NCBI GenBank assembly: GCA_021324595.1
Contig: JAJPIV010000122.1
Coordinates: 1-64,000 of the forward strand
Origin: Actinomycetota bacterium
GTDB taxonomy: Bacteria; Actinomycetota; Actinomycetes; Streptosporangiales; Streptosporangiaceae
Length of the DNA: 64,000 nt
Reading direction: 5' to 3'
The notes under the pieces are model-generated. The model saw only the letters and a program-made list of their open reading frames with translations, made no database searches and was not told the origin of the DNA. Positions within the stretch are counted from its first letter, which is position 1. Every line of letters starts with the position of its first letter. Shown one piece after another: positions 1-64,000 of this stretch. A program made the position numbers and the translations under genes.

Positions 1-521
1 CGCCGGCGGGCCCAGAGCATGATGGCCGCCGCTCCGGCCAGCACCACGAGCGCCCCGGCCACGGTGCCCGCCAGCGCGGCGCCGGCCGCGCTGCCCGGCC
101 CGCGCAGGGCCGGCAGGCGCGGCGCCACCGGCGCGGCGGGCGCGGGCGCCGAGCCCGCCGGGGCCCGCTGCCCGCGGACCGTGACGACGATCGCTGCGGC
201 CAGCAGGCCCGCCATGGTCAGCGCCGCGAGCAGGGCGAGCGCGCGCTGCGCGCCGGTCAGGGCCGGCTCGGGCTCCTGCTCGTCCCGGCGCCGCCTGGCC
301 CGCCGCGCCAGCGCGACCGCGAGCACGGCGAGCAGGGCGCCGGCGAGCGCGACCAGGACCAGCCCCCACGCCTTGCCCTCCGGCCCGGCGCCAGCGCCGA
401 GGAGCCCTGCGGCGGGCAGATGCGCCCCGGCCCGCGCGCCAGCCCCGAGGGCGGCGAGCACCAGCAGGCCGGTCACCACCGCGAGCCGGCCGATGCCCCA
501 GCCCCGCACCTCGACCTCCAT
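1..521 (-). CDS. Membrane protein, 3' part beyond the window edge
   Basis: Translating the minus strand from the ATG at 521 gives an open frame to the window edge. It shows hydrophobic stretches near residues 12-28, 52-70, 92-112 and 148-165, separated by Ala/Pro/Gly-rich and basic loops (for example RRARRRRDEQEPEP around residue 75). This is a polytopic membrane protein; the remainder lies outside the window. Layouts like this occur in actinobacterial membrane proteins of the DUF4129/transglutaminase-like locus, but no diagnostic motif is visible, so the family is left open. The plus-strand frame over the same bases is an Arg/Ala/Pro-rich shadow. It is divergent from the sensor-kinase gene that begins at 749. 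The ribosome binding site is weak, so the start is uncertain. Confidence 0.6.
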   Translation of the reverse strand, partial: MEVEVRGWGIGRLAVVTGLLVLAALGAGARAGAHLPAAGLLGAGAGPEGKAWGLVLVALAGALLAVLAVALARRARRRRDEQEPEPALTGAQRALALLAALTMAGLLAAAIVVTVRGQRAPAGSAPAPAAPVAPRLPALRGPGSAAGAALAGTVAGALVVLAGAAAIMLWARR

Positions 522-748
522 CTCGCGTGAGGCAGGGACCGTTGGCGGCCTTGGCCGCGATTGTGCGGCGGGTCCCACCGCCGTGCCTGCCAGCCTACCT
601 GGCGGCCCGGACGCCCCGTCGGCCGCGTCGCCGCCCGGCGCCGGGTGCCGCCCGGTCCGGCAACGGCCGCTGGCGGCGGTCAAGGACGCTCGGGCTGCGG
701 ACGGCTTCGGGCAGTGAGATTGCGGGCGGCCGCGGTTAGGCTGGGGGC

Positions 749-1927
749 GTGCCGGCGCTCTACTCGTGGCTACGCCGCCATCCGCGGCTGGTGGACGGGG
801 CGCTGGCGCTCGTGCTGGCGCTGAGCGGGCTCGCCACCGGGTTCGCGTTCCACCGCTACTGGGAGATCCCCGCGACCCTCGGCGTGACGGTGCCGGTGGT
901 GTTCCGCCGGGCCCATCCGGTCGCGGCGTTCGCCGTCGCGACCGTCGCCGGGGCCGCCCAGGTCGCCCTGGGCGTCCGCCTGGGCCTCACCGACGTGGCG
1001 ATCGTCGTGCTGCTGTACACGCTCGCCGCCTACGCTCCCCGGCGCGCCTCCCTGGCGGGCCTGGCAGTGTGCCTGGTCGGCTCGGCGGTCGCGATCGTCA
1101 CGTGGCGGCCGACGGCGATCAGCTTCTTCAACTGGCTGCTGGTTGGCGCCGTCCTGTTCGGCGGCTCCTCGCTGACCGCCTGGATCCTCGGTGACTCGGT
1201 GCGCTACCGCCGTGCCTACTACGCCGGGCTGGAGGAGCGTGCCGCCCAGCTGGAACGGGAGCGCGACGCCCAGGCGCAGATCGCGGCGGCGGCGGAGCGG
1301 GCGAGGATCGCCCGCGAGCTGCACGATGTGATCGCCCACAACGTCAGCGTGATGGTGGTCCAGGCCGACGGCGCCGCCTACGCGATGGGCGCCGATCCCC
1401 GCCGCGCCCGCGAGGCCCTCGCCGCGATCTCGGCCACCGGCCGTCAGGCGCTGGCGGAGATGCGGGCGCTCCTGGGAGTGCTGCGCCGCCCCGGCCACGA
1501 TGCCGCGGCGGACCTGGCCCCCCAGCCGGGCCTGCACCAGATCGGCGACCTGCTCGACCAGGCAAGGGCGGTCGGGCTGCCGGTGACCTGCACGGTCGAG
1601 GGGGTGCCACGGCCGCTGCCCGGCGGGGCGGCACTCGCCGCCTACCGGATCATCCAGGAGTCGCTCACCAACGTCCGCAAGCACGGCGGCCCGCTCGCCA
1701 CGGCGGCGGTCACGCTCCGGTATGCCGGCGACCGGCTGGAGATCGAGGTCGCCGACGACGGAGCCGGCGCCGCCGCGTCCACCGACGGGCCGGGCCACGG
1801 CCTGACCGGGATGCGGGAGCGAGCCGGCCTGTATGGCGGCACGGTCCGGGCCGGGCCGCGGCCCGGCGGGGGATTCCTGGTCGCCGCGACGCTGCCGTTC
1901 ACGGCTGACCGGGCGGGGGCCGCGTGA
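749..1927 (+). CDS. Two-component sensor histidine kinase, NarL/DesK-type
   Basis: A 392-residue membrane sensor kinase that should autophosphorylate and pass phosphate to the response regulator that follows. The first ~150 residues hold four to five hydrophobic segments; a short linker leads to the HisKA_3 dimerisation helix with motif ARELHDVIAHNVSVM, in which His192 is the likely phosphorylated residue. The C-terminal ATPase domain carries an N box (ESLTNVRKH) and a GHGLTGMRERAGLYGG segment. There is no large extracellular sensor domain, so the signal is probably sensed in or at the membrane. The GTG start is preceded by TAGGCT at 737-742, which places transcription start at or next to the start codon (leaderless). 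It overlaps the next gene by 4 bp. Confidence 0.93.
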   Translation: MPALYSWLRRHPRLVDGALALVLALSGLATGFAFHRYWEIPATLGVTVPVVFRRAHPVAAFAVATVAGAAQVALGVRLGLTDVAIVVLLYTLAAYAPRRASLAGLAVCLVGSAVAIVTWRPTAISFFNWLLVGAVLFGGSSLTAWILGDSVRYRRAYYAGLEERAAQLERERDAQAQIAAAAERARIARELHDVIAHNVSVMVVQADGAAYAMGADPRRAREALAAISATGRQALAEMRALLGVLRRPGHDAAADLAPQPGLHQIGDLLDQARAVGLPVTCTVEGVPRPLPGGAALAAYRIIQESLTNVRKHGGPLATAAVTLRYAGDRLEIEVADDGAGAAASTDGPGHGLTGMRERAGLYGGTVRAGPRPGGGFLVAATLPFTADRAGAA

Positions 1928-2592
1928 GCATCAAGGTCTTCCTCGCCGACGACCAGCAGCTGGTGCGGGCCGGGTTCAGGATGGTCCTCGACGCCCAGGC
2001 GGACATGACCGTGGTGGGCGAGGCCGCCGACGGCCTGGCGGCGGTGGAGGCGCTCCGGGGCGTCGCCGCCGACGTGGTGGTGATGGACGTGCGGATGCCC
2101 AGGCTGGACGGGATCGAGGCCACCAGGCGGATATGCCAGGCGGGTGACCGCCCTCGCGTGCTCATGCTCACCACCTTCGACCTCGATGAGTACGCGTTCG
2201 CGGCCCTCAGGGCCGGGGCGAGCGGGTTCCTGCTCAAGGACGTGCCGCCGGAGGAGCTGCTGTTCGGCATCCGCGCGGTCCACTGCGGGGACGCGATCGT
2301 CGCGCCGTCCACCACGCGGCGGCTGATCGACCGGTTCGCCCCGATGCTGCCCGGCGACGACGAGCCCCTGGCGGGCCTGCGCGGGCTGACCGGGCGCGAG
2401 CGCGAAGTGCTCACGCTCATCGCCCGGGGCCTGTCCAACACCGAAATCGCCGCGCGGCTCTTCGTCTCCGAGGCCACGGTCAAGACGCACGTCGGCCGGA
2501 TCCTCGCCAAGCTCGGGCTGCGCGACCGGGTGCAGGCGGTCATCCTGGCGTACGAGACCGGGCTGGTCAGGGCCGGCCGGCCCGCCTGCTGA
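1924..2592 (+). CDS. Response regulator, NarL/LuxR family
   Basis: A 222-residue cytoplasmic DNA-binding response regulator, partner of the kinase just upstream. The receiver domain has the acidic pair Asp9-Asp10, phosphoacceptor Asp55 in VVVMDVRMPR, and Lys105 in FLLKD. The C-terminal LuxR-type helix-turn-helix starts with LTGREREVLTLIARGLSN and continues through EATVKTHVGRILAKLG. The GTG start overlaps the kinase stop (GTGA), the usual sign of translational coupling in such pairs. The regulated genes cannot be told from this sequence; neither neighbour is an obvious target. Confidence 0.94.
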   Translation: MSIKVFLADDQQLVRAGFRMVLDAQADMTVVGEAADGLAAVEALRGVAADVVVMDVRMPRLDGIEATRRICQAGDRPRVLMLTTFDLDEYAFAALRAGASGFLLKDVPPEELLFGIRAVHCGDAIVAPSTTRRLIDRFAPMLPGDDEPLAGLRGLTGREREVLTLIARGLSNTEIAARLFVSEATVKTHVGRILAKLGLRDRVQAVILAYETGLVRAGRPAC

Positions 2593-2714
2593 CCCCGGGC
2601 GGCGAGCCGGCCACCTGCCCGCCGGCCCCGCATCCCGGCGCCCCGCCACCACCCGCCCGCCGGCCCCGGCACCGGCGCCGTAGCCCCCCGAACGGCCCGG
2701 CCAGATCCGTTCGC

Positions 2715-2742
2715 TTGACATATCATGCGCGCTAACTATAGT
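2715..2742 (+). promoter_or_regulatory. Consensus -35/-10 promoter before the helical-protein gene
   Basis: TTGACA at 2715-2720 and TATAGT at 2737-2742 are separated by 16 bp, close to the housekeeping sigma-factor consensus and strikingly AT-rich for this genome. It reads towards the gene starting at 2770, leaving a short leader with a strong ribosome binding site (GAGGAGG). The -10 box sits inside a perfect palindrome (see next entry). Confidence 0.8.
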
Positions 2743-2746
2743 TAGC
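2731..2746. promoter_or_regulatory. Perfect 16-bp palindrome, probable operator
   Basis: GCTAACTATAGTTAGC is its own reverse complement over all 16 bases and overlaps the -10 hexamer. A dimeric regulator bound here would block RNA polymerase. The XRE protein encoded at 3506-3952 in the same transcription unit is the most economical candidate; that assignment is inference. Confidence 0.7.
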
Positions 2747-2769
2747 AAGTGAGATCGAGGAGGATTTCC

Positions 2770-3432
2770 ATGACCAGCACCCGCGTGCCCGGGCAGCACT
2801 TCCAGGAGCAGATCCTGGCCGCCGCCCGCAAGGGGCACCAGAAGATGACCAGCACGGCGCGCTCCGTCGCCGCTACCGCGCGGACGATCCGTCCCCAGCT
2901 GCCGGAGCTTTCAGAGCACTCCCAGGCCCGGCTGCGCGCGGCCCTGGCCGCGCCCGCCAAGCTGCGGACGGCCCTCCCCAAGGCCGAGCGGATCCGCACC
3001 GCCCTCCCCAAGGCCGAGCAGCTCAGGCAGATGGCGCGCGAGGCCATGAAGCGGTCTCCTGGCGCCGGGGAGCTGCGCGCGCGGGCGACCGAGGCGGCCA
3101 GGCATGCCCGTGCCGCAGGGAGGGCGCTGGACGACCAGGTCCGCGCCGCCGGCGCCCCGCTGGCCCGGCAGGCGCGCACCGCCCTCTCCCAGGCCGGCGC
3201 GGCACTGGCCCAGGCCGGCGTCAGGAGCGGGCGGAACGCCCCGGCCCCCCGGCAGGAGGCGCCGCCCGAGGCCGCCGGCGACCGCGGCGTGCCTGCCCCG
3301 GATGCCGGCGGCACCGCGGGCGCCGGGCCCGTCGCGCGACCGCATGGCGCGAAGCGGGCCGGGCGGGCCCACGGCGCTTCGCGCAATGCCGACCAGGCCA
3401 AGACGGCAGGGAATACGGGCCCGGCGAAGTAG
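2770..3432 (+). CDS. Ala/Lys-rich helical protein, phasin/HbhA/lipid-droplet-protein-like
   Basis: A 220-residue protein without a signal peptide or membrane span. Residues ~1-150 are predicted by eye to be long amphipathic helices rich in Ala, Arg, Lys, Gln and Leu, with a duplicated segment (RTALPKAE twice near residues 65-85). The last ~70 residues are a Pro/Gly/Ala-rich, basic, probably disordered tail. I see no catalytic motif. Composition, a helical body with a basic tail, and pairing with an XRE regulator recall granule or lipid-droplet coat proteins of actinobacteria (HbhA of mycobacteria, MLDS of Rhodococcus, phasins); this is an analogy, not a demonstrated homology. The ATG at 2770 is chosen because GAGGAGG lies 9 nt upstream; an in-frame GTG at 2749 lacks such a site. 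Driven by the palindromic promoter upstream. Confidence 0.7.
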   Translation: MTSTRVPGQHFQEQILAAARKGHQKMTSTARSVAATARTIRPQLPELSEHSQARLRAALAAPAKLRTALPKAERIRTALPKAEQLRQMAREAMKRSPGAGELRARATEAARHARAAGRALDDQVRAAGAPLARQARTALSQAGAALAQAGVRSGRNAPAPRQEAPPEAAGDRGVPAPDAGGTAGAGPVARPHGAKRAGRAHGASRNADQAKTAGNTGPAK

Positions 3433-3505
3433 CCGCCAGACCCGGGGCCCCACCTCCCGGGGTGGCGGCCGCCGGGCCGGACGGCCAGGACGAGATGGGA
3501 GCAGC

Positions 3506-3952
3506 GTGAACGAGCCGTGGGACGCGGAGATGGAGGCTCTGGGTGAGTTCATCCGCAGGCAACGCAAGCTGGCGAACTTGTCGCTGCGCCAGCTCGCCGA
3601 GCGGGCCAGGTTGTCCAACCCCTACCTGAGCCAGCTTGAGCGCGGCCTGCACCAGCCGTCGGTGCGAGTCATCAAGCGAATCTCCGAGGCGCTCAACGTG
3701 TCCGCGGAGACCTTGCTCGCGCACGCCGGGCTGCTCCGGCACGAGGACCAGGGCGGGCGGGGCAGTGCGCCTGGCGCCGACACCACCCCCGGCCAGGGCA
3801 CCGCGCGCGGCCCGGGCACGCCACCCGGCCAGGGTGCCCCGCCCGGCGCGGCGCCCTCCGTCGAGGAGGCGATTCGCGCGGACGCGCGCCTGAGCGACCC
3901 GCAGAAGGCGGCGCTGATCGCGGTCTACGCCAGCATGCTCGGCGCGGGCTGA
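3506..3952 (+). CDS. XRE-family transcriptional regulator
   Basis: A 148-residue protein with an N-terminal helix-turn-helix of the XRE/Cro class at about residues 12-66 (LGEFIRRQRKLANLSLRQ, then SNPYLSQLERGLHQPS and SEALNVSAETLLAHAGLL). The C-terminal half is a Pro/Gly/Thr-rich linker followed by a short helix (EEAIRADARLSDPQKAALIA). GTG start with GGGAG just upstream. It follows the helical-protein gene on the same strand by 73 bp, and its likely role is autoregulation of that pair through the palindrome at 2731-2746 (inference from position). Actinobacterial XRE proteins of this type are known beside HbhA/MLDS-like genes. Confidence 0.85.
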   Translation: MNEPWDAEMEALGEFIRRQRKLANLSLRQLAERARLSNPYLSQLERGLHQPSVRVIKRISEALNVSAETLLAHAGLLRHEDQGGRGSAPGADTTPGQGTARGPGTPPGQGAPPGAAPSVEEAIRADARLSDPQKAALIAVYASMLGAG

Positions 3953-3953
3953 C

Positions 3954-3985
3954 GGAATCGGGCGCCCGGACGGCCGCCCGATTCC
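3954..3985 (+). terminator. Stem-loop terminator after the XRE gene
   Basis: GGAATCGGGCG and CGCCCGATTCC form an 11-bp perfect stem with a 10-nt loop, starting one base after the XRE stop codon. There is no U-tract, as is common in high-GC actinomycetes. Confidence 0.65.
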
Positions 3986-4075
3986 CGCGCCCGAATCGGC
4001 ATCTCACTGACGTATCGGTGGGAACTGCCCAGAACGGCCGCCGCCGTGGGACAGTGGGCGGTACGCTATCGCAGC

Positions 4076-5044
4076 GTGACCGATCAGCGCCCGCCGGCGG
4101 AGCCGCTCCCCCAGCGGCGCCCATCGTCGCCCGACCCGGACGGCGCCCCCGGGCTCCCTCGTCGCACGGCGGTCTCCTGGCGGGTGGGCAGGCATCGCAG
4201 CCCGCACCGGCTCAGCGTCGCATCGGGCGCCCCGGCCCTGGTCCTCGCCGTTCCCGGCCGCGGGTCCCGGGTTGACCATGACCTCGTCGAGCGGATCGCC
4301 GAGGCAGCCTCGCAGTCGTGCCCGGGCGTGGACATCCTGGTGGGCTACCTGTCCGCCGGGCCGGATGATTACCCCGCCGGCGCCGCCGGCGGGTACCCGC
4401 CGGGCACGGGCGGTCAGCCCGGCGCCGCCGACGGCCTGGCCGGCGCGATCGCGTCCGCGCCGGACCACGGCAGCCCGGCCGCGCCGCGCGCGGTCGTCGT
4501 GCCCCTGCTGGCCGGGCCGCACCCGGTCTTCGACGCCGAGATCGGCACCACGATCGGGGCCGCCGACCCGCCGGTGATGCTCGCCTCGCATCTCGGCCCC
4601 CACCCGCTGCTCGCCGGGGCGCTGCACGACCGGCTGTCCGAGGTCGGGCTGGCGCGGGCCAGCCGCGCGCTGGGCCTGAACATCGCCGTCGGCGCGAACG
4701 GCGTGCTCGTCGTCGCGGACCGGGGACCCGGCGCGCTCAGCGAGGCCGGGCTGACCACCGTCCTGCTGGCGGCGCGCCTCGCGGTGCCGACCGCGCACGC
4801 GTCGCTCGGAGACGACGAGAGCATCCGCACGGCCGTGTCCCGGCTCCGCGAGGCGGGAGCCAGCAAGATCGCCATCTCGCCGTGCGTGATCGGGCCGGAG
4901 AGCCGGGCGGCCGAGTTCGAGCAGCTCAGTGCCGCCCTCGGGATGCCGTGCGCGCCGCCGCTTCGCGACCACCCCGCCGTCGCCCAGCTGGTGGCCGCCC
5001 GGTACGGCGAGGCCCTGGCCAGGATCAGCGTTCCCAGCCATTGA
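4076..5044 (+). CDS. Sirohydrochlorin chelatase-like (CbiX) protein
   Basis: A 322-residue protein resembling the actinobacterial two-repeat CbiX/SirB chelatase family, which inserts Co2+ or Fe2+ into sirohydrochlorin. The first repeat begins at ALVLAVPGRGSRVD, a variant of the usual HGSR segment, and continues through VVVPLLAGPHPVFDAEI. The second repeat includes VLVVADRGPGALSEAG, KIAISPCVIGPESRAAEF and CAPPLRDHPAVAQLVAARY. The metal-ligand His expected in a canonical HGSR motif is absent here, so metal chelation should not be assumed; many actinobacterial paralogues are degenerate. The first ~45 residues are Pro/Arg-rich and unstructured. The GTG at 4076 is preceded by TACGCT at 4062-4067, consistent with a leaderless or near-leaderless transcript. 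No other cobalamin or sirohaem genes are nearby. Confidence 0.7.
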   Translation: MTDQRPPAEPLPQRRPSSPDPDGAPGLPRRTAVSWRVGRHRSPHRLSVASGAPALVLAVPGRGSRVDHDLVERIAEAASQSCPGVDILVGYLSAGPDDYPAGAAGGYPPGTGGQPGAADGLAGAIASAPDHGSPAAPRAVVVPLLAGPHPVFDAEIGTTIGAADPPVMLASHLGPHPLLAGALHDRLSEVGLARASRALGLNIAVGANGVLVVADRGPGALSEAGLTTVLLAARLAVPTAHASLGDDESIRTAVSRLREAGASKIAISPCVIGPESRAAEFEQLSAALGMPCAPPLRDHPAVAQLVAARYGEALARISVPSH

Positions 5045-5169
5045 CAGCCGCGCCGCTGGTGCGCTGAGGTTCCACTGCGCGACCGGCCTCGTGAGGCGCC
5101 GCTCACGTGATGCCGGGGGCGGCACCGATACCGACGACGACACCGAATTCCGACGACGAGGTGACCGGC

Positions 5170-5988
5170 ATGAGCGAGTGGAACGCCATGACCTACGAGG
5201 GCAAGCCCACCATCCTGCGCGTGGTGCGGGAGCAGGCGGAGCAGATGTTCGCCCTGGCCGAGCAGCCCGATGCCTGGGAGGCGCCGACCGCCTGCGAGAG
5301 CTGGCAGGTCAGGGACGTGATCGGCCACCTGGTGGACACCACCGAGGGGTACTTCAGGGCATTCGAGGTCGCCCGGTCCGGCGCCACCGCCGAGAACGCC
5401 TACGGCCTGCTCGGCATGCACGAGCGGGCCGGCGATCAGGCGCGGGCGTTCCGGCACCTGTCGCAGCAGGAGATGATGGCCAGGGTCCGCGCCGACCTGG
5501 ACAAGATGATGGGCATCCTCGAGCCGCTCACCGAGCAGGAGTGGACCACGATGATCGTCCCGCACTTCTACATGGGCCCGGTACCCGCGTTCATCTACGC
5601 CGCCGGCCAGCTCATGGACTACGGGGTCCACACCTGGGACATCCGGCAGGGGTCGGGCAAGGCGCACGCGATCCCCGCCGAGGCCGCGGACCTGCTGGTG
5701 CCGTTCATGTTCATCATCTGGCAGTCGACGATCAGGCCGGACGCCGACCGCACGCCGCTGTCGATCGGCGTCAGCGTCACCACCGGCCCGAACGCGGGCA
5801 CGACCCGGATCACGGTGAACGAGCAGGGCATGAGCTACGAGGCCGGGGCCGTCGACGACCTGCCCGCCGTCCTGGAGTTCGACCCGGGCAGCCTGGTGCT
5901 GACCGCGTTCGGCCGGGTCAACGGCGGCACGGCCCGAGGCGACCAGGCCGTGGCCGACCACTTCCTCAACCTGTTCTACCGGATCTGA
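5170..5988 (+). CDS. DinB-like / mycothiol-dependent maleylpyruvate isomerase-type protein
   Basis: A 272-residue protein of the DinB four-helix-bundle superfamily. The N-terminal metal-binding domain shows the usual pattern: TACESWQVRDVIGHLVD, in which a His in the GHL segment is a likely metal ligand, followed later by MDYGVHTWDIRQG, which supplies the second conserved His-Trp-Asp segment. The C-terminal half (from ~190) is the small SCP2-like/MDMPI C domain (SVTTGPNAGTTRITV). In actinobacteria such proteins are mycothiol-dependent isomerases or transferases of unknown substrate. ATG 5170 has GAGG 8-9 nt upstream; upstream in-frame starts lack support. The gene stands alone and converges on the ligase gene downstream. 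Confidence 0.8.
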   Translation: MSEWNAMTYEGKPTILRVVREQAEQMFALAEQPDAWEAPTACESWQVRDVIGHLVDTTEGYFRAFEVARSGATAENAYGLLGMHERAGDQARAFRHLSQQEMMARVRADLDKMMGILEPLTEQEWTTMIVPHFYMGPVPAFIYAAGQLMDYGVHTWDIRQGSGKAHAIPAEAADLLVPFMFIIWQSTIRPDADRTPLSIGVSVTTGPNAGTTRITVNEQGMSYEAGAVDDLPAVLEFDPGSLVLTAFGRVNGGTARGDQAVADHFLNLFYRI

Positions 5989-6003
5989 CGAGACTCGGGC
6001 CGC

Positions 6004-6034
6004 GAGCGCGGGCGCCGGGCCGGCGCCCGCGCTC
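6004..6034. terminator. Bidirectional stem-loop between convergent genes
   Basis: GAGCGCGGGCGCCGG pairs perfectly with CCGGCGCCCGCGCTC (15-bp arms, one central base). It lies between the stop codons of the DinB-like gene and the convergent ligase gene and can serve both strands. Confidence 0.7.
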
Positions 6035-6070
6035 AGGCGCCGGCCCGGCGCGGGCCCGGCGCCGCCGCGA

Positions 6071-7774
6071 TCATGCCCGGCTCCCCGGCGGGCCGGCCTG
6101 AGCGTCCCATTCGCCGGGCTGGTGCCCGGCCGGCAGCCGGTGCCTGGCGAGCCGGGCGGTCGGCGTGCGGGGCAGCTCGTCGATGAGCTGCCAGTATCGC
6201 GGCACCTTGAACGCCGACAGCCGCTCCGCCGCGTAGCCGCGCAGCTCCGCGAAGTCCGCCCGGGCTCCGGGTGCCGGGACGATGAACGCCTTGATCTCCT
6301 CCTCGCCCAGCTCCGAGCCCACCCCGGTGACCGCCGACTCCAGCACCGCGGGGTGGGAATCGAGCACCTCCTCCACCTCGAGCGGGGACAGGTTCTCCCC
6401 CCGGCGGCGGAGCACCTCCTTGAGCCGGCCGACGAACGTGTAGGTGCCGTCCGCGTTCACCGTCACCAGGTCCCCGGTGCGCAGCCACGGGCCCGGCGAG
6501 CCCTCCTCGCCGGGCACCAGCACGGCCGCGGTCTCCTCGGGCATCTGCCAGTACCCGGGCGTGATCACCGGGTTCCGCAGCCACAGCTCGCCGGTCTGGC
6601 CGGGGCCGAGCTCGGCGCCGTCCTCGCCGACCACCCGCGCCTCGTTGACCCGCCCCAGGTACGGGTGCTGGCGGACGGTGCCGAGCGTGCCGTAGGGGCG
6701 CGAGCCGCGCGGCCAGATCAGCCCGTAGGGCGACTCGGACAGCGCGTAGCCGACCACGATCCGGATCCCGAACCGCCGCTCGATCGCCTCCTGCCGGGAG
6801 CGCTCCGGCGCCGGGCCGGTGTAGCACAGCCGCAGCGGGTTGTCGGCGTCGTCGGGGCGCTCCGGCTGGCGCATCAGGATCTCCAGCATCGCGCCGATCG
6901 CGTTGAACTCGGTCGCGCCGTGCCGCCTCGCGGCGTCGAGGAACCCGCTCGCGGAGAACCGGGGCAGCAGCACGAGGCCGGCCCCGCAGGCCAGCGAGCC
7001 GAGCACCGAGTAGATCGGCGCGTTGATGTGGAACAGCGGCAGCGACGTCATCAGCCGGTCGCCGGAGGTCAGGCCCATCCAGTGGGGAAAGCCCTCCCCG
7101 GCCATCGCGTACGCCCGGTGGGTTTGCATCACCAGCTTGGACCGCCCGGTCGTCCCCGACGTCGGGATCAGGACGGCCAGGTCCTCCGGGCGGACCCCGG
7201 GCTCGGCCAGCGCGGTCACGGGCCGGCCGGCCGGGGCTCGCCCCAGGTCCTCGGCCGGCAGCACGAGCCCCTCCCCGCGGCCGGGGCCGGCGATCCCCGC
7301 GGCCGTCAGCGCCTCGCCCACGGCGGGCCGGAGCCGCTCGTCGGTCACGACCGCGCGGGGGCGCACCTGGCCGAGCAGCCCCGCCAGCTCCGCCGTCGTG
7401 CTCGCCGGGTTGACCGGCACGGTCACCGCGCCGAGCGCGGCCAGCGCCAGCCAGGCGAGCAGGTACTCCGGCGTGGTCCGCGCGGTCAGCACGACCAGGT
7501 CGCCCCGGCGGATGCCGGCCTCGCGCAGCTCGAGCGCCGCCCCGGCGGCGCGGCCGGCCGCCTGCCCGAATGTGAGCGTCAGCGCGTCGGTGCGCAGCCA
7601 GGTCCCGTCGGGGTCGCGCTGCGCGGCGCGGTCGACCAGCCGGGGGATCGTCCCGGAGTACCCGGCCACGCTCGTGCCGAAGACGGCCCCGGGCGCGGTG
7701 CGCCCGGCCGGGGCGCCTGGCGCCGCGGGCGAGGACGGGGTCGCGCGCGCGGCCGCTCCGGGATCACTGGTCAT
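6071..7774 (-). CDS. AMP-dependent acyl-CoA synthetase/ligase
   Basis: A 567-residue adenylate-forming enzyme that should activate a carboxylic acid with ATP and transfer it to CoA. Core motifs are in order: PTSGTTGRSK (phosphate-binding loop, ~204-213), GYALSESPYGLI (A5 region), WLRTGDL with the catalytic Asp, FVGRLKEVLRRRGENL (hinge/A8), and a C-terminal EEEIKAFIV...PRYWQLIDELPRTPTARLAR segment. The A10 lysine position reads TARLAR, so the usual catalytic Lys of the PxTxxGK motif appears replaced; worth checking. Overall it resembles the CaiC/long-chain ligase branch. It overlaps the upstream TetR gene by 11 bp, so the two are probably co-transcribed and the ligase controlled by TetR. The substrate is unknown. 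Confidence 0.88.
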   Translation of the reverse strand: MTSDPGAAARATPSSPAAPGAPAGRTAPGAVFGTSVAGYSGTIPRLVDRAAQRDPDGTWLRTDALTLTFGQAAGRAAGAALELREAGIRRGDLVVLTARTTPEYLLAWLALAALGAVTVPVNPASTTAELAGLLGQVRPRAVVTDERLRPAVGEALTAAGIAGPGRGEGLVLPAEDLGRAPAGRPVTALAEPGVRPEDLAVLIPTSGTTGRSKLVMQTHRAYAMAGEGFPHWMGLTSGDRLMTSLPLFHINAPIYSVLGSLACGAGLVLLPRFSASGFLDAARRHGATEFNAIGAMLEILMRQPERPDDADNPLRLCYTGPAPERSRQEAIERRFGIRIVVGYALSESPYGLIWPRGSRPYGTLGTVRQHPYLGRVNEARVVGEDGAELGPGQTGELWLRNPVITPGYWQMPEETAAVLVPGEEGSPGPWLRTGDLVTVNADGTYTFVGRLKEVLRRRGENLSPLEVEEVLDSHPAVLESAVTGVGSELGEEEIKAFIVPAPGARADFAELRGYAAERLSAFKVPRYWQLIDELPRTPTARLARHRLPAGHQPGEWDAQAGPPGSRA

Positions 7775-8408
7775 GAGGCGACCATAACGGCCGGCCGGAG
7801 GCGCGCGGCGGCAGGCCGGCGGCCAGCACCTCCAGCAGGTCGTCGAGCACCTCGTCGGGAACCCGGCCGCCGCCGGTCCACTCGGCCCAGCGCATGCCGA
7901 TGAAGTTGCCCAGGCCCGTGTAGAGGTAGGCGATCACCTCCGGGTCGAAGCGGGCGTCGATGTCGCCCTCCGCCTGGGCGGTCCGCACCCCCTCCGCGTA
8001 GCCGCTGGCCAGGCGCTCGTAGTAGGCGCGGAACTCGGCCGGGGCGACGAACTCGGCCTCGCGCACGATCCGGTAGATCCAGGGCCGCTTGGACGACAGG
8101 TCGAAGTACGCGCGGAAGCACGCCCGCTCCCTGGCCCTCTGGTTGCCCTCGGCCTGGCGCAGCGCGGCGCTCATCGCCGCCCGCAGGTCGGAGTTGATCC
8201 GCCGGATCACCGCGGCGAAGATCCCGGCCTTGGAGTCGAAGTGGGCGTAGAAGCTGCCGGTCGCGATCCCGGCGGCGGCGCAGATCTCCGCCACGGTCGT
8301 CCGGTAGTAGCTCCGCTCGCCGAACAGGTGCTCGGCGGCGCTCAGCAGCCGCTCGCGCGGCGGCCGGTCCGGATCCGCCGCCTGCCTGCGGCTGGTCACG
8401 GTGCTCAC
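7764..8408 (-). CDS. TetR-family transcriptional regulator
   Basis: A 214-residue repressor-type protein. The N-terminal DNA-binding domain includes RERLLSAAEHLFGERSY and the recognition region AAAGIATGSFYAHFDSK; the C-terminal ligand-binding domain is a helical segment typical of TetR_C proteins (FRAYFDLSSKRPWIYRIVRE, then YLYTGLGNFIGMRWAEW). I place the start at GTG 8408 (MSTVTSRRQ) because a G-run lies about 7 nt upstream; a longer frame to 8492 adds low-complexity sequence. Its 3' end overlaps the ligase start by 11 bp. It probably regulates itself and the ligase, sensing an acyl-CoA-like ligand (family knowledge plus inference). Confidence 0.88.
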   Translation of the reverse strand: MSTVTSRRQAADPDRPPRERLLSAAEHLFGERSYYRTTVAEICAAAGIATGSFYAHFDSKAGIFAAVIRRINSDLRAAMSAALRQAEGNQRARERACFRAYFDLSSKRPWIYRIVREAEFVAPAEFRAYYERLASGYAEGVRTAQAEGDIDARFDPEVIAYLYTGLGNFIGMRWAEWTGGGRVPDEVLDDLLEVLAAGLPPRASGRPLWSPHDQ

Positions 8409-8455
8409 CTGGGCCCCCACCCTCGACTCACTCCAGCACGAACCGGCGCGCCGGC

Positions 8456-8487
8456 GGCGGGCCGGCCCCGTGCGGGGCCGGCCCGCC
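8456..8487 (-). terminator. Stem-loop at the end of the Liv operon
   Basis: GGCGGGCCGGCCCC and GGGGCCGGCCCGCC form a perfect 14-bp stem with a 4-nt loop, starting 8 bp after the substrate-binding-protein stop codon. It separates the transporter operon from the downstream TetR-ligase unit. Confidence 0.75.
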
Positions 8488-8495
8488 GTCACCGG

Positions 8496-9821
8496 TCAGG
8501 GCGACGGTATCCCGCTCGCCGGCGGAGCCGGCTGCGGCGTGGTGTAGGCGGTCACCGGACCGGTCGGCGAGTCGTCCGTGACGAGCACGCCGCCCTGCGG
8601 CACGATGACGCCGTTCTTGATGATGCCGATGTAGGCGCCGGTCATGCCGTTGTGGTCGGTGGCCGAGTAGGCGAACGGCGCCACCGACGGCCCCTGCGGG
8701 AAGTTCCCCGCGTTGAGCGCGTTGATCAGGTCCTGCCGGGTCGGGTTCTTCCCGGCCTTGAACATCGCCTGCACGAACGTGTAGGCGACCGCCTCGCCGT
8801 AGAGCACGTTCCCGTCCAACGGCGCCTTGGCGTCGTACTGGTCATGCACCTTCTTGAACAGCTGGATCCACGGGTTGCTCGTGTCGCCGAGCGAGGGCAG
8901 GTAGCCGTCGGTGATGATCCCGTTGATCAGCGACGACCCGAACGAGCCGGACTTCTTGGCGAACGCGTTGAGCAGCCCGGCCAGCGTGATCGGGTCGGAC
9001 CCGACGTCGCTGACCACGAGGGTCGGGTTGTAGTTGAGCCCCAGCGCGTTGAGCTTGAGCAGCGCGGTGAACGCCGGGATCGAGAACGAGACCACCACCT
9101 GCGCGCCCGCCGCCTTGAGCGCGGCGACCGCCGGGCCGATCTTGACGTCGGTCGGCACGTACGTCTCCCGCGCCACGACCTGGGACTTCGGGATCTCGTA
9201 GCCCAGGCCCTTGACGCCGTCCTGGCCGAACTCGTCGTTCTGGTAGAAGTAGCCGATCTTCTTGCCCTTGAAGTGCTGCTCGATGTAGCGGCCGAGGATC
9301 TTGCCCTCGCGGACGTAGTCGAGCTGCCAGCCGAAGGTCTCCGGGTACAGGCTCGGCTGGTTCCAGCACTCGCACCCGGACGCGACGAACACGTCGGGCA
9401 CCTTCTGGCTGTTGAGGTAGGAGACGACGGCCAGGTGCGTCGGCGTGCCGAGCCCGTTGAAGATCGCGTACACGTTGTCCCGGAGGACGAGCTGGTGCAC
9501 GACGGTCGAGGTGTTGGTCGGGTTGTACCCGTCGTCGAGGTACTTGTAGATGATCTTCCGCCCGTAGATGCCGCCGTGCGCGTTCACGTACTGGAAGTAG
9601 GCGTTCGAGGCCGGCGCGATCTCGCTGTAGCCGGGCGCGGCAGGGCCGGTGAGCGGCTGGTGGCTGCCGATCGTGATCGTGGTCGCGGTGATGCCCGGGG
9701 CGGACGCGGTGAGCGCCCCGCTCGACTTCTTCGTCGACGGAGACGAGCTGCACGCCGCGAGGGCCATCGCGGCGGACGTGAGGACGACCACGGCCCCCAG
9801 GGCCTTGTGGGGTGTTCTCAT
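8496..9821 (-). CDS. Branched-chain amino-acid-type ABC transporter substrate-binding lipoprotein
   Basis: A 441-residue periplasmic-binding-protein type I (LivK-like) lipoprotein that captures the substrate outside the membrane. The signal peptide (MRTPHKALGA, then a hydrophobic stretch) ends in the lipobox LAAC with Cys24 as the lipid-modified residue. A Ser/Thr/Lys-rich linker precedes the mature domain beginning TITIGSHQPLTGPAAPG, with IYGRKIIYKYLDDGYNP, KKIGYFYQNDEFGQDGVKG and VLYGEAVAYTFVQAM typical of this fold. ATG at 9821 has AGGAGG upstream and overlaps the permease stop by ATGA. It is the last gene of the livG-F-H-M-SBP operon. The neighbouring acyl-CoA ligase suggests the ligand may be a carboxylic acid rather than an amino acid (inference). 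Confidence 0.92.
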   Translation of the reverse strand: MRTPHKALGAVVVLTSAAMALAACSSSPSTKKSSGALTASAPGITATTITIGSHQPLTGPAAPGYSEIAPASNAYFQYVNAHGGIYGRKIIYKYLDDGYNPTNTSTVVHQLVLRDNVYAIFNGLGTPTHLAVVSYLNSQKVPDVFVASGCECWNQPSLYPETFGWQLDYVREGKILGRYIEQHFKGKKIGYFYQNDEFGQDGVKGLGYEIPKSQVVARETYVPTDVKIGPAVAALKAAGAQVVVSFSIPAFTALLKLNALGLNYNPTLVVSDVGSDPITLAGLLNAFAKKSGSFGSSLINGIITDGYLPSLGDTSNPWIQLFKKVHDQYDAKAPLDGNVLYGEAVAYTFVQAMFKAGKNPTRQDLINALNAGNFPQGPSVAPFAYSATDHNGMTGAYIGIIKNGVIVPQGGVLVTDDSPTGPVTAYTTPQPAPPASGIPSP

Positions 9822-11062
9822 CTGGTGCCTTCCTCCTGGTGTTCGCTCTGCCGTTGGTGGGTGTCCCGGGTGCGGGCGTGCCTGCGGCCGCTCCGCCGGG
9901 AGGGCTCGCCGGCCTGCCCGCGACGGTCGTCGCCGCGCGGGCCGCTGCCCCGGTGCCGGGCCGCGGCCAGGCCGTGCCGCGAGGCGGGCAGGCCGGCCGG
10001 CGCCCGCCGGCCCCGCCGGGCCAGCCGGGCCAGCGGGCCGGCCGCGACGGGGGCCACCGGGCCGAACAGCCGGCGCAGCCCGCCCTGGATCCCGGACGGG
10101 AACGCCAGCATGACGACGATCAGCACGACGCCGTAGGCGGCGATCGGGACGAACGAGGTCGCGCCGCTCGGCAGCCCGAACAGCCGGCCCCCGTGGCTGG
10201 TCGCGACGTTGCTGAGGTAGCCCGGGATCAGCGCGAGCAGCAGGCTCCCCCACACCGCGCCGAGCAGGCTGCCCAGGCCGCCGATGACCGCGGCGGTCAG
10301 CAGCCCGATCGACAGCGACAGCGTGTAGGCGCCCGGCGAGACGATCGAGCTCACGACAGCCAGCAGCGACCCGCCCAGGCCCGCGCTCGCCGCGCTGACC
10401 ACGAACGCCAGGACCCGGAGCCGGGCGACGTTGATCCCGGACAGCGCGGCGGCGACCTCGTCGTCCCGCAGCGCCCGCCAGCTGCGCCCGACCCGGCTGC
10501 GGGCCAGGTTGGCCAGCAGCACCAGGCCCGCCAGCGCGGCGGCGCAGGTGAGCCAGGTCAGCCAGCGAGTGGGCGGGAAGGCGGGGCCGAGCGCGGCCGG
10601 CGTGGTCACGGTGACGCCCAGCCCCTGGTCGCCGCCGAACACCCCGGCGTACCGGTCGGCCACCGCGGCGGGGAACGCCACGGCCAGCAGCAGCGTCGCG
10701 CCGGCGAGGTACGGGCCGCGCAGCCGGGCCGCGGCCACCCCCACGACCGCGCCGCCGGCCGCGGTGACCACGACGCTGATCAGGAAGATCACCACGATCG
10801 ACCAGCCGCCGAGGTGGGCGGGCAGCCACGGGACGCGCAGCTGCAGCAGCGCCGTGGCGTAGGCTCCCAGCGCCATGAACGCGCCGTTGCCGACCGAGAT
10901 CTGGCCGCTCAGCCCGATCAGCACCGTGAGCCCGGCGACCGCGATCACGTAGGCCGCGACCTCGGCGATCTGGTAGTCGCGGTAGGAGCCGAGCTGGACG
11001 GAGATCAGCGCGATCACGACCGCCGCCGCCGCGGCGGCCGCAAGGTGACGGGCCAGCGTCAT
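9818..11062 (-). CDS. Branched-chain amino-acid-type ABC permease, LivM family
   Basis: A 414-residue inner-membrane permease with about nine hydrophobic segments and the family hallmark regions GLSGQISVGNGAFMALGAYATA near the N-terminus, SRVGRSWRALRDDEVAAALSG (the ATPase-coupling loop) and GLGSLLGAVWGSLLLALIP. The last ~85 residues are a basic, Arg/Gly/Ala-rich tail longer than usual for LivM and probably cytoplasmic and disordered. ATG 11062 is the start used here; a GTG at 11068 overlapping the LivH stop is equally possible. It pairs with the LivH protein to form the channel, powered by the two ATPases encoded upstream in the same operon. Confidence 0.92.
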   Translation of the reverse strand: MTLARHLAAAAAAAVVIALISVQLGSYRDYQIAEVAAYVIAVAGLTVLIGLSGQISVGNGAFMALGAYATALLQLRVPWLPAHLGGWSIVVIFLISVVVTAAGGAVVGVAAARLRGPYLAGATLLLAVAFPAAVADRYAGVFGGDQGLGVTVTTPAALGPAFPPTRWLTWLTCAAALAGLVLLANLARSRVGRSWRALRDDEVAAALSGINVARLRVLAFVVSAASAGLGGSLLAVVSSIVSPGAYTLSLSIGLLTAAVIGGLGSLLGAVWGSLLLALIPGYLSNVATSHGGRLFGLPSGATSFVPIAAYGVVLIVVMLAFPSGIQGGLRRLFGPVAPVAAGPLARLARRGRRAPAGLPASRHGLAAARHRGSGPRGDDRRGQAGEPSRRSGRRHARTRDTHQRQSEHQEEGTR

Positions 11063-11064
11063 CG

Positions 11065-11943
11065 TCACACCTGCCGGGTGGTGGCCGCGGAGAACAGGCC
11101 GGACGGCCTGACCATGAGCACCAGCACGAGCGCCGCCAGGCCGAACAACGGGACGATGTCCGAGCCGAGGTAGCCGCCGACGTACTCGAGCACGACGCCG
11201 AGGATCAGCCCGCCGACGACGGCGCCGACCGGGCTGTCCAGCCCGCCGATCACCGCGGCCGTGAACCCGAGCACGAAGATCGCGTCCATGCTGTTCGGGT
11301 ACAGGAACGTGGACGGGGTGACGAGCACGCCGGCCAGGGCGCCGAACAGGCCCGCCAGGGCCCAGCCCAGCGTGAGGACCCGGCCGACCCGGACGCCGAG
11401 CAGCCGGGCCACCTGCGGGCCGAACGCCGCTGCCCGCAGGCGCAGCCCGACCGGGGTGTACCGGAAGACCACCGCGAGGATCACCGCCGCGGCGAGCACC
11501 GCCCCGGCGGTGAACACGTCGTTGCGCGAGATCCCGAGCGAGAACGAGCCGATCCTGAGCCCGACGATCGAGAAGGCGGGCGGGAACGACCGGTACTGCC
11601 CGCCGAAGATGATCCCGGCCAGCCCCTCGATGAAGATCAGCAGCCCGATGGTGACGATGACCGCGTTCATCGGCCCCTTGCTCTCCACCGGGCGGATCAC
11701 CGTGCGCTCGGCCACCGCGCCGAGCACCAGGCCGGCCGCGAGGCCGGCCGCGAATCCCTCCCAGTAGCTGCCGGTGCGCGAGATCACGATGCTCGCCAGG
11801 TAGGTGGTGAGCATCGCCAGGCCGCCCTGGGCGAAGTTCAGGATCCGGGTGCCGCGCCAGATCAGCACGAGCGAGAGCGCGATCGCCGCGTAGACCATGC
11901 CGGAGGCGATCCCGCCGAGGGTGAACTCCACGAACTCCTGCAT
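11065..11943 (-). CDS. Branched-chain amino-acid-type ABC permease, LivH family
   Basis: A 292-residue integral membrane protein with about eight hydrophobic segments. Family-typical sequence includes GIASGMVYAAIALSLVLIWR at the N-terminus, LNFAQGGLAMLTTY, AFGPQVARLLGVRVGRV (the coupling-helix region that contacts the ATPase) and FTAAVIGGLDSPVGAVVGG near the C-terminus. It is the partner permease of the LivM protein. ATG start at 11943; the stop lies beside the next gene's start. Middle gene of a five-gene minus-strand operon. Confidence 0.93.
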   Translation of the reverse strand: MQEFVEFTLGGIASGMVYAAIALSLVLIWRGTRILNFAQGGLAMLTTYLASIVISRTGSYWEGFAAGLAAGLVLGAVAERTVIRPVESKGPMNAVIVTIGLLIFIEGLAGIIFGGQYRSFPPAFSIVGLRIGSFSLGISRNDVFTAGAVLAAAVILAVVFRYTPVGLRLRAAAFGPQVARLLGVRVGRVLTLGWALAGLFGALAGVLVTPSTFLYPNSMDAIFVLGFTAAVIGGLDSPVGAVVGGLILGVVLEYVGGYLGSDIVPLFGLAALVLVLMVRPSGLFSAATTRQV

Positions 11944-11957
11944 CGGCCAGCCTTCCG

Positions 11958-12677
11958 CTAGAAGCCCAGGTAGTGACGGCGGAGCGAGACATCCGCGGCC
12001 AGGTCGGCCGCCGGGGCGGCGGCCACCACCCGGCCCAGGTTGAGCACGATCCCGGTGTCGGCGATCGACAGGGCGCTGCGGGCGTTCTGCTCGACGAGCA
12101 GCACGCTCAGGCCGCTCTCCTCGCGCAGCGACCGGACCAGGCCCATCACCTGGGCGACCACCCGGGGGGCCAGGCCGAGGGACGGCTCGTCCAGCAGCAG
12201 CACCCGGGGGCGGGACATGAGCGCCCTGGCGATCACCAGGACCTGCCGCTCGCCGCCGGACAGCGTGCCCGCCGGCAGGCCCCGCCGCCGCTCCAGGACG
12301 GGGAAGCGCGCGTAGGCGTCGGCCAGCCCGGCCGCCCGCTCCGCGTGCCGCCGGTTCAGCCCGCCCAGCCGCAGGTTCTCCTCGACGGTCAGCTCGGCGA
12401 TCACCCCCTGGCCCTCGGGGACATGGGCCACGCCGGCCCGGCTGATCTGCTCGGGCCGGCGGCCGGTCACATCCGCCCCGCCGGCCACGATCCGCCCGGC
12501 CCGCGGCCGGACCATCCCGCTGACCGTGCGCAGCAGGGTCGTCTTGCCGGCCCCGTTGGCGCCGAGCACGGCCGTGATCGTGCCTGCCGGCACGGCGACC
12601 GTGACGCCGTGCAGCACGACGGCGCCCCCGTAGCCGGCCTCGATGCCCTCGACCGCGAGGGCGGTGCCCGCGCTCAC
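11958..12677 (-). CDS. Liv-type ABC transporter ATP-binding protein, LivF family
   Basis: A 239-residue ATPase. Walker A is GANGAGKTT, the ABC signature is LSGGERQVLVIARAL, Walker B with the catalytic Glu is VLLLDEPSLGL, and the switch His region is VLLVEQNARSAL, the glutamine-asparagine variant characteristic of LivF. The short length without a C-terminal extension also fits LivF. Its start overlaps the LivG stop by 4 bp, so the two ATPases are probably translationally coupled and made in equal amounts. Confidence 0.93.
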   Translation of the reverse strand: MSAGTALAVEGIEAGYGGAVVLHGVTVAVPAGTITAVLGANGAGKTTLLRTVSGMVRPRAGRIVAGGADVTGRRPEQISRAGVAHVPEGQGVIAELTVEENLRLGGLNRRHAERAAGLADAYARFPVLERRRGLPAGTLSGGERQVLVIARALMSRPRVLLLDEPSLGLAPRVVAQVMGLVRSLREESGLSVLLVEQNARSALSIADTGIVLNLGRVVAAAPAADLAADVSLRRHYLGF

Positions 12678-13552
12678 CGCGCGCCCCCGCCGGCCGGGCC
12701 GGGCCCGCCCGGCCCGCCGGGCCGGCCCCCGTCCTCCCCCGCGCCGCCCTCCCCCGCCCCGGCCGCCCCGGCGCCGGCCTCCCCGCCGTCCGCGGCGATC
12801 CCGAGGTAGGCGGCGGTCACCGCCGGGTCGGCCTGCACCTGCCCGGGCGTGCCGGCCGCGATCACCTTGCCGAAGTCGAGCACGGTGATCGAGTCGCAGG
12901 CCGACATCATGAGGTCCATCCGGTGCTCGATGATCACGAGCGTCAGGTCCCTGGCGAGCGCCGAGATCAGCGTCCCGAGCTCGCCGAGCTCCTGCTCGGA
13001 CAGCCCGCTCGCCGGCTCGTCGAGCAGCAGCAGGCGGGGGCCGCTGGCCAGGGCACGGGCCAGCGCCACCCGCTTGCGCACCCCGTAGGGAAGCGTTCCG
13101 GGCATGCGGTCGGCGTGCTCGGCCACGCCGACGAGCTCCAGCGCGGCCATGGCCCGCGCCCGCAGCATGCGCTCGTCCCGGTCGGACCGCAGCAGGCCCA
13201 GCAGCGCCGGCCAGGTGCCCGCGCGGGCATGGCAGGTCGCGCCGACCATCACGTTCTCGGCGACCGAGAGCCCGCCGAACAGGCCGACGCCCTGCAGCGT
13301 CCGGGCGATGCCGAGGCCGGCGAGCTGGTGCGGCCGCAGCCGCAGCAGCTCCCGCCCGGCGAACCTGGCCGAGCCGGACTCCGGCCGCACGAGGCCGCAG
13401 AGCACGTTGAGGAGGGTGGTCTTGCCCGCGCCGTTGGGGCCGATGATCCCGGTGACCTGGTTCGGCGGAGCGGTCAGCGACACGCCGTCCAGCGCGGTCA
13501 GCCCGCCGAACCGGACGGTGACCTGCCGGACCTCCAATGAATCGTCATTCAT
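12674..13552 (-). CDS. Liv-type ABC transporter ATP-binding protein, LivG family
   Basis: A 292-residue ATPase, first gene of the operon. Walker A GPNGAGKTT, signature region LPYGVRKRVALARALA, Walker B LLLLDEPASGLSEQE and switch segment LVIIEHRMDLMM are all in place; the insertion between Walker A and the signature, typical of LivG, is present. The C-terminus ends in the LivG-type YLGIA segment followed by a ~35-residue Gly/Ala/Pro-rich tail that is unusual and probably disordered. ATG 13552 is preceded by a GAGAGAG ribosome binding site. The promoter must lie in the 168-bp region shared with the divergent sirtuin gene. Confidence 0.93.
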   Translation of the reverse strand: MNDDSLEVRQVTVRFGGLTALDGVSLTAPPNQVTGIIGPNGAGKTTLLNVLCGLVRPESGSARFAGRELLRLRPHQLAGLGIARTLQGVGLFGGLSVAENVMVGATCHARAGTWPALLGLLRSDRDERMLRARAMAALELVGVAEHADRMPGTLPYGVRKRVALARALASGPRLLLLDEPASGLSEQELGELGTLISALARDLTLVIIEHRMDLMMSACDSITVLDFGKVIAAGTPGQVQADPAVTAAYLGIAADGGEAGAGAAGAGEGGAGEDGGRPGGPGGPGPAGGGAR

Positions 13553-13720
13553 CGGCTCGCTCTCTCATGCCGCGGCCGTCCGGGGATGAGCCATACGATC
13601 CACGCCGAGCGCCCCCGGCGCAACAGTCCCGCCCCATCGTGGCCAAATCGAGACCAGCCGCGCCGGCGGGCCCGCCCCGCCGGATTTGCCCCCCGCGCGC
13701 GCCCGGCCCACGATGGCGGG

Positions 13721-14527
13721 GTGAGCACGGATGAGCCGGCCTGGGCGCGCGGGGTGTCCCGGGTCACGGTGCTGACCGGCGCGGGGATCTCCACCGACTC
13801 CGGCATCCCGGACTTCCGCGGGCCCGGCGGCATCTGGACGACCAACCCGGCCGCCGAGCGGCTCTCCTCCTACCAGGCGTACCTGGCCGACCCGGAGGTG
13901 CGCCGCCTGGCCTGGCGGTCCCGCCTCGCGCACCCGGCGTGGACGGCCCGGCCCAACGCCGCCCACCTCGCGCTGGCGAGGCTGGCGGCCGCGGTCGACA
14001 CCTGGGTGATCACGCAGAACATCGACGGGCTGCACCAGCGGGCCGGCACTCCGGCCGGCCGCGTGCTGGAGCTGCACGGCACGCTGTACGGGGTGGTCTG
14101 CGTCGGCTGCGGCGACCGGACCGAGATGGCCAGCGCCCTGGAGCGGGTCCGGAACGGCGAGGCCGACCCGGCCTGCCCGCAGTGCGGCGGCATACTCAAG
14201 TCGGCCACGGTCATGTTCGGCCAGGAGCTCGACCGGTCCGTGCTCGCCAGGGCGGTGCGGGCGGCCGGCGGCTGCGACCTCATGCTGGCGGTCGGCAGCA
14301 CGCTGACAGTCGAGCCGGCCGCGTCGCTGTGCGCGGTCGCCGCCAGGGCCGGCGCCCGCCTGGTGATCGTGAACCGGGATCCCACGCCCTACGACCACCT
14401 GGCCACCGAGGTCCTCAGGGAGCCGATCGGCACGGCCGTCCCCCGCATCGCCGGCCTCATCGCGCGGGCCCGCCGCCGGCGAGCGGCCGGCCCGGGCAGC
14501 GGGGCGCCGCGCCACCGGGTACGGTGA
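13721..14527 (+). CDS. Sir2-family NAD-dependent protein deacylase
   Basis: A 268-residue sirtuin that removes acyl groups from lysines using NAD+. Motifs are complete: TGAGISTDSGIPDFRG (NAD binding, residues 19-34), ITQNIDGLHQRAG (residues 97-109), catalytic His119 in LELHG, four zinc-binding cysteines (Cys127, 130, 152, 155), and the C-terminal LAVGSTLTVEPA and IVNRDPT segments. No Tyr/Arg pair typical of desuccinylases stands out in the early region. The GTG start at 13721 follows a G-run ribosome binding site; a longer frame upstream is not protein-like. It overlaps the oxidase gene by 4 bp, implying coupled translation. Confidence 0.93.
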   Translation: MSTDEPAWARGVSRVTVLTGAGISTDSGIPDFRGPGGIWTTNPAAERLSSYQAYLADPEVRRLAWRSRLAHPAWTARPNAAHLALARLAAAVDTWVITQNIDGLHQRAGTPAGRVLELHGTLYGVVCVGCGDRTEMASALERVRNGEADPACPQCGGILKSATVMFGQELDRSVLARAVRAAGGCDLMLAVGSTLTVEPAASLCAVAARAGARLVIVNRDPTPYDHLATEVLREPIGTAVPRIAGLIARARRRRAAGPGSGAPRHRVR

Positions 14528-15573
14528 CGCCCATGGCCGGCCAGATCCCCGACGTGCTCGTGATCGGGGCCGGCGTGTGCGGGCTGAGCAGCGCCATCGA
14601 GCTGCTGCGCGCGGGCCTGGCCGTCACGGTGTACGCGGCCGACCCGCCGCTGCGGACCACCTCGGCCGCCGCCGGAGCCATCTGGGGCCCGCACCTGGTC
14701 GCCGAGGACGAGCGGGTCGCCCGGTGGGCCGGGCAGACGCTGACGCGGCTGCGGGAGCTCGCCCGCGACCCGGCGACCGGGGTGCGCGAGGCGGCCGGGG
14801 TCGCGGCGTCGGCCGCGGGCCGGGCGGATCCGCCGGGCTTCGCGGCCGCGGCCGGCGCGCTCGCCCCGTGCGACCCGGCCGGCCTGCCCCGCGGCTACGC
14901 CCGCGGATGGCGCTACCGCGCGCCGGTCGTGGCCATGCCGACGTACCTGGACCATCTCACCGACGAGGTGCTGCGCCACGGCGGGCAGCTTCACTTCGGC
15001 CCGCGCCTGCGCGCGCTGGAGGAGGCCGCCGAGCTCAGCGCCGCGCCGGTCATCGTGAACTGCGCCGGGATGGGGGCGCGCGACCTGGCCGGCGATCCGG
15101 AGCTCGTGCCGGTCCGCGGCCAGGTCGTGGTGGTCGCCAACCCGGGGCTGACCGACTTCTTCGTCGGCGAGCGCGACGAGCCGGGCGCGGTCACCTACGT
15201 GTTCCCGCACGGCCCGCTCGCCGTGCTCGGCGGGACGCAGCAGCCAGGCGAGACGAGCATGCGGCCCGACCCGGCCATCGCCGGGGCGATCCTGCGGGAG
15301 TGCGTGGCCGCGGAGCCCGCGCTCGCCGGGGCGCCGGTGCTGGCCCACCGCGTCGGGCTGCGGCCGGTCCGGCCGCGGGTCAGCCTCGGCCCTGCCCGCG
15401 GCGTGGCCGGACGCCACGTCATCGCCAACTACGGCCACGGAGGCGCCGGGGTCACGCTCTCCTGGGGATGTGCCCGCGAGGTCGCCGAGGAGGCCGGCCT
15501 GCTGCTGGGCGGGCCGGGGCGCCCGCCGCCGGCGGACGGGAGCCGGCGGGCGGACGGGGCGGGCGCTCAGTAG
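14524..15573 (+). CDS. FAD-dependent D-amino-acid oxidase-like protein
   Basis: A ~349-residue FAD oxidoreductase of the DAO family, which oxidises D-amino acids to 2-oxo acids, ammonia and hydrogen peroxide. The N-terminal dinucleotide-binding motif is VIGAGVCGLSSAIELLRAG; the family's central NCAGMGARDL segment is present; the C-terminal substrate and FAD region has GLRPVRPRVSLG (the conserved Arg) and NYGHGGAGVTLSWGCA, the DAO signature. Start is GTG 14524 overlapping the sirtuin stop, or ATG 14533 three codons later. No pyruvate or ammonia-handling gene is adjacent. Its 3' end overlaps the convergent downstream gene by 7 bp. Confidence 0.87.
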   Translation: MTPMAGQIPDVLVIGAGVCGLSSAIELLRAGLAVTVYAADPPLRTTSAAAGAIWGPHLVAEDERVARWAGQTLTRLRELARDPATGVREAAGVAASAAGRADPPGFAAAAGALAPCDPAGLPRGYARGWRYRAPVVAMPTYLDHLTDEVLRHGGQLHFGPRLRALEEAAELSAAPVIVNCAGMGARDLAGDPELVPVRGQVVVVANPGLTDFFVGERDEPGAVTYVFPHGPLAVLGGTQQPGETSMRPDPAIAGAILRECVAAEPALAGAPVLAHRVGLRPVRPRVSLGPARGVAGRHVIANYGHGGAGVTLSWGCAREVAEEAGLLLGGPGRPPPADGSRRADGAGAQ

Positions 15574-16355
15574 CCGGGGAAGATCGCCCGTAGCCGGTCG
15601 AGATCGGCCGGCGCGCCGGTGACCGCGTCCGGGGTGTGGGCGGCGTCCATCCGCCCGGCGACCAGCCGGAGCAGCGCCTCGGCGGGCATCGCGACATCGA
15701 CCTCCGCCGCGGCCGCCGCCTCCGGCCCGGCCGGTGCCAGCCGGACCGGCTCGGCGGCCTCCAGCAGGTACTCCCGGTCGGGCCCGGCGGTGCGGATGCG
15801 GGCGCGGAACCCGGTGCCCTGCGGCTTGCCCGACCGGCCCGCCAGAAGCGGTGCGGTGGCGTCGATCAGCAGGCTGACGGCGACGGGGTCCACCGTGGCG
15901 GCCGGGTCCAGCGCGACGGCCACGTCCCAGGTGTGGAGCGCGTGCTCGGCGAGCCGGAGCCGGACGAGGCCGGCGGCATCCAGGGTCATCCCGAAGAGCG
16001 AGAGGCTGATCGCCTTCAGGTCGTCGTCGCCGAGGCCATCGAGCATCTGGACGTGCTGCGCGTCGGCCAGCAGCGCCGCGGCGGCCTGGTCCTCCGGGCT
16101 CATGGCGTCCCACCGGTCCCAGACCGGCTGGTACGCCTCCGGCGCGAGCGCCTCGGCCTGGCCGAGGGCGGCGGGCAGGTTCCTCGCCGCGATCTCGGCG
16201 CCGCTGCCGAGGTGCGAGAGCACCTGCGCGATCGTCCAGTCACGGCAGTAGGACCGGCTCCTGAGCTGCTCCGGGCCCAGCGGCGCGACCAGCCGCAGGA
16301 GCCGTTCATGGGACTGGCGCAGGGCGGCGATCAGCGTCCGGGGATCGGGCTGCAT
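15567..16355 (-). CDS. Maleylpyruvate isomerase N-terminal domain (DinB-like) protein
   Basis: A 262-residue DinB-superfamily protein. The metal-binding helical domain has RSYCRDWTIAQVLSHLGSG (with the conserved His in SHLG) and later LAEHALHTWDVAVAL, the second conserved His-Trp-Asp region. The C-terminal part is the small beta-rich MDMPI C domain. The start at ATG 16355 is chosen because GGAG lies about 8 nt before it; an ATG at 16376 has none. Function is unknown beyond the family's mycothiol-dependent chemistry. It is a paralogue, at a distance, of the protein at 5170-5988. Confidence 0.8.
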   Translation of the reverse strand: MQPDPRTLIAALRQSHERLLRLVAPLGPEQLRSRSYCRDWTIAQVLSHLGSGAEIAARNLPAALGQAEALAPEAYQPVWDRWDAMSPEDQAAAALLADAQHVQMLDGLGDDDLKAISLSLFGMTLDAAGLVRLRLAEHALHTWDVAVALDPAATVDPVAVSLLIDATAPLLAGRSGKPQGTGFRARIRTAGPDREYLLEAAEPVRLAPAGPEAAAAAEVDVAMPAEALLRLVAGRMDAAHTPDAVTGAPADLDRLRAIFPGY

Positions 16356-16409
16356 TCCTGACTCCGTTTCTGTCATCGGCGCGGCGGCCGCCGGGCCGGC
16401 GAGGGCCAT

Positions 16410-16492
16410 CCGGTGCCCGGTCCGGCGCGGGCCGCCCGGCCGCCGCCGCCATGGGCACCCGCGAGCTGACCGGTGCCCGGTCCGGCGCGGGC
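16410..16492. repeat. 23-bp direct repeat, two copies 60 bp apart
   Basis: The 23-mer starting CCGGTGCCCGGTCCGG occurs exactly at 16410-16432 and 16470-16492, in the region between the two divergent genes. Possibly a duplicated regulatory site or a simple duplication. Confidence 0.6.
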
Positions 16493-16557
16493 GGGCCCGC
16501 TCCGCGCGCCCGCGGGTCGCCCCGCCGCGCACGGGGCCTGGCCGTAGGGTAAGGCAC

Positions 16558-17472
16558 GTGAGGATCGGATTCGGGCTGCCGGTCTCGGGCGCGTGGGCCA
16601 CGCCGGAGAACATCTCGTCGTTCGCCGCCGCGGCCGAGCGGGCCGGCTACTCGTCGCTGTGGACGTTCCAGCGGCTGCTGGTCCCCGAGGGCTCGGGCAT
16701 GGAACCGGTCTACCGCAGCGTGCTCGACCCGATGGCGGCCCTCGCCTACGCCGCCGCGGCCACCAGCCGCATCCGCCTGGCGGTCGCCGTGATCAACGTG
16801 CCGTACGTCGCCCCTGCCTACCTCGCCAAGCAGGCGGCCACGGTCGACCTGCTCTCCGCCGGGCGGCTCGAGCTCGGCCTCGGGCTCGGCTGGATGCCCG
16901 AGGAGTTCATCCTCACCGGCGGCTCGATGGAGCGGCGCGGCGCCCGGCTGGCCGAGTACGTGCGGGTGCTCCGGGTGCTCTGGGGACCGCAGCCGGCCGA
17001 GTTCAGCGGCGAGTTCTACCAGGTGCCGCGCGGCTCCACCGCGCCAGCCCCGGTCCAGCCGGGCGGCCCTCCGATCCTGCTCGGCGGCGCGGCCCCGGCC
17101 GCGCTGCGCCGGGCCGGGCGGATCGCCGACGGCTGGGTGACCTCCAGCCGGGCCGACCTGTCCGCGATCGCCGGGAGCATCGCCGTGATCCGGGAGTCCG
17201 CCGCCGCGGCCGGCCGGGACCCGGAGTCGGTGAGGATCATCTGCCGCGGCGTCGTGCGGGCGGGCGAGCCGGCGGGCGGCCCGGGTCGCCGGCTGCTCTC
17301 CGGCAGCCTCGCCCAGATCCGCGACGACCTCGCCTGGCTCGCGGACCAGGGGGTCAGCGAGGTCTTCTGCGACCTGAACTGGGATCCGCTGGTGGGCGCG
17401 CCGGACGCCGACCCCGGCGCGGCGACCGGCCGGGCATGGTCGATCCTGCACGAGCTCGCGCCCGCCGCGTGA
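16558..17472 (+). CDS. LLM-class F420-dependent oxidoreductase
   Basis: A 304-residue luciferase-like monooxygenase-fold enzyme, probably using coenzyme F420 (family inference). It shows the family's N-terminal strand MRIGFGLPVSG, the VAVAVINVPYVAPAYLAKQ region, the GRLELGLGLGWMPEE segment with the non-prolyl cis-peptide site nearby, PPILLGGAAPAALRRAGR and DGWVTSS. Substrate unknown. The GTG start is preceded by TAGGGT at 16545-16550, 7 nt before it, so transcription probably starts at the start codon. It stands alone on the plus strand. Confidence 0.87.
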   Translation: MRIGFGLPVSGAWATPENISSFAAAAERAGYSSLWTFQRLLVPEGSGMEPVYRSVLDPMAALAYAAAATSRIRLAVAVINVPYVAPAYLAKQAATVDLLSAGRLELGLGLGWMPEEFILTGGSMERRGARLAEYVRVLRVLWGPQPAEFSGEFYQVPRGSTAPAPVQPGGPPILLGGAAPAALRRAGRIADGWVTSSRADLSAIAGSIAVIRESAAAAGRDPESVRIICRGVVRAGEPAGGPGRRLLSGSLAQIRDDLAWLADQGVSEVFCDLNWDPLVGAPDADPGAATGRAWSILHELAPAA

Positions 17473-17532
17473 GCGCCGCCGGCCCGCGCGCGGGCGGGCG
17501 GCACGGCGTCAGCATTTCCCCCGTGTCGTGCC

Positions 17533-17562
17533 TTGCCCTGAGGCGAGAGGCTACGCGATAGT
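17533..17562 (+). promoter_or_regulatory. Candidate promoter of the secreted-protein gene
   Basis: TTGCCC at 17533-17538 and GATAGT at 17557-17562 with an 18-bp spacer, about 50 bp before the start codon. A modest match to the housekeeping consensus. Confidence 0.4.
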
Positions 17563-17612
17563 GCTCATGAAGCGCGTCCGGCCACACATGGGTGCGAACG
17601 AGAGGTGGATGC

Positions 17613-19514
17613 ATGCAAAGTCGCTGGTCATTCAGAAGACGTTCTGCCTGGGCGCTGATCGTGGCGCCCGCGCTCGCGGTCGCCGGGCTGTCGGCGGCCG
17701 CCGCGGCCCCGGCCGCGGCCCGCCCCAGCGCGCCGGCGAGCCCGCGCGTGCTGGTGCCCAGGGCCACGAACGAGCTGGACTGCAACGGTTGGAGCGCGAA
17801 GTACAAGCCCCTCGTGCCGGCCCACCGGATGCTCTGCGTGGACCCGCACGGCCCGCTCGCCCCGGACAAGTACAAGAAGGGCGGTCCGCACGGCGCCGCG
17901 GTCCGGTACTGGCACCGGTTCCTGGACAACGGGCACTACATCGGCCACGACGAGCCGAGCGTCAAGTTCATCTCCGGCGCCCCGAAGTCCGGCAACACCA
18001 TGACCTACTTCATGCAGATGCCGCGGGACCCGCGCCGCCACCCGACCAACAACGGCTCGGTCGTGGACTACGGCGAGCTGAGCGTCGCCCCCTGGTTCGG
18101 CCTGCCGATCTGCGACCCGAGGTCCTACCCGCAGAATCCGTGCACCCCGGACAGCAACAGCAACTCGGGCGCGATCAACGATCCGCACGCCGCCGGCTCG
18201 GCCTTCATGGAGCTGCAGTTCTACCCGCCGGGTTTCACCCCGTTCGCCGACAACATCAGCTGCAGCAAGACGCAGTGGTGCGCGGCGCTGACGATCGACA
18301 GCCTGGAGTCCCAGTTCAACTTCGTGAACCTGAACCCGAACTGCACCGAGCCGGTGAACTTCGCGTTCCTGCAGACCAACGGCGTCCCGGCCGGGCCGCC
18401 GAGCCCGCAGCTGGCGGACGCGGCGACGTTCACCCCGAACGCGGACACGCTCCGGATCAACCCCGGTGACGTGCTGCGGGTCTCGATCTCGGACCCGGCC
18501 GCCGGCCTGACCACCGCGGTCACGGACCTGACCACCGGCCAGACCGGCTACATGGTGGCGAGCGCGGCCAACGGCTTCGCCGACACCAACTACAAGACCT
18601 GCGCGGGGACGCCGTTCACCTTCCACGCCGAGTACGCCACCGCCGCGCCGCAGAACCAGGTCCCCTGGGCCGCGCTCGAGGGCGGCGTGCTGATGGAGCA
18701 GGAGATCGGCCACTCGGAGGTCTGCGCCTCGCTCACCCACCGGGACGCGGTGAAGGAGCCCGGCATCATCGTCGACAAGAAGGTCTATGACACCTGCGTG
18801 GGCGGCACCGAGGGCCCGGGCCGGTCCGCCGGCGAGGGCGGCTGCAGCCTCAAGACGCTCACCTGCGCGAACCCGACGACGGAGGGGACCACCGGGCCGA
18901 TCGCCTGCCCGAGCAAGAGCCTGGTCAGCGGCCAGCTCTGCGAGTTCGCCGACGGCCTGTGCATGAAGCAGGGCACCAGGACGGTGACCCTGGGCACGCA
19001 GACGGTGACCGCCAGCTCGCGGGTGAACCTCTGCGCCGACAACCGGTTCCAGAACGGCGACCTGGACTTCGACGGGCTCTCCTACAGCCCGAGCGCCTGG
19101 CCGAACGGCTCGCCGAACGTGCCGACCTCGATCAGGTACGCCGGGCCGTTCGACGCCGCCGGCCAGACCTACCCCGAGGTCCAGTTCGAGACCGACGTGG
19201 CCGGCTCGGAGTTCCTGTGCAACGTCTTCAACGGCAACAACTGCGACGCCCCGCCGCTGGGCGCCAAGTTCTACCCGTTCTGGACGATCACGAAGAAGAA
19301 GGGCCAGGCGGTCGGCCACGGCCTGTTCCCGGTCGGCGCCTGCACCTGGAACTTCGGCAACTTCATCAAGGGAGTCACCACCCGGGACTTCGGCAAGGAC
19401 GCGCAGTACGGCGCCCCGGACCTCGCCAGGTACGCGGGCACGCTGATCTCGCCGATCAAGTCCAACCCCGAGGTCACCGGGGGCGGCTGCCCGGCGCTGA
19501 GCATGCCGGGCTGA
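17613..19514 (+). CDS. Large cysteine-rich secreted protein of unknown function
   Basis: A 633-residue exported protein that I do not assign to a family. A signal peptide is clear: MQSRWSFRRRSAW, then a hydrophobic core and an Ala-rich region with AAA-AP-type cleavage near residue 33. The mature part has about 20 cysteines (for example CSKTQWC, LCEFADGLC, GCSLKTLTC, FNGNNCD), implying several disulfides outside the cell, and many Asn, Gly, Thr and aromatic residues as in extracellular beta-rich proteins. No catalytic signature, lectin repeat or anchor signal is visible. The ATG at 17613 has GAGAGG about 7 nt upstream; an upstream GTG at 17592 is less likely. It is followed by two strong hairpins, so it is monocistronic. 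Confidence 0.8.
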   Translation: MQSRWSFRRRSAWALIVAPALAVAGLSAAAAAPAAARPSAPASPRVLVPRATNELDCNGWSAKYKPLVPAHRMLCVDPHGPLAPDKYKKGGPHGAAVRYWHRFLDNGHYIGHDEPSVKFISGAPKSGNTMTYFMQMPRDPRRHPTNNGSVVDYGELSVAPWFGLPICDPRSYPQNPCTPDSNSNSGAINDPHAAGSAFMELQFYPPGFTPFADNISCSKTQWCAALTIDSLESQFNFVNLNPNCTEPVNFAFLQTNGVPAGPPSPQLADAATFTPNADTLRINPGDVLRVSISDPAAGLTTAVTDLTTGQTGYMVASAANGFADTNYKTCAGTPFTFHAEYATAAPQNQVPWAALEGGVLMEQEIGHSEVCASLTHRDAVKEPGIIVDKKVYDTCVGGTEGPGRSAGEGGCSLKTLTCANPTTEGTTGPIACPSKSLVSGQLCEFADGLCMKQGTRTVTLGTQTVTASSRVNLCADNRFQNGDLDFDGLSYSPSAWPNGSPNVPTSIRYAGPFDAAGQTYPEVQFETDVAGSEFLCNVFNGNNCDAPPLGAKFYPFWTITKKKGQAVGHGLFPVGACTWNFGNFIKGVTTRDFGKDAQYGAPDLARYAGTLISPIKSNPEVTGGGCPALSMPG

Positions 19515-19531
19515 GCACGCCGCCACCGGGC

Positions 19532-19547
19532 GCGGGCAAGTGCCCGC
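19532..19547 (+). terminator. Short hairpin after the secreted-protein gene
   Basis: GCGGGCA and TGCCCGC form a 7-bp perfect stem with a 2-nt centre, 17 bp after the stop codon. First of two adjacent hairpins. Confidence 0.5.
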
Positions 19548-19554
19548 ACCAGCC

Positions 19555-19588
19555 GGGCTCCCCGGCCGCGGCCGCGGCCGGGGAGCCC
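19555..19588 (+). terminator. Perfect 34-bp inverted repeat terminator
   Basis: Seventeen bases beginning GGGCTCCCCGGCCGCGG are followed immediately by their exact reverse complement. This very strong GC hairpin lies between the secreted-protein gene and valS and most likely ends transcription of the former. Confidence 0.75.
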
Positions 19589-19612
19589 GCGGCGTTTCCG
19601 GCGGCGCCGCGC

Positions 19613-19618
19613 TATGAT
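19613..19618 (+). promoter_or_regulatory. -10 box of a leaderless valS transcript
   Basis: TATGAT lies 6 nt before the ATG at 19625, so transcription should begin at or within a base or two of the start codon. No clear ribosome binding site is present, in agreement with a leaderless mRNA. Confidence 0.55.
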
Positions 19619-19624
19619 CGGCCC

Positions 19625-22217
19625 ATGGACACCGGCTCGCGCTCGGCCCCGTTCCCGCCCGAGCGGCCGTCCCTCGACGGGCTCGAGGAGAAGTGGTCGC
19701 GCGCCTGGGAAGAGCGGCGCGTAGTACAGGTTTGACCGCACCAGGGACCGCGAGCAGGTCTACTCGATCGACGCCCCGCCGCTGACCGCGAGCGGGTCGC
19801 TGCACCTCGGCCACGTCTTCTCCTACACGCACACCGACGTCGTGGCGCGGTTCCAGCGGATGCGGGGCAAGGCGGTGTTCTACCCGGTCGGCTGGGACGA
19901 CAACGGCCTGGCGACCGAGCGGCGGGTGCAGAACCACTACGGCGTCACGTGCGATCCCCGGCTCCCCTACCGGCCCGGCCTGACGCCGCCGGGCCCCGGC
20001 GGCACGGCCCGCCAGCCGGTTTCCCGGCGCAACTTCACCGAGCTGTGCCGCGAGCTCACCACGGCGGACGAGCTCGCCTACGAGCAGGCCTGGCGCCGGC
20101 TCGGGCTGTCGGTGGACTGGGCGACCTGCTACCGGACGGTCGGCGACCGCGCGGCGGCCGCCTCGCAGCGGGCGTTCCTGCGGGCGCTGGCCGCCGGCCA
20201 GGCCTACCAGGCGACCGGGCCGGTGCTGTGGGACGTGACGTTCGGCACCGCCGTCGCCCAGGCCGAGATCGAGGACCGGGCGGTGCGCGGCAGCCGCTGG
20301 CGCGTCGCGTTCACCCTCGGTGACGCCGGGGAGGGCCGCCCGGCCGAGGTCGTGGTGGAGACCACCCGGCCCGAGCTGCTCGCCGCGTGCGTGGCGCTGG
20401 TCGCCCACCCGGCCGATGAGCGGTACCGGCACCTGATCGGCGCCACGGCGCGCAGCCCCGTGTTCGGCGTGCCGGTGCCCGTGCTCGCGCACCGGCTCGC
20501 CGACCCGGCCAAGGGCACCGGGATCGCGATGTGCTGCACCTTCGGGGACGTCACCGACGTGGCCTGGTGGCGCGACCTGGCGCTGCCGGCCCGCCCGGTG
20601 ATCGGGCCCGACGGCCGGATCGCGGCGCAGGCGCCCGGGGCGATCACCACCGCCGCGGGCCGGGCCGCCTACGCGGAGCTGGCGGGCCTGGCCGTCCGGG
20701 CGGCCCGGGACCGGGCCGCCCGGCTGCTCGCCGCCGCCGGGGCGCTGCGCGGCGGCCCGGAGCCGGTCACGCACCAGGTCAAGTTCTACGAGAAGGGCGA
20801 GGCGCCGCTGGAGATCATCGGCGCACGCCAGTGGTTCCTGAGGAACGGCTCCGGCGACCCCAGGCTCCGGGAGGAGCTGCTGGCCCGCGGCCGCGAGCTG
20901 CGCTGGCACCCGCCGCACATGCGGGCGCGCTTCGAGGACTGGGTGAACGGGCTGACCGGCGACTGGCTCGTCAGCCGGCAGCGGTTCTTCGGCGTGCCGG
21001 TCCCGGTCTGGTACCCGGTCGGCGAGGACGGGGCGGCCGATCACGGCTCCCCGATCGTGCCGGGCGAGGACCGCCTGCCGGTGGACCCGTCGGCCGGGCC
21101 GCCGCCGGGCTACGCGGAGGCGCAGCGGGACGCCCCGGGCGGGTTCACGGCCGACCCGGACGTGCTGGACACCTGGGCGACGTCCTCGCTGACCCCGCAG
21201 ATCGCCGGCGGCTGGCCGGACGACGAGGACCTCTTCCGCCGCGTCTACCCGATGGACCTGCGGCCGCAGGCGCACGAGATCATCCGGACCTGGCTGTTCT
21301 ACACGGTGCTGCGGTCGCATGTGCTGGAGGGCACGCTGCCGTGGCGGCACGCCGCGATCTCCGGCTGGGTCGTGGACCCTGACCGCAGCAGCAAGAAGAT
21401 GTCCAAGTCCGCGGGGAACGTGATCACCCCCGCCGGCCTGTTCGGGGCCTACGGCGCCGACGCGGCCCGGCACTGGGCGGCGAGCGCCCGCCTGGGCGTG
21501 GACACGGTCTTCGACCCCGCCCAGGTCAGGGTGGGCCGCAGGCTCGCGATCAAGATCCTGAACGCGTCCCGGTTCGTGCTCGGCCTCGGCCTGCCGGAAC
21601 CGCCGCCCGGGCCCGGCTGGCCGGTGACGGCGCCGCTGGACCGAGCGCTGCTCGCCCGCCTGGCCGAGGTGACCGGGCGGTGCACCGCCGCGATGGAGCG
21701 CTACGACCACGCGCTCGCCCTGGACCTGGCCGAGGGGATGTTCTGGCGGTTCTGCGACGACTACCTGGAGCTGGTCAAGCCCCGCGCCCGGGCGGCCGGC
21801 GCCGACCCGGCCGGCGCCGGCTCGGCGGTGACGGCGCTCCGGGAGGCGCTGTCGGTGCTGCTGCGGCTGCTCGCCCCGGTGCTGCCGTTCGCCACCGAGG
21901 AGGCGTGGTCGTGGTGGCACGACGGCTCCATCCACCGCGCCCCGTGGCCCGATCCCGCCCGCATCGGCCCGCCCGGCCCGCCCGGCCCGGACGGCCTGGA
22001 GGCCGCGTCCGCCGCGATCGGCGCGATCAGGAGGGCCAGGTCGCGGGCCGGGATCAGCCAGCGCGCCGAGGTGGCACGGCTGACCGCGGCCGGCCCGCGC
22101 CAGGAGCTGGACGCCCTGGCCGCGGTGCTCGGCGACGTGCGGGCCGCCGGCCGCGTGCGCGAGGTCGAGCTGGTCGCCGCGGGCACGCCGCAGGCGACCT
22201 ACGCCGTCCAGCTGTAG
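19625..22217 (+). pseudogene. valS: Valyl-tRNA synthetase, frame broken by one extra base near residue 33
   Basis: Together the two frames encode a class I synthetase of ~863 residues, normal for ValRS. The first 32 codons (from ATG 19625, MDTGSRSAPFPPERPS to EEKWSRAWEERR) are in one frame; the rest, from TAC-AGG-TTT-GAC (YRFD) at 19725, is in the next. GTAG at 19721-19724 should be three bases, so one base is extra; as written the first frame stops at TGA 19733-19735 and the second has TAG at 19722-19724. All later motifs are intact: HLGH (HIGH variant) in the ASGSLHLGHVFSYTHTDVV region, WDDNGLATERRVQNHYG, editing-domain TTRPELLAACVALVAHP, and KKMSKSAGNVITP. An isolated ATG at 19842 would omit HLGH. 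Since valS is essential, a sequencing or assembly error is the likeliest cause; a true mutation with a second valS elsewhere, or recoding, are alternatives. Confidence 0.85.
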
Positions 22218-22337
22218 CCGCGGCCCGCCTCGGCGTGCCGGGGCGATGCCGGCCAGTCCGGCGGTGGCCCGCCGTGCCCGCGCGGTCACGGCTGCGCCGG
22301 GCTGAGCACCGCCGGGGGAAGGGGGTAGCTTGGGCTC

Positions 22338-22742
22338 ATGGCCAGGATCGAGGTGCCCGAGGACGAGTGGCGGCGGCGGCTGAGCCCGCAGGAGTACCGG
22401 GTGCTCCGCGAGGCGGGCACCGAGCCGCCGTTCACCGGCGAGTACACCGACACCAAGACCCGGGGCGTCTACCGGTGCCGGGCGTGCGGCGCGGTGCTGT
22501 TCACCTCCGATGCCAAGTTCGAGTCCCACTGCGGATGGCCGAGCTTCTACCAGCCGGCCGAGGGGGACGCGGTGGTGCTGCGCGAGGACCGCTCGCTCGG
22601 CATGGTCAGGACCGAGGTGCGGTGCGCCAGCTGCGACTCCCATCTCGGCCACGTCTTCGAGGGCGAGGGCTACGACGTCCCCACCGGCCAGCGGTGGTGC
22701 ATCAACTCGATCTCGCTGACCCTGGAGCCCGCCGGGAGCTAG
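22338..22742 (+). CDS. msrB: Peptide-methionine (R)-S-oxide reductase
   Basis: A 134-residue cytoplasmic repair enzyme that reduces the R-epimer of methionine sulfoxide. Zinc is held by Cys47/Cys50 (CRAC) and Cys96/Cys99 (CASC); the catalytic cysteine is Cys121 in RWCINS; the substrate-site segments [12 protein letters not shown] and HLGHVFEGE are conserved. No resolving Cys position beyond these is obvious apart from Cys65. Length is standard for the family. TAGCTT at 22326-22331 lies 6 nt before the ATG, again suggesting a leaderless transcript. Confidence 0.96.
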
Positions 22743-22771
22743 CGGCGCCGGCACGAGGGCAGAATGCCGGT

Positions 22772-24529
22772 ATGGCACGGGCCAACGACCAGGTCGCGGC
22801 GCTCCTGCAGGAGTACGCGGACCTGCTGCTGATCTCGGGCGGCGACCCGTTCCGCGCCCGCAACTACGAGAAGGCAGCCAAATCGGTCGCCGGGTACGGC
22901 CACGACGTCGCCGGGCTCGGCGAGGCGCAGCTGCGCCGGATCCCCGGCGTCGGCGCGTCGATCGCCGCGAAGATCGCCCAGTTCCAGCGGACGGGCACGA
23001 TCGCCGAGCTTGACGAGCTGCGCGCGGCGATCCCGGACGGGGTGCGGGAGATGACCACGATCCCGGCGCTCGGCCCGAAGCGCGCCGCCCAGCTCTACCA
23101 CGAGCTCGGGATCGCCTCGATCGACGAGCTCGCCGAGGCGGTCGAGCAGGGCAGGCTGCGCGGGCTGCGGGGGTTCGGCGCCAGGAGCGAGGAGAGGCTG
23201 CGGCACGGGATCGCGCTCGCCCGCAGCCTCGGCCAGCGGGTTCCCATCCACGTGGCCGACGAGACCGCGCAGCGGGTGGTCGCGGCGGTCGGCCAGGCGC
23301 CCGGTTGCGGGCGGTGCGAGCCCGCCGGGTCGCTGAGGCGGTTCAGGGACACCATCGGCGACGTCGACGTGCTCGCCGCCGCCGCCGACTCGGCGGCGCT
23401 GATGGACGCGCTCGTCTCGCTGCCCGGGGTGACGGAGGTGATCGCGCGCGGCGACGCCAAGACCTCGGTCCGGATCGGCACCGGCCACCCCGCCCAGGGC
23501 GGGAGCATCCAGGTGGACCTGCGGGTCGTCCCGGCCGAGTGCTGGGGGGCCGCGCTGCAGTACTTCACCGGGTCGCAGGCGCACAACGTCGCCGTCCGCG
23601 AGATCGCGGTCCGGCGGCGGCTCAAGCTCTCCGAGTACGGCCTGTTCGACGCCGAGACCGGGGACCTGATCGTGAGCCGGACGGAGGAGGAGGTCTACGC
23701 ACGCCTGGGCATGGACTGGGTGCCGCCGCCGATGCGCGAGGACTCCGGCGAGGTCCAGGCCGCCCTGCGCCACGAGATCCCGCGCCTGGTCCAGGAGCGG
23801 GACATCCGCGGGGACCTGCACACGCACACCACGCTGTCCGACGGGGTCGGCACGCTGGAGGAGATGGTCGCCGCGGGACGGGCCCGCGGGTACGAGTACC
23901 TGGCGGTCACCGACCACGCGCCGAACCTGTTCATGCAGCGGATGACCTTCGAGAAGATGCTCGAGCAGCGCGAGCGGCTGCGGGCCCTGGAGCGGCGGCT
24001 GGCCAGCGACGGCGGGCGCCCGATGACGCTGCTGCACGGCACCGAGCTGAACATCGCGCCGGACGGCACCGTCGACTGGCCGGCGGACATCCTGGCCGGG
24101 TTCGACATCTGCGTGGCGTCGGTGCACTCGCACTTCGACCAGCCGCGGGCCGAGATGACCAGGCGGTTCCTGCGCGCGTGCGAGAACCCGGGCGTGCACG
24201 TCATCGGGCACCCGCTGGCCCGGCGGATCGGCAGCCGCCCGCCGGTCGATGTGGACCTGGCGGAGGTGTTCCGGGCCTGCGCGGCGACCGGGACCGCCCT
24301 GGAGATCAACTCCCACCCCGAGCGCCTGGACCTGCCATCCGAGCACATCAGGGCGGCCGCCGAGGCCGGGGTGAGGTTCGCGATCGACACCGACTCGCAC
24401 GCCACGGGGAACCTGGCCTTCCTGAGGTACGGGATCGGCACCGCGCAGCGCGGCTGGCTCACCCCGGACCTGGTGATCAACACCTGGCCGGCCGGCCGGC
24501 TCAGGGAGTTCCTGCGCAAGGGCGGGTAG
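22772..24529 (+). CDS. Family X DNA polymerase with C-terminal PHP domain
   Basis: A 585-residue bacterial PolX. The N-terminal 8-kDa-like and helix-hairpin-helix region includes LRRIPGVGASIAAKI and IPALGPKRAAQLYHELG; the nucleotidyltransferase palm has GSLRRFRDTIGDVDVL with the metal-binding Asp pair; a third acidic residue lies in IQVDLRVV. The C-terminal PHP phosphoesterase (from ~340) starts DLHTHTTLSDGVGTLEEM and includes TDHAP, LHGTELNI, ASVHSHF and IDTDSHA, giving the expected His/Asp metal ligands for 3'-5' exonuclease or AP-endonuclease activity. Role: gap filling and base-excision repair. It follows msrB closely on the same strand. Confidence 0.94.
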   Translation: MARANDQVAALLQEYADLLLISGGDPFRARNYEKAAKSVAGYGHDVAGLGEAQLRRIPGVGASIAAKIAQFQRTGTIAELDELRAAIPDGVREMTTIPALGPKRAAQLYHELGIASIDELAEAVEQGRLRGLRGFGARSEERLRHGIALARSLGQRVPIHVADETAQRVVAAVGQAPGCGRCEPAGSLRRFRDTIGDVDVLAAAADSAALMDALVSLPGVTEVIARGDAKTSVRIGTGHPAQGGSIQVDLRVVPAECWGAALQYFTGSQAHNVAVREIAVRRRLKLSEYGLFDAETGDLIVSRTEEEVYARLGMDWVPPPMREDSGEVQAALRHEIPRLVQERDIRGDLHTHTTLSDGVGTLEEMVAAGRARGYEYLAVTDHAPNLFMQRMTFEKMLEQRERLRALERRLASDGGRPMTLLHGTELNIAPDGTVDWPADILAGFDICVASVHSHFDQPRAEMTRRFLRACENPGVHVIGHPLARRIGSRPPVDVDLAEVFRACAATGTALEINSHPERLDLPSEHIRAAAEAGVRFAIDTDSHATGNLAFLRYGIGTAQRGWLTPDLVINTWPAGRLREFLRKGG

Positions 24530-24556
24530 CCGGGGCCGGCCGCCGCGGGCCGCCGC

Positions 24557-25327
24557 TCAGGCCAGGGCGGCCAGCAGCTCGCTGACCGGCTTGCGCCGGC
24601 CGGTGTAGAACGGGATCTCCACTCGGGTGTGCCGCCTCGCGGACGCCCCGCGCAGGTGCCGCATGAGGTCCACGATCCGGTGCAGCTCGTCGGCCTCGAA
24701 CGCGAGCAGCCACTCGTAGTCACCGAGGGCGAACGCCGAGACCGTGTTCGCCCGCACGTCCGGGTACTCGCGGGCCATCTGCCCGTGCTCGGCCAGCATC
24801 GCCCGGCGCTCGGAGTCGTCGAGCAGGTACCACTCGTAGGAGCGCACGAACGGGTAGACGCACACGTAGTCCCGCGGCGGCTCGCCGGCGAGGAACGCCG
24901 GGATGTGGCTCTTGTTGAACTCGGCGGGCCGGTGCAGCGCCATCGCCGACCAGACCGGCTCGCAGGCCCGCCCCAGCCCGGTGCGGCGGAACCGCACGTA
25001 CATCTCCTGCAGGTCGTCGCTGGACGGCCCGGTCCACCAGAACATCAGGTCCGCGTCGGCGCGCATCCCCTGCACGTCATAGCAGCCGCGGGTCACCACG
25101 TCCTTGCCGGCGGCCTGCTCGATCAGGTCGCACACCTCGGCCGCGAGCGCCTCGCGGCCCGCGAGGTCCACCGAGGCCCGGTCGGTGACCTTGAACACCG
25201 ACCACATGGTGTACCGGATGAGCTGGTTCAGGTCCCTGGCCCTGGGCCGCGGGGCGGCGGCGTCCGCGGCGGGCTCTGGGCCCGCCTGGCGGGCGGCGGG
25301 CCCGGGCACGACATGTTCACCTGTCAT
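24557..25327 (-). CDS. hemQ: Coproheme decarboxylase HemQ
   Basis: A 256-residue protein of the chlorite-dismutase-like fold, the last enzyme of the coproporphyrin-dependent haem pathway: it decarboxylates coproheme to haem b with hydrogen peroxide. Family features are [12 protein letters not shown] at the start of the domain, [37 protein letters not shown] followed by [11 protein letters not shown], and [15 protein letters not shown]. It lacks the distal Arg arrangement diagnostic of true chlorite dismutases as far as can be judged by eye. The first ~30 residues are a Pro/Ala-rich extension. It overlaps the upstream hemY gene by 11 bp, so the two are coupled. No signal peptide. Confidence 0.93.
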
Positions 25328-26981
25328 GACCCCATTTTCCCCCACGCTCCGGGCCCGGCGTCCGGGAGCCGGCCGCGGCGGGCCGGGCCGCGAGGTGGCC
25401 GAGCACCTGGTCGGCGGCCAGCCGGGCCGTGGCGACGCAGGCCGGGACGCCGACGCCGTCGTAGGCCGCGCCGCAGACCGCCAGCCCGCCGAGCGCGGCG
25501 ACGCCGGCGCGGATCCGCCTCACCCGGTCGAGGTGGCCGACCGTGTACTGCGGCAGGCCGCCGCCCCAGCGGGTGACGCTGGCCGCCACGGGACGGCCGC
25601 GCACTCCGGTCGCCGCGGCCAGGTCGGCCGCCGCCAGCCCGATCAGGTCGGCGTCGTCGCGCTGGAGCAGCGCCTCCTCGCCCGCCCGCCCGAGCGAGCA
25701 GCGCACGATGTGGGTGGCCGGCTCCCGCGGGCCGGCCGCCGCCCGGTCCGCGGGCTCCCCTCCGGCGCCCGCGGCCGCCCGCGCCGGGCCACCCGGCGCG
25801 GGCAGGGTGCCCAGGTGCGGCCATTTCACGGTGCTGAACGTCACCGCCTTGACCGGGTGGCCGTCCGCCGACGGCACCAGGTAGCCGCTCCCCTTCGGCG
25901 GCCTCGGGAACGACCCTGCCGGGTAGGCGAGGGTCACGATCGCCATGCTCGCGTACTCGAACTCGGCGAGCGCCGCCGCGGCCGGCGACGCGCCCGGCAC
26001 GCCGGCGAGCAGGCGGCCGGCCGGGCGGGCGGGCAGGGCGAGGATCACCGCGTCGGCGTCCACGGCCCCGGGAGCGCTGGCCGGCCCGGTGACCAGCCGC
26101 CAGCCGGAGGCGGTCCTGGCCAGTTCCCGGACGGCCGCCCCGGTGCGGACGGCCGCGCCGCTGGCCGCGGCCAGCGCCGACGGCAGCGTCCCGAGCCCGC
26201 CGGCCAGGGTGGCGAACGCCGGCGCCGGCGCGGCCCGGCCGCCCGGCTCGCTGTCCGGACGGCCGCCATCGGCGGCGGGCTCGCCCGGCCGCGGGCCGTC
26301 GTGCCGCCCGGGAGCGCCGCCCGGCCCGGGCGCGGGCGGCGGGCCGAGCAGCGCGGCGGCGGCCTCGGCGAGCGAGGCGTGCCGCCGGGACTCCGCGGCC
26401 AGCGCGGGCAGCGTCGCCTCGAAGGACAAGCGCTCGGGACGGCCCGCGTAGACCCCGCCGAGCAGCGGCTCGACCAGCCGGTCGACGACCTCCGCGCCGA
26501 ACCGCGCCCCGACGAACCCGGCCACCGCGACGTCCCCGTCCCTCGGGGTGGCGGGGAGCGTCGCGTCCTGCCGGGCGCGGGCCAGGCCCTCGGGGGACAG
26601 GATCCCGGTGCGCTCGAGCTCAGCGAAGTCGGCGGGGACGCCCATGAACTGCCGCCGCGGCAGGTCGCGGAAGGCCCCGCGGGTCCAGATCCGGGCGGCC
26701 GTGGTCCCAGGCCCGACGAGCTCGCCGCCCAGGCCGATCTGGCGGACCAGGCCGACGCCCTCCGGGCGCCGGGCGAGCAGCGCCTCCGCGCCCACGTCCA
26801 CCGTCATCCCGGCGACCTCGCCGACCGCGAGCTTCCCGCCGATCCTGCCCGCCGCCTCCAGGATGGTCACCTCTGCCCGGCCGCGCAGGAACCAGGCCGC
26901 GGCCAGCCCGGCGATGCCGCCGCCGACGATCGCGACCCTGGGATGGCGTCCCGGCCAGGCCGGGGAGTGCACGACGTTCAC
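25317..26981 (-). CDS. hemY: Coproporphyrinogen III oxidase / protoporphyrinogen oxidase (HemY/CgoX)
   Basis: A 554-residue FAD enzyme, the step that oxidises coproporphyrinogen III before iron insertion in this pathway. The dinucleotide-binding motif [17 protein letters not shown] is at residues 14-30, followed by [20 protein letters not shown] and, at the C-terminus, [20 protein letters not shown] (FAD-binding tail). It is about 80-90 residues longer than usual because of two Ala/Gly/Pro-rich insertions (around residues 230-270 and 405-430), which look disordered. GTG 26981 is chosen for the AAGGTGG ribosome binding site; the frame upstream is not protein-like. Same operon as hemQ. A ferrochelatase gene is not present in this window. 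Confidence 0.93.
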
Positions 26982-27256
26982 CCGTCCACCTTCGCATACC
27001 GGCCCCGGGCGCGCCCTCCCGGCGCGCCCCGGGCCGGCCATGGCCGGCGGAACGGCCGGGCGGCCGGCCTGCCGGGCCGGCATGGATCCGGAAGCAGGTT
27101 CCCCTCGGTGCCGCACGTCTACGCCTCAGCGGGGGCGGCGCCCGCCGGAACGGCCATGATGAGCGTCGCCCGGGCACCCCTGGGCCAGGCGCCCGGGCAC
27201 CCGCCGGGCCAGGCACAATGGCATCAGCCCAGCCACCCGTTCCGCGTGAGGTTCCC

Positions 27257-28084
27257 GTGACCGACCTCGTCACCGCCCCGGCGGTCGCCGGCGAGCGGCC
27301 CATCGTGCTCCGCGCCGACTCGGTGGACCTGGTCCGTGACGGCCGCGCGCTGCTGCGGCAGGTGAGCCTCACCGTGCGGGCCGGCGAGCACTGGGCGCTG
27401 CTTGGCCCGAACGGGGCGGGCAAGAGCACGCTCCTGCGCGTGCTGGCCAGCTACGCGCACCCGACCAGCGGGCGGGTCGAGATCCTCGGGCAGCGGCTCG
27501 GGAGGGTGGACGTGTTCACCCTGCGCCCCCACGTGGCGATCGTCACCCCGCACCATCCGCTGCACGCGCCGCGGACGGTGCTGGACATCGTGCTGACCGG
27601 GGCGACGGGGACCATCGAGCGCGCGGCCGGGTGGACGCCATCGCCCGCCGACCTGGCCCGGGCCGGCGAGATGATCGAGCTGATGGGCCTGGCCGGGCTG
27701 GCCGGCGCCCGCTGGCCGACGCTGTCCCAGGGCGAACGGGGCCGTGCCCTGATCGCCCGCGCGCTCATGGGCAGGCCCCGCGTGCTGCTCCTGGACGAGC
27801 CCGCCGCCGGGCTGGACATCGCCGGGCGCGAGCGCCTGCTGTCCAGCATCGCGGGCCTGCGCCAGCTCCGGCCGGAGCTGGCGACCGTCATGGTCACCCA
27901 CCATGTCGAGGAGCTGCCGGCCAGCACCAGCCACGCGGTCCTGCTGCGGGACGGGCGGCAGGTCGCCGCCGGGCCGGCGGGCGAGGTGCTCGTCTCGGAG
28001 CTGGCCAGCGCCTGCTTCGGCTACCCGGTCACGATCACGCGGAACGGCGGCCGCTGGGCGTGCGTCGCCCGGGCCGGAGGCTGA
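27257..28084 (+). CDS. ABC transporter ATP-binding protein, no adjacent permease
   Basis: A 275-residue ATPase with Walker A GPNGAGKST, signature LSQGERGRALIARAL, Walker B VLLLDEPAAGLD and switch VMVTHHVEELP. It resembles the ModF/YlmA-type single ATPases sometimes annotated as molybdate or iron transport proteins; these lack a dedicated permease, as here. The GTG at 27257 has GAGG upstream; ATG 27218 would add 13 residues. It sits on the plus strand between the minus-strand haem genes, so its function may be unrelated to haem. The signature is LSQGE rather than LSGGE. Confidence 0.85.
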   Translation: MTDLVTAPAVAGERPIVLRADSVDLVRDGRALLRQVSLTVRAGEHWALLGPNGAGKSTLLRVLASYAHPTSGRVEILGQRLGRVDVFTLRPHVAIVTPHHPLHAPRTVLDIVLTGATGTIERAAGWTPSPADLARAGEMIELMGLAGLAGARWPTLSQGERGRALIARALMGRPRVLLLDEPAAGLDIAGRERLLSSIAGLRQLRPELATVMVTHHVEELPASTSHAVLLRDGRQVAAGPAGEVLVSELASACFGYPVTITRNGGRWACVARAGG

Positions 28085-28132
28085 CCGCGGCCGACCTGAT
28101 GGCCGGGCGCCACGGCGGGTGACCCGGCCGGC

Positions 28133-28202
28133 GCACTGCCGTCCCCGCACTGCCGTCCCCGCACTGCCGTCCCCGCACTGCCGTCCCCGCACTGCCGTCC
28201 CC
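28133..28202. repeat. Five tandem copies of a 14-bp unit
   Basis: GCACTGCCGTCCCC is repeated five times without change, in the gap between the ABC ATPase and the DUF4349 gene. It has the form of a variable-number tandem repeat. Confidence 0.9.
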
Positions 28203-28267
28203 GCGCCGCCCGTCGCCCGCGCCCGGTGCCGCCTGGCAGGGAACCGGGCGCGCGCCCGCTGCGTCGC

Positions 28268-29221
28268 ATGGGCATGACCCGACCCTCCCGCGCCAGGGCA
28301 CGCGCCATCCTGACCGGCGGTGCCGCCGCCGCCATCCTGCTGCTCGCCGCCTGCTCCGGCCCCGCCGGGACCCCGGCGAGCGGGCCTGCCGCGCAGGGAG
28401 CGCCGCGCATCCGGACGGGGGCCGTCCCGGGCGGGGCCGCGTCCGCGCCGGCCCCGGCCTCGGCGGCCCCCGGCGGCCAGGTGACGCTGACCCGGCTCGC
28501 CCCGCCGCAGAGCGTCATCTACACCGCCGACCTCACGATCCGCTCGCCGGATGTCGCCGCCGCCGCGTCCGCGGCGGCCGGCATCGCCACCGCCGCCGGC
28601 GGGTACGTCGCGGGCGAGCAGGAGAACGCCGCGCCAGGCGGCCGGGCCGCGCCCAGGGTCGCCCTCACCCTGAAGGTCCCGGTCGCCGCGTACCAGCCGG
28701 CCCTGGCCAGGCTGGCGCGCCTGGGCCGCCAGGTCACGTTCCGCGAGCGCGCGGCTGACGTGACCCAGGAGGTCGCCGACGTGGGCAGCCGGGTCGCGAC
28801 GGCGCAGGCCGCGATCCGCCAGCTGCGCGCCCTGCTCACGCACGCAGGGTCGGTGGGCGAGCTGCTGTCGGTCCAGGACGAGATCAACGCCGAGGAGGCG
28901 GCGCTGGAGTCGCTGCTGGCCCAGCAGCGGGCGCTCGCCCGCGAGACCAGCTACGCGACCGTGTCGATGCTGATCCTCGGCCACCGCCCGCGGCCCGCTC
29001 GCCATCCGGCCAAGCCCCGCCGCGGCTTCCTCGCAGGCCTGGCCGCGGGCTGGCGCGCGCTCGTGACCGCCGTGGCCTGGCTGCTGACCGCGCTCGGCGC
29101 CGCGCTGCCGTTCGCCGTGCTGCTCGCGCTGCTCGCCGGCGCCGGCTGGGCCGCGCGCCGCCGGCTGGCCCGGCGCAAGGCGTCGGCGTCCGCAACCGGC
29201 CCGCCCGCGCCGGCGTCGTAG
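28268..29221 (+). CDS. DUF4349 membrane lipoprotein
   Basis: A ~317-residue envelope protein of the DUF4349 family. Lipoprotein signal peptide with lipobox LAAC (Cys29). After an Ala/Pro/Gly-rich linker the DUF4349 core begins at VIYTADLTIRSPD, includes GGYVAGEQEN and LTLKVPVAAYQPALARLARLG, and contains a coiled coil (DVGSRVATAQAAIRQLRALL through INAEEAALESLLAQQRALA). A hydrophobic segment near residues 265-300 anchors the C-terminus, ending in a basic tail. Family function is unknown. ATG 28268 or 28274 are both possible starts. Followed by a strong hairpin. Confidence 0.88.
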   Translation: MGMTRPSRARARAILTGGAAAAILLLAACSGPAGTPASGPAAQGAPRIRTGAVPGGAASAPAPASAAPGGQVTLTRLAPPQSVIYTADLTIRSPDVAAAASAAAGIATAAGGYVAGEQENAAPGGRAAPRVALTLKVPVAAYQPALARLARLGRQVTFRERAADVTQEVADVGSRVATAQAAIRQLRALLTHAGSVGELLSVQDEINAEEAALESLLAQQRALARETSYATVSMLILGHRPRPARHPAKPRRGFLAGLAAGWRALVTAVAWLLTALGAALPFAVLLALLAGAGWAARRRLARRKASASATGPPAPAS

Positions 29222-29240
29222 CGACCAGGGACCCGGGCCC

Positions 29241-29270
29241 CCCGCCGGGCCGGCGCTCAGGCCCGGCGGG
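29241..29270. terminator. Bidirectional stem-loop between DUF4349 and hemE
   Basis: CCCGCCGGGCC and GGCCCGGCGGG form an 11-bp stem with an 8-nt loop, lying between two convergent genes. Confidence 0.65.
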
Positions 29271-29291
29271 AGCGCCGGGCCGGGCGGCACC

Positions 29292-30347
29292 TCAGCGGGC
29301 CATGCCGCCCGGCCCGGCGGGAACCGAGTGGACCAGGTCGGTGAGCCTGGCGAGCGTGTCCGGATCGGTCTCCGGCAGCACGCCGTGGCCGAGGTTGAAC
29401 ACGTGGCCCTCGGCGGTGCGGCCAAGCTCGAGCACCTCGCGGGCGCGCCGCTCCACGGCCGGCCACGGGGCGAGCAGCGCGGCCGGGTCCAGGTTCCCCT
29501 GGAGCGCCACGCCCGGCGCGACCCGGCGCGCCGCCTCGTCGAGCGGAACCCGCCAGTCCACCCCCACGACCTCCACCCCGGCCTCGCTCATCAGGCCGAG
29601 CAGCTCCCCGGTGCCGACGCCGAAGTGAATCCTCGGCACGGCCGGGCCGGCCAGGGCGCCGAACACCCGGCGGGTGTACGGCAGCACGCCGCGCCGGTAG
29701 TCCTCGGCGGCGAGCACCCCCGCCCAGGAGTCGAACAGCTGGACCGCGGAGGCGCCGGCATCGACCTGGACCCGCAGGAACATGGCCGTGATCGCGGCCA
29801 GCTTGCCCATCAGCGCGTCCCACAGGCCCGGGTCGGAGTACAGCAGCGCGCGCGTGCGCTCGAAGGTCTTCGACGGCCCCCCCTCGACCAGGTAGCAGGC
29901 GAGGGTGAACGGGCCCCCGGCGAACCCGATCAGCGGCGTCCCGCCGAGCTCGGCGACGAGCATGCGGACCGCGGCCGCGGCGAACTCCACGTCCGGCGGC
30001 TCCAGGTCGCCTATCCTGGCCACGTCGCCGCGGCTGCGCACCGGCCGGCCGATCACCGGCCCCACCCCCGGGCGGATCTCGACGTCCACCCCGGCCGCGC
30101 GCAGCGGCACCACGATGTCGCTGAACAGGATCGCGGCATCCACCCCGTACCGGCGGACCGGCTGGAGCGTGATCTCGGTGACCAGTTCCGGGTCCTGGCA
30201 CGCGTCGAGCATCGCCGTGCCCGCCCGGGTGGCCCGGTACTCGGGCAGGGAACGGCCGGCCTGCCGCATGTACCAGACAGGGACGTGCGGCACCGGCTGC
30301 CGACGGCAGGCGCGGAGGAACGGCGAGTCGGCGGTCTGCGCGGTCAC
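29292..30347 (-). CDS. hemE: Uroporphyrinogen decarboxylase
   Basis: A 351-residue cytoplasmic enzyme that converts uroporphyrinogen III to coproporphyrinogen III, upstream of HemY and HemQ in haem synthesis. The signature [16 protein letters not shown] near the N-terminus holds the substrate-binding Arg residues; [17 protein letters not shown] contains the catalytic Asp; [54 protein letters not shown] and [14 protein letters not shown] are all conserved. Length is typical. It starts with GTG and faces away from the small-protein operon at 30593; a tandem repeat lies in the shared upstream region. Confidence 0.97.
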
Positions 30348-30383
30348 GCCTGGGATCGTCTCACAGGCCGCCGGGTCTCCCGC

Positions 30384-30476
30384 GCGCGATGCGGCCGCCC
30401 GCGCGATGCCGGGCCGCCCGCGCGATGCCGGGCCGCCCGCGCGATGCCGGGCCGGACGCGCGATGCCGGGCCGGAC
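30384..30476. repeat. Tandem 19-bp repeat upstream of hemE
   Basis: Four complete 19-bp units beginning GCGCGATGCCGGGCCG lie at 30401-30419, 30420-30438, 30439-30457 and 30458-30476; the last two differ from the first two by a 3-base substitution at the end. A shortened 17-bp unit precedes them. They lie between the divergent hemE and small-protein operon starts. Confidence 0.85.
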
Positions 30477-30592
30477 GCGCTGCGCGCCCGGGGCCGGGCC
30501 GGGCGTTTGCCGCCAATCGCCCGGATGACACGCCGCCGGAGATCCACGGGATGCGGGCGGGCCCGTGCCAGCATCAAGCCAGGAGCGTGCCC

Positions 30593-30649
30593 ATGAGCGT
30601 GATCGTTCACAAGCGCGGCCCGCGCGGCCTGATCAGGAGCGGCAGATGA
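30593..30649 (+). CDS. Possible 18-residue ORF coupled to the next gene
   Basis: ATG 30593 opens an 18-codon frame encoding [23 protein letters not shown] at 30581-30585 is a good ribosome binding site 7 nt before it. Its TGA overlaps the next gene's ATG (ATGA), the usual sign of translational coupling, and the following gene also has its own AGGAG site inside this ORF. It could be a tiny basic protein or a leader peptide. Conservation in relatives would be needed to call it real. Confidence 0.45.
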
Positions 30650-30972
30650 CCGGCGTCACTCGCGACTGCCCCGGATGCGGTCCGGAGCGCCTCTTCGCCC
30701 AGCATCACCCCGAGCCGGGCTGCTGCCCCGACGTGGCCGGCGGCCCGTGCCCGGAGTGGTTCTGCCTGACCTGCGGCACCGCCCTGCTCCTCGGGCTTGC
30801 CCCGCCGGCGGCCCGCGCCGAGGCGCAGGCGGCCGGCCAGGGCATGGCCGATCCGGCCGGCGTCCCCGCCGCTGCCGGGGGCCCCGCCGCCCCGGGGGGC
30901 CCGGCAGCCCCCGCGGCAGCCGCCTCCGCGGGTTCCCGCCGCCCCGAGGGATCGTACGCGAGCGTGGCATGA
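30646..30972 (+). CDS. Small cysteine-rich protein, putative zinc ribbon
   Basis: A 108-residue protein. Residues 8-45 hold two CxxC pairs (CPGC and CLTC) plus a CC pair and another Cys, with His residues between, so a zinc-binding ribbon is likely. The second half is Ala/Gly/Pro-rich and probably disordered. ATG 30646 is preceded by AGGAG at 30634-30638 with 7-nt spacing. It is followed after 7 bp by the DUF3000 gene. I do not recognise a function; the layout fits a short regulatory or structural zinc protein. Confidence 0.6.
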   Translation: MTGVTRDCPGCGPERLFAQHHPEPGCCPDVAGGPCPEWFCLTCGTALLLGLAPPAARAEAQAAGQGMADPAGVPAAAGGPAAPGGPAAPAAAASAGSRRPEGSYASVA

Positions 30973-30979
30973 GGACGCA

Positions 30980-31726
30980 GTGCCGCCCTCCCGCGAGCTG
31001 AGGCCTGCCTTCGCCCCGGCCAGTCGCGGCGCAGCCGGCGGCCAGGACCGCGCCGAAGGCCGCCCCGATGGCGGCGGGGACGCCGCAGGCGGCCGCTCTC
31101 AGGCCGGCCCGGGCGGGCGCGACGACCCCGCCGGGAGGGCCTTCCGGGCGGCCGTCGCCGAGCTTGAGTCCGGCGTGGGCGAGCAGCGGGCCGCGCGGCG
31201 CGAGGTGAGCTTCGACAGCGAGCCCCCGCCTCGCCGGCTCGCGCCCCGCGCGGCGGCGATCGCGGCCACCGTGGCGGTCGCGGGCGAGGAGGTCGGGTGG
31301 GGCCGGTTCGTGCTGCTGCACGACCCGGCCGGCCAGCCGGGGTGGGAGGGGGCATTCCGCGTCATCGCCTACGTGCGCGCCGAGCTCGAGCCGGAGATCG
31401 CCGCCGACCCGCTGATCGGGCAGGTCGGCTGGAGCTGGCTGACCGAGGCGCTGGGCATCCGCTCGGCCAGGTACGCCGCGCCGAGCGGAACGGTGACCCG
31501 GGTCGTGACCGAGGGCTTCGGGAGGAAGCGGGACGAGCCGGCCTGCACCGAGTTCGAGATGCGGGCCTCGTGGTCGCCCGCGCCCGCCTGGCCCGACGGC
31601 CGCCTTGGGCTCGACCGCCACGTGGGAGCCTGGGTGGACGCGCTGTGCTCCGCCTCCGGCCTGCCGCCGGTGCCCGGCGTGGCCCGGCTTCGCCACGGCC
31701 CGGCGCCCGCCGGCCGCGAGCCGTGA
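30980..31726 (+). CDS. DUF3000 family protein
   Basis: A 248-residue conserved actinobacterial protein of the DUF3000 family. The conserved part runs from about residue 60 (FRAAVAELESGV) through REVSFDSEPPPRRLAPRAAA, VGWGRFVLLHDPAGQPGWEG, VAYVRAELEPEIAADPLIG-like sequence, VGWSWLTEALG, and the C-terminal LDRHVGAWVDALCS. The N-terminal ~55 residues are low complexity. GTG 30980 follows GAGG by 5 nt. It overlaps the RNase D gene by 4 bp (GTGA). The hemE/DUF3000/RNase D association is, as I recall, common in actinomycetes; no activity is known. Confidence 0.88.
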   Translation: MPPSRELRPAFAPASRGAAGGQDRAEGRPDGGGDAAGGRSQAGPGGRDDPAGRAFRAAVAELESGVGEQRAARREVSFDSEPPPRRLAPRAAAIAATVAVAGEEVGWGRFVLLHDPAGQPGWEGAFRVIAYVRAELEPEIAADPLIGQVGWSWLTEALGIRSARYAAPSGTVTRVVTEGFGRKRDEPACTEFEMRASWSPAPAWPDGRLGLDRHVGAWVDALCSASGLPPVPGVARLRHGPAPAGREP

Positions 31727-32937
31727 CCGTCCCGCTGCTCGAGCCGCGGGAGGGCCTGCCGCCGCTGGTGGCCACCGCCGACGAGCTCGCCGAGGCCACC
31801 CGCAGGCTGGCGTCCGGTGCCGGCCCCGTCGCCGTGGACGCCGAGCGAGCCTCGGGGTTCAGGTACGGGCAGCGCGCGTTCCTCGTGCAGCTGCGCCGGG
31901 CCGGAGCGGGCACGGTGCTGATCGACCCGGTCGCCTGCCCGGACCTGTCCGGCATCCAGTCCGCCCTGGCCGGCGCCGAGGCAGTCCTCCACGCGGCCGG
32001 CCAGGACCTGCCGTGCCTGGCCGACCTGGGCTACCGGCCAGGGCGGATCTTCGACACCGAGCTGGCCGGCCGGCTGCTCGGGTACCCGAGGGTGGGCCTG
32101 GCCGCCCTGGTCGAGGAGGTCCTCGGGCTCACGCTGGAGAAGACGCACTCCGCCGCCGACTGGTCCACCAGGCCGCTGCCGCCGGACTGGCTGCGCTACG
32201 CCGCGCTCGACGTCGAGGTGCTCATCGAGCTGCGGGACGCCCTGGCCGGGCAGCTCGCCGAGCAGGGCAAGGCGGCCTGGGCGGAGCAGGAGTTCGCCGC
32301 GGTGCTCGCCGCGGGGCCGGCGCCGCCGCGGCCCGACCCGTGGCGGCGGACGTCCGGCATCCACCGGGTGCGCAGCAGGCGCGGGCTGGCGATCGTCCGC
32401 GAGATGTGGCAGACGCGCGACCAGATCGCCCGCCGCCGCGACATCTCGCCGACCAGGATCCTGCCCGACGCGGCGATCGTGGAGGCGGCCCGGGCGGCGC
32501 CCAGCACGCCGGAGGAACTCGGCGCGCTCGCGGGCTTCACCGGACGCGGCGCCCGGCGCTACGGCGCTGAGTGGCTGCGCGCGATCCGCCGCGCCAGGTC
32601 GCTGCCCGACGACCAGCTCCCTGAGTCGTCGGCGCCGCCCGGCGAGGGCCCGCCTCCCGCTCACCGCTGGCCCGAGCGGGACCCGGCCGCGGCTCGCCGC
32701 CTCGCCGCCGTGCGGGCGGCGGTTGCCGCCCTCGCCGACGAGCACCGCCTGCCCGCCGAGAACCTGCTGGCCCCCGACGCCGTCCGGCGACTGTCGTGGC
32801 AGCCGCCCGCGCTGCTGACCCCGGACGCCATCGCCGATGAGCTCCGGCGCTACGGCGCCCGGCCGTGGCAGGCCGGCATCACGGCTGCCCCGATCGCCGG
32901 GGCGCTGCTGAGGCTGATCGAGAAGGGCCAGGCCTGA
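31723..32937 (+). CDS. Ribonuclease D-like 3'-5' exonuclease with HRDC domain
   Basis: A 404-residue DEDD-family exoribonuclease. Exo motif I is VAVDAERASG (Asp-x-Glu), motif II lies in LHAAGQDLPCLADLGY, and motif III is WLRYAALDVEVLIEL, the YxxxD type. The HRDC domain follows at about residues 215-290 (RGLAIVREMWQTRDQIARRR, PTRILPDAAIVEAAR). The likely role is 3' trimming of stable RNA. It starts with GTG inside the DUF3000 stop, and ends three bases before the convergent DUF2695 gene. Confidence 0.92.
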   Translation: MTVPLLEPREGLPPLVATADELAEATRRLASGAGPVAVDAERASGFRYGQRAFLVQLRRAGAGTVLIDPVACPDLSGIQSALAGAEAVLHAAGQDLPCLADLGYRPGRIFDTELAGRLLGYPRVGLAALVEEVLGLTLEKTHSAADWSTRPLPPDWLRYAALDVEVLIELRDALAGQLAEQGKAAWAEQEFAAVLAAGPAPPRPDPWRRTSGIHRVRSRRGLAIVREMWQTRDQIARRRDISPTRILPDAAIVEAARAAPSTPEELGALAGFTGRGARRYGAEWLRAIRRARSLPDDQLPESSAPPGEGPPPAHRWPERDPAAARRLAAVRAAVAALADEHRLPAENLLAPDAVRRLSWQPPALLTPDAIADELRRYGARPWQAGITAAPIAGALLRLIEKGQA

Positions 32938-32940
32938 CGA

Positions 32941-33294
32941 TCACGGCGCGCCATGCCCTGGCGGCCGCAGCCGGCACGGCCTGGGCGATCCGGCCCCCGG
33001 GATCCCGGCGCACGGCAGCGGCCCGCTGACGGGCGGGTAGTCCGGGAACACGGTCAGCAACACCTCGCAGTCGCAGAATCCGCCGCGGCGCCGCAGCTCG
33101 CGCAGCAGCCCGCCGGGCGACGCGGCCCTGGCGTCGCGCCACCGGGCCGCCCACCGGTGCGTCCCGTCGCAGCCGAACTCGGCGACCATGCGGACCAGGT
33201 AGCAGCGCAGGCACTCGCGCTCCCCGGGCGCCGTCAGCGCGGCCGCGAGCTCCGCGAGCTCGCCCTCCAGATTCTCGGGCGTGACCTCGGCCAC
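32941..33294 (-). CDS. DUF2695 family protein
   Basis: A 117-residue protein. The DUF2695 region is recognised from ERECLRCYLVRMVAEFGCDG, HRWAARWRDARA and LRRRGGFCDCEVLLTVFPDY, with several cysteines and a His that could bind metal. GTG 33294 has AAGGAG 5 nt upstream. Function unknown. The gene lies alone between RNase D (convergent) and the MutT1-like gene (same strand, 144 bp away). Confidence 0.78.
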   Translation of the reverse strand: MAEVTPENLEGELAELAAALTAPGERECLRCYLVRMVAEFGCDGTHRWAARWRDARAASPGGLLRELRRRGGFCDCEVLLTVFPDYPPVSGPLPCAGIPGAGSPRPCRLRPPGHGAP

Positions 33295-33438
33295 CGCGCT
33301 CCTTCCCCCTTTCCAGGCGCTGCGAGCGCCCGGCCATGGTTCTACCGCCGCCCGCTGACAGCCGGGCGGCTTCCGGCGGGCCGGGCTGGGCACCGGGCCG
33401 CTGGCGCCGGCCGGCGCGGCGCGGTCGGCGCGCGGCGG

Positions 33439-34350
33439 TCAGGCGCCGGGATCGTGCCGCTCGCAGGCGGCCAGCGCGCCGCCGGCCGAGTGCAGCACCC
33501 AGAACGCGCCCTTGCCCAGGGGCCGCCCGCCGGGCGGCCGGGCGCCCAGGGCCCGGCAGGCCGCCTCGGCGATCGCCGGCAGGTTCTCCCGGTGGGCGCA
33601 GATCAGCACCGGGCCGCCGGCGGCCGCCAGGGCGGCAGCGCGGGAGGCGGCGGCCGCCAGATCCCCGCCGCCGTCCGGGCGCACCGTGAACGCAGCCTCC
33701 GGCTCGACCGCTGCCCCGGTCACGGCCGCGTACGGCCGCACGGTGGCCAGGCAGCGCTCGGCCCCGGAGCTGATCACCCGGCACGGCCCGTAGCACGCGA
33801 GAATCGCGGCCAGGAGCTTGGCCTGGGCCGCCCCGCGGGAGTCCAGCGGCCTGCCCAGGTCGCGGCCGGCGGCGTCACGGCCGCGCGGCCTGCGGCCGGC
33901 CTGGGCGTGCCGCAGCAGGATGAGCGGCGCGGTCCTGGCCGGGCCGGACAGGAACTCCTCGAGCAGGACCCGGTCCCGCTGGTAGCTGAGCCGCAGGCGC
34001 GCCTCGCCGGGCGGCACCCAGGCCACCTGGTCCACCTCTTCGCCCGGCGCGAAGCTGGCCGTCCCCGCGCAGCGGCCGGCCCAGTAGCTGACGCGCTTGA
34101 TCCGGCCGAAGGCGCGGTAGACGGAGGGCCGCAGGGGACGGCCGAGCACCACCCGCAGCCCGGTCTCCTCGGCCACCTCCCGGACGGCCGCGGCCAGCAC
34201 GTGCTCGCCGCGGCGGCACTTCCCCTTCGGGTGCGACCAGTCGTCGTACCTGGGGCGGTGGACGAGCGCGAGCTCCACCCCGGCAGCGGCCGGCCGCCAG
34301 ACCACCGCTCCGGCGGCGCGGACAGCGCCCGCGCCCGCGGGATCAGCCAC
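33439..34350 (-). CDS. MutT1-like Nudix hydrolase fused to a histidine phosphatase domain
   Basis: A 303-residue two-domain protein with the arrangement of mycobacterial MutT1. The Nudix box is complete: [17 protein letters not shown] with EETGL following (GX5EX7REUXEEXGU). The second domain is a phosphohistidine-phosphatase/SixA type with [13 protein letters not shown] (catalytic RHA motif) and [12 protein letters not shown] near the end. In mycobacteria MutT1 cleans oxidised or polyphosphorylated nucleotides. GTG 34350 is preferred; a longer frame starts at 34401 inside ppk. It overlaps the ppk stop by 8 bp, a coupling also known in mycobacteria. Confidence 0.9.
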
Positions 34351-36742
34351 GTCCCACCGCGCGCCGGCCCTTGAGCCCGGCACCGCCGGCCACGCCGACA
34401 TCGGCCAGGTGAGCCTGCCGGGTCCGGATGAGATGCTCCTGCAGGTCGATGAGCGGCCTGCCGGACTCGTCCCGGTGGTGCCGCGTCCAGGTCCCGTCGG
34501 GGCCGAGCCACCAGGAGGCCACGCCCGGATCCATCGCCAGGTCGATCAGGCCGCGCAGCTCCCGCTTGTGCGCCGGGTCCGTGACCCTGACCAGCAGCTC
34601 GACGCGGCGGTCCAGGTTCCGGTGCATCAGGTCCGCGCTGCCGATCCACACGTCGTCGGCATCGCCGTCGCCCGGCCCGAACGCGTAGATCCTGGAGTGC
34701 TCGAGGAACCGGCCGACGACGCTGCGGACCCTGATCGTCTCCGACAGCCCGGGGATGCCGGGCCGCAGCGAGCAGATCCCGCGGATCCACAGGTCGATCG
34801 GCACGCCGGCGATCGACGCCCGGTAGAGCGCGTCGATGATCGCCTCGTCGATGATCGCGTTGCACTTCATCCGGATCCGGGCCGGCCGGCCCTCCCGGGC
34901 GCGGCGTGCCTGCTCGTCGATCTGCCGGATCATCCCGGAGCGCAGGCCCGCCGGGGCGACGAGGAGCCGCCGGTAGTCGGCCCGGCGGCGATAGCCGGTG
35001 AGGTGGTTGAACAGGTCGGTGATGTCCTCGCCCACCTGCCGGTCGGAGGTCAGCAGCCCGAAGTCCTCATAGAGCCTGGCGGTCTTCGCATGGTAGTTGC
35101 CGGTCCCGATGTGGCAGTAGCGGCGCAGCGAGCCATCCGCCTCCTCCCGGACGACCAGCACCATCTTGCAGTGCGTCTTCAGCCCGAGGAACCCGTACAC
35201 CACGTGGCAGCCGGCTTCCTCGAGCTTGCGCGCCCAGCCGATGTTGGCCTCCTCGTCCCCCCTGGCCTTGATCTCGACCACGACGACGACCTGCTTGCCC
35301 GCCTCGGCCGCCGCGATGAGCGCGTCGACGATCTCCGAGTCGCCGCTGGTCCGGTAGAGCGTGTGCTTGATGGCCAGCACCCGCGGGTCGGAGGCGGCGG
35401 ATACCACCAGGCGCTGCACGCTCGCGGTGAACGAGTCATACGGCAGGTGAACGAGCACGTCCCGCTCGGCCAGGGTGGAGAACACGCTCCGGTCGGCCGG
35501 CAGCGCGCCCTCGGCGGGGACGAACGCCGGGTACTTGAGCGCGCGCAGGTCCAGGTCGGCGATCGCCGACAGGCCGGTCAGGTCGAGCGGGCCGGGCAGC
35601 CGGTAGACGGCCCGGCGGTCCACGTCAAGCTCGGTGACCAGCCGCTCCAGGACGTCACTGGAGATGGACTCCTCGACCTCCAGCCGGACGGCGGGCTCGA
35701 ACCGCCGGCGCATCAGCTCCCGTTCCAGCGCCTGGAGCAGGTCCTCGGTGACATCCTCGTCGATCTCCAGGTCGCGGATCCTGGTCACGCGGAACACGTG
35801 GTGCTCCAGCACCTCCAGCCCGGCGAAGAGCTCGTTCAGGTGCGCGGCGATCACATCCTCCAGCGGCACGAACCGGTTCGGCGACACGGTGAGGAAGCGC
35901 GGCAGCAGCGGCGGCACCTTCACCCGGGCGAACAGGGTCAGCCCCGAGCCCGGATCGGCGACCATGACCGCCAGGCTGAGCGACAGGCCCGAGATGAACG
36001 GGAACGGGTGCGCCGGGTCGACGGCGAGCGGGGTGAGGACCGGGTAGATCCGCTCCCTGAACAGCAGCGTGAGCCGCGCCTGCTCCTCCGGCAGCAGCTC
36101 CTTCCACCGCAGGACCTCGATGCCGGCCTCGGCCAGCGCGGGGAGCAGCCGCTCCGCGAAGCACCGGGCATGCCGGGTGGCCAGGTCCCGGGCCATGCTC
36201 AGCGTGTTCTCCAGGATCTGGTCGGGTGCCTTGCCGCTGACGCTCTCGACCGGCAGGCCGGTGGCCATCCGCCGGACCCGGCCCGCGACCCGCACCATGA
36301 AGAACTCATCGAGCGCGCCCGCGAAGATGGACTCGAACCTGATGCGCTCCAGGAGCGGCACGTTCTCATCCTCGGCCAGGTCCAGGACGCGCTGGCCGAA
36401 GCGGAGCCAGCTCTCCTCGCGGTCGAGGAACCGGCCGGCGGGCAGCTCGGCCGCTCCCGCCGTCCGCCTGGCTTGCCCGGCCGGCCCGGCCGCCCCGCGC
36501 CCCGCCTGCCCCTGCCCGGCCGCCCCGCGCCCCGCCTGCCCCTGCCCGGCCGCCCCGCGCCCCGCCTGCTCCCGCCCGGCCGCCCCGCGCCCCGCCTGCT
36601 CCCGCCCGGCCGCCCGGCCCGCGAGGCCCCGCGTGGCGGAGCTTCCCGCCGGCGCGGCGGCCCTCGCCGCAGGGCCGGCGCCAGCGGCCCGGGGCCGCCC
36701 GGCCGGCCCGCTCCCTGCTCGCTCAGGCTGGCCCGATCCCAT
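34343..36742 (-). CDS. ppk: Polyphosphate kinase 1
   Basis: A 799-residue enzyme that makes polyphosphate from ATP, reversibly. The core begins at [19 protein letters not shown] (N domain), continues with [29 protein letters not shown] and the catalytic domains with [45 protein letters not shown] (its His corresponds to the phosphorylated residue) and [20 protein letters not shown]. The first ~105 residues are unusual: a Gly/Ala/Arg/Gln-rich low-complexity segment made in part of four 10-residue repeats (see the repeat entry). ATG 36742 has GGGGAGG upstream. It is cotranscribed with the MutT1-like gene. Confidence 0.95.
36491..36610 (-). repeat. Four tandem 30-bp units coding for a 10-residue repeat in Ppk
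   Basis: Four consecutive 30-bp units (36491-36520, 36521-36550, 36551-36580, 36581-36610), identical except for a few bases, keep the reading frame and encode [10 protein letters not shown] or [10 protein letters not shown] type decapeptides in the disordered N-terminal extension of polyphosphate kinase. Confidence 0.9.
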
Positions 36743-37766
36743 GTCCCTATCCTCCCCGGGAGGGCAGGATGCTACCCCGCTGCCCTGGCCTTGCGGGATC
36801 GCGGCGGCTTTTCGCTCATATGGCACCGGTTAGTCTCCATGCTGGCGCCTGAACCGCGCGCACGAGGGAGGCCGCTGATGCGCATCGGGGTGTCGGTACC
36901 GGAGCCGACCGGGCCGCGGGCACTGGGCCAGCTCCGGGACAGCCTGCTCCGGGCGGCCGACGATGGGTTCTCCTCGGCCTGGATGGCGCACATCTTCGGC
37001 CTCGACGCGCTGACCGCGCTCGCCGCGGCGGGCGGCGGGACCGGCGGCATCGAGCTCGGCACGGCGGTCGTGCCGGCCTACCCCCGGCATCCGGCGGCCC
37101 TCGCGCAGCAGGCGCTGACCGCCGCGCTGGCCCTCGGCGGCCGCCTGTGCCTCGGCATAGGCGCCTCCCACAGGGTCGTCATCGAGGGCATGTACGGCCA
37201 CAGCTTCGACCGGCCGGCGGCTCACATGAGCGAGTACCTGTCGATCCTGCTGCCGCTGCTCGCAGGGCAGCCAGCCGAGTTCGCCGGCGCCACGATGCGG
37301 GCCCGGATCGGGCTGTCGACGCCGCGCGCCGGGGACGTGCCGGTCATGCTCGCCGCGCTGGGGCCCGGCATGCTCCGGCTGGCCGGCCAGCGCACGGCGG
37401 GGACGATCCTGTGGATGACCGGTCCGGGCACCATCAGGGACTACATCGTCCCCCGGATCACCGCGGCCGCGCGGCAGGCGGGGCGGCCTGATCCGCGGGT
37501 GGTCTGCATCCTGCCGGTCTGCGTCACCGACGACCCTGACGCCGCCCGGGCCCGCGCCGCGAAGGTGTTCGCGGCGTACGGGGACCTGCCGTCCTATCGC
37601 GCGATGCTTGATCGCGAGGGGGCGGCCGGGCCGGCTGACGTGGCGATCATCGGTGACGAGGAGGCCGTTGCGCGTCAGATCCTCGCGCTGGCGGACTGCG
37701 GGGTCACCGATTTCGTCGCCGGGGAGTACGCGAAGGGGGACGAGCGCGAACGCACCCGGCAGCTGC

Positions 37767-39260
<1,494 letters not shown>

Positions 39261-39391
39261 ACCCGGATTCTGCACCCTGCGGGCCGGTGGCCGCGCCGTG
39301 CGCGCGCCATCGCCGGGCTCACCCGCCTCCCCGGCCGCAGGCGCGGGACCCGCCCTGGAACCGGGATGCCACGGCGCGGGACGGCCCGTGG

Positions 39392-41353
39392 TCAGGAGTC
39401 GCGGTCCACGACCAGGTCGGGCGTGAGCCTGGCGACCGCCTCGGTGATCCTCCTGGCCAGCTGCTGCGGTGCCAGTCCCGCCTCGCCGAGGATCTCCGAC
39501 CGGTCACCGTGGGCGAGGAACTGCTGCGGCAGGCCGAACGTCCGCACCGGCACGTCGGTGTCGTGCTCGCGCAGCAGCCGCGCCACCGCGTCGCCGAACC
39601 CGCCCACGGTCCCGTTGTCCTCGACCGTGACGACCAGCCGGTGCCGCGCGGCCGCTTCCGCCAGCGCCGGGTCGATGGGCTTGACCCACCGCGGGTCGAC
39701 GACGGTCACGCCGATGCCCTGATCGGCAAGGCGCTCGGCGGCGCGGACCGCCACCTCGGCCATCGGGCCAGCCGCGGCCAGCAGCACGTCCGCCCCGAGG
39801 CCGCCGGCGGGCCGGGCCAGCAGGTCCATGCCGCCCAGCGAGCCGACCGCCGGGAGGTCCTCCCCGACGCTGCCCCTGGGGAACCGGATCGCGGTGGGAC
39901 CATCGCTCACCGCGACCGCCTCGCGCAGCAGCTCGGCCAGCCGGGTGCCGTCCCGCGGCACCGCGACCCGGATGCCCGGCACGATCTGCAGCAGCGAGCC
40001 GTCCCACATGCCGTGGTGGCTCGCCCCGTCCGGGCCGGTCACCCCGGCCCGGTCGAGCACGAACGTGACCGGCAGCCGGTGCATCGCGACGTCGAGCAGC
40101 ACCTGGTCGAAGGCGCGGTTGAGGAACGTCGAGTAGATCGCCACCACGGGGTGCATCCCGCCCATCGCCAGGCCGGCGGCGCTGGTCACCGCGTGCTGCT
40201 CGGCGATGCCCACGTCGAAGGCCCGGTCGGGGAAGGCCCGGGCGAACGCGGCCAGCCCGGTGGGGTGGAGCATCGCCGCCGTGATCACCACCACGTCCCC
40301 GCGCCGGGCCCCGATGGCGACCATCTCGTCGGAGAACACGTTCGTCCACGGCCTGCGCCCCGGCGCGGCAGGCCCGGCCGCAGCGGCGGCCCCGGGCGGG
40401 CGCGCGCCCCGGCCGGCCGAGCCGTTGAGGTGAACGGGTGCGCCGGGCGCGACCTGGTGCAGGCAGTCCTCGTCGTTCTCCTCAGCCAGCGCGTAGCCGC
40501 GCCCCTTCTGGGTGATGACGTGGACCAGCACCGGCCCGCCGAACTCCCTTGCCCGGGTCAGCGCATGCTCCACGGCGGGCTCGTCGTGCCCGTCGATCGG
40601 GCCGAGGTACTTCAGGCCGAGGTCCTCGAACAGGACCTGCGGCTGCAGCACGTCCTTGAGGCCCTTCTTGATCCCGTGCAGGGTCTCGTAGAGCGGCGGG
40701 CCGACCAGCGGCGTGCGGGAGAGCGTCATCTTGATGACGTCGAGCACCTGCTCGTAGCGCTGGGACACCCGGACCGCGGCGAGATGATCCGCCAGCCCGC
40801 CGATGGTCCGCTGGTAGGAGCGGCCGTTGTCGTTGACCACGATCACGATCGGGCGGTCCTTGGCCCCGGCGATGTTGTTCAGCGCCTCCCATGCCATGCC
40901 GCCGGTGAGCGCGCCGTCCCCGATCACCGCCACCACGCGGCGGTGCGCCTCCCCGCGCAGCCACAGCGCCTTCGCCAGCCCGTCGGCGTAGGAGAGGCTG
41001 GTGGAGGCATGCGAGTTCTCGACCAGGTCGTGCTCGGACTCCGACCGGTTCGGGTAGCCGGAGACCCCACCGCGCTGGCGCAGCCGGCCGAAGCCGTCCA
41101 TCCGGCCGGTGAGCAGCTTGTGAACGTAGGACTGGTGGCCGGTGTCCCACACGATCTGGTCGGACGGGGAGTCGAACACCCGGTGCAGCGCGATCGTCAG
41201 CTCGACGACGCCGAGGTTCGGGCCGAGGTGGCCGCCGTTGCGGGAGACGGCCTCGATGAGGAACTCGCGGATCTCGCTCGCCAGCGCCGGCAGGTCCTCC
41301 GGCTTGAGCGCCTTGACGTCGCGCGGACCTCGGATCGACTCCAGCAGCCTCAT
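39392..41353 (-). CDS. dxs: 1-deoxy-D-xylulose-5-phosphate synthase
   Basis: A 653-residue thiamine-diphosphate enzyme, the entry step of the MEP isoprenoid pathway (pyruvate plus glyceraldehyde 3-phosphate). N-terminal [20 protein letters not shown] and [15 protein letters not shown]; cofactor motif [16 protein letters not shown]; catalytic region [16 protein letters not shown]-terminal [18 protein letters not shown] and the transketolase-C segment [15 protein letters not shown] short Ala/Gly/Pro-rich insertion lies near residue 310. ATG 41353 has a strong AGGAGGAG site. The frame upstream of it is not protein-like. No partner MEP genes are adjacent. Confidence 0.97.
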
Positions 41354-41727
41354 CGGTGCGCTCCTCCTCGTCGTCGCGGCGACGCCTGGTCCTCCTGGAG
41401 CCCGACCGGGGCGGCGGGCCGGCAAGCGGACGGCCGGCTCGCGGCGATCTGGTGACCGGGGGCCGAACCTCTTGAGTGTATTTCGGGCTGGCCTGACCGT
41501 GAGCGAGAGCGGCAGGATTGGCGCGCCGGCCTCGCCGCGCCGCCTTGCCGGGCCGCTCCCGCCGCGCCGGCCTCGCCGGGGGCGGCCGCTCGCCGCGCCC
41601 GGGCGGGCGGTGGTAAATGTTCCGCGAAGGCACGGCGCGGGCGCCGCGAATGGCGCGCCCGCGCACCGGCCGCCCGGCGGGCAGTCAAGCCGGCGGGCAG
41701 TCAAGCCGGCGGGCAGTCAAGGAGGAC
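41354..41727. other. 374-bp gap between dxs and the divergent secreted-protein gene
   Basis: No gene is supported here. The dxs promoter must lie in it; TACACT on the minus strand at 41475-41480 is a possible -10 box without a convincing -35. The right end contains the 16-bp tandem repeat described separately. The rest is GC-rich sequence without recognised structure. Confidence 0.5.
41676..41723. repeat. Three tandem copies of a 16-bp unit before a start codon
   Basis: GGCGGGCAGTCAAGCC occurs at 41676-41691 and 41692-41707, and a third copy at 41708-41723 ends AGGA instead of AGCC; that change creates part of the ribosome binding site of the gene starting at 41728. Confidence 0.85.
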
Positions 41728-42843
41728 GTGTTGCTCAGGAGCCCCGCGTTCCGGGCCCGGCCCGGCGGGCCCTTGACCCGCCCCCGGCCCGGCGGGCCCC
41801 GGGCCGGGGGCCTCCGGCTCGCCTCCGTCGCGGTCTCGCTCCTGCTGGCTGGCCCGTCCGCGGCTGCGCGCCCGCCGGCCTGGACACCGCGGCTGGTCAT
41901 CCAGTACCTGCCCGCCAGTGACCGCAGCCAGTTCGGGGCCGTGCTGGTGGAGGGCGGCGCGGCCTGGTTCCTCGGCGGCTCGAACGTCTCGGCGCCCGGC
42001 CCGCAGCGGCCCGAGGCGGTCTACTTCGGCGGCGGCTCGTGGCACCGCCCGCCCCTGCCGCCCGGGCTGGGAAGCTGGATCGCCAGCGCGAGCGCCACCT
42101 CGCCCAGGGACGTCTGGGCGGTCACCCACGGCGGCGCGGTGCTGCGCTGGGACGGCTCCGCCTGGCGCACGGTGCCGGGGGGCGGATGGGCACGCGGGGC
42201 GCAGTTCACCGGGGTAGTGGCCCTCGGCCCGCGGGACGTGTGGGCCTTCGGCGCGCCCGGGCGGCACCCGGGCGCGGGAACCTGGCACTGGAACGGCGCC
42301 GGGTGGAGCCGGGCGGGCGGGGCCGCGGCAGGGCTGGCGCAGGCGAGCGCGGCGTCGCGGTCGGACATCTGGGCCATCGCGTACCCGCGGAGCGAGCGGA
42401 GCGCGCTGGCCCGCTGGGACGGCACGGCGTGGCGGCGGGTGCGCCCGCGCGCCCTGGCCGGCTTCCGGTACAGCAGCGTGCTGGCGCTCGGCCCGGCCAG
42501 CGTGTGGGTGGCCGGGACGGCCGCCGGGGGCCCCGAGCTCGCCCACTACGACGGCCGCTCCTGGGCGGCCCTGGCGATGCCCGGGACCGTGCCGGCCACG
42601 GGCATGTGCCGCGACGGCCGCGGCGGGTTGTGGGTGATCGCCAACACCGGCCGGAGCCCGTCGGCGGTGCGCCACCGGTCCGCCTCGGGCCGCTGGAGCT
42701 CGGCACTGGTCAGCTCCAGCGCCGTCAATGAGGTGCTGGCCTGCGCCTGGGTTCCGGGGACGACGGCGGCCTGGGGAGCCGGGCGTGCCGCGCCGCTGCC
42801 GGGCGCCACGGGAACCGCCGCGGCGGCGTACCGCACCGGATAG
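41728..42843 (+). CDS. Secreted beta-propeller-like protein
   Basis: A ~371-residue exported protein. A basic N-terminus leads to the hydrophobic stretch LRLASVAVSLLLAGPSAAAR, a probable signal peptide near residues 30-52. The mature part consists of repeated ~45-residue units with a pattern of W-D-G-S-A-W or similar (RWDGSAWRTVPG, HWNGAGWSRAGG, RWDGTAWRRVRP, HYDGRSWAALAMPG) alternating with S/A-x-DVWA/DIWA segments (SPRDVWAVTH, GPRDVWAFGA, SRSDIWAIAY, GPASVWVAGT). This is the layout of a beta-propeller of kelch/YCF48-like type. Binding function unknown. GTG 41728 and TTG 41731 are both near the GGAGG site. It is divergent from dxs. Confidence 0.75.
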   Translation: MLLRSPAFRARPGGPLTRPRPGGPRAGGLRLASVAVSLLLAGPSAAARPPAWTPRLVIQYLPASDRSQFGAVLVEGGAAWFLGGSNVSAPGPQRPEAVYFGGGSWHRPPLPPGLGSWIASASATSPRDVWAVTHGGAVLRWDGSAWRTVPGGGWARGAQFTGVVALGPRDVWAFGAPGRHPGAGTWHWNGAGWSRAGGAAAGLAQASAASRSDIWAIAYPRSERSALARWDGTAWRRVRPRALAGFRYSSVLALGPASVWVAGTAAGGPELAHYDGRSWAALAMPGTVPATGMCRDGRGGLWVIANTGRSPSAVRHRSASGRWSSALVSSSAVNEVLACAWVPGTTAAWGAGRAAPLPGATGTAAAAYRTG

Positions 42844-42911
42844 CCTTCCGGACGGGATGGACCGCTTGACCCGCGATGCCCGCTTGGCGCCGCGGGGGAA
42901 CCGGAGGCGCC

Positions 42912-43880
42912 GTGGCCGGCATCGACGAGGCTCAGGCATCCCCGCCTCCCGCGCCGCCGCGGGAGACGGCGCTGCAGGCGCGGCCGGACCGGGCCGCGCC
43001 GGCCGTCACCCCGGCCCGGTCCGCGCGGCAGGGGCTGCCGATGGCGGGGCGAACCTGCGTCGTGACCGGCGCGAGCTCGGGCATCGGGCGGGCGGCGTGC
43101 CTGGCGCTCGCCCGGCTGGGCGCGTCGGTCGTGCTGGTCTGCCGGGACCGCTCCCGGGGCGACGCGGCCCTGGCCGAGGTCCGCGGCGCCGCGGCGGACG
43201 GGGAGCCCGCGCTCGAGCTCGCCGACCTCGCGTCGCTGGCCCAGGTCCGCGACCTGGCCGCGCGGCTGGCCGGGCTGCCCCGGATCGACGTGCTCGTCAA
43301 CAACGCGGGCCTGGTGCTCGGCACCCGGCAGGTCACCGCCGACGGGCTGGAGCACACGTTCGCGCTCAACCACCTGGCGCCGTTCCTGCTCACCAGCCTG
43401 CTCAGGCCCCGGCTGGTAGCCAGCGCCCCGGCCCGGGTCGTCACGGTCGCCTCCACCGCGCACCGGGGCGCCCGGCTCGACCTGGCCGACTTGCAGCTCG
43501 AGCGGCGCTACCTGCCGATGCTGGCCTACGCGAACAGCAAGCTGGCCAACATCTTGTTCACCAGGGAGCTGGCCAGGCGCCTGGCCGGGACCGGGGTGAC
43601 GGCGAACTGCCTGCACCCCGGGACGGTCCGGACGAACTTCGGCCGGACCGGGAGCCCGGCGCTGCGGCTCGGCCTGGCCATCGCCGGACCGTTCCTGCGC
43701 TCGGCGGAGTCCGGCGCGCGGACCCTGGTCTACCTGGCCAGCTCGACCGAGGTGGCCGGGCGCAGCGGCGGGTACTACGTGAGCTGCCGGCCGAGGACGC
43801 CGTCCCGGGCGGCCCGGGATGACGACCTGGCCCGGCGGCTCTGGCGGCTGAGCGCCGAGCTCACCGGCCTGCCGGGGTGA
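42912..43880 (+). CDS. Short-chain dehydrogenase/reductase
   Basis: A 322-residue NAD(P)-dependent oxidoreductase. The cofactor motif is VVTGASSGIGRAACLAL, followed by LVNNAGLVLG, the catalytic Ser region VVTVASTAHRGA and the catalytic pair in LAYANSKLANILF (YxxxK). It resembles the retinol-dehydrogenase-like branch. The first ~45 residues are a Pro/Ala-rich extension and a start at ATG 43041 (MAGRTCVVTG) is possible; GTG 42912 is chosen for GGAGG 4 nt upstream. The 3' end overlaps the convergent MFS gene by 20 bp. Confidence 0.88.
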   Translation: MAGIDEAQASPPPAPPRETALQARPDRAAPAVTPARSARQGLPMAGRTCVVTGASSGIGRAACLALARLGASVVLVCRDRSRGDAALAEVRGAAADGEPALELADLASLAQVRDLAARLAGLPRIDVLVNNAGLVLGTRQVTADGLEHTFALNHLAPFLLTSLLRPRLVASAPARVVTVASTAHRGARLDLADLQLERRYLPMLAYANSKLANILFTRELARRLAGTGVTANCLHPGTVRTNFGRTGSPALRLGLAIAGPFLRSAESGARTLVYLASSTEVAGRSGGYYVSCRPRTPSRAARDDDLARRLWRLSAELTGLPG

Positions 43881-45174
43881 CGGCCGCAGGCTGGTCCGGG
43901 CGATGGCCCGGGGCGCCGACCGTCATCGCCCTCCCGGCCAGCAGGCCCGCGGCCAGCTGGCCCGCCGCCGCCGCCAGCAGGACCGAGGCGGGGACCGTCC
44001 AGCCGCCGGTCACGGCGTGCAGCAGCCCGAGCAGCAGCGGGCCGAGGCTGGCGACCAGGTACCCGGCTCCCTGGGCGAACCCGGACAGCGCGGCCGAGGC
44101 GTGGCCGTCGGCGGCGCGCGCGGTGAAGAAGTACACCGCCAGCCCGAACGCCCCGCCCTGCCCGAGGCCGAGCACGCACACCGACGGGATGGCCGCCTCG
44201 TTCGGGCCGAACGCGGCGCCCGCCAGCCCGGCGGCGATCGCCGCGACCGCGACGGCCGCCAGCGCCCGCTGGTCCCTGGCGCGGTGCGCGAGCACCGGCA
44301 CGACCAGTCCGGAGGCGGCGTTGCCGGCGTTCATCAGGGCGAGCAGGTTTCCCGCGGCAGCCGCCGCGATCCCGTGGTCGCGGAACATCGTCGGGAACCA
44401 GGACAAGGTGGCGTAGTACGACAGGCTCTGCAGCCCCATGAACGCCGTCACCTGCCAGGCCAGCGCGTGCCTGGCCATCTCGAGCACGCCGGCGCGGCCG
44501 GCCGGGGGCGGCGGCGGCGTGCGGAACCGCAGCTGCGGCAGCCAGGCCACGGCGCCGGCCAGGGCCGGCAGGGCCCACATGCCGTAGGTGAGCCTGACCG
44601 CGCCGGCCGACCCGCCCGCCGCGATGAACGCCGGCACCGCGATCACCGCCGCGATCACCGCTCCGGTGGTCAGCGTCATCATGTACAGGCCGACGAGCAG
44701 CCCCGCCTGGCCCGGGCGGCGGCGCTTGACCAGGCTGGGCAGCAGCACGTTCATCAGCGCGATCGCGCAGCTGGCGACCACGGTGCCCGGGAACAGCAGG
44801 ATCCCCGGCGCCGCCGCCCGCGCCGCCAGCCCGCCCGCCAGCAGCGCCAGGGCCAGGCCGACCACCCGCTCCTCGCCGAGCCTGCGGGCCAGCGCCGGGG
44901 CGACCAGCGAGAAGAGCGCGAAGCCGAGCACCGGCACCCCGGCGAGGACCGACTCGGCCGCCGCCGACAGGCCGGCCACCCTCGTCAGCTCGGGAAAGAC
45001 CGGGGGCAGCCCGGTGATCGCGCCGCGCATGTTGAACGCCACGGCCAGGATCCCGGCGGTCAGCAGCGCCCCGCCGGCCGCCGGCCCGGCGGGGGGAGGC
45101 GCCTCGGCCGCCCCGCCATCTCCCGGAGCCCCGCCCCCGGGCCCGCCCCGGCCCGGCCCCGCGCCCGCCGCCAC
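43861..45174 (-). CDS. MFS transporter, CynX/NimT-like
   Basis: A 437-residue membrane transporter with about twelve hydrophobic segments. The start of the domain (GILAVAFNMRGAITGLPPVFPEL), the charged loop RRLGEERVVG after the second helix and the central cytoplasmic loop (LPQLRFRTPPPPPAGR) are typical of the CynX/NimT (cyanate or nitroimidazole) branch of the major facilitator family. The substrate is unknown. It begins only 5 bp after the aconitase stop, so it is probably read through from acnA, which is unusual for the family. Confidence 0.87.
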   Translation of the reverse strand: MAAGAGPGRGGPGGGAPGDGGAAEAPPPAGPAAGGALLTAGILAVAFNMRGAITGLPPVFPELTRVAGLSAAAESVLAGVPVLGFALFSLVAPALARRLGEERVVGLALALLAGGLAARAAAPGILLFPGTVVASCAIALMNVLLPSLVKRRRPGQAGLLVGLYMMTLTTGAVIAAVIAVPAFIAAGGSAGAVRLTYGMWALPALAGAVAWLPQLRFRTPPPPPAGRAGVLEMARHALAWQVTAFMGLQSLSYYATLSWFPTMFRDHGIAAAAAGNLLALMNAGNAASGLVVPVLAHRARDQRALAAVAVAAIAAGLAGAAFGPNEAAIPSVCVLGLGQGGAFGLAVYFFTARAADGHASAALSGFAQGAGYLVASLGPLLLGLLHAVTGGWTVPASVLLAAAAGQLAAGLLAGRAMTVGAPGHRPDQPAAVTPAGR

Positions 45175-45179
45175 GGGGC

Positions 45180-47864
<2,685 letters not shown>

Positions 47865-48024
47865 CTGACCTGCCCTCCTGCTTCCCGCTCCGGGGCCCGC
47901 CGCGGCAGCGCCCCGGCGCCATCCTCCCGCACCGCAGCGAGCCTGGCGCGGCCAGCCCCGCCAGGCCGCCCCGGCGGGCCAAGTATCTCGATGTCAAGCT
48001 ACTTCAGCGTACCGGCGCAGCTGT

Positions 48025-48036
48025 CTTGACGTCAAG
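48025..48036. promoter_or_regulatory. 12-bp palindrome with a near copy upstream of acnA
   Basis: CTTGACGTCAAG is a perfect palindrome at 48025-48036 and a variant, CTCGATGTCAAG, lies at 47987-47998, 38 bp away. Both are followed by CTA. They lie between meaB and acnA, within the probable acnA promoter region; on the minus strand each includes a TTGAC core like a -35 box. A paired operator for a dimeric regulator is a fair guess. Confidence 0.5.
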
Positions 48037-49090
48037 CTAACGGGCCCGCCGGCCCCGGCCCGGCTCCCTGCTCGCCGAGCAGCTCGTCGGCCGCCGCGTA
48101 CGGGTCGAGCGCCCCGCCTGCGACCTTCTCGGCCAGCTCCCGCAGCCGTGACCGGCCGGCGCCGGGCAGGCCGCCGATCCGCGCCCGGATCGCCGCCACC
48201 ACGATCCCCGAGATCTCCTCCCTGGCGCGGGCGAGCCGGCGGCGGGCCAGCTCGCCCGACTCCTCCAGCCAGGCCAGGTGCGCGTCGAGGCGGCCGGCCA
48301 GCTCGTCGATCCCCTCCCCGGTCTGCGCGGAGACCGCGACGATCGGCGGCCGCCACCGCCCCGGGCCGCGCGGGGCCAGGGCGAGCATCGCCCGCAGGTC
48401 GCGCACCACCTCCTGCGCCCCCGGCCGGTCGCACTTGTTGACCACGAACACGTCGGCGACCTCGAGGATGCCGGCCTTAGCCGCCTGGATCGAGTCGCCC
48501 ATCCCGGGCGCCATGATCACCAGCGTGGTGTCGGCGAGCGAGGCGATCTCCACCTCGGCCTGGCCCACGCCCACCATCTCGACGCAGACCACGTCGAAGC
48601 CGGCCGCGTCGACCACCCGCAGCGCCTGCGGGGCGGCGGCCGACAGGCCGCCGAGGTGCCCGCGGCTGGCCAGCGACCGGATGAACACGCCGGGGTCCGT
48701 GGCGTGCTCGGACATCCTGACCCGGTCGCCGAGCAGCGCGCCGCCGCTGAACGGCGAGGTGGGGTCGACCGCGAGCACGCCGACCCGCAGGCCGCGGCCG
48801 CGGAACCGGCCGACCAGCGCGCCGGTGAGCGTCGACTTGCCGACGCCGGGCGATCCGGTCAGCCCGATCACGCGGGCGTGCCCGGCGTGCGCGGCCACCG
48901 CGCGCATGACCGGCCGGAGCAGGTCGGAGCCGTCCTCGACCAGCGAGACCAGCCGGGCCAGCGCGCGGGGATCCCCGGCGCGCGCCGCCGCGACGAGCTC
49001 ATCGGCCCGCCGCTGCCCGGCCCCTGCGGGCCCGGGCGCGAGCGCCCCGGCTCCCGCGGCGGGCGGGCCGCCCGCGAGCTGGCCGCCCAC
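48032..49090 (-). CDS. meaB: Methylmalonyl-CoA mutase-associated GTPase MeaB
   Basis: A 352-residue G3E-family GTPase that chaperones adenosylcobalamin loading and protects methylmalonyl-CoA mutase. P-loop GSPGVGKST, then VGVLAVDPTSPFSGGALLGDR, VEMVGVGQAEVEI (switch region) and base-recognition NKCD. The N-terminal ~30 residues are Gly/Ala/Pro-rich. GTG 49090 is used: it starts just after the thiolase stop, and GGAGG inside the thiolase end can serve it. The mutase genes are not in this window. Together with the thiolase and the divergent epimerase this forms the propionyl/methylmalonyl-CoA locus. Confidence 0.93.
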   Translation of the reverse strand: MGGQLAGGPPAAGAGALAPGPAGAGQRRADELVAAARAGDPRALARLVSLVEDGSDLLRPVMRAVAAHAGHARVIGLTGSPGVGKSTLTGALVGRFRGRGLRVGVLAVDPTSPFSGGALLGDRVRMSEHATDPGVFIRSLASRGHLGGLSAAAPQALRVVDAAGFDVVCVEMVGVGQAEVEIASLADTTLVIMAPGMGDSIQAAKAGILEVADVFVVNKCDRPGAQEVVRDLRAMLALAPRGPGRWRPPIVAVSAQTGEGIDELAGRLDAHLAWLEESGELARRRLARAREEISGIVVAAIRARIGGLPGAGRSRLRELAEKVAGGALDPYAAADELLGEQGAGPGPAGPLA

Positions 49091-49095
49091 CCGGC

Positions 49096-50292
49096 TCAGT
49101 TGCCTCCCGGCCCGGGGACGCGCACGAGCAGCGCGTCGCCCTGGCCTCCGCCGCCGCACAGCGCCGCGGCCCCGAGCCCGCCGCCGCGCCTGCGCAGCTC
49201 GCAGATCAGGTGGAACAGGATCCGCGCGCCCGACATCCCGATCGGGTGGCCGAGCGCGATCGCGCCGCCGTTCACGTTCACCCGCTCCGGGCCGACCCCG
49301 AGGTCGCGCATGGACTGGATGACCACGGCCGCGAACGCCTCGTTGATCTCGATCAGGTCGAGGTCGGCGACGGACCGCCCCTCGCGCGCCAGCGCGCGCG
49401 AGATGGCGCGCGACGGCTGGGAGTGCAGCGAGTTGTCCGGCCCCGCCACCACCCCGTGCGCCCCGATCCGGGCGAGCTCCGGCGCCCCGGCGGCCCTGGC
49501 CGCCTCGGCCGACATCACCACGACCGCGCACGCGCCGTCGGAGATCTGCGAGGCCGAGCCGGCCGTGATCGTGCCGTCCGGCGCGAACGCCGGGCGGAGC
49601 CGGCCCAGCGACTCGGCGGTGGTGTCCGGCCGCACGCCCTCGTCGGTGTCGAAAGCGGCCGGCTCGCCGGCCCGCGCGCGCACCGGGACCGGCGCGATCT
49701 CCTCCGCGAACAGCCCGTTCTTGACCGCGGCCGCGGCCCGCTGGTGCGACCGCGCCGCGTACTCGTCCTGCTCGGCCCGGGTGATCCCCAGGCGGGCGAC
49801 GTGCCGCTCGGTGGACTCGCCCATCGAGAGGTGGTCGAACGCGTCGGTGAGGCCGTCGAGCGCCATCGAGTCGGCGAGCTCGGCCGGGCCGTAGCGGATC
49901 CCGCGCCGCGCGGCCGGCAGCAGGTGCGGCGCGCGGCTCATCGACTCCATCCCGCCGGCCACCACCACGTCGAACTCGCCGGCCCGGATGAGCTGGGCGG
50001 CGAGCGCGATCGCGTCGAGCCCGGAGAGGCAGACCTTGTTGATGGTCAGCGACGGGACGCTCATCGGGATCCCGGCCGCCACGGCCGCCTGCCGGGACGG
50101 GATCTGGCCGGCGCCCGCCTGGAGCACCTGGCCCATGATCACGTAATCGACCCGGTTCCCCGGGATCCCGGCCCGGTCCAGCGCCGCCTTGATCGCGACC
50201 CCGCCGAGCTGGGCGGCGCTGAGCTCGCTCAGCCCCCCGAGCAGCCGCCCGATCGCCGTCCGCGCCCCGCCGACCACCACCGCCTCGCGCAT
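49096..50292 (-). CDS. Acetyl-CoA C-acetyltransferase (thiolase)
   Basis: A 398-residue biosynthetic-type thiolase that condenses two acetyl-CoA or cleaves 3-ketoacyl-CoA. The nucleophilic Cys is in [11 protein letters not shown], the histidine in [16 protein letters not shown] and the second catalytic Cys in [21 protein letters not shown] is also conserved. ATG 50292 is preceded 7 nt upstream by TATCGT (minus strand), a leaderless arrangement. It lies upstream of meaB on the same strand and is divergent from the epimerase gene. Confidence 0.96.
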
Positions 50293-50355
50293 GGCTGCAA
50301 CGATACCCACCAGGGCCGCGGAGCCTTGGCGCGGCAGTCACGGGAGGTCAGCCAG

Positions 50356-50781
50356 ATGCTCAAGCGGATCGACCACGTCGGGATCGCCTGCCGCGACCTC
50401 GACCTCGCGATCGCGTTCTCCACCGAGACGTTCGGCCTCACGCTGGCCGGCCGGGAGGACAACGCCGAGCAGGGCGTGCGGGAGGCGATGCTCGTGGTCG
50501 CCGACGCCCCGGCCGGCATGTCCTACGTCCAGCTGCTGGAGCCGCTCGGACCGGACACGCCGGTCGGCCGGTTCCTCCGGCGCCGCGGCGAGGGCCTGCA
50601 CCACGTCGGCTACGGGGTGGCCGACATCGACGCCGCGCTCGCGGCGATCGCGGCCGGCGGGGTCAGGCTGATCGACTCCCGGCCCCGGCACGGCTCGATG
50701 GGCTCCTCGATCGCGTTCCTGCACCCCGGCGACGTGGGCGGGGTGCTCACCGAGCTGGTCGAGTCCCCGGCGCGGCGCTAG
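50356..50781 (+). CDS. mce: Methylmalonyl-CoA epimerase
   Basis: A 141-residue metalloenzyme of the glyoxalase/VOC fold that interconverts (2R)- and (2S)-methylmalonyl-CoA. Two VOC half-domains are visible: IDHVGIACRDLDLAIAFS with the first metal His, GLHHVGYGVADIDAAL with the second, and the terminal VLTELVE containing the Glu ligand. ATG 50356 follows a GGGAGG site by about 8 nt. It supplies the propionyl-CoA route together with the meaB and thiolase genes across the divergent promoter. Confidence 0.95.
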   Translation: MLKRIDHVGIACRDLDLAIAFSTETFGLTLAGREDNAEQGVREAMLVVADAPAGMSYVQLLEPLGPDTPVGRFLRRRGEGLHHVGYGVADIDAALAAIAAGGVRLIDSRPRHGSMGSSIAFLHPGDVGGVLTELVESPARR

Positions 50782-51078
50782 CCGGGCCCGGCCCGGCCGC
50801 GCGGGCGGGGCCAACCGGTCATCGCCGGCTGTGCCGGGCGGCCCGCCCGCGGGCGGCCAATCGGTGAGGTAGGCCACGAGCCGCGCGGAACGTGCCGCGC
50901 GCCCAGCCGCCGCGGAGTACGCTGCCAGCACCGGGAAGGTGAGCTGGCGCGCGGCCGTGGCCTGGCGGTCCGGAGGCCAAGGGCGAGGGTGGCGAGGCGA
51001 ACCGCACCGGCCTTGGGCATCCCGGTCCGCGACGGCGCCAGGATGCGGCAAACCCCCGTCTACCCAGGATTAGGCGAC

Positions 51079-52401
51079 ATGCAGCCCGATATCAACGCCC
51101 AGCTTGGCACCTTCTTTGACGACCAGCCGCCCCGGTTCTCGCAGAAGATGCGGGGTTACGACCAGGACGAGGTCGACGCGTACCTGCGGGAGAAGGACAA
51201 CCAGATCCGCGCGCTGCGCGAGAACGAGCAGGCCCTGAAGCAGGAGCTCGCGTACGCGCACCGCCAGATGCAGGAACAGGAGAGGCCGACCTACTCGGGC
51301 CTCGGCTCGCGGATCGAGCAGCTGCTGCGGCTGGCCGAGGAGCAGCGGGACGAAATCCTGCAGGAGGCCAGGTCCGAGGCGAACCAGATCCTGGCGTCGG
51401 CGAAGGTCGAGGCGGCCGAGCTGCGGGCCGCGGCGGAGAACGAGACCGCCGAGCTGCGGGCGAACGCCAAGCGGGAGACCGACGACCTGCGCGCCTCGGC
51501 CGAGCGGGAGGCGGACAGCATCCGGTCCTCCGCGCGGCGCGAGGCCGACGAGCTGACCTCGACGACCGAGCGCGAGGCGGCCAAGCTGCGGGCGATGGTG
51601 GACCACGAGGTCGCGGAGAAGCGGGCAGCCGTCGAGCGTGAGATCGCCAAGCTGCGCACCACGACCGAGCGCGAGGTCGCCCAGCTCAAGGCGTCGTCCA
51701 AGCGCGAGCGGGATGAGATCCTCACCACCTCCAAGCGCCAGGCGGACGAGATGCGCAGCCAGGCGCAGCGGATCCTGGAGGAGAGCGAGGCTCAGCGCGC
51801 CCAGGCCGAGGCGGAGTTCGAGATCCAGCTCGCCTCCCGGCGGGAGGAGGCCGAGCGGCAGGAGGCCGAGCGCCTCGCCGCGGCCCAGGCCGCGACCCAG
51901 CGGCTGGTCTCGGAGGCCGAGCAGCGCGCGGCCACCGCCGAGCAGCGGGCTTCCAAGGCGAGCGCCCAGGCCGAGCAGACCCGCCGGGACGCCGACGACC
52001 ACGCCCGGCAGGTGGTCAGCAGCGCGAAGAAGAACGCCGACGACATCGTCGCCCAGGCGAAGGCGCAGGCCGACCAGCTGCTCGCCGAGGCGAAGGCCGA
52101 GGCCGACCGCGTGGTGACCACCGCCCAGCGCCGGGTCGATGAGGCGAACAAGCAGTACGAGACCGTCCAGGCGCACCTGGCGCAGATCAGCGCGCTGCTC
52201 GGCCCGCAGGCGGCCAGCCTCGCCTCCGCGCCGCCTCCCGCGATCGCCCCGGCGCCCAGGTCCGCGTCCGCGGCGAGCGCGCCGGCGGCCAACGGCGGCA
52301 CGGTGACCGCGGCCACCCGGACGGCCGCCGCGCCCAAGGCCGAGCCGAAGCGGGCCACCGGCAAGCAGGGCGACGGCGACGAGGAGTGGTGGACCGAGTA
52401 G
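51079..52401 (+). CDS. Scy/FilP-like hendecad coiled-coil polarity protein
   Basis: A 440-residue, almost entirely coiled-coil protein. The N-terminal ~50 residues carry a DivIVA-like membrane-curvature/targeting segment (FSQKMRGYDQDEVDAYL). From residue ~91 to ~233 the sequence runs as thirteen consecutive 11-residue repeats of the form x-E-L-R-x-x-A-x-R-E-x, for example AELRANAKRET, DDLRASAEREA, AKLRTTTEREV; more helical Ala/Glu/Arg-rich coil continues to ~385. The tail is Ala/Pro-rich and ends in acidic DGDEEWWTE. In Streptomyces the neighbouring genes of mce, thiolase and meaB are, as I recall, scy and filP, which build the tip-growth polarisome; this is probably the counterpart, but shorter than Scy. 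ATG 51079 (MQPDINAQ) is favoured; ATG 51043 is possible. Confidence 0.85.
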   Translation: MQPDINAQLGTFFDDQPPRFSQKMRGYDQDEVDAYLREKDNQIRALRENEQALKQELAYAHRQMQEQERPTYSGLGSRIEQLLRLAEEQRDEILQEARSEANQILASAKVEAAELRAAAENETAELRANAKRETDDLRASAEREADSIRSSARREADELTSTTEREAAKLRAMVDHEVAEKRAAVEREIAKLRTTTEREVAQLKASSKRERDEILTTSKRQADEMRSQAQRILEESEAQRAQAEAEFEIQLASRREEAERQEAERLAAAQAATQRLVSEAEQRAATAEQRASKASAQAEQTRRDADDHARQVVSSAKKNADDIVAQAKAQADQLLAEAKAEADRVVTTAQRRVDEANKQYETVQAHLAQISALLGPQAASLASAPPPAIAPAPRSASAASAPAANGGTVTAATRTAAAPKAEPKRATGKQGDGDEEWWTE

Positions 52402-52411
52402 GCCCCGCGGC

Positions 52412-52753
52412 TCACCGCCGCGCCAGCGCGCCCGCCTGCTCGATGTAGTCGGTGATCCTGCGGCCGAGCATCACCGACACCGAGTACGGGCCATGGCTGA
52501 CCCTGAGCCCGCACCGGTCGGGGGTCGGGCGGACGTCCCAGCCGTGCAGGTCGACGCCGCGCGTGGCGCTGCGCGCGACGCGCCGCGCGCGATCGTCCGG
52601 GCCGTGGTACCAGGCGTCGTCGTCGTTCAGGTCGAGCGCGAGCGCGTACTCCAGGTCCGCGCTCGCGCGCAGCCTGTCCAGGTTCCGTTCGATGCCGATG
52701 AGGACCGGCGCGAGGGCCAGGTCGGCAGGTGAGTGCGGGCGCGGACCGGACAT
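52412..52753 (-). CDS. Conserved hypothetical short protein
   Basis: A 113-residue protein I do not recognise. It is mostly charged and shows no signal peptide or membrane span; segments such as LDRLRASADLEYALALDLND, YHGPDDRARRVARSA and DRCGLRVSHGPYSVSVMLG suggest a compact alpha/beta domain. ATG 52753 (MSGPRPHS) or GTG 52762 may be the start. It converges on the coiled-coil gene with 10 bp between stop codons and lies downstream of a strong terminator, so it is probably its own unit. Confidence 0.55.
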   Translation of the reverse strand: MSGPRPHSPADLALAPVLIGIERNLDRLRASADLEYALALDLNDDDAWYHGPDDRARRVARSATRGVDLHGWDVRPTPDRCGLRVSHGPYSVSVMLGRRITDYIEQAGALARR

Positions 52754-52839
52754 CGTGACCACCGTGCTTCCGGGAGGGACTGCGTCTGCCCCGACGATCC
52801 GCCCGGCGGCGGCCGGCCGGCCAGGGGCGATGGTCCCCC

Positions 52840-52870
52840 GGCCCCGGGCCGGGCGCCCCGGCCCGGGGCC
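52840..52870 (-). terminator. Strong stem-loop ending the four-gene operon
   Basis: GGCCCCGGGCCGGG and CCCGGCCCGGGGCC form a perfect 14-bp stem with a 3-nt loop, 11 bp after the SDR stop codon on the minus strand. Confidence 0.75.
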
Positions 52871-52881
52871 GCCCGGCACGC

Positions 52882-53646
52882 TCAGGGGCTGGCGGTCTGG
52901 CCGCCGTCGACGATGATCGCCTGGCCGGTGACGTAGGAGGCCGCGTCGCTGGCGAGGAACACCGCCGGCCCGGCCATCTCCTCGGCCCTGGCCCAGCGCC
53001 TCATCGGCACCGTGGCGACGGTGCCCGGCCCGGCCACCGGGTCCTCCCACAGGTTGCGGTTCAGGTCGGTGGCCGTCCAGCCCGGGCACAGCGCGTTCAC
53101 CCGGACGCCGTTCGGCGCCCATTCCACCGCGAGCGACTTGGTCAGCGAGATCAGGCCCGCCTTCGCCGCGCCGTAGGGAGCGATCAGCGGCGCCGACGCC
53201 ACGCCCGCGACCGAGGCCACGTTGATCACCGAGCCGCCGCCCCGGTCCAGCAGGTGCCCGGCGAACGCGTGGCAGACGTAGACCGCCGAGCTCAGGTTGA
53301 GCCGGATCAGCTTGTCCCAGCCGGACAGCCGCAGGTCGCGGAAGCTGACCATGAAGTTGGACCCGCCGGCGTTGTTCACCACGATGTCCACGTGGCCGAG
53401 CCGGTCGATCGCGGCCGCGACCGCGCCGGAGACCTCGGCCTGCTCGGTCACGTTGGCCGGGATCACCACGGCCGTGCGGCCGGCGGCGGTGATGTCGTCG
53501 GCGGTGTCGGCCAGGCCCTCGGCGCTGCGCGCGACGATCGCCACGTCGGCCCCGGCCTGGGCCAGCGCGACTGCGATCGCCCGGCCGATCCCGCGCGACG
53601 CCCCGGTCACGAAGGCGGTCTTGCCGGTCAGGTCGAACAGGCTCAC
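52882..53646 (-). CDS. Short-chain dehydrogenase/reductase, FabG-like
   Basis: A 254-residue SDR. Cofactor motif FVTGASRGIGRAIAVAL, IVVNNAGGSN, catalytic Ser in VINVASVAGVASA, catalytic YGAAKAGL (YxxxK) and C-terminal ITVDGG-type segment (AIIVDGGQ). NAD(P)(H) specificity and substrate cannot be read from the sequence; a 3-oxoacyl or hydroxyacid reductase role would suit its operon. GTG 53646 overlaps the hydrolase stop by GTGA. Last gene of the four-gene operon. Confidence 0.93.
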   Translation of the reverse strand: MSLFDLTGKTAFVTGASRGIGRAIAVALAQAGADVAIVARSAEGLADTADDITAAGRTAVVIPANVTEQAEVSGAVAAAIDRLGHVDIVVNNAGGSNFMVSFRDLRLSGWDKLIRLNLSSAVYVCHAFAGHLLDRGGGSVINVASVAGVASAPLIAPYGAAKAGLISLTKSLAVEWAPNGVRVNALCPGWTATDLNRNLWEDPVAGPGTVATVPMRRWARAEEMAGPAVFLASDAASYVTGQAIIVDGGQTASP

Positions 53647-54362
53647 GATTCGTCCCTCCACTCGGTCGGCAGCGGCCAGGCCGCGGGGCTGACTATCCGT
53701 ACGATCTCATTCAGCGCGATGCGGACGTAGGTCTCCCCCACCCACAGGTGCCTGGCGCCCGGGACGGCGATCACCCTCGCCTGCGGGACCCGGGCGAACC
53801 GCACCCTGGCCTGGTCCGGGGGCAGGTAGTCGTCCAGCCCGGGCACGAGCGCGACGAGGGCGCGCCCGCTGGCCGCCCAGGCGTCCAGCTCGGCGTCGCC
53901 GGCCCGGCGCAGCGGCGGCGACAGCAGGATCGCGCCGCGCACGGGCGGCACGTTCCCCCACATCAGGGCCAGCTCGCTGCCGAAGGACCAGCCGAGCAGC
54001 CAGGTGTCCGGCAGGCCGGACCGGACGCAGAACTCGATCGCTGCAGCGACGTCGTGCCGCTCGGGCCCGCCGCCGCCGAACTCGCCGTCGCTGGCGCCAC
54101 GCGCGGACCGGGTGCCGCGCGTGTTGAATCTCAGGACCGCGACGCCCGCCAGCGCCGGCAGCCGGTAGGCGGCCTTGCGCAGCAGGTGGCTGTCCATCAT
54201 GCCCCCGGCCGTCGGCAGGGGGTGCAGGCAGACCAGGGTGGCGGCGGGATCCCCGGAAGGCGGCCGGGCGACCTCGCCGACCAGGCGCAGCCCGTCGGAG
54301 GTGCGCAGCACGATGTCCTCGCGCCGGGCAGGCAGGATCGTGCCCGGCCGGATCTCGCTCAC
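53643..54362 (-). CDS. Alpha/beta hydrolase
   Basis: A 239-residue alpha/beta hydrolase fold protein. The nucleophile elbow is WLLGWSFGSELALMWG (GxSxG with the catalytic Ser); the acid is likely in GLDDYLPP or nearby and the catalytic His in VPGARHLWVGE. The N-terminal strands (VLRTSDGLRLVGEVARPP) and LVCLHPLPTAGGMMDSHLL fit a short-chain esterase/peptidase of this type. GTG 54362 overlaps the previous gene by GTGA. Substrate unknown. Confidence 0.87.
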   Translation of the reverse strand: MSEIRPGTILPARREDIVLRTSDGLRLVGEVARPPSGDPAATLVCLHPLPTAGGMMDSHLLRKAAYRLPALAGVAVLRFNTRGTRSARGASDGEFGGGGPERHDVAAAIEFCVRSGLPDTWLLGWSFGSELALMWGNVPPVRGAILLSPPLRRAGDAELDAWAASGRALVALVPGLDDYLPPDQARVRFARVPQARVIAVPGARHLWVGETYVRIALNEIVRIVSPAAWPLPTEWRDES

Positions 54363-54754
54363 GGCGCCCTCCCCCGCCTCGCCTGCGGGCCGCGGCGCGG
54401 GCGGCGCCGCCAGCACGCGGTGTGCCAGTGCCGCCGCTCCTGCAGGCCCGGCCCGGTCGCCGGCCAGGCCACCACGTGGGCGGTGCCCGGCCGGATCTCT
54501 TGGTCGCAGCCGGGGCACCGGTACTGCTTGACCGCCGCCGCCCCGGGCACGTGCCGGACCACCCAGTCACCGTCCGGCCACTCCTCCAGCCGCGGCGGGC
54601 CAAGCACGGCCGGGCCGCCGCCCGCCGCGCCCTCGGCGCCTCCCGCGCCGGGGCCGTCCTGGCCGGCCGCGCTCCATGCACCGGCCGGCCGCCCCGTCCG
54701 CCGCGGCCGGCGCGGCTGGTCCGGCGGCAGCCGCCGCGCCCGGCGCGGGCTCAT
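54359..54754 (-). CDS. Small conserved zinc-binding protein
   Basis: A 131-residue protein with an Arg/Pro-rich N-terminal half and a conserved C-terminal domain: LEEWPDGDWVVRHVPG, then KQYRCPGCDQEIRPGTAHVV, and RRHWHTACW. The CPGC pair together with HWHTAC probably binds zinc. Proteins like this are widespread in actinomycetes, sometimes annotated as ATP/GTP-binding without support; I see no nucleotide motif. It overlaps both neighbours by 4 bp, so it belongs to the operon. Confidence 0.75.
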   Translation of the reverse strand: MSPRRARRLPPDQPRRPRRTGRPAGAWSAAGQDGPGAGGAEGAAGGGPAVLGPPRLEEWPDGDWVVRHVPGAAAVKQYRCPGCDQEIRPGTAHVVAWPATGPGLQERRHWHTACWRRRPRRGPQARRGRAP

Positions 54755-56289
54755 CCCGCCGGGCGCGGCGCGGGGGGCACGCCGGCCAGCGCCCACTCGA
54801 TCAGCAGCGGGGGCGGCGCGAACGCCGGGTCGCCGTAGGCGGCGTGCATCGCCCGCAGCACGCCGATCACGGCGGCGGGCCCGGCGTCGGCGAGCATCCG
54901 CACCGGGCCGCGCGGGTAGCCGCAGCCGAGCGTCATGGCCGCGTCCACGTCGGCCGGGCTGGCGTAACCGTCGGCGATCATCGCCACCGCGTCGCGCAGG
55001 TGCGGGGCCAGCAGCGCGCCGGCCAGCAGGCCGGGGCGGTCGGGCGAGCGGACCGCGCGGATGCCAAGGCGCGCCGCCAGCGACCGGGCCGCCCCGGCGG
55101 CCTCCGGGGCGGTGAGCGGGCTCGGGACCAGCTCGGCCAGATCGGCGCGCCCCGGCTCGGGGCCGATCAGGTGCAGCCCGACGGCGTCGGCCGCGCGGCC
55201 CGCCGCCCGCGCCGGCCCGAGCACCCCGCCCTCCGGCCCGATCGCGATCACCGCCAGGTCGGACGGCTCCCCCGGATCGCGGGTCACGGCGCATCCGGCG
55301 GCGGCGATGAAGCCGGCCAGCCTGGCGGTACGCTCGCTCGCGGCGGCCTGCTCCCCCGGGCCGATGACCGTGACCGTGCGGGGGGGCGGCCCGGCCGGGA
55401 CGCCCGGCGGGCCGGGCGGCCGGTCCCCGCGCTCCGGCGGCGGGTACTCGTAGAAGCCCGCGCCGCTCTTGCGGCCCACTCGCCCGGCCTCGGCCATCCG
55501 GCGCAGCAGCGGGGCCGGAACGTGGCGCGCCTCGCCGAGCTCCCGCCGCAGCACCTCCAGGATCGCCAGCGCCGTGTCCAGCCCGATCAGGTCGAGCAGC
55601 GCCAGCGGCCCCATCGGAAGGCCCAGGCCGGCGGTCGCGGCGGCGTCGATGTCCTCCCGCCCCGCGTAGCCGGCCTCCAGCAGGCGGACCGCGTGGTTCA
55701 GGTACGGCAGCAGCAGCGCGTTGGCCACGAAGCCGGCCCGGTCGCCGACCAGCACGGGCGTCTTGCCGAGGCGGCGGGCCAGGTCGGCAACCGCCTGCGC
55801 CGCGGCCGGGTCGGACAGAACCGTGGTGACGACCTCGACGAGCCGCATCGTCGGCGCCGGGTTGAAGAAATGCATGCCGACGACGCGGCCGGGGCGGGCC
55901 GAGCCGGCGGCGATCGCGGTGACCGGCAGCGAGGAGGTGTTCGTGGCCAGGATGGCGTCCGGGCGGCAGCACCGGCCGAGCTCGGCGACCACCTGCTGCT
56001 TCAGGGGGAGCCGCTCGGGCACCGCCTCGACGACCAGGTCTGCAGTGGCCGCCTCTTCGATCGCGGTCGCCGGGCGGATCCGCCCGAGGATCCGCCCGTA
56101 CTCGTCCTCGGCCAGCCTGCCGCGGGACAGCGCGCGGCCCAGCGATCCCCGCACGGCGGCCATGCCCCGGGCGAGCGCGCCGTCGTCGGCCTCGACGGCG
56201 ATCACCGGGAGCCCGCCGCGCGCGAAGACCTCGGCGATGCCCGCGCCCATCGTGCCCAGCCCGATGACCCCGACCTCGCGAATCTCCAT
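54751..56289 (-). CDS. 3-hydroxyacyl-CoA dehydrogenase with duplicated C-terminal domain
   Basis: A 512-residue enzyme that oxidises 3-hydroxyacyl-CoA with NAD+. The N-terminal Rossmann domain has [33 protein letters not shown] and ATNTSSLPVTAI; HFFNPAPTMRLVEVV supplies the catalytic His region, and the 3HCDH C-terminal domain has GDRAGFVANALLLPYLNHAV. A second, degenerate copy of that domain follows at ~440-500 (RPGLLAGALLAPHLRDAVAM, YPRGPVRMLAD). This two-domain form is typical of actinobacterial FadB2/PaaH-like proteins. TAGGGT lies 6 nt before ATG 56289, a leaderless arrangement. First gene of the four-gene operon. Confidence 0.93.
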   Translation of the reverse strand: MEIREVGVIGLGTMGAGIAEVFARGGLPVIAVEADDGALARGMAAVRGSLGRALSRGRLAEDEYGRILGRIRPATAIEEAATADLVVEAVPERLPLKQQVVAELGRCCRPDAILATNTSSLPVTAIAAGSARPGRVVGMHFFNPAPTMRLVEVVTTVLSDPAAAQAVADLARRLGKTPVLVGDRAGFVANALLLPYLNHAVRLLEAGYAGREDIDAAATAGLGLPMGPLALLDLIGLDTALAILEVLRRELGEARHVPAPLLRRMAEAGRVGRKSGAGFYEYPPPERGDRPPGPPGVPAGPPPRTVTVIGPGEQAAASERTARLAGFIAAAGCAVTRDPGEPSDLAVIAIGPEGGVLGPARAAGRAADAVGLHLIGPEPGRADLAELVPSPLTAPEAAGAARSLAARLGIRAVRSPDRPGLLAGALLAPHLRDAVAMIADGYASPADVDAAMTLGCGYPRGPVRMLADAGPAAVIGVLRAMHAAYGDPAFAPPPLLIEWALAGVPPAPRPAG

Positions 56290-56657
56290 GGCGCGACCCT
56301 ACCGAGCCACCTGGGCGGGTCCGGCGCCGCCGGCCAGCCGAGCCGCATCAGGTCGCGGACGGCGTCCACGCGGGCGGGCCGGGCGGCGCCCTGGCCGAGC
56401 CGCATCAGGTCGCGGACGGCGTCCAGGCGGGCGGGCGGCAGCCCGGCGTAGACGGAGACCTCCTCGGGGCTGGTAAACGGGCCGGCCCTGGCGCGTGCCT
56501 GCGCCACCGGGGCCGGTCCCAGATCGCCGCCGGGGGCCAGCTGCCGGAACTCGATCAGCGCGTGCGCGGTGGCCGTCCCCATGATCAGCAGGGCGAGGCC
56601 GCCGACGACCGCCGACCCCGGCCCTCCGTTGCGCGGGCGGCTTCCTCCATTACACAT
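56202..56657 (-). CDS. Possible small membrane protein with helix-hairpin-helix
   Basis: A 151-residue frame, weakly supported. Near residues 15-37 it has a hydrophobic segment ([20 protein letters not shown]), then a helix-hairpin-helix-like stretch ([20 protein letters not shown]). The last third contains an in-frame 57-bp duplication giving [10 protein letters not shown] twice and then runs 88 bp into the dehydrogenase gene in another frame. The true 3' end may differ if the gene is frameshifted, and it may not be a gene at all. It is divergent from nucS with 44 bp between starts. Confidence 0.4.
56341..56433. repeat. 57-bp tandem duplication
   Basis: A ~36-bp sequence starting AGCCGCATCAGGTCGCGGAC at 56341 recurs at 56398, one base different. 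The 57-bp period keeps the reading frame of the small minus-strand ORF. Confidence 0.8.
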
Positions 56658-56687
56658 CAGCAGGCGCCCGCGGCGGCGGGCTCCCAG

Positions 56688-56693
56688 TACAGT
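56688..56693 (+). promoter_or_regulatory. -10 box of a leaderless nucS transcript
   Basis: TACAGT lies 8 nt before the ATG at 56702, and no ribosome binding site is seen, so the transcript probably starts at or close to the start codon. Confidence 0.5.
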
Positions 56694-56701
56694 GGGCTGC
56701 C

Positions 56702-57373
56702 ATGCGGCTCGTGATCGCCCGGTGCAGCGTGGACTACGCCGGCCGGCTCGCCGCCCACCTGCCCCCGGCGCTGCGGCTGCTGATCGTCAAGGCGGACGGC
56801 TCGGTGCTCGTGCACAGCGACGGCGGCTCGTACAAGCCGCTGAACTGGATGTCACCGCCCTGCAGGCTGACCGAGACCCGGGCGGGCGGCGGCGCGGAAT
56901 GGGTGGTCACCGGCAGGTCCGGCGAGACCCTGACCGTGCACATCGAGGAATTCGTCAGCGACATGTCGTTCCCCCTCGGCGAGGACCCCGGGCTGGTCAA
57001 GGACGGCGTGGAGGCGCACCTGCAGGAGCTGCTGGCCGCCCAGATCCACCTGCTCGGCGAGGGGTGGCGGCTGGTCCGGCGGGAGTACCCGACGCCGATC
57101 GGCCCGGTGGACCTGATGTGCCGGGACAGCGTGGGGGCGTCCGTCGCCGTGGAGGTCAAGCGCCGCGGCGAGATCGACGGGGTGGAGCAGCTCAGCAGGT
57201 ACCTGGACCTGCTCAACCGGGACCCGCTGCTCGCCCCGGTGCAGGGCGTGCTCGCCGCGCAGGAGATCCGGCCGCAGGCGCGCACGCTCGCCCGCGACCG
57301 CGGCATCCGCTGCGTGAGCCTGGACTACGACGCGATGCGGGGCGCCGACGACAGGGCCGGGCGGCTCTTCTAG
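56702..57373 (+). CDS. nucS: Mismatch-specific endonuclease NucS/EndoMS
   Basis: A 223-residue nuclease that carries out mismatch repair in actinobacteria, which lack MutS/MutL. N-terminal DNA-binding domain ([20 protein letters not shown]) and C-terminal catalytic domain with the restriction-enzyme-like motif: [12 protein letters not shown] (Asp), [20 protein letters not shown] (Glu-x-Lys and the downstream Gln/Tyr). Length matches the family. The C-terminal LF end is the type used for clamp contact in related proteins. It overlaps the convergent gene by 4 bp. Confidence 0.96.
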
Positions 57374-57942
57374 CCCCAGCGCGGCGCCGACCCGTCCGGC
57401 GGCTCCACCTCGAGGGCGTTCAGCAAGTAGGAGACCAGCGTGTAGTACCCGCACAGGGTGATCATCTCCACCATTCCCGCGTCCCCGAGCAGCCGCCGGC
57501 CCGCCTCGAAGGTCTCCTCGTCGAGCCGGGCGCCCCGGGTCAGCTCGCGAGCGAGGCGGTACACGGTCCGCTCGCCGGGGGATTCGAAGGCCGGATCCTC
57601 CCCCCGGGCGATCGCCTCGATCACGGCCTCGCCCACCCCGTGCGCGCGGGTGAGCCCGGCGTGGGCGAACCACTCGAACTCCGCCTTCCACGCCGCGCTC
57701 ACCGTGAGGATCGCCAGCTCGCGCAGCCGCGGGTCGATGGCCGTGCCGAACCGGAGCTCGGCGCCGAGCCCGCTCAGCCACCCTCCCACCCCCGGGGCGT
57801 GCACGAACGCGTTGAACGGGCCGGCCAGGGCGCCGTCGGCGCCGACCACTCCGTCGCCCCGCGAGGCGACGATCTCGTCCCACACCCTCCGGCCCTGCGG
57901 GCCGAGGTCGTCATACCGGAGCGGTGGCAGGCGGCTGGGCAC
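57370..57942 (-). CDS. Carboxymuconolactone decarboxylase-like protein
   Basis: A 190-residue protein of the AhpD/CMD superfamily, judged from the helix pair [20 protein letters not shown] with [13 protein letters not shown] and the terminal [21 protein letters not shown]. The redox CxxC pair of AhpD is missing, and so is the exact decarboxylase active-site pattern, so the reaction is unknown; many actinobacterial members are of this kind. GTG 57942 follows AGGAT at about 10 nt. It is divergent from the aldehyde dehydrogenase gene. Confidence 0.8.
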
Positions 57943-58127
57943 GGGGGCGATCCTGGCCGGCGAGGCGGGCCACGTCAATCCGCCGACCGCCCGGGGCAAG
58001 CCGGCCGCCCGGCACCCGGCGGTGCGGCGAGCGCGGCCGAGCCGGGCCGGCGAGCCGAGCCGGACTGGGCCGATGCAGGTCAAACCCGGCAGCTCATTGC
58101 AGACCAGCAGACAACCGCCGTTCGGGC

Positions 58128-58133
58128 TAATAT
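58128..58133 (+). promoter_or_regulatory. -10 box upstream of the aldehyde dehydrogenase gene
   Basis: TAATAT at 58128-58133 is a good -10 hexamer in otherwise GC-rich DNA, about 25 bp before the GTG at 58159; no clear -35 lies at the usual distance. GGGAGGGG at 58141-58148 is the ribosome binding site. Confidence 0.4.
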
Positions 58134-58158
58134 CAGGGTGGGGAGGGGGACCGGCATC

Positions 58159-59685
58159 GTGCGGGAGCATCTGCTGCTTGTGGGGGGCCGCTGGCAGGCG
58201 GGCGGTGGCGGCACCGCAGAGGCCGTGAACCCGGCGACCGGCGAGGCGTTCGCGGTGGTCGCGGTGGCCGGTCCGGCCGACGTCGACGCCGCCGTGCGGG
58301 CCGGGGCGGCGGCGTTCCCCGCCTGGGCCGCGGCATCGGCGTTCGACCGGGCGACCGCCTGCGAGCGGATCGCTGCCGCCGTCACCGCGCGGCGCGATGA
58401 GCTCGCCCGCGCGCTCACCCAGGACCAGGGCAAGCCGCTGGTCGCCGAGGCCTACGACGAGGTCGACGAGCTTGCCGTCTACTTCACGATGGCCGCGCAG
58501 GACGCGCGGCGGCTGGCGGGCTCGGCGCCGCCCTCGGTCGCGGCCGGGCGCCGCGTGCTCGTCACCCGGGTCCCGCTCGGGGTGGTCGGCGTGGTCAGCC
58601 CGTGGAACTGGCCGTACACGATGGGCGCCGAGCTGATCGCGCCCGCCCTCGCCGCCGGGAACGCCGTCGTCTGGGTGCCCGCGCCGAGCACGACGGCCTG
58701 CTCGGCCCTGCTCGCCGAGGTGATCGCGGGGGCGGGCCTGCCCGACGGCGCGTTCAGCTTCGTCCCCGGCCCCGGGCCGGTCGCCGGCGACGCGCTCGTG
58801 GCGCACCCGCTCGTGGCCGGCGTCGGATTCGTCGGCTCGGTGGCGACCGGGGCGACGGTGGCGGCCCGGTCGGCGGGCAAGGCCCAGATCCTGGAGCTGG
58901 GCGGGAACGGCCCGATGGTGATCCTCTCCGACGCCGACCTCGACCTGGCGGTGCCGGCCGCGCTGGAGGCCGCCTACCTGTGCGCCGGGCAGAGCTGCAC
59001 GGCGGGCGAGCGGTTCCTGGTTCACCGGGCGGTGCGGGCTGAGTTCACCGAGCGGGTGGTCGAGGCCACCCGGGCACGGGTGCGGCTCGGCGACCCGCTG
59101 GATCCGGCGACCACGATGGGGCCGCTGAACAACGAGGCGACGGCGGCCAAGTTCGACCGGCACGTCGCCGACGCCATCGCCCGCGGGGCCCGGGTGTGCT
59201 GCGGCGGCCGGCGGGCCCCGGGGTTCCCGACGGCGCTGTACGCGGAGCCCACCGTGCTCGACGGCGTGACGCCGGGGATGGCGATCGAGCGGGAGGAGAC
59301 GTTCGGCCCGGTGGTCCCGATCGTCGAGGTGTCCTCCGACGAGCAGGCCCTGGCGCTGACCAACGCCTCGCCGTTCGGGCTCACGGCGGCCGTGTTCACC
59401 TCGGACCTGGAGCGCGGGCTGGCGTTCGCCGAGCAGGCCCGGGCGGGCTGGGTGAACGTCAACGCCTCCACCAACCTGTGGGAGTCGCACCTGCCGTTCG
59501 GCGGCCGCGCGGGGAGCGTCAGCGGCCGGGGCCGGGTCGGCGGGCCGTACCCGATGGAGGCGTTCACCGAGCCGAAGACGATCGTCTACCCCGCGCCGCG
59601 CTTCGCCGGCGGCCTGACGGCCGCGGGCAGGCCGGCCGGGGAAGTCAGTGGCAGCGACGACTCAACGGAGAGCGGGGAAGTGTAG
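58159..59685 (+). CDS. Aldehyde dehydrogenase family protein
   Basis: A 508-residue NAD(P)-dependent aldehyde dehydrogenase. NAD-binding segment SPWNWPYTMGAELIAPALAAGN; catalytic Glu in LELGGNGPMV; catalytic Cys in LCAGQSCTAGERF; C-terminal EETFGPVVPIVEV and HLPFGGRAGSVSGR. The C-terminal ~35 residues are a Gly/Ser/Glu-rich tail that ends two bases before formate-tetrahydrofolate ligase, with which it probably shares a transcript. Substrate unknown; a formaldehyde or semialdehyde role would fit the one-carbon neighbours (inference). Confidence 0.9.
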   Translation: MREHLLLVGGRWQAGGGGTAEAVNPATGEAFAVVAVAGPADVDAAVRAGAAAFPAWAAASAFDRATACERIAAAVTARRDELARALTQDQGKPLVAEAYDEVDELAVYFTMAAQDARRLAGSAPPSVAAGRRVLVTRVPLGVVGVVSPWNWPYTMGAELIAPALAAGNAVVWVPAPSTTACSALLAEVIAGAGLPDGAFSFVPGPGPVAGDALVAHPLVAGVGFVGSVATGATVAARSAGKAQILELGGNGPMVILSDADLDLAVPAALEAAYLCAGQSCTAGERFLVHRAVRAEFTERVVEATRARVRLGDPLDPATTMGPLNNEATAAKFDRHVADAIARGARVCCGGRRAPGFPTALYAEPTVLDGVTPGMAIEREETFGPVVPIVEVSSDEQALALTNASPFGLTAAVFTSDLERGLAFAEQARAGWVNVNASTNLWESHLPFGGRAGSVSGRGRVGGPYPMEAFTEPKTIVYPAPRFAGGLTAAGRPAGEVSGSDDSTESGEV

Positions 59686-59687
59686 CC

Positions 59688-61385
59688 ATGTCCATGCCCA
59701 GCGCGCTGGAGATCGCCCGCGCGGCGACGATGAAGCCGATCAGCGAGATCGCCGACGAGATCGGGATCCCGCCCTACTGCGTGCAGCCCTACGGCGAGCA
59801 CGTCGCCAAGATCGACTTGCGGGCGGTCGAGGCGCTGGCCGATCGCCCGCGGGCCCGGTACGTCGTGGTCACCGCGATCACCCCCACGCCGCTCGGGGAG
59901 GGCAAGACGACCACGACCGTCGGCCTCGGCCAGGCGATGCGGCACATCGGCAGGCGCGCGACGATCGCGATCCGCCAGGCGTCGATGGGCCCGACGTTCG
60001 GGATCAAGGGCGGGGCGGCGGGCGGAGGCTACAGCCAGGTGGTCCCGTTCGAGACGCTGAACCTGCACCTCACCGGGGACATGCACGCGGTGACCGCGGC
60101 GCACAACATGCTGTCGGCGATGGTCGACAACCACCTGTACCAGGGGAACCGGCTCGGCCTGGACCCGCACAACATCACCTGGAGGCGGGTGCTGGACGTC
60201 AACGACCGGGCGCTGCGCAACATCGTGATCGGCCTGGGCGCGGCCGGCGACGGGGTGCCCCGGCAGACCGGGTTCGACATCACCGCGGCCTCGGAGGTGA
60301 TGGCGGTGCTCGCGCTGTCGACGTCGCTGCGGGACATGCGCGCGCGGCTCGGCCGCATCGTGGTCGGCTACACCAAGGCGGGCGAGCCGGTCACCGCCGA
60401 GCAGCTGCGGGCGGCCGGGGCGATGGCCGTGATCATGCGGGACGCGATCCGGCCGAACCTGCTGCAGACGCTGGAGAACACGCCGGTCCTCGTCCACGCG
60501 GGCCCGTTCGGGAACATCGCGCACGGGAACTCCTCCGTGGTCGCCGACCTGATCGGCATCCACGCGGGGGACTTCCTCATCACCGAGGCCGGGTTCGGCG
60601 CGGACATGGGGGCGGAGCGGTTCTTCAACATCAAGTGCCGGGTCTCCGGGCTGCGCCCGGATGCCGCCGTGGTGGTCGCGACCGTGCGCGCGCTCAAGGC
60701 GCATTCCGGCAGGCACCGCATCGTGGCCGGCCGGCCGCTGCCCGAGGCGCTGCTGGCCGAGAACCCCGACGAGGTCCACGTCGGCGGCGCGAACCTGCGC
60801 AAGCAGATCGAGAACGTGCTCGCGCACGGGGTCACCCCGGTCGTGGCCATCAACGCGATGCCGGGGGACTTCCCCTCCGAGCACCAGGCGATCGCGCAGA
60901 TCGCCGCGTCGATGGGCGCCCGGTCGGCCGTGTGCACCAACTTCACCGACGGCGGCCAGGGCGCGGCCGAGCTTGCCGAGGCGGTCGCGGAGGCCGCCGA
61001 CGAGCCGGGCGACTTCAGGTTCCTGTACCCGGAGCAGGCGTCGCTGCGGGAGAAGATCGAGACCGTGGCGACCAGGATCTACGGGGCGGACGGCGTGGAG
61101 TACTCCCCGCTGGCCGCCCGGCAGCTGGACGGGTACGAGCGCAACGGGTTCGGCGGGCTGCCGGTCTGCATCGCCAAGACGCACCTGTCGCTGTCGCACG
61201 ACCCGGCGCTCAAGGGCGCCCCGGCGGGCTGGCGGCTGCCGGTGCGGGAGGTGCGGGCGTCGGTCGGGGCGGGCTTCGTCTACCCGATCTGCGGCGACAT
61301 GCGCACGATGCCGGGCCTGGGCACGAGCCCGGCGGCCGAGCGGATCGACATCGACGCCGACGGCGAGATCGTCGGGCTGGCGTAG
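59688..61385 (+). CDS. fhs: Formate-tetrahydrofolate ligase
   Basis: A 565-residue enzyme that makes 10-formyltetrahydrofolate from formate, tetrahydrofolate and ATP. The P-loop TPLGEGKTTTTVGLGQAM is at ~65-82; AIRQASMGPTFGIKGGAAGG, LTGDMHAVTAAHNMLSA, GFGADMGAERFFNIKCR and TIYGADGVEYSPLAARQL-type segments are conserved. ATG 59688 has GGGGAAG 8 nt upstream. It is followed by the cyclodeaminase-like gene, so folate one-carbon units are the theme of this region. Confidence 0.95.
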   Translation: MSMPSALEIARAATMKPISEIADEIGIPPYCVQPYGEHVAKIDLRAVEALADRPRARYVVVTAITPTPLGEGKTTTTVGLGQAMRHIGRRATIAIRQASMGPTFGIKGGAAGGGYSQVVPFETLNLHLTGDMHAVTAAHNMLSAMVDNHLYQGNRLGLDPHNITWRRVLDVNDRALRNIVIGLGAAGDGVPRQTGFDITAASEVMAVLALSTSLRDMRARLGRIVVGYTKAGEPVTAEQLRAAGAMAVIMRDAIRPNLLQTLENTPVLVHAGPFGNIAHGNSSVVADLIGIHAGDFLITEAGFGADMGAERFFNIKCRVSGLRPDAAVVVATVRALKAHSGRHRIVAGRPLPEALLAENPDEVHVGGANLRKQIENVLAHGVTPVVAINAMPGDFPSEHQAIAQIAASMGARSAVCTNFTDGGQGAAELAEAVAEAADEPGDFRFLYPEQASLREKIETVATRIYGADGVEYSPLAARQLDGYERNGFGGLPVCIAKTHLSLSHDPALKGAPAGWRLPVREVRASVGAGFVYPICGDMRTMPGLGTSPAAERIDIDADGEIVGLA

Positions 61386-61408
61386 CCGGGCGTGCCAGGC
61401 TGGCGGTC

Positions 61409-62041
61409 GTGACCGAGCAGCCGTCGTACGCCCAGCTGGCGGTCGGGGAGTTCCTGGACGCGGTCGCCGCGCGCCGGGCCGCCCCGGCCGCCGGCTCGGC
61501 GGCGGCGCTGACCGTCGCGCTGGCGGCGGCCCTGTGCTCTAAGGCCGCGCGGCTGTCGGACCGGGCGCTGCCCGCCGGGCAGGCCGAGCTCCTGGCCTCG
61601 CGGGCCGGCCGGCTCCGCGCGCTGGCGCTGGCCCTCGCGGACCAGGACGCCCGGGCGTATCACGCGGTCATCGAGGCCCAGCGCCGGGCCCGCAGCCCGG
61701 CAGGCAGCGGCGCTGCGGGCAAGGCGGAGGCCGCCGCTGGGCCTGCGGGCGGCCCGGATGGCGCGGTGACGCGGGCGCTCTCCGCGGCGGCGGACGTGCC
61801 GGCGCGGACCGTCCAGGTTGCCGCCGACGTCACCGCGCTGGCCGCCGAGCTCGCCGCCCGCGGCAACCCCGCGCTCCGCGGCGACGCGGTGACCGCCGCG
61901 CTGCTCGCCCAGGCCGGGGCGCGGTCCGCCGCCGTGCTGGTCGAGATCAACCTGGCCGGCGCGGACGCCGACCCGCGCCTGGAGCGGGCCCGCGCGCTGC
62001 TCGGCCGGATCGCCGGTCAGGTCGCGGCCGCGCCGGGCTGA
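61409..62041 (+). CDS. Cyclodeaminase/cyclohydrolase (FTCD_C) family protein
   Basis: A 210-residue helical protein of the formimidoyltransferase-cyclodeaminase C-terminal family (FchA-like), which acts on 5-formimino- or 5,10-methenyl-tetrahydrofolate. The core begins VGEFLDAVAARRAAPAAGSAAAL and contains the AxGSAAAL glycine turn, KAARLSDRALPAG and the C-terminal helix with RGDAVTAALLAQAGARSAAVLVEINL. A ~25-residue Gly/Ala insertion is unusual. It starts with GTG 61409, preceded by a CAGGCT box 7 nt upstream, and belongs with fhs in a one-carbon unit. Confidence 0.85.
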   Translation: MTEQPSYAQLAVGEFLDAVAARRAAPAAGSAAALTVALAAALCSKAARLSDRALPAGQAELLASRAGRLRALALALADQDARAYHAVIEAQRRARSPAGSGAAGKAEAAAGPAGGPDGAVTRALSAAADVPARTVQVAADVTALAAELAARGNPALRGDAVTAALLAQAGARSAAVLVEINLAGADADPRLERARALLGRIAGQVAAAPG

Positions 62042-62049
62042 CCAGGGCC

Positions 62050-62092
62050 GGGCAGCCACGCCGGCCGGCCTGGGCAGCCACGCCGGCCGGCC
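62050..62092. repeat. 22-bp direct repeat between convergent genes
   Basis: GGGCAGCCACGCCGGCCGG occurs at 62050 and again at 62072 (21-base match, 22-bp period), in the gap between the convergent cyclodeaminase and deaminase genes. Confidence 0.7.
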
Positions 62093-62110
62093 CGGGCAGG
62101 GCGCGGCCGG

Positions 62111-62740
62111 CTAGGCGCCGAGCAGGTGCGCGTTGACGGCGCGGGCACGTTCCGCCAGGTCCGGCACCTCCACCACGGTCACACCCCGCCGCTCCAGCCA
62201 GACGCCCCCGCCGCCGGGCTGGAACACCGGCGGCTCCCGCCAGGCGATCACCACCCGGCGCAGGCCGCTGGCCGCGATCAGCTCGGCGCACGAGGCCGGC
62301 CGCGAGGCCCGCCGCAGGCACGGCTCCAGCGAGGAGTAGAGCGTGGCGCCGGCCAGGCTCGCGCCCGCGTCGCGCGCCCGGCGCAGCGCGACCTCCTCGG
62401 CATGGTCCCGCGGGTCGGCGGCCCGGGAGTAGCCGGCGGCTATCACCTCGCCGTGGGCGTCCACGAGGACGGCGCCGACCGAGAACGCGGTGCTCGACTG
62501 CGGGCAGCGCCGGGACAGCTCGACCGCCTCGGCCAGCCAGCGCCGGTCGGCCGCCGGGTGACCGGGCGCCCGGGCACCGCCCGGCGCCACGCCGCCCGGC
62601 GCCACGCCGCCCGGCGCCACGCCGCCCGCCGCCACGCCGCCCGCCGCCACGCCGCCCGCCGCCACGCCGCCCGCGTCGTCCCGAGCCTTGCCGCGCTCTG
62701 CGGGCAGGCCCGATCCCGGCTCGCCCATCGCCCCCGCCAC
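62111..62740 (-). CDS. RibD-like/CMP-dCMP deaminase family protein
   Basis: A 209-residue zinc deaminase-fold protein. The zinc motif is HAEEVALRRARDAG (His-Ala-Glu) and SLEPCLRRASRPASCAEL, in which the two Cys are 11 residues apart rather than three, a variant known in a small actinobacterial group; RVVIAWREPPVF and the C-terminal EVPDLAERARAVNAHLLG are conserved in it. The first ~55 residues include a GGVAA/GGVAP pentapeptide repeat. GTG 62740 is used; ATG 62728 is an alternative. The substrate is uncertain. Confidence 0.83.
   Translation of the reverse strand: MAGAMGEPGSGLPAERGKARDDAGGVAAGGVAAGGVAAGGVAPGGVAPGGVAPGGARAPGHPAADRRWLAEAVELSRRCPQSSTAFSVGAVLVDAHGEVIAAGYSRAADPRDHAEEVALRRARDAGASLAGATLYSSLEPCLRRASRPASCAELIAASGLRRVVIAWREPPVFQPGGGGVWLERRGVTVVEVPDLAERARAVNAHLLGA
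62583..62672 (-). repeat. Six tandem 15-bp units coding for a pentapeptide repeat
   Basis: Six 15-bp units, three beginning GGCGCCACGCCGCCC and three beginning GCCGCCACGCCGCCC, encode GGVAP and GGVAA repeats inside the N-terminal extension of the deaminase-like protein. The two unit types are grouped, which points to repeat expansion after one mutation. Confidence 0.9.
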
Positions 62741-62946
62741 CTGCCTCCCCGCCCTGCCTCGAGACCTGCCTCGTGACGTGCGACGATACCAACCTGCCGG
62801 CCGGCCCGGGGCGCCGCCGCCACGCCGACCGCCCGCCGCCGGGCAGCACGTATCGCCGCCGGGCCAGACGGTGATTTACTGGCTCACGACGGGATTGCCC
62901 GTTCACGACAGCCACGCGAACTGCCCGGAGGAGGGTGGAGGCGGCC

Positions 62947-64000
62947 ATGGCGACCACGACGCGCGGCCGGATGGCCCAGGCCGGCACGGTCAGGACCTTC
63001 GACTCACTGAACCCGGCGACGTCGGAGCCGGTGGCTACCTTCCCCGTCTGCGGCGAGGACGAGGTGAGCCAGGCCGTCGCCCGCGCCCGCGCGGCAGCCG
63101 GATGGTGGTCCGGGCTGGGCTGGAAGGAGCGGCGGATCCGGCTGCTGGCCTGGAAGTCCTACCTGACCAGGTACATCATGCGACTTGCCGAGCTGGTCCA
63201 CGCCGAGACCGGCAAGCCGGTGGCCGACGCCCAGCTGGAGATCCTGCTGGCGATCGTGCACATCGACTGGGCGGCGAAGAACGCCCGCCGCGTGCTCGGC
63301 CCGCGCCGCGTCCGCAGCGGCCTGGTCGCCATCAACCAGGCCTCGTCGGTGGAGTACCACCCGCTCGGCGTCGTGGGGGTGATCGGGCCGTGGAACTACC
63401 CGGTCTTCACGCCGATGGGGTCGATCGCCTACGCGCTCGCGGCCGGAAACGCGGTGGTGTTCAAGCCGAGCGAGTTCACGCCAGCGACCGGCACCTGGCT
63501 GGCCGACTCGCTCGCCTCGGTCATCCCCGACCACCCGGTGCTGCAGGTCATCACCGGGTTCGGCGAGACCGGCCAGCACCTCGCGCGGAGCGGCGTGGAC
63601 AAGATCGCGTTCACCGGGTCGTCGAGGACGGCGAGGAAGGTGATGGCGGCCTGCGCGGAGAACCTGACCCCGATGGTCGCCGAGTGCGGCGGCAAGGACG
63701 GGATGCTGGTCGCCGCCGACGCCGACCTGGACGCAGCGGCCGACGCCGCGGTCTGGGGCGCGATGTCCAACGCCGGGCAGACCTGCATCGGCGTCGAGCG
63801 CGTCTACGTCGTCCAGGACGTGTACCACACGTTCCTTGAGAAGCTCACCGAGCGAGTCGGAAGGCTGCGCCCCGGCGACGACCGCGAGGCCGACTACGGC
63901 CCGATGACCATGCCCGGCCAGCTGGAGGTCGTCGAGCAGCACATCGCCGACGCGATGGCCTGCGGCGGCCGGGCCGTGGCCGGGGGGCTCGGCAGCATCC
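62947..64000 (+). CDS. Aldehyde dehydrogenase family protein, cut by the window edge
   Basis: The first ~351 residues of an NAD(P)-dependent aldehyde dehydrogenase; the rest lies past position 64000. Oligomerisation and NAD-binding segments are seen (GVIGPWNYPVFTPMGSIAYA, NAVVFKPSEFTPATGTWLA), the catalytic Glu in MVAECGGKDGML and the catalytic Cys in SNAGQTCIGVERVYVV. The succinate-semialdehyde-dehydrogenase-like branch is the nearest by eye. ATG 62947 has GGAGG twice in the preceding 20 bases. It is a distant paralogue of the enzyme at 58159-59685. Confidence 0.9.
   Translation, partial: MATTTRGRMAQAGTVRTFDSLNPATSEPVATFPVCGEDEVSQAVARARAAAGWWSGLGWKERRIRLLAWKSYLTRYIMRLAELVHAETGKPVADAQLEILLAIVHIDWAAKNARRVLGPRRVRSGLVAINQASSVEYHPLGVVGVIGPWNYPVFTPMGSIAYALAAGNAVVFKPSEFTPATGTWLADSLASVIPDHPVLQVITGFGETGQHLARSGVDKIAFTGSSRTARKVMAACAENLTPMVAECGGKDGMLVAADADLDAAADAAVWGAMSNAGQTCIGVERVYVVQDVYHTFLEKLTERVGRLRPGDDREADYGPMTMPGQLEVVEQHIADAMACGGRAVAGGLGSI

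Follow-up and report, generated by a model that had tools for sequence, protein, structure and literature searches.

A phasin-like gene and an XRE regulator behind a conserved palindromic promoter: a probable storage-inclusion module in Actinomycetota

What does a gene pair encoding a helical protein and an XRE-type regulator do behind a promoter that carries a palindrome? The pair lies in a stretch of 64,000 nucleotides from an actinobacterium of the Streptosporangiaceae, which we refer to in full as the window. On the forward strand a -35 box TTGACA (2715-2720) and, after a 16-bp spacer, a -10 box TATAGT (2737-2742) can be read directly from the sequence, as can the ribosome-binding site AGGAGG (2758-2763) of the first gene. 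This gene (2770-3432, forward strand, ATG start) encodes a protein of 220 aa that we assign to a phasin-like coat family from an hhalign family match and an AlphaFold2 model. It is followed at 73 bp, on the same strand, by a gene with a GTG start (3506-3952) for a 148 aa XRE protein (HTH_3/HTH_31; Pfam HTH_3 E = 7e-15), the putative autoregulator. The candidate operator is the perfect 16-bp palindrome GCTAACTATAGTTAGC (2731-2746, no strand assigned), which is an instance of the motif GCTWRNTAWAGTWWGC and overlaps the -10 box. An earlier note on this DNA had described the promoter with its overlapping AT-rich palindrome and the regulator 73 bp past the helical gene; all of this is borne out. 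Codon-position GC at the locus is typical of coding sequence. Directly upstream (749-2592) lies a NarL-type pair, a DUF7134 histidine kinase and a LuxR-type response regulator; the response regulator is kept there in L035, L036, L037 and L044, and the kinase in three loci.

Length is a poor guide to the significance of the palindrome. Ten perfect 16-bp palindromes are present in the window against ∼ 6.6 expected at its 76% GC, and an argument from rarity by length alone was dropped. The palindrome at 2731-2746 is the sole AT-rich one among the ten. No second match to it at ≤3 mismatches occurs in the 64-kb window (shuffles give an expectation of 0), and a TTGACA-N15-18-TANNNT arrangement is found once only in the window, both strands being scanned. 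The motif as defined in the clade is found once in the 4.09-Mb genome of the strain, at the window site. The real evidence is this uniqueness in the genome together with conservation in relatives. The broad box pattern matches the genome at one further place (C121:17707), which lies inside or borders on ORFs next to a 5-formyl-THF-cyclo-ligase-like gene (annotated by eye); no link to an XRE gene was seen and we take it as chance. Because the motif is single-copy, the regulon of the window XRE in its own strain is probably the pair's operon alone.

Conservation was assessed by searching the XRE protein against 41 whole genomes, which gave two groups: clade A, with close relatives from its own genus and from some of the family, and clade B, which is widespread at ∼ 50% identity. 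Scanning named genomes added 68 loci, some of which lie in genomes already searched. At clade-A loci the promoter and motif recur, in phase, 5' of a helical ORF, and most orthologues have a TTGACA/TTGGCA-like -35 box at the same spacing. The motif precedes phasin-like genes in 58/61 related upstream regions (matrix score >10), and the refuting outcome named in the earlier note, a palindrome not conserved in relatives that keep the pair, did not come about. The 680 kb of flanks of related loci hold 97 sites (score >13), of which 63 precede phasin-like genes, 17 phaC and 8 XRE genes; since the phasin-like upstream regions served to train the matrix, independence from training holds only for the counts at phaC, at XRE and in the background. 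A single site lies 5' of a phasin-like gene and of an XRE gene alike, and several of the ∼ 10 others belong to helical genes whose starts are misplaced. Between its two halves the palindrome shows no covariation beyond column composition (33 distinct sites; 117/500 shuffles as high), which means that dyad symmetry in the relatives is imperfect. A compensatory change between the halves (GCTAAC/GTTAGC vs GCAAAC/GTTTGC), suggested at first, was ruled out by this 33-site count. Copies of the box also occur in tandem, overlapping or adjacent at a spacing of 10 or 16 bp (L046:648-673, L053:5480-5511, L030:1366-1391), an arrangement that may permit cooperative binding. At L061:4546-4640 and similar Acidimicrobiia loci the motif of the phasin-like promoter leaves just 3 bases to the ATG, a sign that the phasin-like gene there may be transcribed without a leader.

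The helical protein had been described as amphipathic and Lys/Ala-rich. Alanine is indeed abundant (25.9%), but lysine (4.1%) is outnumbered by arginine (13.2%), and the protein (pI 11.9) is better called Ala/Arg-rich. The most amphipathic segment lies at residues 108-125 (moment 0.70); 4.7% of shuffles do as well or better, so amphipathicity by itself is modest evidence. AlphaFold2 predicts helices only, at low confidence (pLDDT 56), at residues 7-46, 49-67 and 99-154, with a disordered tail from ∼ 155; the resulting layout is two long helices, a variable middle and a disordered basic tail. Two long helices are also predicted for the phasin-like protein of Trebonia kvetii (pLDDT 75), and a short-form phasin-like protein found no structural match in the PDB. 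The coat protein encoded at L035:4886-5908 contains repeated LPNAEHLAQLTDKQVAQLREKAP units, and the length of this middle repeat varies strongly among close relatives.

Family membership was established by comparing alignments. The alignment of the window protein and its nearest orthologues (A3) matches that of a PhaC-linked phasin-like family defined in this analysis (A4) with an hhalign value of 98.5% (E = 2.3e-15), collinear over both helices, the window type carrying an insertion between them. Alone, the window protein matches the short-phasin profile weakly (E = 0.047). A profile built from ten of the helical proteins recovers nearly all the others, at sites adjoining XRE or phaC. As judged from these profiles, the XRE-adjacent helical proteins make up a single phasin-like family with two helices, and the window protein is among its members. 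The commonest Pfam match in the family is Phasin_2, seen in 8/42 members with a best E of 0.0008, and no member passes the Phasin_2 (PF09361) cut-off; the window protein itself matches neither PF09361 nor the TIGR01841 and TIGR01985 profiles. The profile search against phasin and HbhA families that the earlier note had proposed has therefore a divided outcome: the protein belongs to a phasin-like family, but it does not reach curated phasin cut-offs and shows no profile homology to HbhA (see below).

Linkage to a PHA synthase, a criterion for phasins, is seen in relatives, and no PhaC is encoded at the window locus itself. PhaC lies ≤6 kb from a clade-A XRE in 32/68 loci from several Actinomycetota lineages, although these loci were retrieved through XRE similarity, with near-identical Acidimicrobiia MAGs among them, so that the 32 are not independent events. 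Among the 41 genomes PhaC is found in 7/12 with clade A vs 2/29 others (P = 0.001, kinship ignored). The Acidimicrobiia order is phaC, phasin-like gene, 3-hydroxyacyl-CoA dehydrogenase and XRE; these genes occupy L061:2767-5976, and their spacing there recurs in many Acidimicrobiia loci. At L006:21-1010 and L055:5044-5463, ORFs that by eye are thiolase-like and short-chain-dehydrogenase-like adjoin the phasin-XRE pair, where genes for PHA precursors would be expected.

The earlier note had likened the locus to the MLDS/MLDSR pair of Rhodococcus and the HbhA locus of mycobacteria. For the regulator and its box the likeness holds. Clade A, with the window XRE, and clade B, with the regulators of HbhA loci, are sister clades whose split has 100/100 support, and they share the PYLSQ.ERGL core of the recognition region. 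The window XRE falls outside clade B, to which we assign Rv0474 and MLDSR by locus architecture (L030, L119; Nocardiaceae for MLDSR) rather than by sequence comparison. The published MLDSR box, GNT(T/A)GCTNNTGCTANC (PMC5504291), is fitted by the window palindrome at 13/16 positions, which 0.05% of random 16-mers of equal composition achieve, and clade-B loci have GCTTGCAnnWGYTAGC-like boxes 5' of the XRE gene. For the coat and the gene order the likeness fails. At clade-B loci, for example in Nocardia farcinica and Nonomuraea gerenzanensis, the XRE gene comes first, then an HbhA-type basic helical gene, then DUF2516. Against the HbhA-type alignment (A5, which includes an HbhA-type protein) hhalign gives 15.8% for A3 and 0.6% for A4; there is no homology by profile, and HbhA/MLDS membership of the coat protein was ruled out on these values. 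The tail of the window protein is Arg/Ala/Gly-rich, without PAKKA repeats.

The two coat types also avoid each other. A strong HbhA-type match is present in 21/41 genomes and clade A in 12/41, and the phasin-like (clade-A) and HbhA-type coats are almost mutually exclusive among the 41 (P = 2e-5 with G021 taken as lacking the HbhA type, 3e-4 with it counted; kinship ignored in both). Only G021 appears to have both, its HbhA-type match being weak but correctly placed; G017 has a borderline match, which is not at that place and was taken as chance. Of 11 clade-A genomes that keep a clade-B XRE, 10 no longer have the HbhA-type gene between XRE and DUF2516, whereas related genomes without clade A retain it and nearly always the box. 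In the window's own strain (L103:2637-3350, G000:C129) DUF2516 directly follows the clade-B XRE gene, the HbhA-type gene and the box being gone.

We conclude from these comparisons that the pair is quite probably a storage-inclusion module, in which a gene for a phasin-type granule coat is paired with an XRE autoregulator that acts through the palindrome. The core of what the earlier note had proposed, a granule coat protein with its autoregulator, is thus well supported by the motif, the PhaC linkage and the family, but its identification of the coat with the HbhA/MLDS type is not. The coat protein would localize to a storage inclusion, sitting on the granule surface via two amphipathic helices, and an XRE dimer would bind the palindrome at 2731-2746, cover the -10 box and block the promoter of both genes. 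Granule formation would draw coat protein and regulator onto the surface; free regulator would fall, the promoter would open, and coat supply would follow granule surface. Titration of a regulator by the inclusion has been published for MLDSR (PMC5504291) and PhaR (PMC11332829, PMC5658603), and by analogy the window XRE may be sequestered in the same way. Its nearly invariant C-terminal helix region, EEAI.AD..L...QK.ALI.VY.SML, is a candidate granule-binding element, after the two helices through which MLDSR targets droplets (PMC5504291).

Each of the known systems resembles the locus in part. MLDSR of Rhodococcus jostii RHA1, a paralogous regulator, binds a similar 16-bp box and is retained on lipid droplets (PMC5504291); its operon likewise combines an XRE gene, a gene for a helical basic inclusion coat and a 16-bp palindromic box overlapping the promoter/operator, but the regulator comes first and the coat second, and the coat belongs to the HbhA family, for which profiles show no homology to the window protein. 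Mycobacterial Rv0474-HbhA (PMC10884836, PMC6176652) has a sister-clade XRE beside a basic, helical protein linked with lipid inclusions and a similar 16-bp box 5' of XRE (L030), yet its order is XRE-HbhA-DUF2516, with DUF2516 after the coat gene as in other HbhA-type loci, and HbhA is not homologous to the window protein; Rv0474 has been described as copper-responsive (PMC10884836, PMC6176652). In proteobacterial PhaP/PhaR (PMC5658603, PMC11332829) a phasin gene tied to PHA synthesis is under an autoregulated repressor titrated by granules, whereas the window regulator is an XRE protein and Pfam phasin models match weakly. H16_B1672, XRE-type by description, represses phaP1 in R. eutropha (Ralstonia). 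The GA14 phasin of Rhodococcus ruber is a small actinobacterial protein comparable in size to the short relatives; no regulator of it is mentioned in the part of PMC5658603 that deals with it.

The most serious competing idea concerns the kind of inclusion: the coat may no longer serve PHA and instead, with its helical middle lengthened and a basic tail, have been re-used as an MLDS/HbhA-like coat of triacylglycerol/wax-ester droplets, perhaps tethering DNA. In the strain's genome (97% complete) neither PhaC_N nor a class III synthase was matched, but there is a WS/DGAT match (4.9e-48), WS/DGAT being present in 5/5 genomes of the genus, so the granule in this strain may have ceased to be PHA, with lipid droplets as the obvious alternative inclusion. 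The coat proteins of the window's subclade (13 rows, support 100/99) are longer and end in a basic tail of K/A/P or R/A type, and the absence of HbhA-type coats from clade-A genomes leaves the lipid-droplet niche free. However, PhaC is present in 6/13 subclade genomes (own genome among the 7/13 without it), which ruled out a strict split in which a long coat means no PhaC; the window protein lacks PAKKA repeats; and WS/DGAT is so widespread across the whole genome set that its presence is weak evidence. We regard this re-use as possible, though not as the leading reading. Doubt about the sign of regulation is smaller. The XRE may activate, or do both, with the palindrome a conserved strong promoter and regulator binding secondary: the motif contains the -10 box (T7, A8, (T9) and A10 near-invariant), and the effect of MLDSR is positive when the protein/DNA ratio is low and negative when it is high (PMC5504291). 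Yet G1, C2, G15 and C16, outside the -10 box, are nearly invariant as well, although a promoter alone needs none of them, and overlap with the -10 box suits a repressor. Activation is accordingly unlikely, and we infer that the XRE represses.

A role away from granules altogether, as a nucleoid-associated or surface-exposed basic protein, would suit the pI and the disordered basic tail, and HbhA is also an adhesin (PMC6176652); it sits badly with membership of the phasin-like family, the PhaC linkage and the lack of homology to HbhA, and we consider it rather improbable. Least credible of all is an unrelated toxin-antitoxin-like or phage-derived XRE beside a chance helical ORF. Small XRE proteins are common in such systems, and the window XRE weakly matches phage and antitoxin repressor models, far below cut-offs. 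But that reading is contradicted by motif conservation (58/61), by the partner family (hhalign 98.5%) and by the CbiX and MDMPI neighbours conserved at the locus in 12 subclade relatives, and coding-typical codon-position GC also speaks against a chance ORF.

The storage-inclusion module may belong to a larger system. We propose, as a tentative extension that we think less likely than not, an undescribed Actinomycetota granule regulon in which an XRE sister to MLDSR/Rv0474 controls phasin-like genes, phaC and itself via one box, excludes an HbhA/MLDS coat from the same genome and, in the window's PhaC-lacking lineage, has handed its coat to lipid droplets. In a literature search that covered few subscription papers, no account of actinobacterial phasins under an XRE regulator came to light, and a 2021 review of PHA regulation mentions neither "actinobacteria", Streptomyces nor XRE and names Rhodococcus only as a producer. 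How granule coat supply is matched to polymer in actinobacteria is barely described, and the locus offers a named box, regulator and coat family for testing. PHA granules and neutral-lipid droplets would be linked through one ancestral regulator family, and phasin-like and HbhA-type coat systems are predicted to replace each other. A named strain, Trebonia kvetii 15TR583, has two such loci, L053 and L054.
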